Origin: an uncultured Glaciecola sp. | GTDB lineage: Bacteria > Pseudomonadota > Gammaproteobacteria > Enterobacterales > Alteromonadaceae | Length of the DNA stretch: 64,000 nucleotides | Direction: 5' to 3' | Assembly (NCBI RefSeq): GCF_937770335.1 | Contig: NZ_CALJHY010000001.1 | Span: 1 to 64,000, forward strand | Shown here: piece by piece, positions 1 through 64,000 of the stretch | How the letters are laid out: each line of letters opens with the position of its first letter | How positions within the stretch are numbered: the first letter of the stretch is position 1 | Translations under genes and position numbers: made by a program | Notes under the pieces: generated by a model | Seen by the model: the letters and a program-made list of their open reading frames with translations, nothing else | What the model was told of the DNA's origin: nothing | Database searches by the model: none

Positions 1-87
1 CGGCAAGTTAGGGGGAGTTAAACCTCTTGTTAGGTCGCTTATTTTTCAATGCTTAAAACCTTTTTAGGCCTTACCCTTCGAGCAGAG

Positions 88-378
88 CTATTCAAAGCCC
101 TTCACCAATATCGAATTAGCCGTACTCCCCGCTTCGCGATGCTTTGAAATAGCTTGATACTCATCAGACATTAACCACGTAATTGCGCTTCGCTTTGAAG
201 GAAATTTAATAATCACAGAACGTGTAGCTTCCCACTTGCCTGCGAGGACAGTTGGCTCTTCGTCAACGCTGAGCATTTGGCCGTCGTACTTTTCGAAGAC
301 TTCGGTAAAGCCGCTTTCATACTCGTCGTATTTAGAGCGGTCGTGGATAGTAAGTTGTGAAACAATGTAAACTGTCAT
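88..378 (-). CDS. DUF1330 family small protein
   Basis: A 96-residue cytosolic protein with the compact ferredoxin-like (dimeric alpha/beta barrel) pattern of the DUF1330 family. It opens MTVYIVSQLTIHDRSKYDEY, followed by a central segment VDEEPTVLAGKWEATRSVII and the conserved F(P/D)S(K/R)..A..W position (FPSKRSAITW). Length is normal for the family. The start is supported by an AGGGA ribosome site just upstream on the minus strand. No biochemical function is established for the family. No operon partner is seen; it stands alone at the window edge, so its left neighbourhood is unknown. Confidence 0.8.
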   Translation of the reverse strand: MTVYIVSQLTIHDRSKYDEYESGFTEVFEKYDGQMLSVDEEPTVLAGKWEATRSVIIKFPSKRSAITWLMSDEYQAISKHREAGSTANSILVKGFE

Positions 379-685
379 AAAAATTCCCTATAAACTTTCA
401 ACATGGACTTGGTTAGTGAATTGATAGTACATTAATCGCCGAGGATTAATGACTAACGCTGGCGTATATATGTTTATAAATTTGATGAAGTTTACACTCA
501 GACTATTTCAAAACCACAAGGCTTTACAAAGCCAAAAATGATTAAGCACATAACTTCAAACCCTAATCACGTGCCTCTAACCTGTTGATTTCAGCAAACC
601 GGATGATGCCAAAAAGCGGCGCTTGCTATCGTCATCTCCGCAACATACGATTGTTTTATTTACGAAATCTCTGAAGCGTAATCTA
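379..685. other. Intergenic region, nothing recognised
   Basis: Lies between the DUF1330 gene start and the left end of the IS6-like remnant. It holds the DUF1330 ribosome site and presumably its promoter. I see no RNA gene and no convincing open frame. Confidence 0.4.
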
Positions 686-1188
686 GGTACTGTCGAGTTA
701 ACGAGCAGACTCAGAAACGTGCGATAATCAGGGCATGAAAAATACTACTATTTATGCCGGATATCGCTATCCCTCCCAAATAATCAGTCACGCTGTGTGG
801 CTTTATCATAGATTTACACTTAGCTTTCGTGACATCGAAGAATGGCTGGCAGCAAGAGGCATTGCCGTCAGTTACGAAACCATCAGAAACTGTTGTCATA
901 AATGGAGTGCTGCATTATCTTTGGCGGGCAGTCGGCAGGGATGGTGACGAAATTGACATTCTAATTAAGAAGCGTAAGGACAAGAAAGTCACGAGACAAT
1001 TTTTTCGAAAGTCACTCAAAGGCCAGCAGGCCTCGCCAATCAAGATAGTCACTGATAAATTGCGCCGTTATTTAGCAGCAAAAAAAGAGCTGATACCTGA
1101 TGTTGAGCATTCTATCAAGCAATACGAAAATAACAGATGCGAATTATCCATCATTCGCTTAACTTCATATTTAACACTTAGCCATTGA
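686..1188 (+). mobile_element. Decayed IS6-family insertion sequence (transposase pseudogene)
   Basis: The frame from 735 reads YRYPSQIISHAVWLYHRFTL then SFRDIEEWLAARGIAVSYET, the typical N-terminus of IS6/IS26-family transposases. After an internal deletion it continues in another frame (about 905) as HYLWRAVGRDGDEIDILIKK, ...QFFRKSLKGQ..., IVTDKLRRY. The segment carrying the first catalytic Asp (WHLDEVF region in the family) is missing. The second Asp (TDKL) and a trace of the Glu motif (NNRCE) remain, and the C-terminus is gone. GGTACTGTCGAGTTAA at 686-701 resembles an IS6 terminal repeat; no right end was found. The element cannot encode an active transposase. A second fragment of the same family lies at about 2541-2745. 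Confidence 0.85.
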
Positions 1189-1232
1189 TAGTGGTTGAAT
1201 TGCCATTTTTATAAATATTATTTAAGCAGCGA

Positions 1233-2366
1233 CTAAAAAACAAACGGAGAAATATACTCATCGTAAATATAAACAGCAATTTTTAGTCCGCCAAATACGA
1301 TAGCGATATCACGTACCAAAACAAGTGTTTTCTTTTCTTTTTTTGCATTAATCTCTTCGTCCAATGGCATTGGGGATAGTTCGTCAAGATGATCAAAATC
1401 CACATATTTACCTTCCGCATTAATAGCCAGTAGCTCTTCTTGTTTTTTTAAGGTGAGGTCATTGTTTGCGTCTTTAATCCAACTGTTAATGACATTTGAA
1501 GGCATAGTCATTGCGAAATAAGTAATGATGAAGAAAAATATCTTTTGAATTGCTCGCCATACCTCAGGCCACCACCCCTGTGAAACGTCATGTGGTAACA
1601 TGATTACCACCCCTGCTAACGCCATAAAGTAAATGGCGATCCAAGGTACGTAAATGACATATTTTAATCGAGTAAAATACTTTATAGCATCTTCATGAAC
1701 CCAATATTGCTCACGTATCTTTTCAGCAGTCTTAGCTAAAAGCGCCTCTTTTTGATGCTGCTCAGCAAGTGCATGACATTTTTCTGTATTTAACTTGATA
1801 TAGTCAGCGCATCCTCTTCCATATGCTGCTTTCATATCCGCACCTTGAAATGGCGGATAAATCATCGAAATAACTTCTCCAGCATCGTTAAAGACAAAGT
1901 GTACTTTTGGGTAGGCTGTAAAGAAGAAAACAAATTCTTTTGTTTTATGTCGGATACTGAAACTATCATGACAGTTCCCATCCGCACCAGCATTATAGGC
2001 CATATCAAGCATATATTGGCTTGTTGCGCCGATAATCCCTACGTCTTTTAACCTAGCTAAAAAACCTTGACTGATAAGGCCCCTTATTCGAGAATCATAT
2101 CCATAATCTGGCTTACAGCTATATGTCAGGCTACCATCTTCATTCAGGATATAGCGGTATGTAGCGACCTCAAAATCTATATTGTAGCCCCAGCCATATG
2201 CGTACCTGAATTGCGCATTCAACCTAGATTGATTTTGTCGGTCCTCCTGATCCAAAAGGCTGCGGCGACAACTAGGGCAGTACTTCCAAAGCATGCCAGA
2301 GTTATCCCTATAATAATTATAAAAATATGAATCAGAACAACGTTCACATGTACGCATATCAGACAT
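1233..2366 (-). CDS. Zinc-ribbon membrane protein of unknown function
   Basis: A 377-residue protein I do not recognise. The N-terminus has two Cys pairs (C7-x2-C10 and C30-x2-C33) separated by an aromatic stretch, as in a small zinc ribbon. The middle is soluble. Hydrophobic segments lie near residues 235-258 and 270-285, and a last one near 350-368, so the C-terminal part is probably in the inner membrane. It is flanked on both sides by IS6-family remnants (686-1188 and about 2541-2745), which suggests arrival as cargo. The frame is intact, so it may still be expressed. Function is unknown. Confidence 0.6.
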   Translation of the reverse strand: MSDMRTCERCSDSYFYNYYRDNSGMLWKYCPSCRRSLLDQEDRQNQSRLNAQFRYAYGWGYNIDFEVATYRYILNEDGSLTYSCKPDYGYDSRIRGLISQGFLARLKDVGIIGATSQYMLDMAYNAGADGNCHDSFSIRHKTKEFVFFFTAYPKVHFVFNDAGEVISMIYPPFQGADMKAAYGRGCADYIKLNTEKCHALAEQHQKEALLAKTAEKIREQYWVHEDAIKYFTRLKYVIYVPWIAIYFMALAGVVIMLPHDVSQGWWPEVWRAIQKIFFFIITYFAMTMPSNVINSWIKDANNDLTLKKQEELLAINAEGKYVDFDHLDELSPMPLDEEINAKKEKKTLVLVRDIAIVFGGLKIAVYIYDEYISPFVF

Positions 2367-2540
2367 TTAGTAAACTCCATATTTTTCATAGTGTTGATAG
2401 GTGAAGAAAATATACCCTAATCAAGTCCAATGTAAACATTGATTTGGGTGGGCGTGGGCAGGATTTTGTATAGGTAAAATAAAACAAGCACTTACCCTTT
2501 AGTGCAAACAAACTCTGAATATTTTTTATGATGATGAACG

Positions 2541-2745
2541 GCTTTTATTCAATGCCATTTACACTGAGCTTCCGATACATCAAGGAATTTCTATCCGCAA
2601 GAGACTTTGCCATCACTCTCGCCTTTTTCTTAGTCAATGAGCCCAAATATATACCGAAATTGGGTGCACAATCGATGCACGGATCACCACCAGTATTAAG
2701 TAATAAATGGCTCTTTTGGATTAATATTGACAATTTGACCCACAT
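2541..2745 (+). mobile_element. Second IS6-family transposase fragment
   Basis: The segment translates to FTLSFRYIKEFLSARDFAIT, which matches the IS6 N-terminal motif in the first remnant (FTLSFRDIEEWLAARGIAVS). The nucleotide match over 2559-2620 is also clear by eye. Downstream, in shifted frames, are traces of the next family blocks: a K-L-G-A-Q stretch, then ARITTSI, then a DKW-like block near 2705. It has several frame breaks and no DDE triad, so it is only a relic. Its orientation is the same as the first copy. Confidence 0.7.
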
Positions 2746-2868
2746 CAATATCGCCCGTCACTATTCAGCTTAGATTAATAACACTTACATTAGTCATCTG
2801 CGTCTAAAGTCGCGGATGTAAATAAGTGCGATGCCAACAATTATTAACTTATTAAGAGGAATATAACC

Positions 2869-3366
2869 ATGTCAAAGGTTTCTATAAAAACTCATTCAGA
2901 TAACGGTAAAAATAAGAGTCTCAACCCTTTCAGTATGCATGTACCCTATATAGACGATTTCATTGATAAATTTGCTGAACGCTTGCCATTTAACCGTCCT
3001 AGCTTGCCGTCAGTTGGATTAGGGGACTTCAATCTAAACCCAAAAGTTGACGTCAAGGAGGACGACAAGTCCTACAAATTATCAGCCGAACTCCCAGGAC
3101 TAGATCTAGAGAACATCAATTTGGAATTGTCGGACGGCATCTTGACTTTAAGTGGTGAAAAGAAAACCGAAACAGAGGAAGATAAGGAAGGAAGCTACCA
3201 CCTTATGGAGCGCAGCTACGGATATTTTAAACGCAGTTTCACCCTTCCTCCCAGCGTACAAGAAGAGAAAATAAAAGCTGACTTTAAGAAAGGCGTACTG
3301 AGTGTTTTTATGCCCAAATCAGAAAAATCCATGCAACAGCAGCGTAAGATAAAGATAAATGAATAA
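2869..3366 (+). CDS. Small heat-shock protein (Hsp20/alpha-crystallin family)
   Basis: A 165-residue ATP-independent holdase expected to bind unfolding proteins in the cytosol. The alpha-crystallin domain spans about residues 55-155: it starts NPKVDVKEDDKSYKLSAELP, has the (G)LDLENINLEL strand, GILTLSGEKK, and the hallmark F.KGVLSVFMPK near the end. A C-terminal I-x-I motif (KIKINE), used for oligomer contacts, is present. A long N-terminal arm is normal for the bacterial class A type. AAGAGGAATATAACC precedes the ATG, a good ribosome site. It is a single gene; I did not identify a convincing heat-shock promoter. Confidence 0.93.
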   Translation: MSKVSIKTHSDNGKNKSLNPFSMHVPYIDDFIDKFAERLPFNRPSLPSVGLGDFNLNPKVDVKEDDKSYKLSAELPGLDLENINLELSDGILTLSGEKKTETEEDKEGSYHLMERSYGYFKRSFTLPPSVQEEKIKADFKKGVLSVFMPKSEKSMQQQRKIKINE

Positions 3367-3622
3367 AAGATAGTTTGAGCTTACTATCTTTTATAAATAA
3401 TATTTCTATACATAATCCTACAATCTAGTATTACTCCATTTTCGAGGACTCACTATAATGGGGTATTACTAGATCTCCAATCAACGGTAACCGCAGTGAA
3501 GCGGTTCTTAGATGATAATAAATCCTAATATTTGTCATCGAAACTTGATTACAGTCAAACATTTTTAAACTCCCAATCTTAGAATCGTCAATTCATACTT
3601 TTTGGCTTTTAAGGTTACCGTC

Positions 3623-4099
3623 ATGTTAAACAAATCGCATCATCACTATAAATCAATACTAACTGTAATCGTTTGCATTGCTTCTTTGTCATCCTGTGCA
3701 AATACGCAAGGGCCCAACGAATCTAGCGGTATGATTATTGGAGGCCTAATTGGTGGGGTTTTAGGGCATGAAGTGGGCAGAGGTAATGGCAGAACCATAG
3801 CGACAGTATTGGGTACGATGGTTGGCACAACGATTGGCGGTAACATCGGCCGCACCATGGATGCGGCCGATAAGCTTAAACTTTCACATTCCCTTGAGAC
3901 TGTTCGCTCTGGGGTTTCAACAAGGTGGAAAAATCCCGATACAGGGAATTATTACACAGTCGTCCCAACTCGAACTTATCAGGAAGGTACACAACCGTGC
4001 AGAGAATATCAGCTTGATGCGACTATCGGTGGCAAAACCGAAAAAGTATACGGTATTGCGTGCCGAACAGCGGATGGCAGTTGGAAAGTGAAAAATTAA
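3623..4099 (+). CDS. Glycine-zipper (2TM) lipoprotein
   Basis: I start it at the ATG at 3623 (158 residues). A hydrophobic signal ends in the lipobox L22-S-S-C25, so it is expected to be a lipid-anchored envelope protein. Residues about 35-75 form two glycine-zipper hairpin segments (IIGGLIGGVLGHEVG...VLGTMVGTTIGGNIG), like the 17-kDa surface antigen/SlyB family. The C-terminal half is a small soluble domain with Y(Y)TVVPTRTY and CREYQLDATIGG, matching the usual C-terminal domain of this family. It ends 12 bases before the amidohydrolase gene and probably leads that transcript, though the link could be only positional. Confidence 0.82.
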   Translation: MLNKSHHHYKSILTVIVCIASLSSCANTQGPNESSGMIIGGLIGGVLGHEVGRGNGRTIATVLGTMVGTTIGGNIGRTMDAADKLKLSHSLETVRSGVSTRWKNPDTGNYYTVVPTRTYQEGTQPCREYQLDATIGGKTEKVYGIACRTADGSWKVKN

Positions 4100-4110
4100 G
4101 GAGTACTCAC

Positions 4111-4908
4111 TTGACTCATAATAATCATTTTCAGCCGCTTTGGTCCGTGCACGAAGGCGAAGGCCCTATCTTCGCTACCGCACTGCATTCAGGGCATGAA
4201 ATACGCGCTGACTTAGCCAAAATTTTAGCGCTTGAGGAAGACAATAGACTAAGAGAAGAAGACCCATTCACTGATATATTGACCAAAGCAGTGGCAAACA
4301 GGATTGTCCCTATTCGTTCAAGATTCGAAGTCGATTTAAACCGTCCTCGAGAAGACGCTTTTTATGTTGAACCCGACGATGCTTGGGGTTTACATATATG
4401 GGAACAGGCTCCAGATCAAAAAATGATCGAGAAGTCACTGCACGAATTTGATCTTTTTTATGCTAAAACTAAAAGACAACTCTGTCGTCTCGAGGCTGAG
4501 TTCGGCCGGTTTGTCGTATTCGATATTCATAGTTACAACTACCGAAGAGAGGGCCCCAACGCGACTCCGGATGATCCAGCAAAAAACCCTGATATTAATA
4601 TCGGCACGGGGACAATGGATAGAAAGAAATGGTCAAGTTTAATTAACCACTTTATTTACGATCTTAGAACGTTTGACTATTTTGGGAAACACCTCGATGT
4701 GCGCGAAAATGTTAAATTTAAAGGGCGCCAATTTGCGACATGGGTACATCAATCGTTTCCTGACAGCGGCTGTGTGCTATCAATAGAGCTGAAGAAAATA
4801 TTTATGGATGAATGGACTGGCGAGCTTGATAGACGAAAACTAGATTTATTGTATGCCGCTTTAAAATCGACCCTTCCTGGGATTTTAAATGAGTTAAAAC
4901 TATTATGA
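4111..4908 (+). CDS. N-formylglutamate amidohydrolase family enzyme
   Basis: I choose the TTG at 4111, because AAGGAG sits seven bases upstream; this gives 265 residues. A GTG at 4060 would overlap the lipoprotein gene. Zinc-amidohydrolase motifs are visible: HSGHEIRAD near the N-terminus (metal and substrate His), a DLNRP motif, and FDIHSYN in the middle. The classical family removes formate from N-formylglutamate in histidine breakdown, but no hut genes are nearby. Instead it overlaps the next gene by ATGA in a unit with a metallopeptidase and an ATP-grasp enzyme. Its real substrate is therefore likely a modified amino acid or peptide amide (inference). Confidence 0.85.
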   Translation: MTHNNHFQPLWSVHEGEGPIFATALHSGHEIRADLAKILALEEDNRLREEDPFTDILTKAVANRIVPIRSRFEVDLNRPREDAFYVEPDDAWGLHIWEQAPDQKMIEKSLHEFDLFYAKTKRQLCRLEAEFGRFVVFDIHSYNYRREGPNATPDDPAKNPDINIGTGTMDRKKWSSLINHFIYDLRTFDYFGKHLDVRENVKFKGRQFATWVHQSFPDSGCVLSIELKKIFMDEWTGELDRRKLDLLYAALKSTLPGILNELKLL

Positions 4909-6797
4909 AAAGCAAACACACTTGCATTGATGATGACTTAGCAGAGGATGTCTGTAGTGCATTGGATAAGCACCAATCGGTAAAGCGAACGTTCCCTGGC
5001 TGGGGGCGGTTGCATATTGACCGCCAATTACCTTTTTTATGTATCTATATAAAACCCGAAAATCATCTCGATAAAGGTACTCCGGAATTGATACTAGGCC
5101 AAGCTAGCTATATTTTAGTGCGTGAACGCGACGCAAATACCCCCTCTTTTAAAAAATTATTAGATACCATTTCGCAAAAACTTGAATCTTTGTTCGGTGC
5201 TTTTTTATTTTTCGAATTTTGGACAACTAAGCCGCCTTCTCAGCAATCAAATAGACAGGTTAATCTGCATTTTGATATTAAAACTAGCGAAAATAATCCT
5301 CCGTTAAAAATCCTAGAAGAAATGGAAAACGCACTACTCGATATTGATTTTAACCAAGCAAATATCAGACTCAGTTTGGACTACGATTTCTATTCGCAAG
5401 AAAACCGAGTCCAAAATTTATCAATTAGTAACCTATCTAGTTCAAATAATCAGTATTGGTTGGGTTTGGCTGTGAACCCAATTTTTCGTCAGGGAAATAT
5501 ATTGTTACCTTACGAAATGCGACTGTTGCATGCCGGTTTAACTAGAGCATTACGTCGGACATTTTTTGCTTTTATTAGGAACTATACTAACCAACTACCT
5601 ACACATTTCCATGAGCTAGGACACCGTTCTATCACTCCAAACGTGCTGGATATTGATAAAAAGCTCGCTGCAGTAAAGGACCAGTTTGATATTTTATTTC
5701 ACGTGACGCCGGTTAATTTTGGAGAAGCATGGACTGCTTTTAGTGATAGTGAATATCTACGGATGCCGACATTTAAGTATCGCCCACGTCCTATTGATCC
5801 GGACCTTCTAAAACGCAAATTGTACGCTATTGAGATCGAACATATTGAGGATCCGACCCTACTTCATATTTTTCAAACTCAGCGTGAAGAAACAAGTCGA
5901 CTACTTGGCATGATTGCCGACCGCAATACGACTAATTTTATGCATGCCAGTATGCAAGTATTTGGTGGTGTCGACGAATCGCTGCTCGCCACTGCTAGGC
6001 ATATTTTGGGATGCGTAGCGGCAGAAGAACCCAAAGCAGTAAAAATTATGTTAACAGCACAAGAATTCAAGGAGAGAGCACAAAACCTGATTGCTGACTA
6101 TCAGTTACAGCATCCGAGCTTTTGTTATCCAGTTGAACTTCGTAAAGATATTCCAGGCGTTTTGGTTTCGAACGGAAAATTGATGATAGGTGAATCGAGT
6201 CATTTTGATAAAAACAAGGCTGACGCCACCTTAGCTCACGAAATAGGTACACATATGGTGACGTATTTTAATGGCTGCGCACAGCCCTTTCAACAGTTTT
6301 ATTCGGGGATGCAAGATCACGAATCACTGCAGGAAGGTTTAGCCGTACTGGCTGAATATTTAGTCGGCAAATTATATCCAAATAGGCTAAGAACCATTGC
6401 TGCAAGAGTTTGCGCAGTGCATGCATGTATCAATGGTGCGGACTTCATCGAAGTATTTAGAATGCTGACCAATCAATTCAAATTCGCACCAGAAAACGCA
6501 TTTCAAATTTGTATGCGTGTTTTTCGTGGCGGGGGACTTACAAAAGATGCCATATATTTAAAAGGGTTATTGGAGCTTATTGACTATTTAAAAAAAGGCG
6601 GCGATTTACATACTCTTTTTATAGGTAAAATAGCGCTCAAACATCTTCGATTTATTGAAGAGTTGAAATGGAGAAAAATGCTCAAAGAAGTCCAAGTTGT
6701 GCCGCACTTCCTGACCTTACCGCTTTATAAAAGTAGAATAAAAAGATTAAAAGAATCTGAATCCATTATTGAATTGGTAAATGGAAATGAATTATGA
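4905..6797 (+). CDS. QEGLA-motif zinc metallopeptidase (DUF1704, MATCAP-like)
   Basis: A 630-residue member of the family annotated as 'flavohemoglobin expression-modulating QEGLA motif protein'. Residues about 445-450 read HEIGTH, a gluzincin-type HExxxH zinc motif; QEGLA with the likely third ligand Glu is at about 476-480. Eukaryotic relatives (KIAA0895L/MATCAP) are tubulin carboxypeptidases that remove a C-terminal tyrosine, as known for the family. That suggests a carboxypeptidase-like role here, by inference. The first 300 residues are a poorly conserved extension. It starts inside the stop of the amidohydrolase gene (ATGA) and ends in the same way on the ATP-grasp gene, so the three are translationally coupled. 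Confidence 0.88.
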   Translation: MKSKHTCIDDDLAEDVCSALDKHQSVKRTFPGWGRLHIDRQLPFLCIYIKPENHLDKGTPELILGQASYILVRERDANTPSFKKLLDTISQKLESLFGAFLFFEFWTTKPPSQQSNRQVNLHFDIKTSENNPPLKILEEMENALLDIDFNQANIRLSLDYDFYSQENRVQNLSISNLSSSNNQYWLGLAVNPIFRQGNILLPYEMRLLHAGLTRALRRTFFAFIRNYTNQLPTHFHELGHRSITPNVLDIDKKLAAVKDQFDILFHVTPVNFGEAWTAFSDSEYLRMPTFKYRPRPIDPDLLKRKLYAIEIEHIEDPTLLHIFQTQREETSRLLGMIADRNTTNFMHASMQVFGGVDESLLATARHILGCVAAEEPKAVKIMLTAQEFKERAQNLIADYQLQHPSFCYPVELRKDIPGVLVSNGKLMIGESSHFDKNKADATLAHEIGTHMVTYFNGCAQPFQQFYSGMQDHESLQEGLAVLAEYLVGKLYPNRLRTIAARVCAVHACINGADFIEVFRMLTNQFKFAPENAFQICMRVFRGGGLTKDAIYLKGLLELIDYLKKGGDLHTLFIGKIALKHLRFIEELKWRKMLKEVQVVPHFLTLPLYKSRIKRLKESESIIELVNGNEL

Positions 6798-7831
6798 AAA
6801 TGGGTCTGTTGGTCAATAATATCTTTACTGAAAAGGCCAACTATACCACTACGCTAATTGCAATGACGGCCACAAATATGGGCCATGAAGTGTTTTACAT
6901 TAGCGTAGACCAGCTGTCTTACGCCGTTGACGATACCGTTTATGCTGAGTCATTAAAGGTAACGCCAGGTAAATACCGAACGCTTAAAACTTACCTAAAC
7001 AACCTTCAAAGTGAAAAAGCGCTCCATCAAAAATTAATCTTGGATAAATTGGATGTTTTATGGTTAAGAAATGATGCAGCTGAAGATGTAAATAATCGAC
7101 CTTGGGCTCGTTTAGCAGGCATAAACTTTGGTCGTTTGGCGATGCGCCATGGTGTACGCGTAATAAACTCTCCTAGCGGATTAAGTGAGGCCGTAAATAA
7201 AATGTATCTTCAGTACTTTCCTGAGGAGGTTCGTCCTCGCGCCATAATAACCAGAGTTCCAAGTGATATTAAACATTTTATTGAGCAGGAAAAGGGATAT
7301 GCAGTGTTAAAGCCATTATCTGGTTCAGGTGGACGCAATGTATTTTTAATTCGACCCGACGATAAATATAATATTAACCAGATCATTGAGTCAGTATCGC
7401 AAGAAGGTTTTATTATCGCCCAAGAGTATCTTAAAGAAGCAGCAAAAGGCGACACCCGATTGTTCTTACTTAATGGCGAACCACTATTGGTTAACAATAA
7501 ATATGCAGCGATTCATAGATATCATTCAGGCGAAGAAGATATGCGAAGTAATATCAAGGCAGGCGCTATATCCTATACAGCCGAAGTTACCCCTGAAATG
7601 CTCAAAATTGTAGATATTATTCGTCCTAAGCTTGTGCGCGATGGAATGTTTTTTGTCGGACTAGATATTGTAGGAAACAAATTGATGGAAATTAATGTTT
7701 TCAGTCCTGGTGGCCTAGTTGACTGTGAAAGGCTTCAAAAAACTCAATTTTGTAGAATTATTATTGATTCTTTAGACTCCAAAAATATTAAACAAGATAA
7801 CGCTCAGAACATATCTATAGCGCTGAAATAA
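6794..7831 (+). CDS. Glutathione-synthetase-like ATP-grasp ligase
   Basis: A 345-residue protein with the GshB/RimK-type ATP-grasp layout. There is an N-terminal Rossmann-like half (MKMGLLVNN, ...DVLWLRNDAAED, VINSPSG), then the glycine-rich nucleotide loop VLKPLSGSGGRNVF, a TRLFLLNGEPL strand, and the metal-binding LMEINVFSPGG near the C-terminus. GshB joins glycine to gamma-glutamylcysteine; here the acceptor is unknown. Its coupling to the QEGLA peptidase and the amidohydrolase argues for a peptide or amide ligase rather than the housekeeping glutathione synthetase. No gshA or other GSH genes are adjacent. Confidence 0.85.
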   Translation: MKMGLLVNNIFTEKANYTTTLIAMTATNMGHEVFYISVDQLSYAVDDTVYAESLKVTPGKYRTLKTYLNNLQSEKALHQKLILDKLDVLWLRNDAAEDVNNRPWARLAGINFGRLAMRHGVRVINSPSGLSEAVNKMYLQYFPEEVRPRAIITRVPSDIKHFIEQEKGYAVLKPLSGSGGRNVFLIRPDDKYNINQIIESVSQEGFIIAQEYLKEAAKGDTRLFLLNGEPLLVNNKYAAIHRYHSGEEDMRSNIKAGAISYTAEVTPEMLKIVDIIRPKLVRDGMFFVGLDIVGNKLMEINVFSPGGLVDCERLQKTQFCRIIIDSLDSKNIKQDNAQNISIALK

Positions 7832-8517
7832 CGCCAACCGAGCAAATTACTGAGCGGGATATTGTGATTGAAGATGTAATACATTTGTCGTTCTGCTATC
7901 AGTAAACGACATTTATATATATGACTAAGCACGAGTAAGTGCATTATGAATTGAAAGCGACTTAGCGCGATGGCACAACTCATGCCTGTTTCAATTCCAT
8001 TGATTGCATTTACAAACTAATGGCACTTACTTCACCATCAAGAAATAACCTACTGTGCCAGCCTCTGTCGCATAAATCAGGTATAGCTTTATTTGTCGCA
8101 CAATCGATAAAAATGTCTATTCCCGTTACCAAACAGCTGTCGAATATTTTTACACTTGTAAAACTAGCTTTTTTTTCCAAAAAATTTAACAAATATATGA
8201 AATTAAAATATTTTTTAAATAAAAAAAGGATGCTTTTTATTTAAAACAGAAAATACCCCTTAATTTAGCGTCCAAAAAACATACAGCAATAGACCATATA
8301 GTAACCATCAGTCAAGTATAATTTTAATCGCAAGTCATTTAAATAAATAACAAAAAAATAAAACATGTCATTAATTTTAAGAGCTGGCACCAGATGTGCA
8401 ATGTTTCTCACGAGATATGCCTAATTGCGATACGTAGTAGGATTAGACGAGTTGATCTCAACATGTAGTAACAATTTTATTAGTACGTTCATACATAATA
8501 CCAAATGGAGAATCATC
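7832..8517. other. Long A/T-rich intergenic region
   Basis: Separates the ATP-grasp gene from the PEP-CTERM gene. The open frames here have no family features and poor coding character. The only structure I see is the A/T hairpin at 8213-8246. The promoter of the PEP-CTERM gene should lie near the right end. Confidence 0.4.
8213..8246. repeat. Perfect 13-bp A/T inverted repeat (possible terminator)
   Basis: TTTTAAATAAAAA at 8213-8225 is mirrored by TTTTTATTTAAAA at 8234-8246, with an 8-base loop AAGGATGC. The stem has no G or C, so it would be a weak terminator; it could also be a DNA-binding palindrome. Confidence 0.5.
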
Positions 8518-9255
8518 ATGAATAACCTACGATCAAAGTTTAAAATATTGGCATGCTCATCGATTTTGGCTAGCAGCCTTGCCGTCTCTAGTTTTGCCCA
8601 AGCAGGGCTAGTAAGCATCAGTGACCTTAACGCCTCTTGGCTTAATATTAATCCAAATTCCATTAGTGCAATCGGTAATGGAACTAATTCAGCGTTTATG
8701 TACTGGGGCAATGACACTGGGTCGGGTCAAAGTGGCTATAATTTTACCACCGCCGCTGTGCCCATTAATATAAACTTACCACCTAGTCCTTCAGCCGCTT
8801 TTGACCTGGGATCTTGGACTCATTTCAATAATCCAATCACAGGTACTACACTGAATTCAGCCACGCTGGAACTTGCAGCGGACATATGGGTAGATACTGT
8901 TTGGGTAGGAGTAAAGAAATTTCTGTTCACCTTCAACCACAACGAAACACCAAACGGGGGAGTGTGTGAAGCAACAGGCGCCGGTGTCAATGTCAATGGT
9001 TGTGCTGACATAGTGACTGTCGACTATAGTCTTATTTCGGATACTTTTATGGTGGGAAGCGATGAATATACACTTAATATTTTTGGCGGTAGTAGTTATT
9101 TTGAGACCAAGGAAGCGGCTGATAACGCATTCAACATTCAGGGCGAACTGACCCTACGTAGCAACCTTGTACCCGAGCCCTCAGGTCTCATGATAATGGG
9201 TATAGGACTAGGACTGCTAGGATTTATGGGGACTAAGCATCGCCGTAAGCTGTAA
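8518..9255 (+). CDS. THxN-family PEP-CTERM secreted protein
   Basis: The ATG at 8518 follows GGAG and gives 245 residues. A Sec signal peptide (hydrophobic ILACSSILASSLAVSSFAQA) precedes the mature part. The sequence WTHFNNPITG contains the THxN motif that names this PEP-CTERM subfamily. The C-terminus is the sorting signal: VPEPS, then a hydrophobic run (GLMIMGIGLGLLGFMG), then KHRRK. Such proteins are recognised by exosortase/EpsH-type enzymes and attached or secreted with exopolysaccharide, as known for the system. No exosortase or polysaccharide genes lie in this window, so the sorting enzyme must be elsewhere. A strong terminator follows. Confidence 0.92.
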   Translation: MNNLRSKFKILACSSILASSLAVSSFAQAGLVSISDLNASWLNINPNSISAIGNGTNSAFMYWGNDTGSGQSGYNFTTAAVPININLPPSPSAAFDLGSWTHFNNPITGTTLNSATLELAADIWVDTVWVGVKKFLFTFNHNETPNGGVCEATGAGVNVNGCADIVTVDYSLISDTFMVGSDEYTLNIFGGSSYFETKEAADNAFNIQGELTLRSNLVPEPSGLMIMGIGLGLLGFMGTKHRRKL

Positions 9256-9278
9256 ATAAGCAACATCACTGTTAGTTG

Positions 9279-9306
9279 AAAACCCGCATTGAACGCGGGT
9301 TTTTTA
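9279..9306 (+). terminator. Rho-independent terminator after the PEP-CTERM gene
   Basis: AAAACCCGC at 9279-9287 pairs with GCGGGTTTT at 9295-9303 across a 7-base loop and is followed by a T run. It lies about 25 bases past the stop. Confidence 0.9.
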
Positions 9307-9390
9307 TTGGCTGTTAGTTTTGATTTATTACATAATTTATAGTCGATAAGGAGTTCTTTGACTTTGATCAAAACAGGTTAGCTTATTTTC

Positions 9391-9702
9391 GTGAACAATC
9401 CTCAATATGATTTGGTTATTTTAGACGCCCCCGTATGGATGATGAGATTAGCATCGCCTATGCGCGCACTGATTAATCAAGAAAAGTATAGGTTAAAGAG
9501 GATCGCTTTCTTTTGTACCGAAAGTACCTCTGGCGGACCTAGCGTTTTTAGAAGTATGGAAGAACTTTGCGAAAAAACACCTATTGCAACACTCGAAATA
9601 ACGCAAGCCGACATAACTCATTTTGATGATAGTAAAAAGTTAAGCGATTTTCTTAACATTTGCCAAAAGGCGGTTAGCAAGGAAAATGACGGCGCCTCCT
9701 AA
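9391..9702 (+). pseudogene. N-terminally truncated flavodoxin-like protein
   Basis: This 103-residue frame begins at a GTG with MNNPQYDLVILDAPVWMMRL, continues ASPMRALI and KRIAFFCTESTSGG. It matches the middle and C-terminal part of short-chain flavodoxin-family proteins, where YDLVI-(G/D)-(T/A)PVW is an FMN-contact strand. The first 50-60 residues, including the phosphate-binding loop, are absent, and the short space upstream holds no trace of them. It is probably a deletion remnant, unless it works as a subdomain with the next gene, which it nearly touches. Confidence 0.6.
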
Positions 9703-9748
9703 GAGAATAAATGTTATTTGCCATGATATTAATCAGAAGGAACATGCT

Positions 9749-10258
9749 ATGAGCGTTCGAAAAAAGGTTACTTTAATTTTGATACTTATTGGGCTCAGCT
9801 TATTCGCTCCGCTCACATGGTACAAAGTCAATTATTCAATGGATTTTATACCACCCTATTCTGTCCAGCCTGACAATCCTAAACATAAATTATTAATTGC
9901 CACTCAGGGCAGTGAATATAAAAACGCTGTCGTTGCTGGTATTATTGATGCGCTTAAGAATCGTCAAATTGACGTTCGAGTGGTAGACGTTTCTACGCTC
10001 TCAAACATCAATATCGACGAATGGAGCGCGGTAGTTATTTTGCATACGTGGGAAAACTGGCAGCCACAAAAAGATGCTATGTTATTTATTGAGCGTAATC
10101 CGGATCTTAAAAATATCGTTGTGCTGACTACCTCAGGACAGGGTGACTTAAAGATGGAATCGGTCGACGCAGTCACCTCAGCCTCAGCCATTGCTAATAT
10201 AGAAAAAGATACTGCTGAAATGGTGCTTAGAATTAATTCGGTGATAGCTGGCGACTAA
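9749..10258 (+). CDS. Membrane-anchored flavodoxin-like protein
   Basis: The start is the ATG at 9749, which has AGAAGG upstream; it gives 169 residues. A signal-anchor helix (VTLILILIGLSLFAPL) is followed by a periplasmic or membrane-tethered alpha/beta domain. That domain begins KHKLLIATQGSEYKNAVVAG, like a flavodoxin first strand and phosphate loop, and has a VVILHTWENWQP segment at the position of the second FMN loop, plus NIVVLTTSGQGD. The usual TGNT-type phosphate loop is not clear, so FMN binding is uncertain. It lies just downstream of the truncated flavodoxin piece. No specific function is known. Confidence 0.55.
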   Translation: MSVRKKVTLILILIGLSLFAPLTWYKVNYSMDFIPPYSVQPDNPKHKLLIATQGSEYKNAVVAGIIDALKNRQIDVRVVDVSTLSNINIDEWSAVVILHTWENWQPQKDAMLFIERNPDLKNIVVLTTSGQGDLKMESVDAVTSASAIANIEKDTAEMVLRINSVIAGD

Positions 10259-10275
10259 GAATCCTAGATTTTGTT

Positions 10276-10437
10276 ATGTCTCATTTTACTGACTTAAGAA
10301 AACGGGTGATAAAGTCACCATTAACTAGCCTTGGTTTTAATGATGATCAGTTACTGAAGGCAATAAATTTCTTAAAAATCGAATGTGAACTATACTCAGT
10401 TAAATCAAAACGTTCGATTTTCATGATTACTATTTAG
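10276..10437 (+). CDS. Possible small protein, 53 residues
   Basis: The frame starts ATGTCTCATTTTACTGAC and encodes 53 residues rich in Lys/Arg and Leu (ends SIFMITI). It begins 18 bases after the membrane-anchored flavodoxin gene on the same strand. No ribosome site stands out and I recognise no family. It may be spurious or the start of a broken gene. Confidence 0.3.
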   Translation: MSHFTDLRKRVIKSPLTSLGFNDDQLLKAINFLKIECELYSVKSKRSIFMITI

Positions 10438-10531
10438 TCGTATTTGACCAGTTTTTTAAGCTGTTCATAGACAATATGAATCAAATTTAGTGCAAACGAT
10501 TATAGGAAGTATCTTACTTGAAGGGAAATTA

Positions 10532-12502
10532 ATGCAGATGAAGCGCGCCGTAAATAATGATTTCTTCAAGTCTGTCAGAAGTAATTTGCCCTCCTGGCTA
10601 ATATTTTCATTAAGTATCTGTGTTACCTTTATCACTTGGTCCATCGCCACCAAATCTGCTCAACTCCATACCCAAGATTTATTTAAATTTGAGGTTACTC
10701 AAACGATTAGCTCAATCGAACAGCGCATGAAGGGATATGAACAAATGTTGCGCGGTGGTTTAGGGTTATTTAAATCGAGTAAACAAGTTAGTCGTCTCGA
10801 ATTTCATCATTATGTGAGTAATTTACAAGTTAATAAATATTGGCCGGGCGTTCAAGGTATTGGTTATGCCGTTATGCTCAACCCAGAAGAAAAAGACGTT
10901 TTTGTTAACACGGTGCGGCTAGAAGGTTACGACCAATTTAATATATTTCCCCCAGGATTGCGCGATAAGTACAGCAGTATTCTCTATCTCGAGCCATTCA
11001 CGGCAAGAAATCAGCGTGCCTTTGGGTATGATATGTACTCAGAAAATTCTCGCCATCTCGCCATGGACATCGCTCGTGACAATGGCGAGATCGCATTTTC
11101 AGCTAAGATTAAACTGGTTCAGGAAGATGGTACTGATTTACAAAATGGATTTCTTATGTATCTTCCCTTATATCGCGATGGAGCAACTGTTGAAAACATA
11201 GAACAGCGTCAAAAAGCACTCGTTGGATATATATACAGCCCATTTCGTATTGATGACCTGATTAACGGCATTCTCTTAAATAACAATAATCCGGGTATAA
11301 ATTTTTCAATATACGACGGAGATTCAGAAGATGCAGATGCTCTATTTTATGCGCCTAAAATAATTGACGGTTATTTGCCTAGTTCTGATATAAAAGGATT
11401 TAAACCTTCTTTTTCACTTGTTGAAACTATTGAGTTTCCTGGCCGAATTTGGACTATACAGTTTTATAGCACCTCCATTTTTGAAAGTGATGTTGATAAC
11501 CACTTAGCTAACTTGGTCGGCTTCAGTGGCATGGTTTTATCGGTACTTTTACTGATTGTGATGCTGAATATTACAAGCAGCAGCAGAAAAGATAGTCAGT
11601 CGAAAGCGAAATTGGAAGTATTAGTTGATCGCCTAAAAGCGGGCGCCTCGGCCGGAATTGTAGGGATTTGGGATTGGGATGTTGAAAACGATATTTTGAA
11701 TTGGGACTCCGTTATGTATCAATTGTATGGCTTAGATGAATCAGAGTTTGACGATTTATATGAGGCATGGATTTCCAGAGTACACATAGATGATCGGATG
11801 CATATTGACGGCGAAATACAGGCGGCCCTGAGAAATGAGAAAGAATATTGTCCTGAATTCCGTGTTTTATGGCCTGATAATTCGGTTCATTATATTAAAG
11901 CGGTATCAAAAACCAGTTTTGACATAAAGGGCAAAGCGATCCGGATCGTTGGTGTCAATTATGATATTACTGAGCAAAAAAACATCCAAATACGTCTTGA
12001 TAAGGAGGCCTCATATGATCAGTTAACACAACTGCCTAATCGTCGCTTACTCGATGACATATTAAAGAAAGCTACCGCCTCTGCTCAACGCAATAGAAAA
12101 CATATGGCTGTTCTTTTTATTGATTTGGATGGATTCAAACAAGTAAATGATGTCAATGGACATCACGTCGGTGATTGGTTATTAAAAGAAGTATCCAAAC
12201 GTATTCAATATTGTTTGCGATCTTCAGACACAGTTGGACGAATTGGGGGGGATGAGTTTTTGGTTGTACTCCCTGATATTTCTGACAATGCAACGGATGT
12301 AGCAAATAAGATACGAAAAATTTTAGAAGAACCTTTTGTAATGACAAATAGTAAAATTGTAAATATTTCTTCAAGTATTGGAGTGGCGGTTTATCCTCAG
12401 CATGCAAAAACTCAAAGTATGTTGATCGAATGCGCTGACCAAGCAATGTATGAAGCAAAGAAAAGAGGCCGTAATGAAGTTATACTTTTTGGTGATTTTT
12501 AA
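10532..12502 (+). CDS. Membrane diguanylate cyclase, CHASE-PAS-GGDEF
   Basis: The ATG at 10532 has AAGGG six bases upstream and gives 656 residues. A transmembrane helix lies near residues 15-35. A periplasmic CHASE domain follows (about 50-280, with WPGVQGIGYA and the LEPFTARNQRAFGYDM block), then a second helix near 330-350. A PAS/PAC sensor is at about 370-480 (GIWDWDVEND...LNWD), then a GGDEF domain. The active-site GGDEF is at about 572-576 and an RxxD product-inhibition site (RSSD) lies just before it. It is expected to make cyclic di-GMP from two GTP in response to an extracellular ligand. It stands alone. Confidence 0.92.
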   Translation: MQMKRAVNNDFFKSVRSNLPSWLIFSLSICVTFITWSIATKSAQLHTQDLFKFEVTQTISSIEQRMKGYEQMLRGGLGLFKSSKQVSRLEFHHYVSNLQVNKYWPGVQGIGYAVMLNPEEKDVFVNTVRLEGYDQFNIFPPGLRDKYSSILYLEPFTARNQRAFGYDMYSENSRHLAMDIARDNGEIAFSAKIKLVQEDGTDLQNGFLMYLPLYRDGATVENIEQRQKALVGYIYSPFRIDDLINGILLNNNNPGINFSIYDGDSEDADALFYAPKIIDGYLPSSDIKGFKPSFSLVETIEFPGRIWTIQFYSTSIFESDVDNHLANLVGFSGMVLSVLLLIVMLNITSSSRKDSQSKAKLEVLVDRLKAGASAGIVGIWDWDVENDILNWDSVMYQLYGLDESEFDDLYEAWISRVHIDDRMHIDGEIQAALRNEKEYCPEFRVLWPDNSVHYIKAVSKTSFDIKGKAIRIVGVNYDITEQKNIQIRLDKEASYDQLTQLPNRRLLDDILKKATASAQRNRKHMAVLFIDLDGFKQVNDVNGHHVGDWLLKEVSKRIQYCLRSSDTVGRIGGDEFLVVLPDISDNATDVANKIRKILEEPFVMTNSKIVNISSSIGVAVYPQHAKTQSMLIECADQAMYEAKKRGRNEVILFGDF

Positions 12503-12700
12503 ATTTAATATCAAAAAAAAACAAACAGTGGAATAATAAGCGTTCTCAAATTTAGGTTCATGTTGAGGCTAGTCTCAGTTAAGTTAATCGACTATTTTTT
12601 CAATTACTCCTCTAGCAGATATTATTGCCCCACCTGCTGGGACAACTTCGGCAATCAACTCAGAAAATTATCAACTTATCGACTTTAGACAATCTCATTT

Positions 12701-13297
12701 TCAGACACTTCGATTCAGTTGTTTCAGAATGCGATCAATGGAAGCCACATGCTCATCGCTATCCCCTAACGCTTGCAACGCCTCGGCTAATTGAAATACA
12801 TAATCTCGGTTTTGCCCGCTTGGGCCTGAACTGCGATGAATTTGTTGGGCGATTTCATGATCTGATGCATCCCCTAAAAAAGCAGCATTATCTTCATGAG
12901 CAATATAGATTAAGCCTTTTTTATATTCAGCATTCTTAATATTTTCATGTTTAAGTCCCTTAAAATAAATATCTACCTCGTAACGTAAATAACCATTTTT
13001 TTCCCGATGATCGAGATGTTCAAAAACATCTTGGGTGACCTTATAAGCCATTCCAGAACATTCATTCAATGCTGATGCAATAAGAGTAACAACACGGCCA
13101 GGTTGTTGCGGCGTACCTCGATGATCGTCACTACCTTGCCAGAATCGACGTTGCCAACCTATGATGCTAGCAGGGGCTTTTTCAATAAATGGAAAGTCCA
13201 CTTTATAAATCAGCGAGCCATAGCCAAACACCCAGATTTCATCAAAGTCGTGGAAAGATTGACGGTGTTTATTCTGGTTTATCGTATTAACAGACAT
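12701..13297 (-). CDS. ChaC-like gamma-glutamylcyclotransferase
   Basis: A 198-residue cytosolic enzyme expected to split glutathione into 5-oxoproline and Cys-Gly. The glycine-rich substrate loop reads WVFGYGSLIYKVDFP near residues 23-37. Then come IIGWQRRFWQGSDDHRGTP, which is diagnostic for ChaC, GRVVTL, and the catalytic Glu in HREKNGYLRYEV. Length is close to bacterial ChaC. It starts 30 bases after the stop of the upstream deaminase gene on the same strand, so the two are probably co-transcribed. Confidence 0.92.
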   Translation of the reverse strand: MSVNTINQNKHRQSFHDFDEIWVFGYGSLIYKVDFPFIEKAPASIIGWQRRFWQGSDDHRGTPQQPGRVVTLIASALNECSGMAYKVTQDVFEHLDHREKNGYLRYEVDIYFKGLKHENIKNAEYKKGLIYIAHEDNAAFLGDASDHEIAQQIHRSSGPSGQNRDYVFQLAEALQALGDSDEHVASIDRILKQLNRSV

Positions 13298-13327
13298 GAC
13301 CGTTTTTATCCCCCGTTAATGTTTCTA

Positions 13328-13909
13328 TCAACACGTCTTCTTCAACACGGCACTGACCCCTCTCCAATCTTCTAAATCCTGGTCGGGTTTTTCAGCACGA
13401 AAGCGAGCATAAAGTTCGATGCCTTTGGGGTCTTCTTTGATATCAACTTGTATGCCTTTTTCGCGTAAAAACGCTTCGGTACCTTCTGCGTTAGTCACAT
13501 CGCCCACGACTACGCGACTAAAGCCTCTCATGTGCAGAAGAGAAGCACATACCGCACATGGGCTGAGGCTGCTATAAATAGTCGTATTACTAAAGTCGAT
13601 TCGACCAGCATCACGAATAGCAGAAGTTTCACCATGATTATACGGATGATCTTCTTGAACAAGGGTGTTATGCCCCTTACCAACAATTGTTTTTAGCGAA
13701 TTATTCACTATTACGGCTCCAATTGGGCAGCCACCTTCGTCATAACTTTTTTGCGCGAGTAGCACAGCAATGCGCATATAGTCAGCATCACTGAGGCCTT
13801 TAGTAAAGTCATCATCCATTAACACCGGTAAACTTTTGGTTGGCATATGAGCAATCGTTCTTAATGCCGCTTCAGTTATGTCTATTTGTTTGTTTAGAAG
13901 GGTTTTCAT
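13328..13909 (-). CDS. Cytosine-deaminase-like nucleoside/nucleobase deaminase
   Basis: A 193-residue zinc deaminase of the CDA superfamily. The zinc and catalytic residues are visible as HGE (in PYNHGETSAIRDAG) and PCxxC (SLSPCAVCASLL). The C-terminal end with EDW resembles fungal FCY1-type cytosine deaminases more than tRNA adenosine deaminase TadA. The first 30 residues (up to the aspartate-rich MDDDFTKGL) are an extra N-terminal stretch; a later in-frame Met is possible. Likely role: deamination of cytosine or a related base in salvage. It is first of a two-gene unit with the ChaC-like gene. Confidence 0.82.
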   Translation of the reverse strand: MKTLLNKQIDITEAALRTIAHMPTKSLPVLMDDDFTKGLSDADYMRIAVLLAQKSYDEGGCPIGAVIVNNSLKTIVGKGHNTLVQEDHPYNHGETSAIRDAGRIDFSNTTIYSSLSPCAVCASLLHMRGFSRVVVGDVTNAEGTEAFLREKGIQVDIKEDPKGIELYARFRAEKPDQDLEDWRGVSAVLKKTC

Positions 13910-14369
13910 ATTAATTAGGGATAACCGTTATGACCAAATGACTTCATTGTGCGCAGATTAATTCACATAGTAAAGACTCGTTTACTGTTACTACTTTAAA
14001 ACGCAAATAGGTAGAATAAAATATCGATGTATCTTGAATTAGCGCTTTCTATCGGCAGCCCACCCCACAGTTTTTTGAATAATATTTATGTATGGGCGTA
14101 TCACTAGAAAAATTACAATTATTATAATAATAATTATAATAATAATTGTATGAGCCACTATTAGAGAACACCCTAACGTTGGGGTAGCAAAAAAACGTGG
14201 TTCTAGTGGTTCTAGAAGTAACGAGGTAAATGACCAAAGTGAAATAGAACTGTATATCACTAAAGGTTTTATATTTAACAAAATAGTACTATAGCTGACT
14301 TTCTTAGCAGTTGTTTATTTACTTCAAATTGTATGGTTTTTGCTAAAAAATAGACAGGATAAATTAATA
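13910..14369. other. Divergent intergenic region with palindromes
   Basis: Lies between the leftward deaminase gene and the rightward chaperone-usher cluster and must hold both promoters. It contains the A/T palindrome at 14114-14150, a near-palindrome CCCTAACGTTGGGG around 14171-14184, and a doubled GGTTCTA at about 14199-14214. I see no gene. Confidence 0.45.
14114..14150. repeat. A/T-rich palindrome upstream of the chaperone-usher cluster
   Basis: TACAATTATTAT at 14114-14125 and ATAATAATTGTA at 14139-14150 form a perfect 12-bp inverted repeat around further AAT units. It could be a regulator or H-NS binding site, or an unstable simple repeat. Confidence 0.55.
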
Positions 14370-15116
14370 ATGGCACTTATTTGTAAGCTTAACTCTCCCT
14401 TAAAATGGGCTATGCTAATATTATTGTGTATTTATTCAAGTCTCAGTTACAGTGCGTTTATGGTCACCCAAACCAGCTTTGGTATTGATCTTGATAAACC
14501 CGTGACTGTAAGCACTACACTTATCAATCAGAGTGACAAACAGGTCCGAGTCAGAGTGGATTTTGCAAAACCAACATGGGCTAAAAGTCAGTACTACCTA
14601 GGCGAACAATTAGTCGCTTATCCCAAAATAGTAAGCATCCCGCCTAATGGCAAGATTCAAGTGATGATAGCACCAAGGATAAAAAAAGATTTACCAGATG
14701 GTGAGTATGTGGCTCTTCTTCTTTTTAAAGAGCTCCCGCCTAGGGAGCCTGGTGCTCAGATAACAATGCTAATGAATATTGGTGTTCCTTATTACGCAAG
14801 AAAAGGTAAATTAGAAATTGGCATGGATTTTGAAAATTTACGAATTGAAAAATTGGAAAAAAGCTATCAATTAAAAGGTTTGATTAAAAATACTGCGAAT
14901 TTTTCCTACACACTTGATATAGAAGTTAAGTTTTATCTAAATCAGAAATTAGTGAAGGAGCAAAAATTTAAGCAAGGAGTTTTTCGCGAAAATCTTGTGG
15001 AGCTTAGTCAAACAGTGGACACAAATGAGGATGTAGATTACGTAGAAATTGCTTTTTCTAATAAAAAACATGAATTTTTAGAGACTTTGAACTTTAGCCG
15101 CTCTGCAGATGAGTAA
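14370..15116 (+). CDS. Periplasmic pilus-assembly chaperone (PapD-like, divergent)
   Basis: I start at the ATG at 14370 (248 residues), where a signal peptide follows directly (AMLILLCIYSSLSYS, cut before AFMVTQ). The mature protein has a first Ig-like domain with STTLINQSDKQVRVRV, then VAYPKIVSIPPNGKIQVMIA and LPDGEYVALLLFKELPP. This is the typical G1-strand region and 'GEYR..L.F' motif of chaperones for CS1/archaic-type fimbriae. A second domain follows from about residue 135. It should hold the small subunits encoded downstream and pass them to the usher. It overlaps the next gene by 8 bases. Confidence 0.82.
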   Translation: MALICKLNSPLKWAMLILLCIYSSLSYSAFMVTQTSFGIDLDKPVTVSTTLINQSDKQVRVRVDFAKPTWAKSQYYLGEQLVAYPKIVSIPPNGKIQVMIAPRIKKDLPDGEYVALLLFKELPPREPGAQITMLMNIGVPYYARKGKLEIGMDFENLRIEKLEKSYQLKGLIKNTANFSYTLDIEVKFYLNQKLVKEQKFKQGVFRENLVELSQTVDTNEDVDYVEIAFSNKKHEFLETLNFSRSADE

Positions 15117-15534
15117 GTTTTTGTTATGTTTGCTATTTTTTTCAAGCACTTTGCAAGGTGCCGAAGGCGAGTTCTATATCGATGGCTACGCTATAAAAAA
15201 ATTATCGGTGGCGCTACCTGTTCGTGTAATTGATTTTGGCGATGTTTACCCCGGTATGCACGAAACCACTGAGTTAGTAAACTTTTCAGTAAACGCTGAA
15301 ATTGATTATAAATATAGAATAGAGATAAGTAATGACGACAACACAGGAGTTGTTCAAGTTTCAGATTCAGCCTACGGAGAATATACACCTAGCCGCCTCA
15401 CCTTCAATAAGGTAGGCGTAGGAGCGACTCAACAGGTTAAATTTTATGTGAGCCTAAATTCAAAAAATATTAGCAGTGACGTGTCTGCTCAAATTACTAT
15501 ACTTGTAGCTTATGTCGATATTGCAGGTATATAA
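15109..15534 (+). CDS. Pilus subunit-like secreted protein 1
   Basis: A 141-residue protein with a short signal peptide (FLLCLLFFSSTLQGAEG). The mature part has LPVRVIDFGDVYPGMHETTE, an FGDVYPG-type turn also seen in the third gene of the cluster. The C-terminal strand pattern (VKFYVSLNS...SAQITILVAYVDIAG) also recurs in the other two small proteins, which suggests a shared all-beta subunit fold. It starts 8 bases inside the chaperone gene, so it is translationally coupled. I do not recognise a named family; the role as a pilin or tip subunit is inferred from position. Confidence 0.65.
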   Translation: MSKFLLCLLFFSSTLQGAEGEFYIDGYAIKKLSVALPVRVIDFGDVYPGMHETTELVNFSVNAEIDYKYRIEISNDDNTGVVQVSDSAYGEYTPSRLTFNKVGVGATQQVKFYVSLNSKNISSDVSAQITILVAYVDIAGI

Positions 15535-15626
15535 CACTCAAGAAAACTCATCGTTAATTTGTTTTCTAATGCCAGTGTATGACTCATACAACATACAACA
15601 TACAACCAGAAGTTTAAGGAATATCA

Positions 15627-16040
15627 ATGAAAAAATTATTGTTTGCAACATCCATATTAGCAGCCTCGTCGGTTGGCCTCGTTAATGCACAAGAGCCCGC
15701 AACCTCCGTAGACACTATTACTGTTAAGGGTAAATACGTGAAACCCATAACGGTTGCGGTACCAGCTGAAGTGGACTTTGGTGATATTTATGACGGTGCA
15801 AGTTTTAGTGAAGCAGTTGCAGCAACTATTTCTGGTGCAATGAATGAAACGGTGCTGGTTACGGTCGGACTTATTGCAAATAGCGCTTTATCAGTGACTA
15901 GTTCGTCCCCCTCAAGTATAACTTTCGCAGCAGAACCGATAGTATATAATTTTGCGGTTAACCTAACAGGAGACACAAAAATAGCCGCCTTTACGCAAGA
16001 AATTGTCACTATTACTGTCGAGTATACTAGTATAGTTTAG
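15627..16040 (+). CDS. Pilus subunit-like secreted protein 2 (probable major subunit)
   Basis: A 137-residue protein with a clear signal peptide (MKKLLFATSILAASSVGLVNA) and a strong ribosome site, AAGGAATATCA before the ATG. The mature part is Thr/Val/Ala rich with VPAEVDFGDIYDGASFSEAV, resembling DUF4402-like and CS1-type pilin domains. It ends VTITVEYTSIV. The good ribosome site, separate leader (about 90 bases) and low-complexity surface-protein composition make it the best candidate for the major subunit. No Cys residues are present. Confidence 0.65.
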   Translation: MKKLLFATSILAASSVGLVNAQEPATSVDTITVKGKYVKPITVAVPAEVDFGDIYDGASFSEAVAATISGAMNETVLVTVGLIANSALSVTSSSPSSITFAAEPIVYNFAVNLTGDTKIAAFTQEIVTITVEYTSIV

Positions 16041-16103
16041 GCTATCGTTTAATTATTTTTCAGGCAGCCTTGAAGCTGCCAAGCTTAATTTAGCGGCATA
16101 ATC

Positions 16104-16490
16104 ATGAAATTTTTTTTATTTTTATTTTTATTAATACTGATGATACCTAATTCAGTGTTTGGTTTGGAAATCATGTGGGTCAAAAATGTCCAATTAAAGG
16201 GCATTCTTTTCTATAACGGTAGTACCCAAACTGTGCATCCTGAAGATGGAGTGGTTATCTCTGTTAAAGGTAAAGCCAGTAAGCAAGTGGAACTTGAAAT
16301 TAAAACACGCGGGGACGTGTATCTTACCCCAGGCGCAAGAATTGCAAATCTCAAACCTAAAAATAGAATCATTACCCTAAATAAATATGGCGAAGGAGAC
16401 TTTTATGTAGGCTTCTTACTGCTAGGTGAAACGGATGTCAGCGGTCAACACAAAAAATCAATCAAATACAACGTTAACTATGTTGACTGA
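16104..16490 (+). CDS. Pilus subunit-like secreted protein 3
   Basis: A 128-residue protein with a signal peptide (FFLFLFLLILMIPNSVFG) and a beta-rich mature part. The C-terminal pattern FYVGFLLLGE...KKSIKYNVNYVD parallels those of the two preceding small proteins, although overall identity looks very low. It has no FGD turn. It sits between the probable major subunit and the usher, which in this kind of cluster suggests a minor or tip subunit. I do not recognise a named family. Confidence 0.6.
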   Translation: MKFFLFLFLLILMIPNSVFGLEIMWVKNVQLKGILFYNGSTQTVHPEDGVVISVKGKASKQVELEIKTRGDVYLTPGARIANLKPKNRIITLNKYGEGDFYVGFLLLGETDVSGQHKKSIKYNVNYVD

Positions 16491-16676
16491 GCGACTAACC
16501 CCATAAAACTTTGGACAACATCATGTTACGTAAAAGCAAGACCAAATCAAATTATTCATTAGTTAGTTTTTATGTACCTGCGCTATTGAAACACCAGTTC
16601 TGTTAGAAAATGCGCTTTGCATCTTCCTAAATTTCCTCCCGCCACTTTATCTACTATTGAAAAATTAAGGATAGTA

Positions 16677-19295
16677 GTGACTAGGTTTGCAGCCGTCATT
16701 TTATACAGCCTTATATTTATTAACCCCACGTTTGCCGTTAGTCAGGATGAATATTTTGACGAAATGATTACTATCAAGGTTGGCAGCCACTTAAAACAAG
16801 AGTTCTTTGAGGTCAAGAGTGATTTTGAAGGAGGCATTTATATCGGACTCGATCAATTTCTAATTTTTACAGAACTTAGCGAATATACAAAGCTCTCTAT
16901 CGACTCTGGAACTATCAGGCTATTTATGGCGGCCAGTCTCTTTACTGATAAAAAAGCAAGAAATATAGAAAGAGAACTCAAAACCCTTAGCAGTATCATG
17001 ATCGATGGGCAGCTCTATTTGGATAAACAGGGGATCGCTGAATTACTTCCCGTCAATGCGATAAGATGGCTAGCAGAAATTTACACTCTTGAAATACTAC
17101 TCAATTTTAACCTACCACTGGACTATAGGATTGCGGCGCAAAGACGGAATAGGTCAGTTGAAAAGGACAAGCTCAGCCAGCTGGTATTAAAAAAGACAGA
17201 TCTTTTTATGCGAGACCATAGAAAAATAATAGATTTCGGGATGCTTCGACTTCGCTATGATATAGATGATGTTGGTAATTATTTTAACAAAGAGCAAGAG
17301 GGGTCCAAAGGAAACGTCGAGCTAGACTATAGCTCACAGCTCCTGTACGGCGATTTTAATATCACCCACAATATTTATGGCACCCAAGAACTGAAAAATA
17401 TCAGCTTGAAATACCCCTACATTTTCAAAGATAAAACGGTAACCATCGGGGATAATCGTATAAATGGCAATAATGTTCTTCGCTCGAACGAAAACATACG
17501 TGGGATATCAGTAAGTGACAATGAATACAGTATTACCCGTTCAGGCAGAAACGTCACGATTCGAGGCGAAGCTCCCACAAATGCATTGGTTGAGATCTAT
17601 CAAAACGGAAAGGTTAGTGACTTTGCGCGTGTAGAAGGAGGTGACTATGAGTTTACCCTAGAGATGCGGAGCCAAAACGATGCGTTTGTGATTAAGATAT
17701 TTGATAGAAATGGGGTTTTACTAAAACAGAGAAGTGTCAATGTGTTAGAAGGCAATGATTTTCTCGACAAGGGTAAGTGGGACTATAATTTTTTCTATGG
17801 ACAAAACCCGGAGGCAGAAAATAACGCATGGGATGATCTAACATATGGTATTTCCTATGGAGTGACAAACAATCTGACTTATTCTTTTGATTATTACGAT
17901 ACGCGCAACGAAGACACACTCTATAAATATACGAAACACCAAGCGAAATACCGTTTCTCAAACCTAGTTGTCCCACTATTGACTAAATTTTCCTACTATA
18001 ATTCAATTCCAGACAACAGTAAGGCGTATATTGGAGAATTGAGAAGTGAAGTATTTTCTCATCAATTATCCTACAACTATGAGCGTTACAGTGACCAATT
18101 GGCCGAAGAAAACAACAAGGAAAGTTATCAGGAAGCGGAGTTAAGCGGCAATTATGGAAGGAGTGATTATTTTTTCAGGTTTTCTAGTCAAAAATATAAA
18201 GGTAAAAAGGAAAATAGATTCGATACAGGATTAAGTTATGACATCAATAAAGCAGCACGCCTAAATGTAGACCTCAGAAAAACCGTAAAAAGACAGAGTG
18301 AGCGACGTTCTAATTACACTGGGAAAGTAGGGCTCGATTATAACCGAGGGAATTTCGCCTACAGTTTAAATGCACAATTCGATCAGGGCCGTGATGCGAA
18401 TTGGAAGTATGCTGCCAGACTGAGAAAAAGACTCAGTCCAAACACTAACTATGCTTATAGAGTCGGCATAAATTATGATAAAAAAGATAACTTCAGCTTT
18501 GAAATAGCGTTTGAGTATAAATTTAACGATTCTTTAAAGATAGATGCTAACTACGACAGCAAGAGAGAGAATCGGTACAAGGTTAGAGCAAGTTATGAAA
18601 CCGTTATTAATATCAGACAACCATTTATTTCTAACAATGCGAAATCGCCTGACAATGGTTACCTTGAGGGTATTATTTTTATTGATCAAAATGCCAATGG
18701 GGAAAAGGAGATAGAAGAAAAAAGCTTAGTCGGGGTGGAAGTTGGTATAGGTAAAAATAAAGTAAAAACCGACAGCGACGGTATTTTTTATCTTAGCGAT
18801 GTATCGCCATATAGGAGTAACCAAATATTTTATGATTATTCGGGTATTTTGGTTGATCCAACACTGAGAGCGGATAGCGCTACAACAGTAAAGTTAATTC
18901 CAGCATCGGGTAAAAGAGTAACGGTGGGACTTGTTCCTTTATCTATGATCATGGGCTCGATATATCTGCCAGAAATAGACATTAGAATAAGCAAGAAATT
19001 CTTTAGCTACGCTGAAATAGTGGTGGAAAAAGACGGTAGTTATTACGCCAGTATAACTCCTGAATATGATGGTTTCTTTGTTTTACAAGACATAAAACCA
19101 GGAAAGTATGACCTCAAAATAAATTACTTAGGAAGTGAAACTATTGTGCTTACGAAAGATACTCTTACCGTCAACGTTCTCTCTGGATCGACAGGGGAAT
19201 TCTATGAGGGGATTGACTTTAACGTTATTACAATAAAGGCGAAAACGACCCTTGGGTTCATTAAAGATGAAGATACTGCAAGATCAAGCAACTGA
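16677..19295 (+). CDS. Outer-membrane usher-like protein with SdrD/Cna-B-like C-terminus
   Basis: I choose the GTG at 16677 (AAGG six bases upstream, signal peptide directly after), giving 872 residues; a TTG at 16617 is the longer alternative. The order is: N-terminal soluble region; a stretch FGMLRLRYDIDDVGN entering a beta-strand-rich barrel; an E-set-like block (about 285-365) reading SGRNVTIRGEAPTNALVEIY then QNGKVSDFARVEGGDYEF, as in CooC/TcfC-type ushers; more barrel strands; from about residue 660 a GIIFIDQNANGEKEIEEKSL block as in SdrD B/Cna-B domains; and a carboxypeptidase-regulatory-like end. It should form the pilus export pore. Confidence 0.72.
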   Translation: MTRFAAVILYSLIFINPTFAVSQDEYFDEMITIKVGSHLKQEFFEVKSDFEGGIYIGLDQFLIFTELSEYTKLSIDSGTIRLFMAASLFTDKKARNIERELKTLSSIMIDGQLYLDKQGIAELLPVNAIRWLAEIYTLEILLNFNLPLDYRIAAQRRNRSVEKDKLSQLVLKKTDLFMRDHRKIIDFGMLRLRYDIDDVGNYFNKEQEGSKGNVELDYSSQLLYGDFNITHNIYGTQELKNISLKYPYIFKDKTVTIGDNRINGNNVLRSNENIRGISVSDNEYSITRSGRNVTIRGEAPTNALVEIYQNGKVSDFARVEGGDYEFTLEMRSQNDAFVIKIFDRNGVLLKQRSVNVLEGNDFLDKGKWDYNFFYGQNPEAENNAWDDLTYGISYGVTNNLTYSFDYYDTRNEDTLYKYTKHQAKYRFSNLVVPLLTKFSYYNSIPDNSKAYIGELRSEVFSHQLSYNYERYSDQLAEENNKESYQEAELSGNYGRSDYFFRFSSQKYKGKKENRFDTGLSYDINKAARLNVDLRKTVKRQSERRSNYTGKVGLDYNRGNFAYSLNAQFDQGRDANWKYAARLRKRLSPNTNYAYRVGINYDKKDNFSFEIAFEYKFNDSLKIDANYDSKRENRYKVRASYETVINIRQPFISNNAKSPDNGYLEGIIFIDQNANGEKEIEEKSLVGVEVGIGKNKVKTDSDGIFYLSDVSPYRSNQIFYDYSGILVDPTLRADSATTVKLIPASGKRVTVGLVPLSMIMGSIYLPEIDIRISKKFFSYAEIVVEKDGSYYASITPEYDGFFVLQDIKPGKYDLKINYLGSETIVLTKDTLTVNVLSGSTGEFYEGIDFNVITIKAKTTLGFIKDEDTARSSN

Positions 19296-19416
19296 CTCGA
19301 AGGTGCGTGGTAAGCCGACCCTCGCACATTATCACTTCTAACTAAGTATTGCCGTTTTTAAGCGAGTAATACCATTCACTATTTAATGAACAGTGACGCT
19401 AAGGCAATGTGAGAAG

Positions 19417-19485
19417 TACGTAAAGACAAACTTATTTGTGCGTTTGTCTTAGTAATAGTCTGAACAGACAGGTTCTCTTTACGTA
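19417..19485. other. Nested inverted repeats forming a three-way junction
   Basis: TACGTAAAG (19417-19425) pairs with CTTTACGTA (19477-19485). Inside are two more perfect hairpins: AAGACAAAC/GTTTGTCTT (19423-19431 with 19442-19450) and GTCTG-AA-CAGAC (19458-19469). The outer and first inner stems share three bases, so they may compete. It could be a structured RNA, a processing or attenuation site after the usher gene, or a DNA cruciform. Confidence 0.5.
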
Positions 19486-19733
19486 ATAATCATTAATCTC
19501 CAGCCTTAATTTTTTTGTGCCATTAGACATTACCTATTAAACACTTTTGATACTTATTCGGTGATACATTGGTATATATTGTAAACTTAACAAAACAAAA
19601 ATTCAGATTATAAATGTGGATTTAGACCAAAAAATATTCAATATAAATATAAAATGTTACAATATAGTGTATAAAATATCCGTAAAATTATATGTTAAAT
19701 TAGTTAGCAAAAAAAAAAACGAATAAATCTTAT

Positions 19734-19752
19734 GATAATAATAATAATAATA
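19734..19752. repeat. ATA trinucleotide repeat
   Basis: About six tandem ATA units in a very A/T-rich region upstream of the winged-helix regulator gene. Such tracts can vary in length by replication slippage. Confidence 0.6.
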
Positions 19753-19794
19753 TTTGTTATTGGTTGAACTAAAGTTTAGCTTAGTACAAAAGGC

Positions 19795-19820
19795 AAGTGG
19801 AAAGTGGAAAGTGGAAAGTG
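19795..19820. repeat. Heptamer tandem repeat GTGGAAA
   Basis: Nearly four head-to-tail copies of GTGGAAA end about 95 bases before the regulator start. The position is suited to altering promoter or leader spacing, but that is inference. Confidence 0.7.
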
Positions 19821-19913
19821 AATTATTATTGCGTATTTAGTAATTCATCTTGAATCCAAGAAACATCCTGCATATCCAATAGTCTTCTATGGAATGTTAA
19901 TATGGAGAGGAAT

Positions 19914-20390
19914 ATGGCCTTTGATAGCCACGACAAATTAAGGGAAATCAATATCATTATTAATGGCTTTTTGGATTCTATGGATTCTATGGATAAAGAC
20001 ATTGAATATGGAGATAAGAATAAAGAAAATGATTTTGGTTTACAAAATTTGCCGCAAGTCTGTGGTGCCTCTTGCTTTGAATGTCCACTAAATTTGAATG
20101 AGATTACGCTAAGTAAAGATGTTATTATGACACGTAAAAACATAAAAGTTGGTGCCCATAATTCGTCTATTAATGAGTCGAAGTATAGAATGTTGTGCGC
20201 GTTTAAACATTATAAAAATAAGATATTATCACGACAATTTTTACTTGAATATACATGGGGGGTGGACTGTCACATTACAAATAACGTAAACGTTATGGTC
20301 TCAACATTGCGTTCTCTGCTAAATAAAAGCGAATTAGAAATCGTTACAATTCGCAACAGGGGATACCTGATGACCGATCGCAAATCATAA
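19914..20390 (+). CDS. Solo winged-helix DNA-binding regulator (OmpR/ToxR-type)
   Basis: The ATG at 19914 has GGAG six bases upstream and gives 158 residues; an ATG at 19902 is possible. The C-terminal half (about 75-155) is a trans_reg_C winged helix: SKYRMLCAFKHYKNKILSRQ, then LLEYTWG, NNVNVMVSTLRSLL and the wing IVTIRNRGYLM, matching OmpR/PhoB effector domains. There is no receiver domain and no membrane helix. The N-terminus has a Cys cluster (CGASCFECP), possibly metal- or redox-sensing. A 9-base tandem repeat encodes LDSMDSMD. It follows the chaperone-usher cluster and is the natural candidate to control it. Confidence 0.75.
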   Translation: MAFDSHDKLREINIIINGFLDSMDSMDKDIEYGDKNKENDFGLQNLPQVCGASCFECPLNLNEITLSKDVIMTRKNIKVGAHNSSINESKYRMLCAFKHYKNKILSRQFLLEYTWGVDCHITNNVNVMVSTLRSLLNKSELEIVTIRNRGYLMTDRKS

Positions 20391-20958
20391 GCAATGCGAA
20401 CAATATACCGCCTCATTTGGTTAAGTGATGTTGGCAAGCAAAGCCTTAGGATAAATAATTTGCAAGTCTTGTTCATTGCTTGTTATAACTCCCCTAATTA
20501 GCACGGCTTCTTCGTTTTCAATGTTCAGTATAACTAATCACTTCATAGACGCACTGATATATAGAAAAAATAACGCGTTACTCGTTCAAAGGTTTTAAGT
20601 AAAATTAGGTCGTCAGTTTCAGTAACAATATTATTTGAATTGATAAGTATAAATACCTATGAATGCAGACTGCTCAGGGATACAAATTAGTATCAACGAT
20701 TGCATCACAACCATATAAATGCTCTAGGGCTACTTGATTTTCCACTGGTATATTCTCAATTTTGCTTGGTACCCCCCAGAAATTCATGGTACTTGTCCAC
20801 AGGTTACCTTTACCTCACATAAGTCATTTTCAGCACCTAATTAACGAGATAAAGTTACACTGCATATTGAGCCATTAATAGACTGCTAACTTACTTATTG
20901 TAATTACTGGCATATAAATGACAAAAAATCTAATGGCTAAATGAAAACGGATCTTCAG
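20391..20958. other. Intergenic region, nothing recognised
   Basis: Many stops in all frames, no RNA gene or repeat that I can support. Part of a decayed stretch running to about 23100. Confidence 0.4.
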
Positions 20959-21238
20959 TTATTTATTTCCTCTTAGTCTATTTTGTGCCCAATTGTGAAT
21001 AGTTTTTCCTACATAAAGTGCATCAAATTTATCACTAGTTTCTACATCCCAATATTCAATTTGGTACGAACCTGAATGAGAGACTGAGAGATTCCTGATC
21101 GTTGAGAACCTACCGCCAGAAAACATGACTTATCATTTTATCTTCTGAACATTTAAAGACAAACGAAGGACCTTTTTTCACCATTAAAGCAATAATAATC
21201 GATACTATTAGGCCAATGATCGTAATCAACAATTCCAT
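20959..21238 (-). pseudogene. Frameshifted small membrane protein
   Basis: Reading leftwards from an ATG at 21238 gives MELLITIIGLIVSIIIALMV (a membrane helix) then KKGPSFVFKCSEDKMISHV, stopping soon after. Shifting one base at a run of four T's near 21120-21124 (minus-strand sequence GTTTTCTGG) opens a second frame. That frame starts SGGRFSTIRN and continues SGSYQIEYWDVETSDKFDAL and YVGKTIHNWAQNRLRGN to a stop at 20959. Removing one T restores a single protein of about 92 residues. It is a small anchored protein of unknown family broken by one base, or a sequencing error. The second half alone could start at the ATG at 21126. Confidence 0.6.
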
Positions 21239-21635
21239 ATTATTCCTATTTAATTCTGTTTATAACTTTTTGAAAAAAACAACCTACATACTGACTAAAT
21301 ACGTTTACTCATTATGTTAATAACAATCAGGTTATAGGATGTTAATCGCTTATTCAAACGCACGAGGATATTTCAAGGATTTTCAGACAGATAGTATTAC
21401 CCCTAAATAAGTTTGGATATAAAGTGAAGTAAAATATCATTAAACGGAAGCTTGCCTCCAAAGAACGTTGAAGGTGGGAAGCACTTATGAGGCGGCAATT
21501 TTGCAACTACTAACTTATTGCTAGAGTCACTCTATCTGCCGCATCAAAAGACAAATGTAAGGCTGATTTAAATTATAATAGACCAACGATTAACCGGTAC
21601 AGCGAATACCTGTTATTACCTTCAAGAGATAAGCC
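21239..21635. other. Intergenic region, nothing recognised
   Basis: A/T-rich spacer between two leftward genes. No feature can be supported. Confidence 0.35.
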
Positions 21636-22265
21636 TCAATCATCATTAAGCTTAAATTTAGTAGGAAATAATTCCGCTAATTTGGAGGATAAAACACAAC
21701 CGTCATTTAGCAGCAATTCGATCTTGGGAAAGTCTAAAATGGAATCAGGCTTAAGTTGATTTTTTTCATCCATATTTTCAGACTGACTATCTGAATCAGG
21801 TGATTCATTACTTACAGAAGCATCAGTTTCGGGAAAAATTTTAAATGGGTTTTTCTTTTCTGTTGGATAAGGGAAAGCGAGAATTGTGTCTGTATTAAGC
21901 GTTTTAGGATCTTCTGATACCCAATCATTCAAGCGAGAACTTGGAAGTTTGCACGCAAATGGATAATCACTAATCCAATCCTTAATGTTTTCCATCTGTA
22001 ACAGAACAGTTCTATCTACCGCGATGCTTTTTTGCTTAATAACCTCTGATGAGGCCTTTTGATCCAGTCTTACCAATCCTTCATAAGTTGCACATCCAAT
22101 AGATACAAACTTTCTATTTGAAAGGCTACCTATTAAGTATTTCTCTGCTTGTCTATAAAAAACCAGACATAGGCCTTTTCGCTCGATAGCGAAACTGATA
22201 TCAGCCATTGATATTTGAAATAGAGAATTGAGTTCATTCAGGTTGTAGTACTTTTTATCTAGCAT
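21636..22265 (-). CDS. Hypothetical protein with a possible helix-turn-helix N-terminus
   Basis: A 209-residue protein of unknown family. The first 25 residues (YYNLNELNSLFQISMADISF) look like the DNA-contacting helices of an excisionase/MerR-type helix-turn-helix. Residues 28-65 form a beta-rich block (GLCLVFYRQAEKYLIGSLSN). The middle to C-terminal part is rich in Ser, Asp, Glu and Pro and probably disordered. No membrane segment is present. Proteins of this sort are often linked to integrated elements, but no integrase or attachment site is seen here. The ribosome site is poor. Confidence 0.5.
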   Translation of the reverse strand: MLDKKYYNLNELNSLFQISMADISFAIERKGLCLVFYRQAEKYLIGSLSNRKFVSIGCATYEGLVRLDQKASSEVIKQKSIAVDRTVLLQMENIKDWISDYPFACKLPSSRLNDWVSEDPKTLNTDTILAFPYPTEKKNPFKIFPETDASVSNESPDSDSQSENMDEKNQLKPDSILDFPKIELLLNDGCVLSSKLAELFPTKFKLNDD

Positions 22266-22842
22266 TTTTTAAAAAGGTCCATATCGATTAGTTTGTTTAA
22301 TGAGTTTTAAATTAGTAAAGCTTGAGAAAAACTTCTGAAGATAAAATTTACGTCTTCTTGTTACTAATTTTTGTGATCAGTATAAAGTAGTAAACGAGGT
22401 AGTGGTATGATTAATCTAAATACTCTCCTCGAGATACTGTTTATTATCTAGTTATAAGCTTTGAAAAACTTTGAACCTGATGCTTGGGGGAGATTAGATC
22501 TCCAAAGTTCTTAAATATTCCTCTAATATTTTTATAACCCGCAGGTTTCAATCTCTTACAGGGAATTTCCAATTTCTACTTCCCCGCCCTTCCGATCTCT
22601 GACGATATCTTATCTGAAAACGCACAAATCTAGCTGATCGTGACTCCTTAAGCCCACTTTCAACGATATTAAAAAGCTCATATTCAATTATCATCGGCAG
22701 GATTTACTCTGAAAACTTTATAAAAAAATAGGTGCGCACAACGTTAAGTTACTGGCTCACTTTGATGCCTAAATAGATTATTACGTGATATTCTACTTTC
22801 CCGAATTGAGTGTTCCGATATGGTATTTTTAAAAGGAATTCA
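22266..22842. other. Intergenic region, nothing recognised
   Basis: No open frame with coding character and no RNA gene. It precedes the decayed ydbH, so promoter remnants of that operon may lie at its right end. Confidence 0.35.
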
Positions 22843-22844
22843 CC

Positions 22845-23413
22845 CTGAATACGTCCTCCCGAATCAATTGGCTTAGAATAGCCCGCATTGGGCTTTTGAG
22901 CAGTGTTGTGCTGATTTTTTTATCCTCCTGAGTACCTATATATTTAGAGTATCATTGGCCAAGTGGGTAATTGCAGCCTATATACCTCAGGGCGCACATG
23001 TTACCTGCCTTGAATTTGATATAGGTTCCTCTCCCACCCTTTTTATAAAGGAGATGTGCCTAGATACTGAATCTATCAATATTGAAGTGCATAGTGCGAG
23101 CTAGTTTTTGGATAGCTGGCGGAGTAAAGCCAGCCGCTTGAATATCGGTAAACTCAGGATTAAGCATAAAAACACGGGTACTCAAACAAACAATGGGCCT
23201 GCTATGCCGACACTGCCAAATATCGTTTTGCCAGATAGCCTGCCTCGCATCACCGTTGACTCGCTTACTCTTCAGTCATATTTATTGCATCAACCATTAC
23301 ACCTTGTTTTTAAACAAAGTTCAGCGTCGAAGTTTAAGCTATCTGGCGATGTAAACGCTGCTTTAGATTATCTTAATGGCACGCTGCAGGGAGCGATAAA
23401 CTGTTTTCAGTGA
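22845..23413 (+). pseudogene. ydbH: ydbH remnant (AsmA-like phospholipid-transport protein)
   Basis: Only about 185 codons of a gene normally near 870 codons survive. Frame one reads RINWLRIARIGLLSSVVLIF (signal anchor). A run of seven T's near 22915-22921 marks a frame change; frame two continues LAKWVIAAYIPQGAHVTCLE, then FDIGSSPTLFIKEMCLDTES. An in-frame TAG at 23102-23104 interrupts it. The same frame resumes and runs to a stop at 23411-23413 through SRLNIGKLRIKHK and LPRITVDSLTLQSYLLHQPL. This matches the N-terminal part of YdbH. The remaining 700 residues and the small lipoprotein gene ynbE are deleted, so the gene is dead. Confidence 0.8.
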
Positions 23414-23434
23414 CGACTATTTTAGGAGTAAAAC

Positions 23435-23761
23435 ATGAAGATTATTACAACTTTAAAAACAGTACTGATTGCCGCTATTTTATTAAGCGCAGCCGCCTTC
23501 GCCATTGAGCTCGATTCAGCAAAAACATCTGGCTTGGTTGGCGAACAGGAGAATGGTTACTTAGGTGCGATTGTTATAAGTGCTGAAGTCACAACATTGA
23601 TCAATGATATTAATGCCAAACGGAAAGCTAAATATCTGGAACTGGCGAATAAAAACGGTATTACCTTGAATCAAGTAGAAATATTAGCTGCTAAGAAAGC
23701 TTATGAAAAAACTGAGGCTGGGCTCTATCTGCGCAGTAATGGACAATGGGTCAAAAAATAA
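23435..23761 (+). CDS. ydbL: YdbL family periplasmic protein (DUF1318)
   Basis: A 108-residue protein, the same length as E. coli YdbL. It has a signal peptide (VLIAAILLSAAAFA) and the family core LDSAKTSGLVGEQENGYLGA, a VTTLINDINAKRKAKYLELA block, and a C-terminal GLYLRSNGQWVKK. TAGGAG lies a few bases upstream. In relatives it is the third gene of ydbH-ynbE-ydbL and helps the YdbH-YnbE intermembrane lipid bridge. Here ydbH is decayed and ynbE is missing, so the intact YdbL is an orphan. It may be under relaxed selection or serve another partner. Confidence 0.88.
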   Translation: MKIITTLKTVLIAAILLSAAAFAIELDSAKTSGLVGEQENGYLGAIVISAEVTTLINDINAKRKAKYLELANKNGITLNQVEILAAKKAYEKTEAGLYLRSNGQWVKK

Positions 23762-24109
23762 TGTAAGCGGGTATGGCACTGAATATATGAGGTTCGAGGT
23801 TATTGGGGAAAATCCTGAGATGTAGACACGGAATCTCCATTCAGTTCAGCTTAGGCCGGCAAAACTCGGTTCGGTAATAAATAAAAAACTCTGCTTATTG
23901 TGAAGTGCCCCCCGAAAGTTAGACAAACCTTCGGGGGGCTTTTTATTTAACGTTGTCCAACCTTAAGGGTGTTGTTATAAAATGGTCTTCCTTACGATTA
24001 TCGCAACTTAAGCAGTTTACATTCAGCATCACCGCATTTACATAGGAATTCGACTAACTATCATATTACAAGAAGTAATCAGCAAAGGTGACCATTTTAA
24101 TCTAAACGA
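23762..24109. other. Intergenic region with a strong hairpin
   Basis: Holds the terminator at 23906-23942 and possible IS3-like end traces (23901-23978). Otherwise nothing recognised. Confidence 0.45.
23906..23942 (+). terminator. Rho-independent terminator downstream of ydbL
   Basis: GCCCCCCGAA at 23907-23916 pairs perfectly with TTCGGGGGGC at 23930-23939, followed by TTTTTATTT. It lies about 145 bases past ydbL. The left arm and loop also resemble the terminal repeat of IS3-family elements, so the origin may be mixed. Confidence 0.8.
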
Positions 24110-24394
24110 TTATTTGCCATATATACAAAGATAAGCGGTATCGACGGTGGTTTTCACCTTGAATTTCTTATTAGCTTCAATCGTAAACACTTCTGAAGTT
24201 GTAAATGTTTTCCACTCTTGTTGTTCTGGTAACAACACCGTTAATGCCCCATTAACAACGGTCATAGTTTCAAATTCACTGGTGCCAAACTCATATTCAC
24301 CGGGAGCCATAACGCCAACTGTAGCGGGCTGAGTAGCTGTATTAAAGGCAATTGATGCTACCTTGCGCTCAAAATATTCGTTCACTTTAAACAT
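24110..24394 (-). CDS. ppnP: Pyrimidine/purine nucleoside phosphorylase PpnP
   Basis: A 94-residue single cupin domain, the same length as E. coli YaiE/PpnP. Family blocks are complete: [45 protein letters not shown] and the C-terminal [21 protein letters not shown]. The enzyme splits nucleosides with phosphate into free base and ribose-1-phosphate in the cytosol. AGGAAAG lies upstream of the ATG on the minus strand. Single gene, no operon partner. Confidence 0.95.
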
Positions 24395-25097
24395 ATTTGC
24401 TTTCCTAATTCAAAACTATAAAGGTCGATATACTACATTCTTGTAACCTATCTGTAAGCAATCTACATTAATTTAATTTATTCCAATACCTAATTTACTC
24501 CTATAATTCAGTCGATAAGCTCAACCATTTGATAAATAAAATCGTGAAACTAGTGCAAAATTAGTGACCGTCTGTCGCGCTATGAGCCTCAGCCCCGTCT
24601 TCAATTTAACTTATTCCCCCCTAGCAAAGGATGACTTCTGGCAATGCTAAAAAGTCAAAATTCGATATGTTGCACCAAGTGTGCAATCTCAACAACACGC
24701 TCTCTATGGGTTGTGGTGAGCAATCACGATAGAAAAAAAATTATTTACTAAAAAGCGAATTAGTTGCTTTTGGGTTAGAAAGGAAAAATGCTTAAGTTAT
24801 TAAATATATGGTATTGTGAGAATATTGACGACAAAATTTTTAAAATGATTAATATATAGTTGCGCGTTTTTTGAACACCTTATGGCCCGAGTAAATTCAC
24901 TGTATTGACTGTTTACAGTGATTAAATAAATGGAATTATTGTTTTTTAACTATGCACCAGTAATTAGAAACTAAGTATAAATGTTATCAATAATTCTACA
25001 TTTTTTTAATATCTCAATTCATATTTTTGAGATTATTTGACACACTAATAAGCAGGTCGAAGGGAGTTTGCTATCCTTTCGACTATAAGGAAGCTAA
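24395..25097. other. Divergent intergenic region, 700 bases
   Basis: Between ppnP (leftward) and the GAF-GGDEF gene (rightward). Mostly A/T-rich with stops in all frames. I looked for a c-di-GMP riboswitch in front of the cyclase gene and saw no GEMM-like core. No gene can be supported. Confidence 0.4.
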
Positions 25098-26060
25098 ATG
25101 ATTAAACCCAACATTCCAGAAAATGAAGCTGAGCGAATGCATGCGCTAAGAACATTACAAGTTCTTGATACTTCGCACGAGGAACGGTTTGACCGTGTAA
25201 CTCGTATGGCTAAACGCATGTTTGGTGTATCTATTTCACTCGTTAGTTTAATTGACGAAGACCGTCAGTGGTTCAAGTCTAAGCAGGGTCTTGAAGTAAG
25301 TGAGACACCAAGGGATATTTCATTCTGCGGACATGCCATAAATCAAGATGGCTTATTTATTATACCTGACGCTGCTGAAGATGAACGCTTTTATGATAAT
25401 CCTCTTGTAACTGACTCACCTAAAATTCGTTTCTATGCGGGTTGTCCTCTGGAGATTAAAGACGGATTAAAAATAGGTACTTTATGTCTTCTTGATCAAT
25501 CGCCAAAAACCATGGATGAAGAAGACAAGCAGCTTCTCAAAGACTTAGGCGCTATGGTTGAGCAAGAAATTAAATCGATACAATTAGCCACGCTGGACCA
25601 ACTCACATTAATTTCCAACAGACGCGGGTTTTTATCACTTGTCGAGCATAGCGTAAAAGTGTGTCGACGAACCAGAGTACCGATGTCATTTTTATTGTTT
25701 GACCTTAACAAATTTAAAATCATCAATGATGAATATGGTCATCATGAGGGCGATTTTGTGTTAATTACCTTTGCTCAGATAATGCTGCAGACATTTCGTA
25801 ATAGTGATGTTATCGGTCGGCTTGGCGGTGATGAATTTGTTGTCATGTTGTCGGATTCCGACCAAAATCACACCAACGGGATCGTAGAGCGATTTGCAAA
25901 AGCGGTTGAACAAGCAAATGCGACTATCAACAAACCTTACGAAATAGAATACAGTGTGGGTGTAGAATATTTTCAACACGATACGAAAAAATCTGCAAAA
26001 GAAATGATTCAAGATGCTGACGCTTCCATGTATAAACAAAAGAAAAGCAAAGCTCGGTAG
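25098..26060 (+). CDS. Cytosolic diguanylate cyclase, GAF-GGDEF
   Basis: A 320-residue soluble protein. The GAF domain spans about 20-155 and is of the common type with FDRVTRMAKRMFGVSISLVS, DRQWFKSKQGL, FCGHAI and FYAGCPL. The GGDEF domain starts with LDQLTLISNRRGFL; its signature GGDEF is at residues 243-247, and an RxxD inhibitory site (RNSD) precedes it. It should form c-di-GMP under control of a small ligand bound by GAF. No membrane segment is present. AAGGAAG precedes the ATG. It is followed by a small rhodanese gene on the same strand. Confidence 0.92.
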   Translation: MIKPNIPENEAERMHALRTLQVLDTSHEERFDRVTRMAKRMFGVSISLVSLIDEDRQWFKSKQGLEVSETPRDISFCGHAINQDGLFIIPDAAEDERFYDNPLVTDSPKIRFYAGCPLEIKDGLKIGTLCLLDQSPKTMDEEDKQLLKDLGAMVEQEIKSIQLATLDQLTLISNRRGFLSLVEHSVKVCRRTRVPMSFLLFDLNKFKIINDEYGHHEGDFVLITFAQIMLQTFRNSDVIGRLGGDEFVVMLSDSDQNHTNGIVERFAKAVEQANATINKPYEIEYSVGVEYFQHDTKKSAKEMIQDADASMYKQKKSKAR

Positions 26061-26126
26061 TATTCTAATAGTAGTAAGTTTGACTCTCACGATATATTAT
26101 TAGAGTGGAATATACGAAAGGAACAA

Positions 26127-26477
26127 ATGATGTTAAAGACTATCCCTGAACTATTAAATGAAGCGCGAACAAATGTTCGATGCATCAGTGCAAACGTCGC
26201 AGCAAATGAGTTAAAGGAAAATCATGGCTTGCTGATTGATGTCCGTGAACCCTCGGAGCACATAGCAAAAAAAGCGGTTGGAGCAATTAATATTCCGCGA
26301 GGACTTTTGGAAATGAAATTAATGGAGATAGAGAAGAACCCTTCTAAAGCTATTTATTTGCATTGTGCTACATCGGCAAGAGCGATCCTTAGCGCTGAAC
26401 AACTTGCTCGAATCGGCTATCAAAAAGTCAGCGTAATCACGTGTAATATGGATACAATTCAACAGTATTGTCAATAA
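26127..26477 (+). CDS. Single-domain rhodanese-like protein
   Basis: A 116-residue protein that fills one rhodanese domain. It has the LLIDVREPSEHIAKKAVGAI entry, the NIPRG substrate strap, and the active-site loop YLHCATSARA with the sulfur-carrying Cys. The C-terminus is GYQKVSVITCN. The enzyme is expected to bind and transfer sulfane sulfur in the cytosol; the physiological partner is unknown. GAAAGGAAC precedes the ATG-ATG start. It lies 66 bases after the GAF-GGDEF gene; co-transcription is possible but a functional link is not implied. Confidence 0.88.
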   Translation: MMLKTIPELLNEARTNVRCISANVAANELKENHGLLIDVREPSEHIAKKAVGAINIPRGLLEMKLMEIEKNPSKAIYLHCATSARAILSAEQLARIGYQKVSVITCNMDTIQQYCQ

Positions 26478-26526
26478 GATTGAATTCGAATCAGCCACCA
26501 AAAACAAGCTGATTCCACCCTTTGTG

Positions 26527-27408
26527 TTACATCTGAAGGGAGTCAAAAATATACTGAAAAGCTTCCTGTCGGTTTATTTCATTGAAATTTTCGTGCAAAT
26601 TATCTTCATAATAGCGATATTGAATAATCGGTGACTGAATGCGGTGCATTTGAGCCCTCGTGAACTGAGAGTCTGCCAAATGATCCATTCCAGCTATCAC
26701 AACAGCCAGAGGATAGTCTTTCCAGTTCGATAGTTCTGCTTCTAGGTGGTCCTGAGCCTGCTGCGAAATCAAAGCAAAACGAGGAGTGGTTACTCTACCT
26801 CGTAATCCATAATCGATGTCTATCTGATGTTTCTTCAAAACTGCTTGGTCATGAGTCAAATGACTCAAATCAATTTTTAAAGGAACCGCCAATGTTGGTA
26901 AAAACCGAGCGAGCAAGTTTACAATAAATGCCGGAACAGGTGATTTTGTCCTGTTCTTAAGCCAAGGTGCTGAAATTCCAAAACCGCGAATGTATTTTTG
27001 ATCCTTACCTAAGCCTAATCCATACAGCAAAGCGATTAGACCGCCCATAGAATGACCAAAAATATAGATTGGCAGATCAGGCGACTCGCTTTGTACACTA
27101 TTCACCAGATCATGAACGTGCTCGACATAAATATCAAAGCTTTCAATATCAAGTAAGTTCTTTTTACCCGGATTTATTTCAGCGTAAGTTCCATGCCCAG
27201 GCAGGTCGAGAGCATGCAACTCATATCCCTTCTGATTGTAAAACTGTGCAGGAAGATGCCAGTCTCCAGAGTGAGCCATTCCTCCATGGACCGCGATAAT
27301 AATCCCTTTGGGTATTTCACACGCATTCCATTTACGAACAAGAAGCTTTTCATTTTTTTTGCTTGGTAAAATGTAAGTACTGCTTTCGCCAAAGGAATGA
27401 GTCGTCAT
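26527..27408 (-). CDS. Alpha/beta hydrolase, monoacylglycerol-lipase-like
   Basis: A 293-residue serine hydrolase. It shows the oxyanion-hole segment IAVHGGMAHSGDWHLPAQFY, the HALDLPGHG block, the nucleophile elbow GHSMGG, and a late Asp/His pair (AGMDHLADS, ENLHENFNE). The layout matches the serine aminopeptidase S33/monoglyceride lipase group (hydrolase_4), which usually cleaves lipid esters. No signal peptide, so cytosolic. It is convergent with the rhodanese gene and not clearly in an operon; the ribosome site is weak. Confidence 0.88.
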   Translation of the reverse strand: MTTHSFGESSTYILPSKKNEKLLVRKWNACEIPKGIIIAVHGGMAHSGDWHLPAQFYNQKGYELHALDLPGHGTYAEINPGKKNLLDIESFDIYVEHVHDLVNSVQSESPDLPIYIFGHSMGGLIALLYGLGLGKDQKYIRGFGISAPWLKNRTKSPVPAFIVNLLARFLPTLAVPLKIDLSHLTHDQAVLKKHQIDIDYGLRGRVTTPRFALISQQAQDHLEAELSNWKDYPLAVVIAGMDHLADSQFTRAQMHRIQSPIIQYRYYEDNLHENFNEINRQEAFQYIFDSLQM

Positions 27409-27613
27409 GGATAGCTCGTATAGTGAAATTGGTTATGGCTTTGTCGATGTTTTTATCGTACTTATGTTAAAGCACGTTAGACTTGAAGGGACATTACCCG
27501 AGTGAGTTTTATCGAAAAGCACTGCAGTTAAAAGCTGAAATTAAAGCAGCGCAATCCAAATCATATCTATTACTTTTATGAAATGAATTGCACTCTTATC
27601 CGCCTAAAAGTAG

Positions 27614-29293
27614 CTAGTCAGGCTTGTCAGTTACGGCTCCCGTAGAAGCAGAACTGACTGTTCTTGCATATTTTGCTAGCAACCCTCTGGTATATTTTGG
27701 TGCCGGCTGTACCCAGTTTTGCTTTCTTCTCGCCATTTCTTGGTCATCAATATTGAGCGTCATCACACGATTTTGCGCATCAATTGTAATGCTATCACCA
27801 TTTTCTACCAGTGCGATCGCACCACCCTCGTATGCTTCAGGAGTGATATGGCCTACCACAAACCCCCTGCTGCCGCCTGAAAAACGACCATCAGTGATTA
27901 GTGCAACATCATTACCTAAACCTTTGCCCATAATTGCAGACGTGGGGCTTAACATTTCTCGCATGCCTGGGCCACCTCTTGGACCTTCATAGCGGATCAC
28001 AACCACGTCACCGGCAACGACTTGACCATCTATAATAGCGGCAAAACCCTGTTCTTCAGAGTCATATACTTTGGCTGTGCCAGTGAAGCGCAAACCTTCT
28101 TTGCCTGTAATTTTTGAAACTGCTCCTTCGGGCGCTAAATTACCATTGAGTATTACCAAGTGGCTGTCTTTTTTGATTGGCTTATCAAAAGGTAAAATAA
28201 TATTTTGCCCTTCAGGATAATCCGCAACTGAAGCTAAGTTTTCGGCCATCGTTTTGCCTGTTACTGTCATACAATCGCCATGTAGCATTCCAGCATCTAA
28301 TAAACGTTTCATCAGAGGTTGAATGCCTCCAATTTCAATTAATTCAGACATCAAATATTGACCGCTTGGTCGCAAATCGGCAATTACGGGTGTTTTTTCT
28401 CCGATGCGCACAAAATCATCCAGGGTCACTTCCACACCTATGGCGTCAGCCATAGCAATTAAATGCAGTACCGCATTTGTCGAGCCTCCGAGGGTGATCA
28501 CCATCGTAATCGCATTCTCAAATGCCTTTTTAGTCATAATATCAGACGGTTTAATATCATGCTCGAGTAGGTAAACTATTGCTTTCCCTGCATCGACGCA
28601 GTCTTGTTTTTTGTTATCTGAAATCGCATTTTGAGCAGAACTATTTGGCATACTCATGCCCAAAGCTTCGATGGCTGAGGCTAAAGTATTGGCCGTATAC
28701 ATACCGCCGCAAGAGCCGGGACCGGGGATCGCTGTTTTTTCAATATGTTGCAACTGAGTAATGGGAATATCACCATTAGCATAACTGCCTACAGCTTCAA
28801 ATACCGATACGATATCTGTGTGGTTTTCACCGGGTAAAATAGTACCGCCATAGACAAAAATAGAAGGACGATTTAGACGAGCTAGCCCCATTAAACATCC
28901 TGGCATATTTTTATCGCAGCCACCGATAGCAATAATAGCGTCATGTCCCATGCCTGCCGATACAGCCTCGATTGAGTCGCAAATAACTTCTCTTGAGACC
29001 AAAGAATACTTCATACCTTCAGTGCCCATAGAAATACCGTCAGAAATAGTAATGGTATTATAAATAACGCTTTTAGCACCGGCGCTATCTACGCCCCTAC
29101 CCACTTCGTCAGCCAACGTATTGATGTGCATGTTGCATGGCGTCACCATTGACCACGTTGAAGCAATACCCACCTGTGATTTTTTGAAATCTTCATCGCC
29201 AAAGCCTACCGCCCTCAACATAGATCGACTAGGTGCCTGAGCGGCTCCATCTACAATTTTTTGTGAATATTTACGTGGTTTATCAGTGCTCAT
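27614..29293 (-). CDS. ilvD: Dihydroxy-acid dehydratase
   Basis: A 559-residue enzyme for the fourth step of branched-chain amino-acid synthesis: it dehydrates dihydroxy-isovalerate and dihydroxy-methylvalerate. Iron-sulfur ligand motifs are visible: [20 protein letters not shown] and [15 protein letters not shown]. The shorter length than E. coli IlvD (616) matches the 2Fe-2S subgroup found in cyanobacteria and Bacillus. [20 protein letters not shown] near the end is also typical. Other ilv genes are not adjacent, so this may be a second copy. The gene is alone on its strand, with a short leader. Confidence 0.96.
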
Positions 29294-29440
29294 ATATTAC
29301 TCTTTATTTTCATTTTTATTTTCAACATTTATGACTGTACTATAGAATTGTATCCGCGATACTGTCAACCTATCGACTTTACCAGTAACTGCTTGGTAAT
29401 CCGAGTGTTACGATACGAAAATGTACACTGTTTGTGGATA

Positions 29441-31018
29441 TCACATCCAAGAACGCTTGTCGATAACGAGCTGATCTAGAATGCTATTTATAATATTTCT
29501 CACTTCATTTGCCGGCATATAAGGAATAAGTTTCGCGCCTGAAGCCAGAACTATTTTTAAGCTTGCCAATTGATAGGGACGAATAAAGATGCTTTGTTTG
29601 AATTGAGCTTGCTGCACTTTATACAGAGGGAAACAGTAATAATTAACACCTAAAAAACCCTTTCTAAGGTAAAAATATTCTTGGTCGTAACTGTAGCCCC
29701 ACCGCTTCCATCTTATAACCAATATGACACCAATGAGTACAACCGTCGAGAAACTAACCGTCGTTGCTACAACAAGATCATCCCTAAATATAGCCACAAA
29801 TAAAAATATGCCAACTGGCACAGCAAAAAATAACAACCCACGCAATATATAACGCTTAGAGATGGGCTTAAACAATTGCTCGCCCATCGTTTGCGAGGGC
29901 ATCGCATCTTTCATTAACGCCAAGGATTCTTCAATAGTCACCGATGGAACCAGAAGTTTATTCGACATCTGCTCACCAGCTTTACTCGCATTGGCTACCC
30001 CCGACGTATTTTGTTCAAACGACAAGTTAACTCTGCCAAGTAGCACATCGAGCCAATCTTGTGCTTGCACCATTATTTGAATACGGCTGAGTTTCATACT
30101 TACTTCGTGTTTAGTTAACAAACCTGAGCGTCGAATATAGCGATTCTGTGTTTTGCTCAAGGTGTATTTGTAAAACATTAGAATAGCACCGACAACTGAC
30201 AACGAAACGATGACGAGCATTATTAGCATCGCTACAGACAAAACATGTAAGCCAAATTCCCACCAGGCTTGGGTTTCTAAACTGAAATAAACTTCTGCAT
30301 CGAAACCTATTGACTCAAAGAATTGTGATAAAAAATCAGATATTGCATTATAAAATGGTGCGAGTGCACCCAAAAAAATCCAGATCCGATTATTGGTTAA
30401 GCCATGAATAACTAGATCACGCATGCTTCTGCGATTCAACATTATTTCATTTGAAGCATTGCTTGAACCAACAGAAGAAGCCAAAGCATCATCACTAGTT
30501 TCTTCAGTTGCGGTCTCTAAGATTTTAATGCGAAATTGTTTAGCTAAATCAGTTTTTAACGCTACAATTTTTGCTTCTTGTTTTGCGCTGCCAGCGGTAT
30601 CTAATTCAATGCAGGAGTAATCATTGATGCGGTAGTAAAGCGGTTGAGATAACTTAACATTCTGAATTCGTTCAAAGGGCAAATCAATATGTGACTTCTT
30701 AAAAACACCCTGTTTTATTTCTATTCTGTCACTGCCTACGCGAAATCGATAAAACCAGTAATTAAGCACTCCCATAATAATAAATAAGGCCAGAATACAG
30801 GATGCCACTACAACAATAATCAAGGGTTGTTCTTTTATTTTGTTAAAGTTGAGCGCGAGTACCGGTATTAAGTAAAAAAACGTGTTGGCTAAATCAACAA
30901 TTGAACGTACCGTAAAGTAAATAATGCTGATCGGCGAAAGCTTGTTCCATTCTCCGTTTTGCAGTTCGGCAACTTGTTGCATACCCTCGCTTCGCTGAGA
31001 AAAGTCATTATTATCCAT
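29441..31018 (-). CDS. PH-domain membrane protein (YdbT-like)
   Basis: I start at the ATG at 31018 (525 residues), which overlaps the stop of the preceding gene by 8 bases; an ATG at 31030 is possible. Three bacterial PH (bPH2/DUF304) domains are separated by transmembrane segments near 35-85, 215-295 and 390-430. Repeated blocks of the type 'I-x-R-x-G-(V/L)-(F/L)-x-K-x...R-I-Q' are seen (IEIKQGVFKKSHIDLPFERI; RRSGLLTKHEVSMKLSRIQI; LRKGFLGVNYYCFPLYKVQQ). It forms the second member of the ydbS-ydbT pair. The Bacillus pair is tied to resistance to membrane-active compounds in the literature; no role is known here. Confidence 0.85.
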   Translation of the reverse strand: MDNNDFSQRSEGMQQVAELQNGEWNKLSPISIIYFTVRSIVDLANTFFYLIPVLALNFNKIKEQPLIIVVVASCILALFIIMGVLNYWFYRFRVGSDRIEIKQGVFKKSHIDLPFERIQNVKLSQPLYYRINDYSCIELDTAGSAKQEAKIVALKTDLAKQFRIKILETATEETSDDALASSVGSSNASNEIMLNRRSMRDLVIHGLTNNRIWIFLGALAPFYNAISDFLSQFFESIGFDAEVYFSLETQAWWEFGLHVLSVAMLIMLVIVSLSVVGAILMFYKYTLSKTQNRYIRRSGLLTKHEVSMKLSRIQIMVQAQDWLDVLLGRVNLSFEQNTSGVANASKAGEQMSNKLLVPSVTIEESLALMKDAMPSQTMGEQLFKPISKRYILRGLLFFAVPVGIFLFVAIFRDDLVVATTVSFSTVVLIGVILVIRWKRWGYSYDQEYFYLRKGFLGVNYYCFPLYKVQQAQFKQSIFIRPYQLASLKIVLASGAKLIPYMPANEVRNIINSILDQLVIDKRSWM

Positions 31019-31553
31019 TCTGACTAACATCCTTGTGATTCAAAATGAATTGGCGCAGTTCAATGGCTTTTTCATATGCCAATCCCGGAATTTCAAACGC
31101 GTGATTAGCGCCACCTGCGCTGTAAACCTGCAAAGTAGCCAAACCAGCACTTCGCTCTATGGGTCCGCGTTCAATTTCAATGTGTTGAATCCGCATAATA
31201 GGCTGGCTAATGATTCTAGAAAATAATAAACCGGATTGAAAATGTACATCAAACTCTCGAACCGAATATTTCTTTTTAGGGTCAGCTAAATAACTGTATA
31301 AAACGGACCACAGCGTAAAAATAATAATAATAGTGACACCGATATAATAATAATCTAGAAATTTTTGCGGCATTGAAAATAAGGGCTGAATTGCCAGAAA
31401 CACAATAATCATCACAATCACAAAGCCAATAATTGAGGACACAATAATATTCAAACTACGATACTTAGGAGATAAGGAATGTAATACCATATCTTCAACT
31501 TTACATGTTCCCGACAGCTCAACCTGTTGATTTGAAGCAAATTCAATACTCAT
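31011..31553 (-). CDS. PH-domain membrane protein (YdbS-like)
   Basis: A 180-residue protein with two membrane helices (about 38-60 and 75-98) followed by one bPH2 domain: VHFQSGLLFSRIISQPIMRI then QHIEIERGPIERSAGLATLQ, VYSAGGANHAFEIPGL. It is the usual short partner of the longer three-domain protein. The two genes overlap, so they are translationally coupled and the proteins probably form a complex in the inner membrane. Function is not established. Confidence 0.87.
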   Translation of the reverse strand: MSIEFASNQQVELSGTCKVEDMVLHSLSPKYRSLNIIVSSIIGFVIVMIIVFLAIQPLFSMPQKFLDYYYIGVTIIIIFTLWSVLYSYLADPKKKYSVREFDVHFQSGLLFSRIISQPIMRIQHIEIERGPIERSAGLATLQVYSAGGANHAFEIPGLAYEKAIELRQFILNHKDVSQNG

Positions 31554-31824
31554 TTTTATCCCTAATTAACTTTATCCAGAAGTAACCACGATATTACAGT
31601 ATAAGTTTGATTGAATTCTTTGTTTTGTACAATTGCCGATGTTGAAAATATCAACGATGTATTATATTGGCACAATAAATCAGGCTAAATATCCACAACG
31701 AAATAAGATGAAATTATTTAGCGTAATAGTTTTGCGAAAGATCCTTATACTATAATATGAAAATGTATACGCTCAAATTTGAGCTATTCCTTTTCATTGT
31801 CAGTTTCACCTTTATAATCAGCGC

Positions 31825-33918
31825 ATGTTATTTAAAACAATCAGATCAACATTAACCGCATTCAATAGTTTAGCTATTGCCGTTTTATGTGCTGCTGTTT
31901 TAAGCCTTTCAATTTTCGTACATGAAGAACTTTATAGCGAAGCAGTAACACATAATCTAGATGGGCTGTCTAACAACATGGCCCACGATCTATTTGCTAT
32001 TCTAGGAACACCCGAAATAGATAGAATCGCAATATCCACTACGCTACTGCGTTTAGAAGAGTATGAAAATGTGGAGTTGGCAGCAGTATTCGATAAAGAT
32101 TTTAGTCAACTAGATATATATGCAGGTAGGGCATTGCGGGTATCTGGTAAGATTGGTACTAAAGTCAGTTTGGAGCAGCTTCGTGATATTCAATTTGGTA
32201 CATCGACAAAAAATGGCAAACTATTTTCTTTTAAATTTATTGGTGAAAAAGCATTTCCAAGCGGCTATTTACTCATAATCAATGACTTGGAAAATCCACT
32301 TAGTCGAAGTAAACTTTCCCTCCTACTAAAAGTTCTCCCTTTAACCTTTGTGGTTATTTGTATTGGTATCGTGTTGTCGTTATGGCTGAACAATAAAATG
32401 TTATCTCCATTCCAAAAACTCGCACACCTGGCTCATCAAATAAAAGAAACAAACGACTACAGCATTAAGATAAATGTTTATGGTAAACAAGAAGTTATCG
32501 ATTTAAGTAACGAAATTAGCAGCATGATGGATACCATTCATTCAGAAGAGGTTAAAAACAAACAACATACCAAACTGTTAATGGAGCAGCGGAGGGATAT
32601 GGAAAGGCTCGCCAATTTTGATAGTTTAACAGGATTACCTAACCGCCAATTTTTCATGGAAACGTTGCGTAAATCGCTAAACGATGCAGATCGCAACAAC
32701 CAGGACATGGTACTGATGTTCTTCGACCTTGATGGCTTCAAAGACGTTAACGATACGCATGGTCATGATGTCGGCGACAAGCTGCTGATTGAGTCGAGCA
32801 AGCGAGCAAAGCGATTTTTGCGGCACGGCGACCTTATTGCGAGACTCGGTGGTGATGAATTCCTTATTTTACTTCACAGCAATCCAAGCGACCTTGTAGT
32901 AATCGATATCGCTCAGCGTATCATTAAAGAAATCAGTAAACCTTTTGTTATCAATAGTTGGGAAATACAAATTAGCGTCAGCGTTGGCATCGCTAGAGCA
33001 ACAGATGCTAAATATAACTTAAGTGATTTTGTAAGCAATGCCGACGTTGCAATGTATGAATCGAAGGTGAAAGGAAAAAATACACACACTATTTTCATAC
33101 CTACGATGATGGAGGACAATAAACGTCGACTTTTTATAGCAAAAAGCATTACAGCCAGCTTAAAAAATAATGAATTCGAAGTTTACTATCAACCGAAAGT
33201 AAATGCCCAAGAGGAAATTGTTGGATTCGAAGCTTTACTTCGCTGGAATAATGAAGAATTAGGTTTTATATCGCCTTACGAGTTCATCAGTATTGCGGAG
33301 CAAAGTGGCAAGATAAATCAAATGACAGAATGGCTTTTAAAAGCAGTTATGTTCGATTATGCAAAAATACTCGAACATTACGGCGCAAACACAATGATTT
33401 CAATTAACTTATCCGCATATGATTTAAAGAGTACCAGAACATTAGAACTTATCACTGAGCTTTATCATCACTATCTTATTAACCCCAAATGCATTGAATT
33501 TGAAGTTACTGAATCGACTTATCTTGAAAACTTCGACATGGCAAACCAGTTCTTTGGAAACATTAGAGGCTTAGGATCGTCAATTGCTCTTGATGATTTT
33601 GGCACGGGCTATTCGTCTCTTAGTTACTTGACCAAAATCACACTGAACACGCTCAAGATTGACAAACAATTTGTCGACAATTTAGGGATATCAAAACGCA
33701 GTACATTAATCACTAAAACAGTCATTAAAATGGCAAAACAGCTTGATCTCAATATTTGTGCAGAAGGCGTTGAAACACGTCAACAAATGGCATTTTTGGT
33801 CGAGAATGGTTGCGATCAGTTGCAAGGTTATTTATTTGGAAAACCAACAGATTTAGCCACTTTATTAGCCTCACCGCATCAGAAAGTAAATACGAACATA
33901 CTTCCCTTCATACTTTAA
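31825..33918 (+). CDS. Membrane GGDEF-EAL c-di-GMP protein
   Basis: A 697-residue protein. The first helix is near residues 14-34, the periplasmic domain about 35-165, the second helix about 167-189, and a HAMP linker (about 190-245) follows. The GGDEF domain keeps GGDEF at residues 342-346 with an RxxD site (RHGD) before it. The EAL domain begins near 425, with EALLRW at 469 and DDFGTGYSSLSYL and CAEGVET intact. Both catalytic motifs look functional, so it may make or break c-di-GMP depending on the signal. It faces a leftward porin/PstS-like pair, a neighbour set that hints at a phosphate or anion signal (inference). Confidence 0.93.
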   Translation: MLFKTIRSTLTAFNSLAIAVLCAAVLSLSIFVHEELYSEAVTHNLDGLSNNMAHDLFAILGTPEIDRIAISTTLLRLEEYENVELAAVFDKDFSQLDIYAGRALRVSGKIGTKVSLEQLRDIQFGTSTKNGKLFSFKFIGEKAFPSGYLLIINDLENPLSRSKLSLLLKVLPLTFVVICIGIVLSLWLNNKMLSPFQKLAHLAHQIKETNDYSIKINVYGKQEVIDLSNEISSMMDTIHSEEVKNKQHTKLLMEQRRDMERLANFDSLTGLPNRQFFMETLRKSLNDADRNNQDMVLMFFDLDGFKDVNDTHGHDVGDKLLIESSKRAKRFLRHGDLIARLGGDEFLILLHSNPSDLVVIDIAQRIIKEISKPFVINSWEIQISVSVGIARATDAKYNLSDFVSNADVAMYESKVKGKNTHTIFIPTMMEDNKRRLFIAKSITASLKNNEFEVYYQPKVNAQEEIVGFEALLRWNNEELGFISPYEFISIAEQSGKINQMTEWLLKAVMFDYAKILEHYGANTMISINLSAYDLKSTRTLELITELYHHYLINPKCIEFEVTESTYLENFDMANQFFGNIRGLGSSIALDDFGTGYSSLSYLTKITLNTLKIDKQFVDNLGISKRSTLITKTVIKMAKQLDLNICAEGVETRQQMAFLVENGCDQLQGYLFGKPTDLATLLASPHQKVNTNILPFIL

Positions 33919-33975
33919 TGCCTACGTCACATCAACTTATATGAGGCCCACTTAGCACAAGGGCACAAGGGCACA

Positions 33976-34404
33976 CTAGTCTTCACTTCGATACAAAATA
34001 ACTATTCCAGCTTTGAGCTCAACATCACTACTAACGTAAGCGACTGCTCCCTTATGCTTGACTAAATAGTTAATTAACTGCTCCTCATTATCGAATTCTC
34101 TGGGTGGCTTTTGACGCCCAGAAAATCGCATTTGAGCCCAGTAAGACTGAATTCTAGATTCTGTCATACCTATGATTCTTGCATTAAACATCGCTCTCGT
34201 TTTATTTTCAGCAGTCAAAGCAACGGCATTCAAGTCGTAAGATGTCGCTCCGCCCATAAAAATGGCTTTTACCTCTGATTTACTTAAACTAATTGGTTTA
34301 TCAACATTGGCTACCACAAGAAGTGAGGCGTTTGCCAATGCAGGCAAAGTTAGCATATAGAATAATAATAATTTGTTAATTGGTTGCCGTATGAGCGATT
34401 TCAT
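33976..34404 (-). CDS. PstS-like periplasmic substrate-binding protein, short
   Basis: The ATG at 34404 overlaps the porin stop (TAATG) and gives 142 residues. A signal peptide (LLLFYMLTLPALANA) precedes a short domain with KSEVKAIFMGGATSYDL and SRIQSYWAQMRFSGRQKPPR, which match the N-terminal lobe of phosphate-ABC substrate-binding-like proteins. It ends VAYVSSDVELKAGIVILYR. At less than half the length of PstS it is a one-lobe version, a common stand-alone form in Alteromonadales and Vibrio. It is co-transcribed with the porin and likely senses or passes an anion to it or to the neighbouring GGDEF-EAL protein. Confidence 0.75.
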   Translation of the reverse strand: MKSLIRQPINKLLLFYMLTLPALANASLLVVANVDKPISLSKSEVKAIFMGGATSYDLNAVALTAENKTRAMFNARIIGMTESRIQSYWAQMRFSGRQKPPREFDNEEQLINYLVKHKGAVAYVSSDVELKAGIVILYRSED

Positions 34405-35624
34405 TAAAACACCCACTCTGCGGCAAGCTGAAATAATACAGCTTCTCTTTCTTCTATTGTGGGGTCACCTACGGTGAAAAACGCTCTTTTGTTATTCTCG
34501 CCTTTGAGGAAACTCACCTCCGCTTTAAAAGCGATATTTTGTTTCCAATCATAACGACTGCCGATAGTTAAGGACGTTAAACTGTCGATGGGTAGTGACA
34601 TAAATATTGCTTCAAAGCCCAAATGTACCTGATCTAAAATCGGATTGAGTCCAAGTGGAACTTCATTAACTGGCTCGCTGTAACCAGCATCACTATGAGC
34701 AATAGTCGCATGGAGTGTGAAAGGATAAAGGTTATAACCCAACGTCAAATAACCAGCATTTACTTTTGGAATGAAAGCGGAGCCTGAAGTAATTTTACTA
34801 AATTCTGACTCAATAAAATAGTCGAAGCTGTTGTAACTTACGCCTAACTTTATAAATCGTGCTCTGTTGTTAATACCAAGTTCATTCGCTGTTGTTATAA
34901 AGTTGAACATCCGCAATAAGTCTTGAAATTCTTTGAACTCTGGAATATCTACCTTTACTTTACCTTCATGGTAAGCAGCGCTAAACGTGAAGTTCTTATA
35001 ATTAAGTTTTGAATACAATCCAGCAACATATTCAATATCTGCATCTAAACGCTGCCCTGACTGGACGATGGGACCTTTATATTGGCCTACATATGCCTCC
35101 AATGACCCCGAAACAGACTTTGTTGAAAAATCATAGCGCCCCATCGCACCGTCAAACTCTGAAAAGAGGTAGTTTGCATAAACTTGTATAGGTGGTGTTA
35201 TCCACGGGTACGCAAAACCCACATCAATGACGTCGCTGTATGTAAAGAAAGGAATGCGTTGCCTTCCTAACTTAAATGACCAATCTTGAGTGGGTCGATA
35301 GTCCAGATACAGCCATTGAATACCACTTTCTCTAACATCTGAAGAATGCACTAGAGCTTGCCCTATGACCGATATTTTGTCGGTGATAGATGCATCTGCC
35401 CGAAAGGCAAATAAGCTTTGTTCGCTAAAAGAGTAGCCTTCATCATAACCGAGAAAAACTAGGTTATCATCGTTTAAATGACCTACAACCGCGCGCGCAA
35501 AACCGGAAAATTCAATTTTAGGCTCTGCAGCGGTGCTAAACCCTGATGTTATTATTAGTGCAACAATTACTAAACTAACTTTGATTTTCTTAAGTGATTT
35601 CATTGTTGGATTTACACTCGTCAT
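34404..35624 (-). CDS. Outer-membrane porin-like protein
   Basis: A 406-residue protein with a signal peptide (VSLVIVALIITSGFSTAAEP) followed by a beta-strand-rich body with regular amphipathic strands, and a C-terminal aromatic ending AAEWVF typical of outer-membrane barrels. The strand WSFKLGRQRIPFFTYSDVID (as in OprO/P and OprB-like porins) suggests an anion or phosphate-type porin. An internal ATG at 35603 is an alternative start. It is followed without gap by the PstS-like gene. No terminator was recognised. Confidence 0.75.
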   Translation of the reverse strand: MTSVNPTMKSLKKIKVSLVIVALIITSGFSTAAEPKIEFSGFARAVVGHLNDDNLVFLGYDEGYSFSEQSLFAFRADASITDKISVIGQALVHSSDVRESGIQWLYLDYRPTQDWSFKLGRQRIPFFTYSDVIDVGFAYPWITPPIQVYANYLFSEFDGAMGRYDFSTKSVSGSLEAYVGQYKGPIVQSGQRLDADIEYVAGLYSKLNYKNFTFSAAYHEGKVKVDIPEFKEFQDLLRMFNFITTANELGINNRARFIKLGVSYNSFDYFIESEFSKITSGSAFIPKVNAGYLTLGYNLYPFTLHATIAHSDAGYSEPVNEVPLGLNPILDQVHLGFEAIFMSLPIDSLTSLTIGSRYDWKQNIAFKAEVSFLKGENNKRAFFTVGDPTIEEREAVLFQLAAEWVF

Positions 35625-36047
35625 ATTAGATTTAATTTAACTGTTCATTAAACAGCATTGCTCTATAACGCAGACTAGCAAGGTTATCATCTATATGCAT
35701 GCCTTCTTTCCAATAGCATTCTAATTCAGCTAAATATAGTCGCAATACCTCTTTAGTTTAGGCTCTCTTACATCGATAACAGTAGTAATATTCTACAATT
35801 CGCAACGAATTATCGACACAAAGAACGTTTTATCTATTATTAGATATAAATATTCATACTTAATTATAAAAGCTCACTCTTCGAACTCACTGTACTTTAT
35901 CGCAGTCATCGATTAATTAATTATTAAAAAACAATATGTTCCGCATAAAAAAACCAACAAACCAATAAATTACCGTCGTTTTTGTCACCTTGACTGTAGG
36001 TCAAAACGCACTTACCAAAGTGGTTATAATAGAAGGTGTAGATAAAA
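35625..36047. other. Intergenic region, nothing firmly recognised
   Basis: A 37-residue leftward frame (35632-35745, ending RYRAMLFNEQLN) has protein-like character but no start of quality. The remainder is A/T-rich with no feature. Confidence 0.35.
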
Positions 36048-36245
36048 ATGAGGCACCAATTCAATATGGAAGTCTTTGCGGAAGGTGTTGAAAACCAGAA
36101 GTCGCTCTATTTACTAATCGAATATGGTTGTGTCGGTACGATGTACAAACTTTATGGTAATGCCGTTTATTCGACATTGCCGCAAATAAGTAGTGCTGTT
36201 CAACATAAGTCACTAGAAAGCAAAGAAATAGCAAAAACCTTTTGA
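36048..36245 (+). pseudogene. EAL-domain C-terminal remnant
   Basis: This 65-residue frame reads NMEVFAEGVENQKSLYLLIE then YGCVGTMYKLYGNAV, the last helix-strand block of an EAL phosphodiesterase (family form: AEGVET..Q...L...GC...QGY.FG.P). The catalytic EAL and metal sites are absent and nothing upstream restores them. The Q-G-Y segment is degraded (GTMYKLY). It is likely left from a lost c-di-GMP gene or a partial duplication of the GGDEF-EAL gene at 31825-33918. Confidence 0.7.
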
Positions 36246-36340
36246 GCTGAAGGCCAATACATTTGCAGTAGTCTTATTGTGTGGTCTATCCGTAAATGTT
36301 GTAATATTTATTATTCTTTTAGTTCGTCCACGGAGTCTCG

Positions 36341-37237
36341 ATGTCGCATCTTGTTTTTCATCCTATATATAGTCAACTCGACTTACCCGTTCGACATCGC
36401 TTTCCCATTCAAAAATATCAAGGAATAAAAGATGCGTTACTAAAAGAAAATGTTTCTGCTGACTATTTTCATCAGCCAGACCCCCTCAATATTGACGCAA
36501 TATCGCGGGTTTATGACCCCCTTTATATTGAGCAACTGTGTTCAGGTGAGCTTGACCCTAAAGCTATGCGACGTATTGGTTTTCCATGGTCAAAGCAACT
36601 TATTGAGCGCACATTAACGGCTGCAGGCGGCACCGTACTCACTTCATCATTGGCGCTGGAACATGGCAAGGCATTGAATCTTACCGGTGGTTACCATCAT
36701 GCATTTGCTAACTTTGGTTCAGGCTTCTGTATGCTCAACGACTTGTATCTTGCTGCACTAAATATGCTGCAATCAAAAGGCATTGACAAGGTTTTGGTGT
36801 TTGATTGTGATGTACATCAAGGCGACGGAACGGCAAAATTAGCAGCTAACAACAATGCCGTTTATACCGTTTCTATTCATGGGGAAAAAAACTTCCCGCA
36901 TCGAAAGCAAGTATCGGATCTAGACTTTGGTTTAGCTAAGGGCACTGGCGATGACGAATTTTTAACAACAGTTGAACAAGCATGGAATATGGCGATAACG
37001 TACTTTCAACCCGACGCCGTCATCTATGATGCGGGAGTTGATGTGCATATTGATGACGATCTTGGACATTTGAATATTACTACCGAAGGTGTATTAGCGC
37101 GCGACAAATTTGTATTTGCACAATGTGAAAGACAGGGACTTCCAGTCGCTGCTGTTATTGGCGGCGGTTATCAGCGTGATATTGACGCATTAGTTAACGT
37201 TCATATGCAGTTATTCAAAGCGGCTGGCGTTTTCTAG
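36341..37237 (+). CDS. Histone-deacetylase family enzyme (AcuC/HDAC-like)
   Basis: A 298-residue zinc deacetylase of the arginase/HDAC fold. Motifs: LTGGYHHAFANFGSGFCMLN (catalytic His pair), VFDCDVHQGDGTA (metal Asp and His), SIHGEKNFPHRK, and YDAGVDVHIDDDLG. Bacterial members act on acetylpolyamines, acetoin-linked acetyl groups or protein lysines; the substrate here is not predictable. It is cytosolic and monocistronic. The start at 36341 is preceded by GGAG. Confidence 0.93.
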   Translation: MSHLVFHPIYSQLDLPVRHRFPIQKYQGIKDALLKENVSADYFHQPDPLNIDAISRVYDPLYIEQLCSGELDPKAMRRIGFPWSKQLIERTLTAAGGTVLTSSLALEHGKALNLTGGYHHAFANFGSGFCMLNDLYLAALNMLQSKGIDKVLVFDCDVHQGDGTAKLAANNNAVYTVSIHGEKNFPHRKQVSDLDFGLAKGTGDDEFLTTVEQAWNMAITYFQPDAVIYDAGVDVHIDDDLGHLNITTEGVLARDKFVFAQCERQGLPVAAVIGGGYQRDIDALVNVHMQLFKAAGVF

Positions 37238-37617
37238 TTTAAAGTAGGGTTAATATTGTAATATAACCATCTGAACCAATTTTTCTGGTTATTTGAATAA
37301 TGTTATTAATGATAATATCTATAAGCGCTTTTTTACGCTATAAATGATTTAGGTATATTCACGACTTCAACATTAATATCAAAACGCTTATGTTGCGGCT
37401 TCAATTGGTCCTAAGTTTCAATCATGACTTTACAGAATATCCGACGCCCTCTAAGTATTCGCCTAACTGCACATTATGTTCTAATAATAAAATTTGAATA
37501 ACCCGAGAATAGGCCTTCGTAAAAGAGCGGACAGCCTATTTTTTACATGAAGGTAGCGTAAAACTGACCACAATTTGGACTTCTTTTTTTTTGGTTTAAG
37601 TTTATTTTAAGTTTCAT
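37238..37617. other. Intergenic region
   Basis: Contains a weak inverted repeat, ATAACCA/TGGTTAT, near 37263-37291 that might end the HDAC transcript. Otherwise no feature; the promoter of the following phosphotransferase genes should lie at its right end. Confidence 0.4.
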
Positions 37618-39606
37618 ATGACATTTTGTTCACATACCAACCTTTATATTACAATATTCGTGAGCTTTGAGAAAAACACTTTGGAACGTGATCATTTTAA
37701 GTGGACCTATCTTATTTTAGGTTTCGTCGCATGTGCTCTCATCTTTCTGAGTGTTTCTAGACTCCTACTCATTTTCTGGCAAATAGACCGAGTGACCAAA
37801 GTCAGTGGTTTTTGGTATGTGCTTGCCCAAGGTATTCGCTTCGATATCGTGTTTCTGGCTCAGCTAATTATTATTCCAGTGTTGCTCATCCCTTTATTTT
37901 CTGTGCATAAGGCTAGTTTCAATTTTATTATAATTGCAACTAAATACTACTTTATTATTGCAGCAGCTCTTCTCATATTCGTTGAATTTATTACACCCAA
38001 CTTTATCGACCAATATGATTTTAGACCTAACGTTTTACTCATTGAATACCTTGCATACCCACGAGAAGTGCTATCAATGTTATTTAAAGCAGTGCCCTTG
38101 CAGTTGTTTTTTGCAATAACGGCAACCGCTGTTCTGGTATGGCAGTTTTGGAAATTAATGGATCGCATTCAATCTAAAACAGTACCGTCGGTTGTGTGGA
38201 GCTCTCCGTTGTTAGCCTTATTAGGCATTGTTCTGTGCATAGGAGGAGCGCGCTCAGCAGTTGGACATCGTCCAGTTAACCCAAGCACAGTTGCTTTTTC
38301 ATCCGACCCATTAGTTAATTCACTGCCACTGAGCTCAGGCTATTCCGCACTTTATGCTTTGTATGAAAAAATTAAGCACGAACAAGGGGATAAGCCAAGC
38401 TATGGCGAAATGCCACAAGAGATAGTACTAAAAACAATCTATCACAGCATGAAAATGCCTGAAGATGCATTTTTTGATTCTGAACTCCCCACATTGCATA
38501 AACAAACCAGTATCAAAAAAAATGCCAATGCACGTCCAAAAAATCTCGTTATTATTTTACAAGAGAGTCTCGGCGCAGATTTTATTGGCAAGCTAGGAGG
38601 CAAAGATATTACGCCGAATATTGATAAGCTTGCGAATGATGGTATTTGGCTCGAAAATTTATATGCCACCGGCACGCGATCGGTGCGCGGTATTGAAGCT
38701 GTTATTACTGGTTTCCTGCCCACACCAGCGAGGAGCGTAGTCAAACTAGGCGGAAGTCAAAATAACTTTTTTACAATTGCAGAGTTACTCTCTCGACAAG
38801 ACTACGAGACTTCATTCATTTATTGGGGCGCAGCACATTTTGACAATAATGGATTTAATACAATTATTGACCAACCCGATTATGTAAACCCATCCTTTGT
38901 TGGCTCTTGGGGCGTTTCTGATGAGGATTTATTGCAAAAAGCACATGATACATTTAGTGAATTATCAAGTGCAAAAAAAACGTTTTTTAGTCTAGTTTTT
39001 ACATCCACAAATCATTCACCATTCGAATTCCCTGATGGAAAAATTGAATTAGCAGAGCAACCTAAAAATAGAGTCGCTAATGCAGTCAAGTATGCAGACT
39101 TTGCGTTGGGTCAGTTTATTGAGACTGCAAAGACCTCTGAATACTGGAAAGATACTGTTTTTTTAATTATTGCCGACCATAGCGACCGTGTTTATGGCAA
39201 CGAGTTGGTGCCGATAAACAAGTTTCATATTCCAGGGCTCATATTAGGAGGCAGTATTGAGCCCAAAGTAATCAAACAAGTCGCCAGTCAAGTTGACATG
39301 TTACCCACGCTGTTATCGTTAATTGAGATTGAATCTACTCATCCTGGAATTGGCCGCGACTTAACACGCCCTGAATTGTCTGACACTCCTGGCAGAGCGA
39401 TGATGCAGTTTGCAAACAACTTCGCTTTTATGGAAGAAAATCGAGTTGTCATATTACAAAAAGAACGTGAGCCATTGCAGTTTATCTATGCCAACAACCA
39501 GCTCACACCAACCACGATAGACCCTGAGTTACACCAGACTGCACTTGCTTATTCGATATGGCCTGTGCGTGCATATCAGGACAAAACTTACAGATTACCG
39601 AAATGA
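37618..39606 (+). CDS. LTA-synthase-like sulfatase/phosphotransferase, inner membrane
   Basis: A 662-residue protein. Five N-terminal membrane helices lie within about residues 30-215. The periplasmic alkaline-phosphatase-fold domain follows: NLVIILQESLGADFIGKLGG (metal ligand Glu), the nucleophile Thr in YATGTRSVRGIEA, FIYWGAAHFDNNGF, SLVFTSTNHSPFEFP and IIADHSDR. The Gram-negative members of this group (YejM/LtaS-like) transfer glycerophosphate or phosphoethanolamine to envelope glycans or lipids, or act as regulators. The presence of the Thr nucleophile suggests catalysis. It precedes dgkA, which would recycle the diacylglycerol left by such a reaction. Confidence 0.88.
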   Translation: MTFCSHTNLYITIFVSFEKNTLERDHFKWTYLILGFVACALIFLSVSRLLLIFWQIDRVTKVSGFWYVLAQGIRFDIVFLAQLIIIPVLLIPLFSVHKASFNFIIIATKYYFIIAAALLIFVEFITPNFIDQYDFRPNVLLIEYLAYPREVLSMLFKAVPLQLFFAITATAVLVWQFWKLMDRIQSKTVPSVVWSSPLLALLGIVLCIGGARSAVGHRPVNPSTVAFSSDPLVNSLPLSSGYSALYALYEKIKHEQGDKPSYGEMPQEIVLKTIYHSMKMPEDAFFDSELPTLHKQTSIKKNANARPKNLVIILQESLGADFIGKLGGKDITPNIDKLANDGIWLENLYATGTRSVRGIEAVITGFLPTPARSVVKLGGSQNNFFTIAELLSRQDYETSFIYWGAAHFDNNGFNTIIDQPDYVNPSFVGSWGVSDEDLLQKAHDTFSELSSAKKTFFSLVFTSTNHSPFEFPDGKIELAEQPKNRVANAVKYADFALGQFIETAKTSEYWKDTVFLIIADHSDRVYGNELVPINKFHIPGLILGGSIEPKVIKQVASQVDMLPTLLSLIEIESTHPGIGRDLTRPELSDTPGRAMMQFANNFAFMEENRVVILQKEREPLQFIYANNQLTPTTIDPELHQTALAYSIWPVRAYQDKTYRLPK

Positions 39607-39645
39607 AGCAATGCTTTTAATCAAATTATACGAATTAAGGTAGAT

Positions 39646-40029
39646 ATGACCCCGACCACTAACAAGCAAAATGGAGATGGATTTCAACGGATATTTAAAG
39701 CCACCACATGCTCATTTCAAGGCTTTAAGGCCGCCTGGTTGCATGAGTCTGCTTTTCGACAGGAACTTGTTCTCAGCATTCTTTTACTCCCTTTCAGCTT
39801 TTATCTAGCGCAGTCGCGCTTGCACTGGTTGCTTCTATTTGGCTGTTTATTATTTATCCTTTTTGCTGAAGTTATTAACTCCGCTTTAGAAGCATTGGCT
39901 GACAGCATTACGCGTGAACATTGCATTTTAATTGGCCGTGCGAAAGATTTAGGTTCCTCAGGTGTATTTATCGCATTGTCTTTCTTAGTGGTGGTTTGGG
40001 GTGAAGCCCTACTCAATTTATTTGTATAA
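39646..40029 (+). CDS. dgkA: Diacylglycerol kinase (DgkA)
   Basis: A 127-residue inner-membrane kinase with three helices. The family core is FIL(F)AEVINSALEALADSIT (catalytic Glu in the E-x-x-N-S-A-x-E-A-x-x-D pattern), followed by AKDLGSSGVFIALSFLVVVW. It phosphorylates diacylglycerol to phosphatidic acid. It lies between two enzymes that use phospholipid head-groups and release diacylglycerol, which explains the gene order. AAGGTAG precedes the start. Confidence 0.94.
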   Translation: MTPTTNKQNGDGFQRIFKATTCSFQGFKAAWLHESAFRQELVLSILLLPFSFYLAQSRLHWLLLFGCLLFILFAEVINSALEALADSITREHCILIGRAKDLGSSGVFIALSFLVVVWGEALLNLFV

Positions 40030-40134
40030 CTTGTTGCCGAATATGTCACTCAATTCACATTTTCTAGTGCATGTTTAACATGCCAAAGCTGCCAATACTG
40101 CGACGTCATTAATTTTTTTGGACAACCAACGACA

Positions 40135-41853
40135 ATGAATACCCAATCCATCACACAGCTAGCTAGTCGTGTTCGCGAATATAGTTTCACCACAAATCAA
40201 CTTATCGTATTCACTGCGATTTATATCGCATTTGTTTGTAACTTACCATTTTTGCTAAGAGCAACATCTGCAATTACCCATACCAGTGACTACAGTCTCG
40301 TCTTCTTGTTATCTGTTCCGTTGCTATTACTCAGTTTTTGTATCATCTTTAACAGTTTATTTGGCATTGGTAAGGCATTAAAGCTTGTATTAATTTTCAC
40401 CTTGTTGTTATCAAGCATCTTACTATATGCGACAGGTAGCTATGGTATCGTTTTTGACTACTCGATGATTCAAAATGGCATTGAGACAGATTCAGCAGAA
40501 GCTTTTTCCTACATTAATATTTACGCTATCTTGTTTGTAATTATTGTTGGTGGTCTGCCAGCACTCTGCATTTTTTATGCAAAAACAAAGCCTCAATCTT
40601 GGCTGCAGACGCTAAAATCTCGGTTTGCCTTGATCACGGTGAACTCCGTTATTATTATATTAATTGCTAGCTGCTTTTATGCTAATTATGCGTCAGTCGG
40701 CAGAAACAATCGCGAATTGCTAGGTTATATTACTCCTTTTAAGTTTATTGATGCTTCAGTTAAGTATGCAAACCGACATTACTTTTCAACGGCACTGCCG
40801 TTTACCATATTAGACAGCGAACCACTATTAGCGATTCAGCATAACAACGCAAACGTAACAGTATTAGTGGTAGGCGAAACCGCCAGAGCACAAAGTTTTT
40901 CACTCAATGGATATAGCCATGACACCAATCGACACACGAAAAATTCAGGTGTTGTGTCATTTTCAGAGGTCTATTCGTGCGGCACAGCTACTGCTGTCTC
41001 TTTGCCATGCATGTTTTCGCGATTAGATAGAAAAACCTATGACAATCGAACCGCAAACGCGCAACAGAATTTGTTAGATATTGCGAAGGCTGCAGGCATG
41101 GATGTGTTATGGATAGACAACAATAATGGAAGTTGTAAAGGTGTGTGTGCCCGAGTCGATTCTATCAACATTGACACAAGCAAATCCAACCCATTATGCG
41201 ACGGCGAATATTGCTTAGATGAGGCTTTATTATTGCCGTTGCAAGACAAGCTTAATAATTTAACTGCAAAAAGCACATTGATCGTTCTGCACATGATTGG
41301 GTCACATGGGCCCACCTACTACAAAAGATATCCGCAAGAGAAAACGTTATTTCTGCCGGATTGCCAGCGCAGTGACATCCAACATTGTAGCGAACAAGAA
41401 GTGATTAACACCTACGACAATACTATCGCTTATACCGACTTTGTGCTCAGCGAAATAATAGGTCGATTGGAAAAATTAGAAAGCGGATCAACGGTAAAAA
41501 CATCGATGCTTTATGTATCCGACCATGGTGAGTCGCTAGGGGAAAATGGCGTTTACTTGCATGGCTTGCCCTATGCGTTTGCTCCTGAAGAACAAATTCA
41601 TGTACCTATGTTGTTTTGGCAAAATAAGAGCTTGGCTAGTCACAGCGATAATTGCCTTGCATCTGTATCAAACGAAGCTATTTCACATGACAATTTATTC
41701 GATATTGTTCTTGGCGTGACGTCAGTGAGCAGCAGCCAGTACATCGAAAGCCGAGATATACTGGCTAAATGTAGATTAGGTTATGACATGCTTGCGGCAA
41801 CCGATCAGGCGTTAAACGAGGATTTGATGCTTAGCACAATAGAACATCATTGA
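40135..41853 (+). CDS. Phosphoethanolamine transferase, EptA family
   Basis: A 572-residue inner-membrane enzyme. Helices lie at about 22-42, 55-75, 80-103, 128-150 and 165-185. The periplasmic catalytic domain begins TVLVVGETARAQSFSLNGY (metal Glu), then the nucleophile Thr in SCGTATAVSLPCMFSR, Cys pairs in the expected disulfide positions (DNNNGSCKGVCARV, NPLCDGEYCLD), VLHMIGSHGPTYYKRYP and YVSDHGESLGENG with metal His/Asp. The EptA/PmrC/MCR group moves phosphoethanolamine to lipid A and lowers its negative charge. It follows dgkA, the usual partner. No PmrAB-type regulator is adjacent. Confidence 0.93.
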   Translation: MNTQSITQLASRVREYSFTTNQLIVFTAIYIAFVCNLPFLLRATSAITHTSDYSLVFLLSVPLLLLSFCIIFNSLFGIGKALKLVLIFTLLLSSILLYATGSYGIVFDYSMIQNGIETDSAEAFSYINIYAILFVIIVGGLPALCIFYAKTKPQSWLQTLKSRFALITVNSVIIILIASCFYANYASVGRNNRELLGYITPFKFIDASVKYANRHYFSTALPFTILDSEPLLAIQHNNANVTVLVVGETARAQSFSLNGYSHDTNRHTKNSGVVSFSEVYSCGTATAVSLPCMFSRLDRKTYDNRTANAQQNLLDIAKAAGMDVLWIDNNNGSCKGVCARVDSINIDTSKSNPLCDGEYCLDEALLLPLQDKLNNLTAKSTLIVLHMIGSHGPTYYKRYPQEKTLFLPDCQRSDIQHCSEQEVINTYDNTIAYTDFVLSEIIGRLEKLESGSTVKTSMLYVSDHGESLGENGVYLHGLPYAFAPEEQIHVPMLFWQNKSLASHSDNCLASVSNEAISHDNLFDIVLGVTSVSSSQYIESRDILAKCRLGYDMLAATDQALNEDLMLSTIEHH

Positions 41854-41905
41854 AGAATAGTTCATGCTTGAAGCAACGTGTCGTGCTTCAAGCAATACGC
41901 AGTGA

Positions 41906-42973
41906 TTAAATCCATTTCTTTCGTCTAAAGAAACAAAGCATGCTACAAATCATCACTGCAATAATGCCCCACACCATTATTTAGCCATACTGCCAATCAA
42001 GTTCCGGCATGTTAGTGCTGCTAGTCGCGGCGTTAAAATTCATCCCGTACACACCAACTAAAAAAGTGGGTGGAATAAAAATAGTAGTGAAAATAGTTAA
42101 AAATTTCATAACGTCATTAAGCTTTAGGCTCACACTCGTTAAATAAAGCTCCATCAAACCCGACGTCATTTCATGATAAGTTTCTAACATTTCCATAATA
42201 GAGATAACATGATCGTGACAATCCCTAAGATGAAGTAGGGCATTTTCTTTTAGGAGCGGGCTATCGTCAGCTCGCAATAGATCATTAATGACCTCCCTTT
42301 GCGGCCATAATCGTCTGCGAATAAGTAACAACTCACGGCGAAGTTCATGTATTGAACCTAATAAGCGTTCGTTTTTGGTTTCCATCAGTTCATCTTCTAA
42401 TGCCTGAATTTGTTCAGAGTAAGTTTCGAGCATAGGAAAACCAAAATCGATAACAGTATCGACGAGTGCATACATTAAATAATCTGTTTTCTGTTTACGT
42501 AGTTTGCCTATTTTGTTTTCCAGCCTTTCAATTACTCCTTCAAATGGATTTTCTTTACCTGTCGAAAAAGAAATTAAGGTGCTTTTGGTTAAAAACAGGC
42601 TGACTTGATCTACATGAGCATAGCCATCTTGCTTTACTGGCAAATTAAGGATAAGAAATATATTTTCGTCACTAACGTCTACTTTTGGCCTTTGCCCTAC
42701 GTTAATAATATCTTCAACGTAGAGTTCGTGTATACCTAAGTCTTTGCCTAATAACTTCATCGCGTCGGCAGATGGATCACCTTGGACATGGATCCAGGTG
42801 CAATTCTCACTTTCGATAAACGCTTTACAAGTAACGACATCGGCATCTAATTCGACTTTAATTTCGGTCGCATTATAATCGTAAAGATCGATACTAAAGA
42901 CGGGGTTTTTATCGATTTTTAAAGTGCCCGGCTTGGTACCTGGCTTGTGATATTTTTTATTAAATAACTTCAC
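41906..42973 (-). pseudogene. CorA-type magnesium transporter with an in-frame stop
   Basis: The open frame 41981-42973 encodes 330 residues: GTG start with AGGGA, a long soluble domain, the first membrane helix and the GMN signature (VGVYGMNF). It stops at TAA (41981-41983) right after PELDWQYG. The same frame continues past the stop as IMVWGIIAVMICSMLCFFRR then KKWI and a natural stop at 41906. That is the expected second membrane helix and basic C-terminus of CorA. So a single codon change (likely Tyr or similar to TAA) removes helix 2. The channel is probably inactive unless read through. Confidence 0.85.
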
Positions 42974-43361
42974 TGCTAGTTCCCTACCCTATGATTTATA
43001 TAAGATGTAATCGCGCTTACTTTCAAACTACCCAAAGACAATAAGCTGAAAGAATAAATTTGTTATAAAAGCACGTTGCGCCAATTCATAAATACCAATA
43101 TACACATTTACTCTTATGCGTCGTTAAGTATAAGCGAAATGCGTTCTGTTATATCACTAAAAAGGACTTAGGATAATTGTGACGTAAAGCCAAACCACCC
43201 ATTAGTGTGTTGAAATTGAGATGTGATACGTCCGCTATTCTGTACGTAATATGCAAATAATGAAGCAATCATTTTGATTGCACACTGGTCATTTATACAC
43301 TATTCTGTTTACGCAGGTTTACCTAAAAAAACGATATTTACACGAAGCTAGTTAAGGGAGA
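42974..43361. other. Divergent intergenic region
   Basis: Between the corA gene (leftward) and the WYL regulator (rightward). It should contain both promoters and possibly an autoregulatory operator of the WYL protein. I saw no clear long palindrome. Confidence 0.35.
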
Positions 43362-44252
43362 ATGAAAAGAGTGAACACCACCGAAATCATAAACGAAATG
43401 CCCCATGCACAAAGAGAAAGATTAGCGTTCATCGACTTTTGCCTGCATTTTTTTGGGCATATCACACGCAATGATTTGGTCAATCGCTTTGAAACTGGAT
43501 TAGCGGCATGCACCAGAGATTTCGCTGCTTATCGCGAATTAGCAAGCGCTAACTTAGTGCTCGACCATTCTACCAAACAATACTATCGCACAGCTGCATT
43601 TACTCCGCTGTTTAAATACCAACCGGATATTATTTTGCAATCGCTCAGTCGCGGTTTTGGTAATGGCATTTCACATTCAACACAGCCATCCGAGCAATGC
43701 TTTGATGCAGTGCAACTCATTCACCCTGAAAGCAGTATGATTGCAGCTTTGATGCGCAGCATTCACAATCAAACGGCATGTGAAGTAGGTTATGTGTCGG
43801 TTTCGTCTGGTGAATCCGTGAGACAGTTCATCCCGCATGCGATAATTAATAATGGTCATCGCTGGCATGTTCGCGGTTACGATTGTAAACACCAAGGTTT
43901 TAGAGATTTTGTGTGTACTCGTTTTACCTATATCACAAGCATAGACAACGACATATTGCCGCACCAACTCGCGAGTGCAGATGTTCAATTCAATCAAATT
44001 GTTAATTTAGTTATTGTTCCCCACCCAAGTATTCAAAACCCCCTGGCTATTGAAATGGATTTTGCGATGCACAAAGGTAAGAAAGTAATGACGACACGGG
44101 CAGCTTTGGCAGCCTATATTTTGCGGCAGTGGCAGGTAGATTGCTCTGAAGGTCATCGAATTAGAGGGCAAGGATGTCAACTTGCGCTTGAAAATATCGA
44201 CGTGTTACAGCGTATCGAGAACCCAACTTTAGCTCCCGGTTATTCATTATAA
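43362..44252 (+). CDS. WYL-domain transcription regulator, BrxR/CapW-like
   Basis: A 296-residue protein. An N-terminal winged helix (about 15-85) reads RERLAFIDFCLHFFGHITRN, then a DLVNRFE..TRDFAAYRELA block and KQYYRTAAFTPLF. This pattern is typical of the BrxR/CapW group of phage-defence repressors. The WYL domain (about 125-200) has VRQFIPHAIINNGHRWHVRG, with WHV at the WYL position, and RDFVCTRF. A C-terminal WCX-like region follows (VNLVIVPHP...). Such proteins repress BREX or CBASS operons and are thought to sense a nucleic-acid ligand. No BREX or CBASS genes are seen in this window. Confidence 0.8.
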   Translation: MKRVNTTEIINEMPHAQRERLAFIDFCLHFFGHITRNDLVNRFETGLAACTRDFAAYRELASANLVLDHSTKQYYRTAAFTPLFKYQPDIILQSLSRGFGNGISHSTQPSEQCFDAVQLIHPESSMIAALMRSIHNQTACEVGYVSVSSGESVRQFIPHAIINNGHRWHVRGYDCKHQGFRDFVCTRFTYITSIDNDILPHQLASADVQFNQIVNLVIVPHPSIQNPLAIEMDFAMHKGKKVMTTRAALAAYILRQWQVDCSEGHRIRGQGCQLALENIDVLQRIENPTLAPGYSL

Positions 44253-44398
44253 ATTGAAAAAAAGCTCGCATCTTTAGCGAAGTAAAATGCTTATTTTAAT
44301 AACCTTGTGCGTTTGCGGAACTTTACTTGACTAATTTTGGTCTCTATAAATTATAATTACACGTTTTTTAACTTTTTTTAACTTCAAAGGTAGGGATT

Positions 44399-44791
44399 AT
44401 GTCTGAACTGAATCGATTAGATACTGGGCAACTTCAACTCCACAATGAGGCTTTGATTAAGTTAACTGTTTTGCTTTATCAGATTGACGGCAAAGTGAGC
44501 TTAACTGAACAAGATTACTTCGACGAACTTTTGCAGGAAATGTCCTGGCACAGTGGTATTTCAAAAGAGGCCTATGTCAACGACGCTATTCACCAAGCTC
44601 GCGAGGCAATTGATGCCTCAGCTGCGGCTGACTTTATCCGTTCACTATCCGACGGATTAAATATCGATGCAGCGCGTTCGTTGGAAGTGGCTATGATTAT
44701 TACTAAAGTAGACGGTGTGCGAAGTGAGAGCGAAGTTGAATTGCTTGCGTTACTTGCCAACAGAATACTAGCCAAGGGTCTTGTTGCGTAA
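44399..44791 (+). CDS. TerB-like (tellurite-resistance/TerB domain) protein
   Basis: A 130-residue all-helical protein. TVLLYQIDGKVSLTEQDYFD and VAMIITKVDGVRSESEVELL match the two repeated TerB helices with D-G-x-x-x-x-x-E motifs, likely metal-binding. No other ter genes are adjacent, so this is the stand-alone type, whose function is unknown. It has a good ribosome site (AAAGGTAGG) and follows the WYL regulator by about 145 bases on the same strand. Confidence 0.78.
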   Translation: MSELNRLDTGQLQLHNEALIKLTVLLYQIDGKVSLTEQDYFDELLQEMSWHSGISKEAYVNDAIHQAREAIDASAAADFIRSLSDGLNIDAARSLEVAMIITKVDGVRSESEVELLALLANRILAKGLVA

Positions 44792-44880
44792 ACCTCAAAT
44801 GACGTGAGAGCGAATGCAATGAGGCACAGGATACTTTGTTAATAGATAAAAAGAGTTAGGTACTATTTGGGTATAATTAG

Positions 44881-45729
44881 TTGAGTGATGCATTAAAAAT
44901 AATTTTATTTTTCGCGGCTTTGTTAGCGGGGCTAACTTGGTTTTTTTCCTCTATTTTGGGGCCTGATATCAGTGGTGTGAAGCGTTTTAATAACGGTGTA
45001 ATTCAATATTTTGGTCCTATTGATATGCAGCGTGTTGAGAAATTTAAGCGGCTATATCAACCGGGTGACCGATTGCTAGTAAATAGTAACGGAGGAAGTC
45101 TGTACGCTGGTATCAATATGGGTAACTTCATACATCAGAATAGGATGACCGTAGAGGTAGCTAACCTCTGTATCTCAAGTTGCGCCAACTATATTTTTTT
45201 AGCCGCTGAAACTAAAGTACTCAACAAAAATTCACTCGTTGTATTCCATGGAGGCCCTAAACAGGCTAATTTTTTGTCATTGATGCAACAAGCTGATGCG
45301 TCAAACTCTGCGCCCGGAACTACTTTTGGACAAGCTGATTATGAGGGAGTAGTAACCATTGAATCTGCATCTGTTCAACGGGAGTCTAGAGCATCCAATT
45401 ATGGCAATCAGTGTGAAATTGGCGAAATTGTGAATATTAATGGTTACTGCGAAGCCATTACTGCCGAACAACGCCTGCAGTTTTTAATTGATTTGGAGGA
45501 GCAGTTATATAGCAAAATTAATGCAAATATGGATATGAATATTCCCTATCGTGGGCAAATTGATGATTACGAGCAAGTGTATCTGGAATATAAATATTAT
45601 GGCTTTTTTTATAGTATAGAGAGTCTCAGAATACTCAACGTCGAAAATGTGTATACCAAAGGTGGAGAATGGTCACCTCAAAATAATTCTCTATTTAACA
45701 AAGTGTATGAAGTTGTCGTTAGCCAATGA
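44881..45729 (+). CDS. Membrane-anchored ClpP/SDH-fold protein
   Basis: The start is a TTG (44881) with a weak ribosome site; 282 residues. One N-terminal helix (IILFFAALLAGLTWFFSSIL) is followed by a ClpP/crotonase-like domain. It has VNSNGGSLYAGINMGNFIHQ (the glycine-rich oxyanion loop), then VEVANLCISSCANYIFLAA, where the Ser before Cys-Ala is in the position of the nucleophile in SDH-family (serine dehydratase-like) proteases, then VVFHGGP. The second half has no known domain. It may be a membrane-linked peptidase, or only share the fold. Not clearly in an operon. Confidence 0.65.
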   Translation: MSDALKIILFFAALLAGLTWFFSSILGPDISGVKRFNNGVIQYFGPIDMQRVEKFKRLYQPGDRLLVNSNGGSLYAGINMGNFIHQNRMTVEVANLCISSCANYIFLAAETKVLNKNSLVVFHGGPKQANFLSLMQQADASNSAPGTTFGQADYEGVVTIESASVQRESRASNYGNQCEIGEIVNINGYCEAITAEQRLQFLIDLEEQLYSKINANMDMNIPYRGQIDDYEQVYLEYKYYGFFYSIESLRILNVENVYTKGGEWSPQNNSLFNKVYEVVVSQ

Positions 45730-45813
45730 ACAACACTGTTTACCGCATATTGTGCATAGTTAAAACTTAAACGCTATCTATTTACAAGTTAGTTTTAGGA
45801 ATATTTAATGAGG

Positions 45814-46302
45814 CTACTGCAACCAACTCTCTATCTTCTTTCTATCGGGCACAGAGCCTGAGTGCATCAGTTGGTTATCCACAACGACTGCTGGCGTGCT
45901 CATCACTCCATATTTAAGCATAGCTTCGACGCTTGACTCTTTCACTATCAGCACGTCACCCCCACAATCATTAGCAACCGCTTGAATAAGCTCGGCCGTT
46001 TTAACACATTTTGTACATCCACTACCAAGTCATTACTTGCTTCAACAAGATAAACTCAGGGAAACTCGCAGCTACCGTACTCATGCAAAATGCCAATGTT
46101 GTCCCTAACGGAAGGCCTTTTATAATTAGACTTTCCATCACAGGAATAACGCCTGTGGCATTTAAGTAGAGAGGAATACCAGCTAGAACCGCCATCGGCA
46201 CAGATCACCATTGGCCACTACCCAAATTTTCGGCAAACCATGCGTCAGGAACAAATCCATGTAATGCAGCACCTAATCCGACACCAATAAGAACCGACAC
46301 TT
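45814..46302 (-). pseudogene. Decayed permease and thioredoxin-like gene pair
   Basis: Reading leftwards from 46302 gives VLIGVGLGAALHGFVPDAWF, then (past a TGA) SVPMAVLAGIPLYLNATGVI, MESLIIKGLPLGTTLAFCMS, ASFPEFILLKQVM. This is the C-terminal half of a COG0701/YraQ-type permease. It runs in a shifted frame into LGSGCTKCVKTAELIQAVAN, then IVKESSVEAMLKYGVMSTPA and VVVDNQLMHSGSVPD. That is a TIGR00412-type thioredoxin-like protein with a CTKC redox motif. A further frame change near its end gives IESWLQ and a stop at 45814. The permease start is deleted. Both are dead; such pairs are linked to metal or arsenic export. Confidence 0.72.
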
Positions 46303-46312
46303 AGAGAGTAAT

Positions 46313-46993
46313 GTGAATAAACAAAGGGAAATGTTGTTTTCTCTAATGATCATTTTCACTATTTTTTGCATATTGATAACTATTAGTAGATGTTTAATGA
46401 GGTACAAATTGCGTTTAGTAACTAAATTAATTTTAACAGTCGGTATAAGCTTAATCGCTTTTTGTTCATGGAGTATTCAAAACACTACAATGGAAAAACG
46501 TATAGATTTTAGTAATCCTCAAGAAACACAAAATTGGATCATTGTTAACGATACCGTCATGGGTGGTCGTTCTAGAGCCAGCTTAACCCTTGAAAAGAAT
46601 ATGTTAGTCTTTGCAGGTGATTTATCGTTACAAAATAATGGTGGGTTTGCTTCAATACGCAGAATATATGAGCCGTTAAGTTGGAACCGTAGGGGAACAT
46701 TGGAAATAAAAGTGCTCGGTGATGGACGTAGCTATCAGTTTAGACTGCGTACAAACCAAAATGCAGATGGTGTTGCTTATGTTGCTAACTTCACGACCAC
46801 AAAAAATCAAATTCAAACTTTACAATTCAATATTAAAGACTTTACACCTCAATTCAGAGGACGGCTTGTGAGTAGCGCACCAACATTAAATTTTTCTGAT
46901 ATTGCACAAATAGGCTTTATGCTCGCTGACAAAAATCCAGGCCAATTTGTTTTACAGATCTCTCATATAAGGCAAGTTCCAGAAACTATTTAG
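46313..46993 (+). CDS. CIA30-family protein (complex I intermediate-associated type)
   Basis: Starts at a GTG with GAGAG upstream; 226 residues. Two hydrophobic segments at the N-terminus (MLFSLMIIFTIFCILITISR; LILTVGISLIAFCSWSI) anchor it. The CIA30 galactose-binding-like domain begins DFSNPQETQNWIIVNDTVMG with the hallmark NDTVMGG-S, followed by FAGDLSLQNNGGFASIRR and YQFRLRTNQNADGVAYVANF. Bacterial members have no fixed role; the mitochondrial relative helps assemble complex I. It faces the decayed permease pair and has a hairpin after it. Confidence 0.85.
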   Translation: MNKQREMLFSLMIIFTIFCILITISRCLMRYKLRLVTKLILTVGISLIAFCSWSIQNTTMEKRIDFSNPQETQNWIIVNDTVMGGRSRASLTLEKNMLVFAGDLSLQNNGGFASIRRIYEPLSWNRRGTLEIKVLGDGRSYQFRLRTNQNADGVAYVANFTTTKNQIQTLQFNIKDFTPQFRGRLVSSAPTLNFSDIAQIGFMLADKNPGQFVLQISHIRQVPETI

Positions 46994-47010
46994 TCTTTTC
47001 CTGTTACTAT

Positions 47011-47060
47011 TGATTGCAGGGTTAACAAGACTCTAAAAGAGAGAGTGTTTCCTGCAATCA
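47011..47060 (+). terminator. Long hairpin after the CIA30 gene (possible terminator)
   Basis: TGATTGCAGG (47011-47020) and CCTGCAATCA (47051-47060) are a perfect 10-bp inverted repeat. The loop contains a further ACTCT/AGAGT-type stem. There is no T run after it, so factor-independent termination is uncertain. Confidence 0.5.
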
Positions 47061-47241
47061 AGCGCTTACCTATTGGATCGTAAATACCTTGAGTATCGAC
47101 ATTTTGTTCTTTCATGGTCTTAGTGCGCTTAGGTTGAAATTCACTACGGTATAAAACCTAATACTACTTCCATAGGTTGAATACGTAACCTTACCCAAGC
47201 GACTGTATCCTTGGGCTCATTAAAAATTAACGGGCACAATC

Positions 47242-48555
47242 GTGAACTTCCGACTTTCAACTCTAGCTATATGTTTGTGCATGGGGATCACCACAGCATA
47301 TGCAAATGACCCTTTCCAACCCGTTGGTACAAGTATTACAACGGGCAATATCAGCTTTAAAAAAAGCATGGCTAGCATTTCAAATAATCCCGCTTCTGCA
47401 TCGTACTTTATGCAAGGCGAATCCGGTCTAGTAATGAATATTCTACCACCCATTGGTGCCGGTTATGAAGTAGGTAAAATTGATTCTTTAATTGATGAGC
47501 TAAATGAGCTAGTTGATATTTTAGAAAACGATAACCTAACCGCTCAGAATGCATTAGATGCAAAAGACAGGTTTGAGCCGTTCCTAGAACTGGCAAGCAA
47601 AGACGGCCTCCTCAAAGCAGCCGGACATGCTGGCATACCCTTTTTCCCCTTGTTTTATTTCAATAGTGAAATGGGTACATTTACCTTAAATGCGAAAATA
47701 AATGGGAGTTTACGTAGTACCGTTATTGACGACACCATTGATATTGTTGGATTTAACGACAGTTTTAAAATCATTACTTCTGCGGCCTTGTACGTAAAAA
47801 GTGCAGGCTTAACTCAGTTGAGTGCTGGATATAGTCGACCGGTATGGAAGCGTGATGAGGGAGTTTTACATGCAGGTGCCACTTTAAACATTAATCGCTT
47901 GAGTCTATCTAAAAACCTTATCTCATTTGCAGGTTTGGAGGACGGTAATGATATAGCGGATGCCATAGAAGACGATTACGAAAACAACGAACAAAGCAGT
48001 ACGAATCTATCCTTAGACGTCGGTGTGTTATGGGTAGATACTAATTACAGCTTAGGGTTGAGTGTAAAAGACATCAATCAACCAGAATATGAATATAAAA
48101 ACTTAGTTAGCGACTGTAGCCAAGAACAAGGTATTTCAGTAGATAATTGCTTGGTTGCACAAGACGCGATTGCGCAGGGACGGATCAGCGGACAAGAAAC
48201 TTTCGTTGCTAATTCCCAAGCCACTTTAGAAGCATCTACTTGGCTTGGAGACAGCACCAAGTGGTTGTTACATACATCCATTGACCTAAACGATAACAAC
48301 GACCCTATCGGCGATATATACCAATGGGCTAGTGTTAGTGCATCAGCACAATTTAATAACTGGTTTATTCCTCAATTAAGGATCGGCTACAGCCAGAATC
48401 TTGCAGGCACCGAGCTTGGCTACTACAGCTTAGGTGTAACTCTATTAAAACGCGCACAACTTGATGTTAGATGGAGTAGTGACAGCGTAGAAGTAGATGG
48501 CTCAAGTATTCCTCGGTCCGCATTTTTCAGCTTGTCAATTCAATCACAATTTTAA
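47242..48555 (+). CDS. TraF-like outer-membrane beta-barrel protein
   Basis: GTG start, 437 residues. A signal peptide (LSTLAICLCMGITTAYA) precedes DPFQPVGTSITTGNISFKKS and NNPASASY, the opening of the 'conjugal transfer protein TraF' family (TraF_2) of barrel proteins with FadL-like layout. A short helical insert (IDSLIDELNELVDILENDNL) and repeated beta strands follow, ending in FSLSIQSQF with the terminal Phe of barrels. There are no conjugation genes around it; in gammaproteobacteria this family is normally chromosomal and paired with a large lipoprotein, as here. Confidence 0.82.
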   Translation: MNFRLSTLAICLCMGITTAYANDPFQPVGTSITTGNISFKKSMASISNNPASASYFMQGESGLVMNILPPIGAGYEVGKIDSLIDELNELVDILENDNLTAQNALDAKDRFEPFLELASKDGLLKAAGHAGIPFFPLFYFNSEMGTFTLNAKINGSLRSTVIDDTIDIVGFNDSFKIITSAALYVKSAGLTQLSAGYSRPVWKRDEGVLHAGATLNINRLSLSKNLISFAGLEDGNDIADAIEDDYENNEQSSTNLSLDVGVLWVDTNYSLGLSVKDINQPEYEYKNLVSDCSQEQGISVDNCLVAQDAIAQGRISGQETFVANSQATLEASTWLGDSTKWLLHTSIDLNDNNDPIGDIYQWASVSASAQFNNWFIPQLRIGYSQNLAGTELGYYSLGVTLLKRAQLDVRWSSDSVEVDGSSIPRSAFFSLSIQSQF

Positions 48556-48568
48556 AAGGGATAGCTAA

Positions 48569-50530
48569 ATGAAAACTATCGCAAAATATTCGCGCATTGT
48601 ACTTGCTCTAACCCTCGGACATTCTTTGTTTGCTTGCGGTGGTGCAGAAGAAAATCAAGATGGTACATTACCTGATGCTGTGCAGCTGCCGAAAATCGAC
48701 AATAGCACTCCTATCGCGGGTGTTGCTATGGATGGTTTTATTGCCAACGGTTTAGTGTGGGTTGATTTAAAAGACAATGACAGCATAGATGGTTCGGAGC
48801 CATTCGCCTACACTGACTCTGAAGGTTATTTTAGCTATAACCCGAATACAGGTGTTAATTACTGTGAAGCTGAAGAAAGTCATTTACAACAGTATTGTCT
48901 GAAAACGGGGTTAACCCGAGGCAGTGTTGAAGTAAAAGTAGCCAAAGGAATTAAAGTATTAACTGGAGTGCCTTTTCGCAATGTACTTTCAACCACTGTA
49001 GACTTGCCATTGGCGCGAAGTAACTTCAACTCACTCGTAGATTTGGGAGCAAAGCCTTTAGGTGATACTCAGATATGGCAAGAGCAAGTCAATGGTAAAA
49101 TTGTTGCATTGTCGCCGTTAGCAACGTTGGCACATTATATGCCTGAGAATACTGATGTTTTAGGCGCACTTTCCATCCTCGGTTTTAACTTTACTATTGA
49201 TGGTTCAACAACTGAATTGATGCAAATGGACTATGTAGCAGGCGTTTATCTGAATACTCCGCAATCTTATGAGTTATTGACTGCTAATATTATGATTTCT
49301 AGCTTAGTTAATTCATTGACAGGTACTTATGACCTTGCTTTTAAAAACGTTGACCTTGGTTTTAGTGGATATCCAATAAGTTCGGCAGATTCTGTTTACA
49401 AAGGCTTAGCAGAGAGTCTTGTTATGTCTATCAACACGCAAAAAAAGGTGTCGGCGCTTGTGCATAATCAAGCCCTCTCGGCTGTGTCCAATGTGTCCGT
49501 GCGAGATGAGCAAACAGAACAACTTATCGCAGCTTATCGAACGCGTGTGGCAGAACAAATTAGAGCGGCTATGCTACTAACTGGCAACACTATTTCTAAT
49601 CAAGTTGAATTAGACAATATAGAAGCCGATGAAACACTAACCGAGTTTATGACAGCAAGAATTGAGTTGATCAGTGAATTACCAAAGATTAGGGCGTTAC
49701 GCCTTTCTTCTAGTGCTAATATTGAGGTTTTGGCAATTACTAGTATAACTGACCCTGTGGACATGTTGGATAACATAGGAACCCCGTCTCCATTGGCGAT
49801 AGAGCAACTCACCACTCGGGTTACACAAACAATAAGCGTTTTAATCGGCGCCCTCAACTCCGATGCGGCAGTCGTTGAATTCGATCGTATATTTAACCCA
49901 ACCCAAGCAATTGATGGCACAACAAATCCTAAAGTTAAAGACGTAGATATTCAAGCCATTGCTAAAGCAATTCAAGGAAACATAGAAAACATCAGTGATT
50001 TACCATCTGGTAATGACTTCGCATTGGCCAGTGTAAACGGCGACACTAATATTCTCAGTGCCAGTCATTTAAGCTTATCTGGCGTCCAAGACGGCGGAGA
50101 ACAAGGCCAAATTGTCGTGTTCTTCGGAGGAGGGGCACGGGACAGCTCTGGTTCACTAGTTATGTGCATTGCTTACAACAATGACAATGATCCAGCTGAT
50201 AGTATCAGCGGACAACGCTTTGATGGCTCTTGGAACACCATTGGTGATAATCAGAATAGGATATCATTGCTTGCTGAAGGCTTCTCTTTACAAATGAATA
50301 TAGCCGGCGAATCGAGAGGAAGTGATATTCCTACAGAACAACAAATAATAGGCCTGCAACGCAATCCAAATGAGCTTTATGGTAAGTTCCGGTTTACCCT
50401 CAATGAAGACAATGCCACATGGCATTCGGATGACACATCCATTGACCAGAGTTATGGTTTGTTAGCGACCACCACATTGCCAGCAACAGACGCTGAGTGT
50501 GCGAGTTACCTTTCATTCAAAGCGCAATAG
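48569..50530 (+). CDS. Large lipoprotein partner of the TraF-like protein
   Basis: A 653-residue protein that starts 13 bases after the TraF-like gene with AAAAGGGA upstream. The signal peptide ends LGHSLFACGG, a lipobox with the lipidated Cys at about 23. A Cys-bearing N-terminal domain (TPIAGVAMDGFIANGLVWVD, DNDSIDGSEPFAYTDSEGYF) resembles carboxypeptidase-regulatory/Cna-B-like repeats. The rest is alpha/beta of unknown fold with a Cys pair near the end. I do not recognise the full-length family. The pair probably acts together at the outer membrane. Confidence 0.65.
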   Translation: MKTIAKYSRIVLALTLGHSLFACGGAEENQDGTLPDAVQLPKIDNSTPIAGVAMDGFIANGLVWVDLKDNDSIDGSEPFAYTDSEGYFSYNPNTGVNYCEAEESHLQQYCLKTGLTRGSVEVKVAKGIKVLTGVPFRNVLSTTVDLPLARSNFNSLVDLGAKPLGDTQIWQEQVNGKIVALSPLATLAHYMPENTDVLGALSILGFNFTIDGSTTELMQMDYVAGVYLNTPQSYELLTANIMISSLVNSLTGTYDLAFKNVDLGFSGYPISSADSVYKGLAESLVMSINTQKKVSALVHNQALSAVSNVSVRDEQTEQLIAAYRTRVAEQIRAAMLLTGNTISNQVELDNIEADETLTEFMTARIELISELPKIRALRLSSSANIEVLAITSITDPVDMLDNIGTPSPLAIEQLTTRVTQTISVLIGALNSDAAVVEFDRIFNPTQAIDGTTNPKVKDVDIQAIAKAIQGNIENISDLPSGNDFALASVNGDTNILSASHLSLSGVQDGGEQGQIVVFFGGGARDSSGSLVMCIAYNNDNDPADSISGQRFDGSWNTIGDNQNRISLLAEGFSLQMNIAGESRGSDIPTEQQIIGLQRNPNELYGKFRFTLNEDNATWHSDDTSIDQSYGLLATTTLPATDAECASYLSFKAQ

Positions 50531-50596
50531 CCTGAGGCATCTCAGTCTTATTCTGTTGCTCTTTATAAAGACTAGAAGGTAGTACTTAGAAAGAAA

Positions 50597-50627
50597 AAAG
50601 CCCCCGCATTGCTGCAGGGGCTTCATT
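50597..50627 (-). terminator. Rho-independent terminator of the RNase P RNA gene
   Basis: On the minus strand a stem CCCCTGCAGC...GCGGGGG is followed by CTTTTTTC. It lies directly downstream of the rnpB 3' end. Confidence 0.85.
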
Positions 50628-50631
50628 TGAT

Positions 50632-50997
<366 letters not shown>

Positions 50998-51005
50998 AGT
51001 ATAAA

Positions 51006-51722
51006 CTAAACGTTAGCGTTGTGATATACGTTTTGCACGTCATCACAGTCATTCAACATGTCCATGAATTTTTCGTACATAGGCAGATCTTCTTCGCTAA
51101 TATCTTTACTGTCTTGTGGCACCCATGTAATTTCTTCAACATCAATTTCCAAATCTGGAAATGCGTCGCTCAATGCTGTTTTACATTTAAAGAATTCAGT
51201 GTGAGGAACGAAGACAGTAACAACACCATCTTCAACTTCAACATCGGATACATCAACGTCAGCCTCCATTAATGGCTCTAGTACAACCTCATCGTCATCA
51301 CCTTTAAACGAGAATATAGCAAAGTGATCAAACATGAATGCTGACGAATTCTGCGCACCAATTTTACAATTGGTTTTAGTGAAACAATTGCGTACATCCG
51401 TAATGGTGCGGTTTGCGTTATCAGAAAGGCAATCGACAATAACCATGCAACCACCCGGACCGAATCCTTCATAGCGCATCGGTACGAAATCTTCACCAGC
51501 ACCACCAGCTGCTTTTTCAATAGCTTTTTCAATAACATGACTTGGTACTTGGTCTTTTTTTGCTTTTTCGATAAGTCGACGAAGCTGCAAATTCGCATCA
51601 GGATCAGGACCGCCACTTTTGGCAACAACGTAAATTTCTTTACCATAACGAGAGTAAACCTTAGTTTTCGCACCCGCAGTTTTAGCCATGGAGACTTTTC
51701 TTACTTCAAACTTTCTACCCAT
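51006..51722 (-). CDS. YebC/PmpR family protein, YeeN-type
   Basis: A 238-residue cytosolic protein, the same length as E. coli YeeN. It starts [20 protein letters not shown], and has [59 protein letters not shown] and a C-terminal [10 protein letters not shown]. The family was long called a transcription regulator; recent work ties YebC-type proteins to translation of proline stretches and mitochondrial relatives to translation activation. It lies immediately upstream of rnpB on the same strand. Confidence 0.92.
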
Positions 51723-51902
51723 TTTTTATTTCTCTTTTTTATGGATTTTATATTCGCACGGCCATGCAGGCACTGCGTTTTGATTCAATAATCAAGATTG
51801 TACTGTTTTTCGCTTGCTCTGTCAGCGTTGTATCATTCTTTCGGACAATTGCTTTGCTACTTTATAGCAAGCTCACATCATGTTTAATTAGCACGTGTAA
51901 AA

Positions 51903-53018
51903 TCAAGCTATATGTTGCGAAGCCAAATATTCTCTTGATTGCATTTCCTGCAATCGACTTAAACATCGTTGAAATTCAAAATTTAAACGTCCTTCAGAAT
52001 ATAAGTTTTCCATCGGCACTGCTGCAGACATGATCAATTTAACTTTGCGTTCGTAAAACTCATCGACCATGGCAATAAAACGCCTTGCGATGTCGTCAGA
52101 GCTAGCGCCCATCTGCTCAACGTTAGCGATCAAAACAGAGTGGTAACAGCGGCTTATTTCAATATAATCGGACTGGCTTCTTGGTCCGTCACATATAGAT
52201 CGAAATGTAAACATGACCACACCGTCAGCTTCTCTCATTGAAGCAATATGTCTGCCTGCAACATTAATATTCACGTCGAAATAACCTTCCTCCGGTGCAA
52301 GTTGAGTAAAATAGGTTTGCAAATTAGTAGTTGCATCATCATCCAATGGATAATGGTATATTTCAGCTCGTTCGAGCGTTCTAAGTCGATAATCGACTCC
52401 ACTATCGACGTTCACCACACGAGTGTTTTGATTAATTAATTCAATAGCAGGTAAAAATCGAGCGCGTTGAAGTCCATTATGGTAAAGCCTATCAGGGATG
52501 ATATTAGAGGTCGCAACTAATACAATTCCGTGACTAAACAATTCTTCCATGAGAGTACCTAAAATCATCGCATCAGTAATATCTGACACAAAAAACTCAT
52601 CAAAACAGATAACTTTTGCTTCAGTCGATAACTTCTTTGCAATAATTTTCAACGGATCTTCTTTGCCACTTAACAACGTTAACTCTTCATGAACTCGGTG
52701 CATAAAACGATGAAAATGCACTCTCATTTTATTCTTAAACGGTAAACATTCATAAAATGTATCAACCAAATAGGTTTTACCGCGCCCAACACCGCCCCAA
52801 AAGTAAATTCCCTGAATACTAGGTTTTAACATTCCTTTGCCAAAAGCTTGCTTTATTTTTAGTCGCCAAGAAGGCTTCCTTCCCGGATTCGTCAACTCGT
52901 CATATAAACGTTGAAGCTCGTTGACTGCATTTTCTTGAGCCGCATCGTATTGAAAATCAATAAGCGACAAATCATCTTGATATTTTTCCCAAGGGGTCAT
53001 TAAAGTTCCAAAAATCAT
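51903..53018 (-). CDS. zapE: Cell division AFG1-like ATPase ZapE
   Basis: A 371-residue P-loop ATPase. Walker A is GGVGRGKTYLVD, Walker B VICFDEFFVSDITDA, with ATSNIIPDRLYHNGLQRARF and a C-terminal sensor region (YHSVLIANVEQMGASSDDIA). ZapE acts at the late Z-ring in E. coli. An internal Met (start 53000, MTPWEKYQDDL) is an alternative. It is transcribed leftwards, opposite to zapG-degQ-degS, an arrangement conserved in Enterobacteria and Vibrio. Confidence 0.95.
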   Translation of the reverse strand: MIFGTLMTPWEKYQDDLSLIDFQYDAAQENAVNELQRLYDELTNPGRKPSWRLKIKQAFGKGMLKPSIQGIYFWGGVGRGKTYLVDTFYECLPFKNKMRVHFHRFMHRVHEELTLLSGKEDPLKIIAKKLSTEAKVICFDEFFVSDITDAMILGTLMEELFSHGIVLVATSNIIPDRLYHNGLQRARFLPAIELINQNTRVVNVDSGVDYRLRTLERAEIYHYPLDDDATTNLQTYFTQLAPEEGYFDVNINVAGRHIASMREADGVVMFTFRSICDGPRSQSDYIEISRCYHSVLIANVEQMGASSDDIARRFIAMVDEFYERKVKLIMSAAVPMENLYSEGRLNFEFQRCLSRLQEMQSREYLASQHIA

Positions 53019-53252
53019 TTCTTATGGGTTGAAAATAAACTCAACAGCCTATATTAAATATCATAGTGCAAAAAGCTAGTTTTGTAGTTACGTGAAAACA
53101 TGGAAAATGGGTTTCATGGCTAGTATACAACCCTTAGACTAAGTTGAAAATCGCGACAACCGTCTTATCACAATTTAATACGAATAAGCGCTTGCATGGA
53201 ATCGATGAATAGCTGATCATTTATCTCAAGCAATCCTCATTTTGGAGACAAC

Positions 53253-53714
53253 ATGGAAATCAGCACACTAATTACTGGCATCGTTATCGGGCTCATCATT
53301 GGCGGTATTATCGGTTTTATTATAGTTAAAAATAGGCAGTCAAACTCTGATAGTAAAGTTAACCACAATGAAGCGGAGCTCAAAGCATTGTTAGCAATAC
53401 AGGCTCGCCAGCACTTGGATATATCAAGACAAGCGTTAACTGACATTCAAAATAAAACGGCTGCCCTAGCTACTCATTTAAATGATTATGAAGAATCACT
53501 CACCCAAGCGACGATGAGTGCTAGTGATTCTAAAGAATCGTTCTTTGGTGAACATGCTAGCGTATTTTTGCGTAATAGTTTAAAGGCAAATAAAAATGAC
53601 CTTGCTTTAGCGCAACCCGATACTCAACCACGTGACTTTGCAAACAGCGGTTCGGGAGTATTCGGCGGAGTTAAGGCGAAAGCATTACAAGCGAATAAAT
53701 CACAAGACGAGTGA
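53253..53714 (+). CDS. zapG: Z-ring associated protein ZapG (YhcB, DUF1043)
   Basis: A 153-residue inner-membrane protein. One N-terminal helix (LITGIVIGLIIGGIIGFIIV) is followed by a coiled-coil region (AELKALLAIQARQHLDISRQ) and a flexible tail. This is the YhcB/ZapG layout; the protein links cell division to envelope growth. GGAGACAAC lies directly upstream of the ATG. degQ and degS follow on the same strand, as in E. coli. Confidence 0.9.
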   Translation: MEISTLITGIVIGLIIGGIIGFIIVKNRQSNSDSKVNHNEAELKALLAIQARQHLDISRQALTDIQNKTAALATHLNDYEESLTQATMSASDSKESFFGEHASVFLRNSLKANKNDLALAQPDTQPRDFANSGSGVFGGVKAKALQANKSQDE

Positions 53715-53784
53715 ACTTAAGTTGTTTTTCACTAGTCTTTGTTAGGTATTCAACTTTATAGATATATTTGGAGTATCGAGATTA

Positions 53785-55155
53785 ATGAAATCATTTCTTC
53801 GTAAATTGACTGTCGGCGTAGCCGCTAGTTGTATTATTTTTGTGACCGTATCAAGTGCGAGCGCTGCACTACCTTTTTTCTCAACAAAAAAAGATGAAGT
53901 TCCTTCTTTAGCTCCCATGATTGAGCTTGCAGCTCCAGCAGTTGTTAGTATATCCGTTGAAGGTACTCAGGCGACTCGTCAGCAAGTACCTGAAATGTTT
54001 AAACGATTTTTTGGGGCACCCGATGAACAAGTCAATGAGCAGCCCTTCCGTGGAATGGGATCCGGAGTTATTATTAACGCAGCGAAAGGCTATGTTGTTA
54101 CTAATAACCACGTTGTGGAAAATGCCGATGAAATAATCGTTAAATTGACTGATGGTCGCGAGTTCACAGCAAAAAAGCTAGGTGCTGATGAACAAAGTGA
54201 TGTTGCATTATTGCAAATCGTCGCTGACGACCTATCACAACTGCCATTAGCTGATTCTGATAAATCACGTGTTGGTGATTTTGTTGTCGCTATTGGTAAT
54301 CCTTTTGGGCTAGGTCAAACAGTCACTTCAGGTATTGTGAGCGCATTAGGTCGTTCAGGATTAAATATCGGAGGACTCGAAAACTTCATCCAAACCGACG
54401 CAGCAATTAATCGCGGCAACTCAGGCGGTGCATTAATCAACTTAAACGGTGAATTAATCGGTATCAACACCGCAATATTTGGTCCTAACGGCGGTAACGT
54501 CGGCATCGGTTTTGCGATTCCAACCAACATGATGAAAGGCTTAATTGACCAAATTGTAGAGTTTGGTGAAGTAAGACGTGGCTTACTTGGTATTCAAGGC
54601 GGTAACGTTGATGCAAAACTTGCTGAAGCTATGCGCTCTCCAAGTAACAAAGGGGCCTTCATTAACGAAGTGGTTCCTGATTCTGCTGCAGCTAAAGCGG
54701 GCTTAAAATCAGGCGATATCATCACTAGCTTAAATGGTAATGAACTCAGCAGCTTTGACGAACTGCGCGCAAAAGTTGCCACTATGGGTGCAGGTGCAAA
54801 TGTAACGCTGACCATTGTGCGTGACGGACAGAAACAAGAAGTCGACGTTGTACTAGGCGATGCTGGTCAGCCTGTTGCCGTTGCTAAAGAGGTGCACCCT
54901 GCGTTCGAAGGCAGTGAAATGAACAATGGTAAGGACGCTGAGGATAATGATGGTGTTGTTGTTACTGAGGTGCAAGCGCGCTCACCAGCAGCAAGAATTG
55001 GCCTTAAGTCGGGTGATGTCATTGTTGGTTTAAACAGACAACGTGTAACTAATATTGTAGACCTCCGTCGCCTTGTAGAAGAGAGTGAAGGAAATGTCAT
55101 GGCATTGAATGTAAAGCGCGGCACATCTACGATTTATGTTGTTATTCGACAATAG
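53785..55155 (+). CDS. degQ: Periplasmic serine endoprotease DegQ/DegP
   Basis: A 456-residue Do-family protease with a signal peptide (GVAASCIIFVTVSSASAA). The catalytic triad is visible: His109 in TNNHVV, Asp139 in QSDVALLQI, Ser213 in NRGNSGGALI. Two PDZ domains follow (from about 265, SNKGAFINEVVPDSAAAKAG, and about 380, VVVTEVQARSPAARIGLKSG). The length and single adjacent degS fit DegQ. It degrades or chaperones misfolded periplasmic proteins. It lies between zapG and degS on the same strand. Confidence 0.95.
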   Translation: MKSFLRKLTVGVAASCIIFVTVSSASAALPFFSTKKDEVPSLAPMIELAAPAVVSISVEGTQATRQQVPEMFKRFFGAPDEQVNEQPFRGMGSGVIINAAKGYVVTNNHVVENADEIIVKLTDGREFTAKKLGADEQSDVALLQIVADDLSQLPLADSDKSRVGDFVVAIGNPFGLGQTVTSGIVSALGRSGLNIGGLENFIQTDAAINRGNSGGALINLNGELIGINTAIFGPNGGNVGIGFAIPTNMMKGLIDQIVEFGEVRRGLLGIQGGNVDAKLAEAMRSPSNKGAFINEVVPDSAAAKAGLKSGDIITSLNGNELSSFDELRAKVATMGAGANVTLTIVRDGQKQEVDVVLGDAGQPVAVAKEVHPAFEGSEMNNGKDAEDNDGVVVTEVQARSPAARIGLKSGDVIVGLNRQRVTNIVDLRRLVEESEGNVMALNVKRGTSTIYVVIRQ

Positions 55156-55287
55156 CTGAGCGACCCAATATATCCTTCCATGCAGCCACTTTTGAGTGGC
55201 GCATGGAAAGTTTATATCACGATGCTGTAACACGATGGATTATTTTGGTATTCTTACCAATTAATTACTAGTATCGAAAATTTTACC

Positions 55288-56373
55288 ATGCCTTCATTGC
55301 AACGTTTTTTTATCGCTCTCCTAAAACCAATTATACTTGGTTTAATTGTTGCCGCTATTCTTCTTATATTCATTCCCGAATTTCGTCAAGGTAGTGGTCT
55401 TAATGTGCATTGGTTGCAGAAAGAAGACAATCCTCCTGAACGCCTCAGCTACTTCGATGCAATAAGTAGAAGTGCACCCGCTGTGGTATACATATATGGA
55501 GTTAGTATCGATAATCCGAATCCAAATAGTATATTCAGAAGCAGAATGACAGAGCGTACTAATTTAGGTTCCGGAGTGGTAATGAATGAAGATGGCTATC
55601 TAATGACCTGCTATCACGTAATAAAAGATACTGATACTATATTTATTCGATTACAAGACAGCCGGACGCTTGAAGCGCAGATTGTTGGCTTTGATGTAGA
55701 AACCGACTTGGCCGTATTAAAAGTTGACGCTGAAGACTTGCACGTGATGCCTCAAGTTCCTAAAACAGCTCTGAGAGTAGGCGATGTCGTTATGGCTATC
55801 GGTAACCCGCTCGACTTAGGTCAAACCATTACTCAAGGAATTGTAAGCAGAATTAGTCGAAACAACCTAGCAAATTATTTTGATTTCATTCAAACAGATG
55901 CTGTTTTACACCCCGGAAATTCGGGCGGAGCGCTAGTCGATAGTAATGGGTATTTAGTCGGAATTACGAATGCGAACTTTAAAACGCGGGGACCAAGTGG
56001 ACTTGGGTTAACTACTGTCGATGGTATTAATTTTGCGGTTCCGTACGAGCTAGCGAAAAAAGTAATGGAAGAAATCATCGTATCAGGAACGGTTGTTCGT
56101 GGACAGTTAGGCTTTGTAGGCAGCGCTCTAGTGGAGCGTAAAGGTATGGTTGTTACCGAGGTCACTCGTGGCGGACCTGCCGACAACGCGGGGCTGAAGG
56201 TGAAAGATATCTTACTCGCCATTAACGGTTTTAAAATTGAAGAAAATGATACTGGCCAAGCACTGAATATAGTCAGTCAAACAGTCCCTGGCACTGCACT
56301 CACTCTGGAGGTTGAACGCAATGAAGAACTCATTACGTTAACTGTCATTGTCGGCTCTTCAGCATCTTCTTAG
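55288..56373 (+). CDS. degS: Membrane-anchored stress-sensor protease DegS
   Basis: A 361-residue protease. The N-terminal helix (PIILGLIVAAILLIFI) anchors it in the inner membrane. The triad is His110 (TCYHVI), Asp (VETDLAVLKV) and Ser212 (HPGNSGGALV). One PDZ domain follows (GMVVTEVTRGGPADNAGLKV). Known role: cleaves RseA after binding misfolded outer-membrane protein tails to release sigma E. It follows degQ after 132 bases on the same strand. Confidence 0.95.
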   Translation: MPSLQRFFIALLKPIILGLIVAAILLIFIPEFRQGSGLNVHWLQKEDNPPERLSYFDAISRSAPAVVYIYGVSIDNPNPNSIFRSRMTERTNLGSGVVMNEDGYLMTCYHVIKDTDTIFIRLQDSRTLEAQIVGFDVETDLAVLKVDAEDLHVMPQVPKTALRVGDVVMAIGNPLDLGQTITQGIVSRISRNNLANYFDFIQTDAVLHPGNSGGALVDSNGYLVGITNANFKTRGPSGLGLTTVDGINFAVPYELAKKVMEEIIVSGTVVRGQLGFVGSALVERKGMVVTEVTRGGPADNAGLKVKDILLAINGFKIEENDTGQALNIVSQTVPGTALTLEVERNEELITLTVIVGSSASS

Positions 56374-56436
56374 CCTAATTTAGCTCTGGTTTGACACTGT
56401 AATTAAGTCGATAAATCAGTGCTAATGGTAAACTAC

Positions 56437-57726
<1,290 letters not shown>

Positions 57727-57763
57727 TTATTGTGTATTTGTACTAAGGGAATGTTCATTCATT

Positions 57764-58015
57764 TCAAGAGTGAAACAGCTTCTCTCTTTTCCATTGATCA
57801 ACCGTAAACGTTTTTATAGTGATAGCGTGCATAGTACCGTCCGCAATTTGTTCGGCCAACGGACCATAAATTAGTTGTTGTTTCTTTACTCTTGGCATTT
57901 CTTCGAAGCGGTTATCGACAGCAATAATCTGAAAATGTGAACCTTCGCTCTTAACCTTAACATCAGCTAAAGTAAGCTCAGACTTCAATAAACCCGCTAT
58001 TTCTTCATTTGTCAT
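57764..58015 (-). CDS. ibaG: BolA-family protein IbaG
   Basis: An 83-residue BolA-fold protein, with LTLADVKVKSEGSHFQIIAV, FEEMPRVKKQQLIYGPLAEQ and the TMHAITIKTFT block carrying the conserved His. IbaG binds [2Fe-2S] with monothiol glutaredoxins and is linked to acid stress. It lies between mlaB and murA on the same strand, the usual position. Confidence 0.94.
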   Translation of the reverse strand: MTNEEIAGLLKSELTLADVKVKSEGSHFQIIAVDNRFEEMPRVKKQQLIYGPLAEQIADGTMHAITIKTFTVDQWKREKLFHS

Positions 58016-58033
58016 TCTTTTCTCTATTCTAAT

Positions 58034-58342
58034 CTATTCTAGGAAACTGTCAGCATTGCTTAGTTTTGCCAACTCAATTAATTTTGTAGGCGAGTTATGA
58101 ATACTAACATCAACGTTGTGTTGTTTTAAATCACGTTTTAAATTAATTAACCACGCAAGTCCTGCACTATCGGCTCTATCCACCCCTCTGAGAGAAACAA
58201 TTAAGCGAGCAGCGTCCGTTAACTTTTTTTTAGCATTAGTATCGATTGAGGCCCAATAGTCTTTAGTTAACGTAAGTTGGTCCAAGTCACCTTCCACGAC
58301 TAGCGTTAATACTTTGTCTCGCAACTCAAGTACAGCTTGCAT
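58034..58342 (-). CDS. mlaB: STAS-domain protein MlaB
   Basis: A 102-residue STAS domain. DAARLIVSLRGVDRADSAGL and AWLINLKRDLKQHNVDVSIH match the helix-loop of MlaB, the cytosolic subunit that controls assembly of MlaFE. It has the DSAGL segment in the position of the phosphorylatable Ser in anti-sigma antagonists. It starts 14 bases after mlaC. Confidence 0.92.
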   Translation of the reverse strand: MQAVLELRDKVLTLVVEGDLDQLTLTKDYWASIDTNAKKKLTDAARLIVSLRGVDRADSAGLAWLINLKRDLKQHNVDVSIHNSPTKLIELAKLSNADSFLE

Positions 58343-58355
58343 TTATCGCACAACC

Positions 58356-59057
58356 TTATTTATCTAGTTTATCGTTAAGTTTAATAGGCTCAGCGATATT
58401 TTTTCTCATTAATTCGATCACTTTATCAATACCATCTTGACGCAAAATAGATTCAAACTCAGTGCGCTTGCTCGATAATAAACTAATACCTTCCGCTACC
58501 ATATCATATACTTGCCATTGATCAGATTGCCGATCTTTGCGGACCTTAAATGCGACTTTGATTTCAGGACGATCGCCATCTTTAATAACCGCTCTGACGG
58601 TTACATCTGAACGGCCATCAAACTCTAACGCTGGAGCAAACTCAACAAGTTGATCATCATAATAACCCAGAGCAACAGCATAACTGGTGATTAAGTACTC
58701 TCTAAATACTGAAACAAATTCCAATAATTTTTCTCTTGGTACTTTACTGGCGTATTTACCTAAAACTTTAAATGCTGAAAAGCGATAGTCAATGTAGGGC
58801 AGTAACTCTTCTTCCATTACCGTACGCAATAGCTCGGGGTTCTTCTGAATTTGCTCTTTTTCCCGTTTTATTCGATCAAAGGTTAATGAAGCAACCTCAT
58901 TAATCATAACGTACGGGTCGCTTTGCTCTGACGCAATTGTTGCCATACCTGGCACCATAAAAATCACGGCCGTTGAAATTGATATAAACCATTTTTTTAG
59001 GCTACCAAAACGCTTGTTCACACTATTTGCCTTACCTGCTGCTGTCATAATTATCAC
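58356..59057 (-). CDS. mlaC: Periplasmic phospholipid-binding protein MlaC
   Basis: A 233-residue protein with a signal peptide (WFISISTAVIFMVPGMATIA). The mature part has the Ttg2/MlaC features: DPYVMINEVASLTFDRIKRE, EEELLPYIDYRFSAFKVLGK, and YDMVAEGISLLSSKRTEFES. MlaC ferries phospholipids between the outer-membrane MlaA and the inner-membrane MlaFEDB complex. Its start overlaps the stop of mlaD by 4 bases. Confidence 0.95.
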   Translation of the reverse strand: MIIMTAAGKANSVNKRFGSLKKWFISISTAVIFMVPGMATIASEQSDPYVMINEVASLTFDRIKREKEQIQKNPELLRTVMEEELLPYIDYRFSAFKVLGKYASKVPREKLLEFVSVFREYLITSYAVALGYYDDQLVEFAPALEFDGRSDVTVRAVIKDGDRPEIKVAFKVRKDRQSDQWQVYDMVAEGISLLSSKRTEFESILRQDGIDKVIELMRKNIAEPIKLNDKLDK

Positions 59058-59542
59058 CCTGAATCCTTACCGAACAAAAATTGTCCAATCAGGTCTTCTA
59101 ATACTAATGCTGATTTTGTATCAACGATATATTTTGTTTCACCTTCTTGGTCACCAATATAAATTGGATCTTCACCCGGGAATACGAAACCTGGTGTTAA
59201 TCCAATATATTGTTCGCCTAACAAACCCGCCGTCAGTATTGATACTGAACTTGTTTCAGGAAATGTTTTGATATAATTTGACGATATTTCCATTTCAACA
59301 ACAGGGATAAGTTCTCTATCATCTAAGTATATGCGAGAAACCCTGCCAATGATAACCCCTCCGACTTTTACGGATGATCTCGCTTTCAGTCCTCCAATAT
59401 TGTCAAACTTAGCGCTGACGTTATAACTTTCACCATTGCCGCTCATACCTTGGTTAGCTACTTGCAAAGCCAGCAACAATATTGCTGCTATTGCTAGCGC
59501 AACAAATATACCAACCATTAATTCTGTTTTTTTGCTTGTCAT
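59054..59542 (-). CDS. mlaD: MCE-domain protein MlaD
   Basis: A 162-residue protein: one N-terminal helix (ELMVGIFVALAIAAILLLAL) and one MCE domain (YNVSAKFDNIGGLKARSSVK, VGGVIIGRVSRIYLDD, LTAGLLGEQYIGLTPGF). MlaD hexamers form the periplasmic ring of the MlaFEDB lipid transporter. It follows mlaE after 8 bases. Confidence 0.96.
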   Translation of the reverse strand: MTSKKTELMVGIFVALAIAAILLLALQVANQGMSGNGESYNVSAKFDNIGGLKARSSVKVGGVIIGRVSRIYLDDRELIPVVEMEISSNYIKTFPETSSVSILTAGLLGEQYIGLTPGFVFPGEDPIYIGDQEGETKYIVDTKSALVLEDLIGQFLFGKDSG

Positions 59543-59550
59543 TTTATTTC

Positions 59551-60327
59551 CTAATTAATTCCAAACATCAGTGCTGTAAGCACGAAATCTATACCTAAAA
59601 TGGCCAACGAAGAAAACACAACCGTTTCTGTCGTTGCCTTACTAATACCTTCTGATGTTGGTATCGCATCGTAACCTTTATAAAGTGCAATCCAAACCAC
59701 CACTAAAGCGAAAACAATGCTTTTGATAACACCATTAATGACGTCTTTATCCCATTCTACCGTTGACTGCATAATCGACCAGTAGCTGCCTGAATCAACA
59801 CCTAACCAATCAACACCAACCAAATGCCCACCTAAGATTCCGATCGCACTAAAAATAAGAGCCAACAAGGGCATCGAGATTACCCCAGCCCAAAAACGTG
59901 GCGCTATGATACGTCTCAATGGGTCAACAGCCATCATTTCAAGACTACTTAATTGCTCAGTCGCTTTCATTAAACCGATTTCTGCTGTTAGTGCCGAACC
60001 AGCCCTACCGGCAAAAAGTAATGCAGTAACAACTGGCCCTAACTCTCTCAGAAGAGATAGCGCAACCATCGGACCTAAGCTTCCTTCAGCTCCATAGTTG
60101 ACTAGAATAGTGTACCCTTGCAACGCTATAACCATGCCAATGAACAAACCTGACACAATTATAATCAACAGACTTTGCACACCAACCACATATACCTGCT
60201 GGATAATGAGCGAAATATTCTTCAACCTTGGAACAGCAAAAAGAGCGCCCCACAGCATCAAAGAAGCATTACCGATAGCACTCAATCTTGATAACGTGCT
60301 TGCACCCAAACTAATTAGCCAATTCAC
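59551..60327 (-). CDS. mlaE: Lipid transport permease MlaE
   Basis: A 258-residue membrane permease with five to six helices. The family blocks [60 protein letters not shown] and [19 protein letters not shown] are present. It is the membrane core of the Mla transporter. Its GTG start overlaps the mlaF stop by 4 bases. Confidence 0.96.
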
Positions 60328-61127
60328 GATTTAGTCCCCATAAAGGTTTCTTGCATTGATTGTGCAGGAAAGTGGAATGGCACAGGACCATCGGCGTTGC
60401 CTTGCAAAAACTGCTGTACTAACTCAGATGAGGAATTTCTAATTTCTTCTGGCGTACCGGCCCCAATAATTCGTTTATCCGCCATAATATAGGCGTAATC
60501 GGCGATAGTAAGTACTTCTTTTACGTCATGAGTAACAACGATGCTTGTCAAGCCTAAAGCCGAGTTAAGCTCTTTAATTAGCTTAACCAGTACACCCATG
60601 GATATTGGATCTTGTCCGGCAAAAGGCTCGTCATACATGATCATGTCAGGGTCCAACGCAATTGCTCTTGCTAATGCAGCCCTTCTGGCCATGCCACCTG
60701 ACAACTCATTCGGCATTAAATGCGCAGCACCGCGCAAACCAACCGCTTCTAATTTTAGTAAGACGATCGTTTCAATCACTGTCTCTGCTAATTTGGTGTG
60801 CTCCCGCAAAGGAAACGCCACATTGTCAAACACAGAAATATTGGTAAACAACGCACCACTTTGAAAAAGCATACTCATTTTCCGGCGAACATCATACAAG
60901 CGCTTACGACTCATCTGATGAATGTTTTCGCCTTGAAACAACACTTCACCGCTGTCTGGATAGAGTTGCCCACCGATAACTTTTAAAAGCGTAGTTTTAC
61001 CTATACCACTCGGTCCCATCACTGCTGTGATACCGCCTTTTTTCACTTGCAACGAAATACTGTCATAAATGACACGACCACCTCGTTGAAAGTGCATTTT
61101 GTTGATATCAACTAAAATGTCTGACAT
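60324..61127 (-). CDS. mlaF: Lipid transport ATPase MlaF
   Basis: A 267-residue ABC ATPase. Walker A is GPSGIGKTT, the signature [14 protein letters not shown], Walker [16 protein letters not shown], and an H-loop VVTHDV. It powers the MlaFEDB system, which helps keep phospholipids out of the outer leaflet. It is the first gene of mlaFEDCB-ibaG-murA and has a divergent start from yrbG about 540 bases away. Confidence 0.96.
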
Positions 61128-61666
61128 TAGATTTCTTTTATTCCTATTTGAGTGATTGTCACTTTTAATAATCTATTCATACTAAATTCTATTAACACCT
61201 ATTTATTCGACTTGGTTTAACGCATTATTTTAAATTACCAACTAAACTCTTATTTATCAGCCGAGTTAAAGCAGAATATGTCCAACATTAATAAAGCTCG
61301 ATACCCATAGAGACGAACAGGCGCATCTAAAAGTTCATTACATTACCAATATTTAATGACTGTAAGCTGAATAAGACCTGACTTTTTGAGTTTTTATTTT
61401 GTTTTTTGTGATTTTGTACACGGGTAATTAAAACCAGATTGCATTATCTCGTATTGTAACGTAATAGCACAGTCATTTTGTTATTGATTCGCAATTTTCC
61501 AGAGCTAAAAAGGCATAAATATGTAACAAAAAATATATAATAGGAATTGACTAGTGAGCTAAAACACTAAAAAAGTATATTTGAATGATATTTTACTCTT
61601 TTTTAGTGTCAAACTGGTGGGGTTTTTGCGACAATGGAATACCATTTAGAGGAGATTTAATACTAC
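61128..61666. other. Divergent intergenic region of mlaF and yrbG
   Basis: Contains the 12-bp inverted repeat at 61564-61609 and presumably both promoters. No gene is seen in its 540 bases, which is long for this normally tight junction. Confidence 0.45.
61564..61609. repeat. Perfect 12-bp inverted repeat upstream of yrbG
   Basis: ACACTAAAAAAG (61564-61575) and CTTTTTTAGTGT (61598-61609) are exact reverse complements with a 22-base spacer. It lies about 60 bases before the yrbG start. It could be an operator or a leader hairpin; its right arm plus loop is not followed by a T run on either strand. Confidence 0.65.
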
Positions 61667-62623
61667 GTGATTACACAAATCATTATATTTTTAATAGGTT
61701 TAGGCGTGCTGAGTTGGAGTGCGGACAAATTTGTTTATGGTGCTTCAGCACTCGCTAAAAACTATGGAGTCTCCCCTATGATGATAGGATTGACAATTGT
61801 TGCCATGGGTTCAAGTGCGCCTGAAATTGTGGTTTCAGCAACAGCCTCCTTAAATGGCAATCCAGACACTGCAGTAGGGAATGCAATAGGGTCCAATATT
61901 ACTAATATTGCGCTTGTTCTCGGAATAACCGCGCTTATTAAGCCTCTATTCGTTTCATCTACTACCCTAAAACGTGAATTACCCGTACTCCTGTTGGTCA
62001 CACTTATTGGCGTGTACTTTCTTTCCGACAATTATCTTAGCCAAGCTGAAGGTATAATATTAATCACTTTATTTGTCCTAGTGCTCGCAGTGATGGCCTG
62101 GCTTTCCTTTAAAGTAGAAAAGAACGACCCCTTAATCGCTGAAACTGAAGACGAGATCCCCAGTAATGTGCCGACCAAAAAGGCGATAATGTGGGTAATC
62201 GTTGGTTTGATTATGCTGCCGTTAAGCGCTCACTTCTTAGTCGAGAGTGCCGTCTATATAGCACATTTTTTTGGTGTGAGTGATCTCGTTATTGGTTTAA
62301 CAATTATCGCATTAGGGACTAGTTTACCTGAGCTGGCGGCAAGCATTGCAGGTGTCCGCAGGGGTGAAGATGACCTAGTAATCGGAAACATCATTGGATC
62401 CAATATTTTTAATCTATTAGCGGTACTCGCCATGCCAGGATTGATTATTCCTAGTATGTTAGACATCAATGTTTCAGCTCGTGACTCATACGTCATGCTG
62501 GGATTGACCATATTACTCTTCGTGTTCTGTTTTAATTTACAGGGCACCCGACGAATTAATCGGTATGAAGGTGGTATTTTTGTGCTGGCATTTTTTGCCT
62601 ATCAATACATGTTATTTATGTAG
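61667..62623 (+). CDS. yrbG: Calcium/sodium antiporter YrbG
   Basis: A 318-residue inner-membrane protein with about ten helices and two inverted Na/Ca-exchanger repeats. The alpha-1 repeat reads GLTIVAMGSSAPEIVVSATA then GNAIGSNITNIALVLG; alpha-2 reads GLTIIALGTSLPELAASIAG then GNIIGSNIFNLLAV. The Glu in each S-x-P-E is the ion ligand. GTG start with GAGGAG upstream. It leads the yrbG-kdsD-kdsC unit, as in E. coli. Confidence 0.95.
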   Translation: MITQIIIFLIGLGVLSWSADKFVYGASALAKNYGVSPMMIGLTIVAMGSSAPEIVVSATASLNGNPDTAVGNAIGSNITNIALVLGITALIKPLFVSSTTLKRELPVLLLVTLIGVYFLSDNYLSQAEGIILITLFVLVLAVMAWLSFKVEKNDPLIAETEDEIPSNVPTKKAIMWVIVGLIMLPLSAHFLVESAVYIAHFFGVSDLVIGLTIIALGTSLPELAASIAGVRRGEDDLVIGNIIGSNIFNLLAVLAMPGLIIPSMLDINVSARDSYVMLGLTILLFVFCFNLQGTRRINRYEGGIFVLAFFAYQYMLFM

Positions 62624-62667
62624 TACCCCACGCATACGATTCAGATATAATTCATGTAAGGTGTTCT

Positions 62668-63687
62668 ATGGTAGTCGCCGAGAAAAATAAAACAGAAGGT
62701 TGCTGTAACAGCATGAGTGAACAGATTAGTTTTTTAAAAACCGCAAAAACTGTCTTTCAAAACGAAATTGAAGCTTTGCAAAAGCTACAGTACAGTTTGA
62801 ATGACAACTTTAATCAGGCCTGTGAATTAATGCTTAACTGCACAGGTAAGGTAGTCGTATGCGGAATGGGAAAATCGGGGCACATTGGTAATAAAATTGC
62901 GTCAACACTTGCCAGCACTGGCACTCCAGCATTTTTTATGCATCCAGGTGAGGCCAACCATGGTGATTTAGGGATGTTAGCTAAGGGTGATGTGCTTATT
63001 GGCATATCTAACTCAGGCGAGACTAATGAGCTAACTGGCCTTTTACCCGTGGTCAAAAGATTGGGTGTACCGGTTATCGCAATTACTAACAATCCAAATA
63101 GCACATTAGCTAAATTCTCAGATGTTGCTTTAGATATAAACGTCGAAAAAGAAGCCTGTTCACTCGGACTTGCGCCGACTACAAGCACAACAGCAACGCT
63201 CGTATTAGGCGACGCATTGGCAATTGCATTGCTCGAAGCAAAAGGCTTTACTGCTGACGATTTCGCATTGTCTCACCCGGGTGGTTCATTGGGTAGAAAG
63301 CTATTGCTCACGGTTGACGAAATTATGGCGGTTAACCTCGAGCTCCCACTCGTTATTGAGTCTGCAACGGTAATGCAGGCTCTTTTGGAAATGTCCGATA
63401 AAGGATTGGGTATGACCGGAGTGATTGATAATGATAACAACTTACTCGGTATTTTTACCGATGGCGACTTGCGCCGAGCATTAGACAAACATATCGACAT
63501 TCATAAATCGACAGTACAACAGGTGATGACGGCTAATAGTATTACGATGATTCACGGTAAACTCGCAGTAGATGCCCTAAATTTAATGCAAAAACATAAA
63601 ATTAATGCGATGTTTATCGTAAATGATGAACATAAACCCGTCGGCGCCATTAAAATGCACACATTATTGAAAGCAGGTGTTGTTTAA
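62668..63687 (+). CDS. kdsD: Arabinose-5-phosphate isomerase KdsD
   Basis: A 339-residue enzyme that converts ribulose-5-phosphate to arabinose-5-phosphate, the first step towards Kdo. A SIS domain spans about 50-195 (VVCGMGKSGHIGNKIASTLA, HPGEANHGDLGMLAKGDVLI, GISNSGETNELT, LGLAPTTSTTATLVLGDALA). Two CBS domains follow (MQALLEMSDKGLGM; IFTDGDLRRALD). AAGG is seven bases before the ATG at 62668; an ATG at 62713 is an alternative. The stop overlaps the kdsC start (TAATG). Confidence 0.96.
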   Translation: MVVAEKNKTEGCCNSMSEQISFLKTAKTVFQNEIEALQKLQYSLNDNFNQACELMLNCTGKVVVCGMGKSGHIGNKIASTLASTGTPAFFMHPGEANHGDLGMLAKGDVLIGISNSGETNELTGLLPVVKRLGVPVIAITNNPNSTLAKFSDVALDINVEKEACSLGLAPTTSTTATLVLGDALAIALLEAKGFTADDFALSHPGGSLGRKLLLTVDEIMAVNLELPLVIESATVMQALLEMSDKGLGMTGVIDNDNNLLGIFTDGDLRRALDKHIDIHKSTVQQVMTANSITMIHGKLAVDALNLMQKHKINAMFIVNDEHKPVGAIKMHTLLKAGVV

Positions 63688-64000
63688 TGTTGAAAGTCGA
63701 TACCTTATACGGCCCAATTGATGCCGATTTATTTCAGCGTTTCAAAGCAATTGAATTACTAGTTTGCGATGTTGATGGTGTGTTTTCTGACGGTACTATT
63801 TTATTAGGCAATAAAGGTGAAGAACTCAAAGCATTCAATACTAAAGACGGTTACGGTATCAAAGCATTGACCAAAATTGGCGTAAAAGTGGCAGTTATTA
63901 CTGGTCGTAAATCTAGTATTGTAGAGCAGCGTATGACAGCGCTTAACGTTGATCATATTATGCAAAATCGAGAAGATAAACTCACTGCAATAAATGAATT
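63687..64000 (+). CDS. kdsC: Kdo-8-phosphate phosphatase KdsC, 5' part
   Basis: The ATG at 63687 overlaps the kdsD stop by one base. The first 104 residues are in the window: LVCDVDGVFSDGTILLGNKG holds the HAD nucleophile Asp and the second Asp, and VAVITGRKSSIVEQRM is motif II. The enzyme removes phosphate from Kdo-8-phosphate to give Kdo for lipopolysaccharide. The C-terminus lies beyond the window end; lptC-lptA-lptB would be expected next. Confidence 0.95.
   Translation, partial: MLKVDTLYGPIDADLFQRFKAIELLVCDVDGVFSDGTILLGNKGEELKAFNTKDGYGIKALTKIGVKVAVITGRKSSIVEQRMTALNVDHIMQNREDKLTAINE

Follow-up and report, generated by a model that had tools for sequence, protein, structure and literature searches.

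A conserved gene unit joining an FGase-like amidohydrolase, a MATCAP/QEGLA peptidase with a decayed FGase domain and a GshB-like ATP-grasp ligase

Enzymes of the glutathione synthetase (GshB) and N-formylglutamate amidohydrolase (FGase) families act on small substrates, which for FGase-type enzymes are small N-acyl amino acids. The NAGGN osmolyte operon, made up of NAGGN synthetase, an amidotransferase and an M42 peptidase, combines an ATP-grasp ligase with a peptidase under osmotic stress, and the eukaryotic tubulin tyrosine ligase is itself an ATP-grasp enzyme. MATCAP relatives have been shown to trim protein tails, including those of tubulin (parts of PMC10499314), and among ligase-protease sets the Rlo proteases become necessary when osmolarity is low, and mutations in the ATP-grasp protein RloC rescue a protease mutant (parts of PMC12239564). 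A literature search on the bacterial MATCAP/QEGLA family and on the pairing of FGases with ligases returned just a Photobacterium study, a Vibrio vulnificus genome table and a Plasmodium paper. In the first, as far as its relevant section goes, A0J47_RS17020 (‘GshB’) and RS17025 (QEGLA) rose 38.4-fold and 27.5-fold at 1% compared with 3% NaCl, and the authors read the ligase induction in terms of glutathione and colonisation biology (PMC10308900); in the portion of the second that concerns us, VV2_1203 (COG3930) adjoins VV2_1204, a ‘glutathione synthetase’.

The locus described here lies in the window, by which we mean the whole 64,000-nucleotide stretch of Glaciecola sp. DNA that was analysed, and consists of the following features:

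3623–4099, plus strand: glycine-zipper (17 kDa antigen-like) lipoprotein (PF05433, 7.4e-8)
4098–4103, plus strand: Shine-Dalgarno-like AAGGAG, read from the sequence, preceding FG and spanning the lipoprotein stop codon
4111–7831, plus strand: the FG-MC-AG unit (FGase-like amidohydrolase, MATCAP/QEGLA metallocarboxypeptidase, GshB-like ATP-grasp ligase)
4111–4908, plus strand: FG, FGase-like metallo-amidohydrolase, 265 aa, TTG start (PF05013, 3.5e-20)
4905–6797, plus strand: MC, pseudo-FGase domain plus MATCAP/QEGLA metallocarboxypeptidase, 630 aa, ATG start (PF08014, 1.5e-87)
4932–5624, plus strand: MC N-terminal pseudo-FGase domain, residues 10–240 (by hhalign; no Pfam match)
6237–6254, plus strand: MC HExxxH metal motif (H445, E446, H450), invariant in 57/57
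from 6330, plus strand: MC QEGLA (E477), 3’ of HExxxH
6794–7831, plus strand: AG, GshB-like ATP-grasp ligase near the PRK12458/NF009110 subfamily, 345 aa, ATG start (PF02955, 4.3e-45)

The initial annotation had described three enzymes joined by ATGA overlaps, the second of them a DUF1704/QEGLA protein with HExxxH, and a glycine-zipper lipoprotein just upstream. All of this holds: FG, MC and AG each have a Pfam match, the FG/MC and MC/AG joins both read as ATGA overlaps, MC carries H445-E446-xxx-H450 and QE477GLA, and the lipoprotein stops 11 bases 5’ of FG. The start of FG is most likely TTG 4111 and not GTG 4060, considering that AAGGAG stands directly in front of the former.

FG scores 73.5 bits against the PF05013 FGase cut-off of 28.9, and its AF2 model (pLDDT 95) has as its top fold match the N-formylglutamate amidohydrolase 2q7s (TM 0.75). 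Conservation was followed in redundancy-reduced alignments (A2–A4; 56 of 76, 47 of 61 and 44 of 79 rows, each with the window added). Residues H26, E49, D51, R71, D75, N77, R78, D138, H140, E226 and E234 of FG were invariant in all 48 aligned sequences, the zinc ligands being putative assignments by analogy. In MC, residues 278–614 match PF08014 MATCAP with 294 bits (cut-off 27) and residues 251–606 match TIGR02421 with 316.9 bits (1.9e-94), the latter being under the curated cut-off of 338.65, which two fused forms tested did pass (382.7 and 403.8 bits; see below). The HExxxH motif and the QEGLA glutamate, its third ligand, were invariant in the 57 aligned long MC forms, and the AF2 model (pLDDT 91.7) is matched best by human MATCAP, 7z6s.

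Residues 1–240 of MC make up a further, unannotated domain that was missed initially. A Pfam search with this domain returned nothing credible, and the weak matches from Foldseek were a mixture of FGases, other hydrolases and nucleoside phosphorylases, so that our assignment rests on profile comparison: hhalign matched the domain to the FGase domains of the fused form and two stand-alone kin at 98.2% (E 5.1e-14) and to free FG at 89% (E 2.1e-6), the control comparison with AG giving 0.1%. The presumed zinc histidine is replaced in all 57 sequences, by W in 52 and never retained. Judging from these profiles, the N-terminal part of MC is a decayed FG domain, most likely a non-catalytic one that would dock the separate, active FG.

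The three genes belong together well beyond the window. Among 274 gammaproteobacterial genomes the ligase was present in 10, and in all ten FG and a long MC were adjacent. In a second set of 80 loci from 12 phyla, picked by long-MC patterns as the best 80 of 242 and thus telling us nothing about MC without the trio, FG and AG were both near MC in 70, or in 56 of the 61 loci with enough contig; ten of the 80 had one partner missing within 2.5 kb, and five of these ten (L041, L077, L089, L098, L103) do have enough contig. The two samples overlap in part (G184 and the genome of L085 share the same coordinates) and are therefore not fully independent. Starting from the ligase instead, a survey of 299 genomes of the phylum gave nine places outside the window with a strong NF009110 match. 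Eight of them lay directly beside MC; at the ninth, in a genome without an MC match, the locus is truncated by the start of its contig. The order FG-MC-AG is stable, and gene content is retained where the order differs (L092, L112, L113, L118). Co-occurrence in 10/10 and synteny in 56/61 indicate more than a chance grouping and uphold the earlier view of the three genes as one unit. The initial annotation would have been refuted had most relatives lacked this adjacency; for the long form, most relatives do have the three genes side by side. QEGLA/MATCAP proteins at large are not linked in this way: 26 of 39 QEGLA-bearing genomes had neither an FG match at 1e-20 nor an AG match at 1e-60.

At the same time, the unit is rare among the close kin of its host, being found in one of the five genomes listed for the genus and 3 of 394 of the order, which makes it an accessory cassette that has probably been mobile and transferred horizontally. 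A large plasmid of the laboratory organism Sinorhizobium meliloti carries all three genes, ordered as here, and their function should for that reason be testable soon.

A second form of the unit has FG fused to MC. The FG profile at 1e-20 matched 15 of the 274 genomes, which beyond the ten trio genomes comprised three fusions and two stand-alone FG; the 280-bit line parting trio FG from these was drawn afterwards. A related ligase lay immediately upstream of the fusion in all 20 loci that were fetched (of 22, the other two being recognised by the length of the ORF and the range of the match). Fusions with no adjoining ligase were seen in Vibrio sp. HDW18 and in L121, where the FG half has R instead of the histidine. 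The fusion may be the ancestral or a sister form of the three-gene arrangement in the window. The salt-responsive RS17020/RS17025 pair is probably a fused form too, going by its consecutive tags, the gene names and the locus in Photobacterium sp. DA100. These salt data come from another family than that of the window’s host.

No relative of the lipoprotein was found in the 80 related loci (best 80 of 242; blastp, E 1e-5, ORFs of at least 60 aa), so it is probably a local neighbour outside the unit, and we dropped it as a member. Clustering of ORFs of at least 60 aa in the same 80 loci gave as the widest non-core cluster an ABC-ATPase-like one, in 18/80, nine of them Pontibacter. Raw counts in the fetched flanks were 7 of these 80 loci for CorA, four each for CorC/CNNM and MgtE, and eight for SLC12-type carriers; many of the loci flanked by ion transport are from Poribacteria, and Mrp-type antiporter genes lie near the Shinella copy. 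Whether such gene neighbours link the unit to ion transport we leave open.

From the family memberships we infer a make-and-break cycle. Our preferred reading, to which we give a probability of roughly 0.5, is that of a self-contained mobile cassette in which an acyl acceptor or small peptide receives an amino acid from the ligase and loses it again to the hydrolases, in the service of osmotic adjustment. The bond in question would be an amide that links an amino acid, its own carboxylate left free, to the carboxyl group of an acyl compound or peptide. AG would use ATP to form it, the acceptor being a small peptide or acyl compound other than gamma-glutamylcysteine, and MC, as a MATCAP-type HExxxH carboxypeptidase, together with FG, as an FGase-type amidohydrolase, would cut such bonds, so that chain length or product level could be adjusted reversibly. 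On this reading the fusion, with FG and MC in a single polypeptide next to the ligase, is the ancestral or a sister form; in the form seen in the window the fused FG copy would have decayed and come to dock a separate active FG. Since expression rises strongly at low salt in one lineage or more (Photobacterium, with what is probably the fused form), the product is probably used to adjust to osmotic or ionic conditions. A small molecule is favoured over an amino-acid tag by the substrates of the GshB and FGase families, by two or more ligase matches in 17/80 loci (best 80 of 242; split genes may be among them) and by our finding no candidate target protein recurring beside the three-gene form (clustering of ORFs of at least 60 aa in those 80 loci).

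The proven activity of MATCAP relatives on protein tails (PMC10499314, in part) speaks for a protein target. AG would then add an amino acid to a protein tail and MC, with FG, would remove it, a cycle that we consider unlikely. The tubulin tyrosine ligase, likewise of the ATP-grasp type, would fit it, and for the fused form the first candidate target would be the DUF413/MaoP-like protein encoded just upstream, often with an acidic tail. Of 22 genomes with the fused form, 10 have DUF413 next to it (nine fetched, G445 by position), and it likewise adjoins the fusions of Vibrio sp. HDW18, where it is annotated maoP, and Photobacterium sp. DA100 (by eye), and in L172 a DUF413 gene stands on either side. 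Most of the listed DUF413 tails look D/E-rich by eye. However, DUF413 is absent beside the fused form in the remaining 12 of 22, lies on another contig in the window genome, and may owe its position to mere inheritance since hdfR-maoP is an old chromosomal pair; moreover, no target gene was found travelling with the three-gene form (clustering of ORFs of at least 60 aa in the best 80 of 242 loci), and the substrates of FGase-type enzymes are small N-acyl amino acids.

A one-way pathway seems to us similarly doubtful; in it FG would free a precursor of its N-acyl group, MC would shorten a peptide and AG would ligate what results, all towards one product. The stable gene order and the fixed FG.MC fusion agree with it, and the multi-ligase loci would fit a multi-step assembly, but no tailoring enzyme recurred among the clustered ORFs of at least 60 aa (best 80 of 242 loci), and both hydrolase families release a C-terminal amino acid, which is the ligase reaction reversed. 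Quite improbable, in our judgement, is a widespread bacterial counterpart of the tubulin tyrosination cycle, with a reversible C-terminal tag on an acidic-tailed protein such as DUF413/MaoP serving as an ionic or osmotic signal, put on by a dedicated ATP-grasp ligase and taken off by a MATCAP carboxypeptidase together with an FGase, to which it would be fused or docked by way of the dead FGase copy; were it true, eukaryotic MATCAP would descend from an eraser already paired with its writer. We think it very improbable that the unit mainly degrades acylated amino acids or peptides with an ancillary ligase: hydrolases are two of its three enzymes, and stand-alone FG relatives lie beside a symporter-like gene (L122 and L123, by eye), yet the ligase is as constant as FG (near MC in 76/80 and 74/80 of the best 80 of 242 loci).

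The name of AG’s subfamily invites a reading as glutathione synthetase. The closest solved relative of AG is 1gsa (E 5.7e-49), and D291, E299 and N301, which we take from family knowledge to be metal ligands, are kept in the window, as are the presumed ligands in 42 of 45 aligned sequences. Three tandem extra ligases (L072, L103, L110) have altered presumed ligands. AG reaches 392.9 bits with PRK12458/NF009110, a little below the cut-off of 408, which its kin in L178, L101 and L104 and two fused-form ligases pass, and it stays well below TIGR01380 (180.6 bits, cut-off 299) and PRK05246 (186.3 bits, cut-off 272). The initial annotation would have been refuted by AG being the sole housekeeping glutathione synthetase; a canonical GshB is encoded elsewhere in its genome, on a different contig (C3:611117, 243 bits; 433 bits to PRK05246), and AG is distinct from it. 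In the ligase tree a branch (96/97) separates 93 trio ligases, the window’s included, from this GshB, whose own branch is long and whose placement is unsure. Of 40 trio genomes tested (drawn from the 80 loci), only 10 encode a GshB that passes the cut-off; among the remaining 30, which were surveyed for GshA, 13 (13/40 overall) lack both GCS2 and Glu_cys_ligase proteins, an absence that partly concerns metagenome bins of unknown completeness and covers these two GshA families. The separate GshB, the sub-cut-off scores, the tree split and the trio genomes without a GshB over cut-off or a member of the two GshA families rule out AG as housekeeping GshB, and make it extremely improbable that the unit recycles glutathione, even with the NCBIfam name and two fused-form ligases that pass PRK05246 (277.5 and 280.5 bits, cut-off 272) but fail TIGR01380. 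The subfamily label is probably wrong, and relabelling would alter the glutathione and colonisation reading of what is probably such a ligase in the part of PMC10308900 that treats it.

Being retained over 12 phyla, the cassette is a good place to look for new peptide chemistry. The fusion and the decayed FGase domain tie enzyme families together in a way that can be tested directly, and they suggest that coupling to a ligase was the setting in which some MATCAP relatives evolved.

Compared with known systems, FG is over the PF05013 cut-off and has the fold of 2q7s and 2odf, as do N-formylglutamate amidohydrolases, but with just 26.4 bits against the TIGR02017 equivalog cut-off of 278.75 it is ruled out as HutG, the N-formylglutamate deformylase. 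AG resembles GshB in that its closest solved relative is 1gsa, and differs in its neighbours and in its PRK05246 score (186 bits against 433 for the genome’s own GshB). RimK/RimB and RloA/RloC likewise pair an ATP-grasp protein with a protease, but theirs are aspartic, retropepsin-like proteases with no FGase or MATCAP partner; a RimK/RimB-type pair was rejected here (79.5 bits against 143.4 for rimK_fam, and different folds of FG and MC). The NAGGN operon is alike in its ligase, peptidase and osmotic stress, but of different ligase and peptidase families, and none of its three enzyme names appeared among the unit’s profile matches. MC shares residues 251–606 with TIGR02421, the ‘flavohemoglobin expression-modulating QEGLA motif protein’, a name behind which our literature search found no tested function, and differs in its sub-cut-off score and in its FG and AG partners, which 26 of 39 matching genomes lack. 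Finally, unlike the tubulin carboxypeptidases MATCAP/TMCP (KIAA0895L, KIAA0895), MC is bacterial, has an N-terminal pseudo-FGase domain, lies beside a ligase and has no tubulin target, while its fold matches 7z6s and its HExxxH, third-ligand Glu and R..G..KD.YL.G stretch all align to 7z5g in the profile comparison.

Our analysis bore out the coupled operon that the initial annotation had described; on the + strand, a glycine-zipper lipoprotein gene precedes three enzyme genes:

829-1188: 119-aa fragment of an IS6-like transposase, ahead of the operon
3623-4099, + strand: glycine-zipper lipoprotein, upstream of FG
4111-4908, + strand: FG, FGase-like amidohydrolase (Pfam FGase)
4905-6797, + strand: MC, MATCAP/QEGLA metallocarboxypeptidase (Pfam MATCAP)
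6794-7831, + strand: AG, GshB-like ATP-grasp ligase (Pfam GSH-S_ATP with GSH-S_N)
8425-9255: THxN-family PEP-CTERM protein (NF038125, 122.8 bits vs 85), downstream of the operon

The FG-MC and MC-AG joins are both ATGA overlaps, and FG most likely starts at TTG 4111, seven bases after an AAGGAG at 4098-4103. Against NCBIfam, MC scored 316.9 bits with TIGR02421 (cut-off 338.65), FG only 26 bits with HutG (cut-off 279), and AG 392.9 bits with NF009110/PRK12458 (cut-off 408) and 186 bits with the GshB equivalog PRK05246 (cut-off 272).

FG, MC and AG form a genuine and widespread unit. Among 274 gammaproteobacterial genomes drawn evenly, the AG profile (E 1e-60) matches 10 and the FG profile (1e-20) 15, reaching at least 280 bits in exactly the 10 that bear AG; all 10 have the long MC, with its extra N-terminal domain, and by match positions the three genes are adjacent in every one. 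QEGLA/MATCAP matches occur in 39 genomes of this draw (10 trios, 3 fusions, and 26 with no match to either FG or AG at the same thresholds), and therefore linkage to FG and AG is a property of the long form, not of QEGLA proteins at large. Within 2.5 kb of MC in the best 80 of 242 relative-encoding stretches from the species-genome collection, some of whose genomes are also in the draw, we found FG in 74, AG in 76 and both in 70. The neighbourhood is kept in most of these long-MC loci: both partners are present at 56 of the 61 assessable ones (at least 1.2 kb of sequence upstream and 1.5 kb downstream), and ligase rows span 12 phyla by record title. Searching from the ligase side, across 299 genomes of Pseudomonadota, gave nine strong NF009110 places outside the window, eight directly adjoining MC; the ninth starts at contig base 48, and its genome gave no MC match. 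The usual order is FG-MC-AG, and exceptions keep the same content (MC-AG-FG in L092, AG-AG-FG-MC in L112, MC facing AG-FG in L113 and L118). At least two ligase matches were seen in 17 of the 80 loci and at least two MC matches in 8; cassettes multiple in both (L055, L058, L063, L086, L091 and others) are mostly from Planctomycetota, and such cassettes could possibly add more than one residue.

The FG profile also matches within ORFs of 667-674 aa that are MATCAP proteins, as in L119 and L121, where FG and MC are a single protein. Among 394 genomes of the window's order, three (window included) have separate genes (class A) and 22 this fusion (class B). A GshB-like ligase lies immediately upstream of the fusion, on the same strand and overlapping or a few bases apart, in 20 of 20 class B loci fetched from the 22 genomes; L119 and L120 share this arrangement, while Vibrio sp. 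HDW18 and L121 have the fusion without a ligase beside it. With two of the three partners fused and the third kept adjacent, there is strong evidence that they share a function. Class B often adjoins a LysR-type gene, which we take to be HdfR-like. The FG half of the fusion at L121:2058-4073 has R for the conserved histidine (VRSYN), and L172:5565-9528 is a class B operon with DUF413/MaoP-like genes on both flanks, with acidic tails. Stand-alone FG relatives aligning with the fused-form FG (L122:5612-8716, L123:3502-6700) neighbour a protein that by eye resembles a dicarboxylate/amino-acid symporter with a periplasmic binding domain attached.

The presumed active sites are well kept. H445, E446, H450, E477, R538, R541, K547, D548 and Y551 of MC are invariant in 57/57 sequences, and H26, E49, D51, R71, D75, N77, R78, D138, H140, E226 and E234 of FG in 48/48; the FG model (pLDDT 95) best matches 2q7s (TM 0.75), followed by M14 carboxypeptidases and, weakly, YndL with PGA ligand (5onj). 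The presumed metal ligands of AG (D291, E299, N301) are kept in 42/45; the three exceptions are first-of-tandem ligases (L072:9196-10239, L103:5621-6664, L110:9833-10876) in which D291 is replaced by E or Q, and both E299 and N301 by D; these ligases may be altered or inactive partners. FGase and MATCAP families both free an amino acid having an unblocked carboxylate, and GshB-like enzymes make a bond of the kind these two cut. By family chemistry all three enzymes therefore suit one bond type, which is why we favour the make-and-break cycle proposed initially, as a reversible small-peptide system (probability about 0.5). A protein-tag role, toward which the DUF413/MaoP gene beside class B in 10 of 22 genomes is a lead, seems unlikely to us. 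That the trio carries out sequential biosynthesis is likewise improbable in our view.

MC residues 1-240 had no credible match in Pfam. The AlphaFold2 model of MC (pLDDT 91.7, pTM 0.91) gave human MATCAP as first Foldseek match (E 4.1e-8), with weak matches to the FGase structures 2odf and 2q7s and also to nucleoside phosphorylases and other hydrolases. In profile comparisons, with E-values for single comparisons, the N-terminal domain matched the fused-form FGase domains (17 rows plus two stand-alone kin) at 98.2% (E 5.1e-14, 207 columns) and free FG at 89% (2.1e-6), with 0.1% for the AG control. The column facing FG H140 is W in 52/57 MCs and never H, E104, facing FG D138, is invariant, and the FG segment SRFEVDLNR becomes a gap when the domain is aligned to the fused form. 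Because of these FGase matches and the loss of the H140 equivalent, the domain is a decayed FGase, perhaps serving as a binding or docking part. In the simplest history, FG and MC would first have fused, a free FG would then have been gained or have arisen by duplication, and the fused copy would have decayed.

AG is not the GshB of its genome, a canonical GshB being found on a separate contig. A maximum-likelihood tree puts 93 trio ligases, the window's included, on one side of a branch with support 96/97; opposite are the genome's GshB and the L119 class B ligase, whose long branches leave their exact places unsure, and two proteins presumed RimK-like. GshB exceeds the TIGR01380 cut-off in 10 of 40 trio genomes tested (from the 80 loci); among the other 30, GCS2 is present in 14, Glu_cys_ligase in 3 and neither in 13, genome completeness not being given. 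NF009110 is named glutathione synthetase, Sinorhizobium and Shinella records annotate the trio ligase as glutathione synthase, and two class B ligases tested lie above the PRK05246 cut-off and below that of TIGR01380. Given the separate GshB, the tree branch and the 13 genomes with neither a GshB above cut-off nor either of the two GshA families searched, we reject AG as the housekeeping GshB and consider a glutathione synthetase role very unlikely.

The trio occurs in one of five genomes listed for the window's genus, and class A is carried on large plasmids in Sinorhizobium and Shinella. Another contig of the same genome as the window encodes a second MATCAP, a short one (G000:C3:646044-647117; L125:5988-7142), with no FG or AG beside it; by eye it is closest to the MATCAP portion of the class B fusion. 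As raw occurrences, class A flanks also contained SLC12-type carriers and transporters for magnesium, the latter from three families unrelated to one another (CorA, CorC/CNNM, MgtE); the loci are L061, L063, L070, L079, L083, L096, L102, L116 and those of Poribacteria.

Literature searches recognised no paper describing the FG-MC-AG neighbourhood, which may still be in print, and found no functional hints beyond two reports. In the first (PMC10308900), Photobacterium damselae at 1% vs 3% NaCl raises A0J47_RS17020 ('GshB') 38.4-fold, RS17025 ('QEGLA') 27.5-fold, RS17005 18.6-fold and RimK (RS00405) 52-fold; its authors treat RS17020 as GshB tied to V. cholerae colonisation. RS17020 and RS17025 are likely a class B pair, since their tags are consecutive and Photobacterium sp. 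DA100 has, by eye, a class B locus of LysR-type regulator, DUF413-like gene, ligase and fusion. According to the second (PMC12239564), Rlo proteases of Pseudomonas are required at low osmolarity, and a Rlo protease mutant is rescued by mutations in the ATP-grasp protein RloC; the Rlo set, proteases with an ATP-grasp protein, is comparable to the trio.
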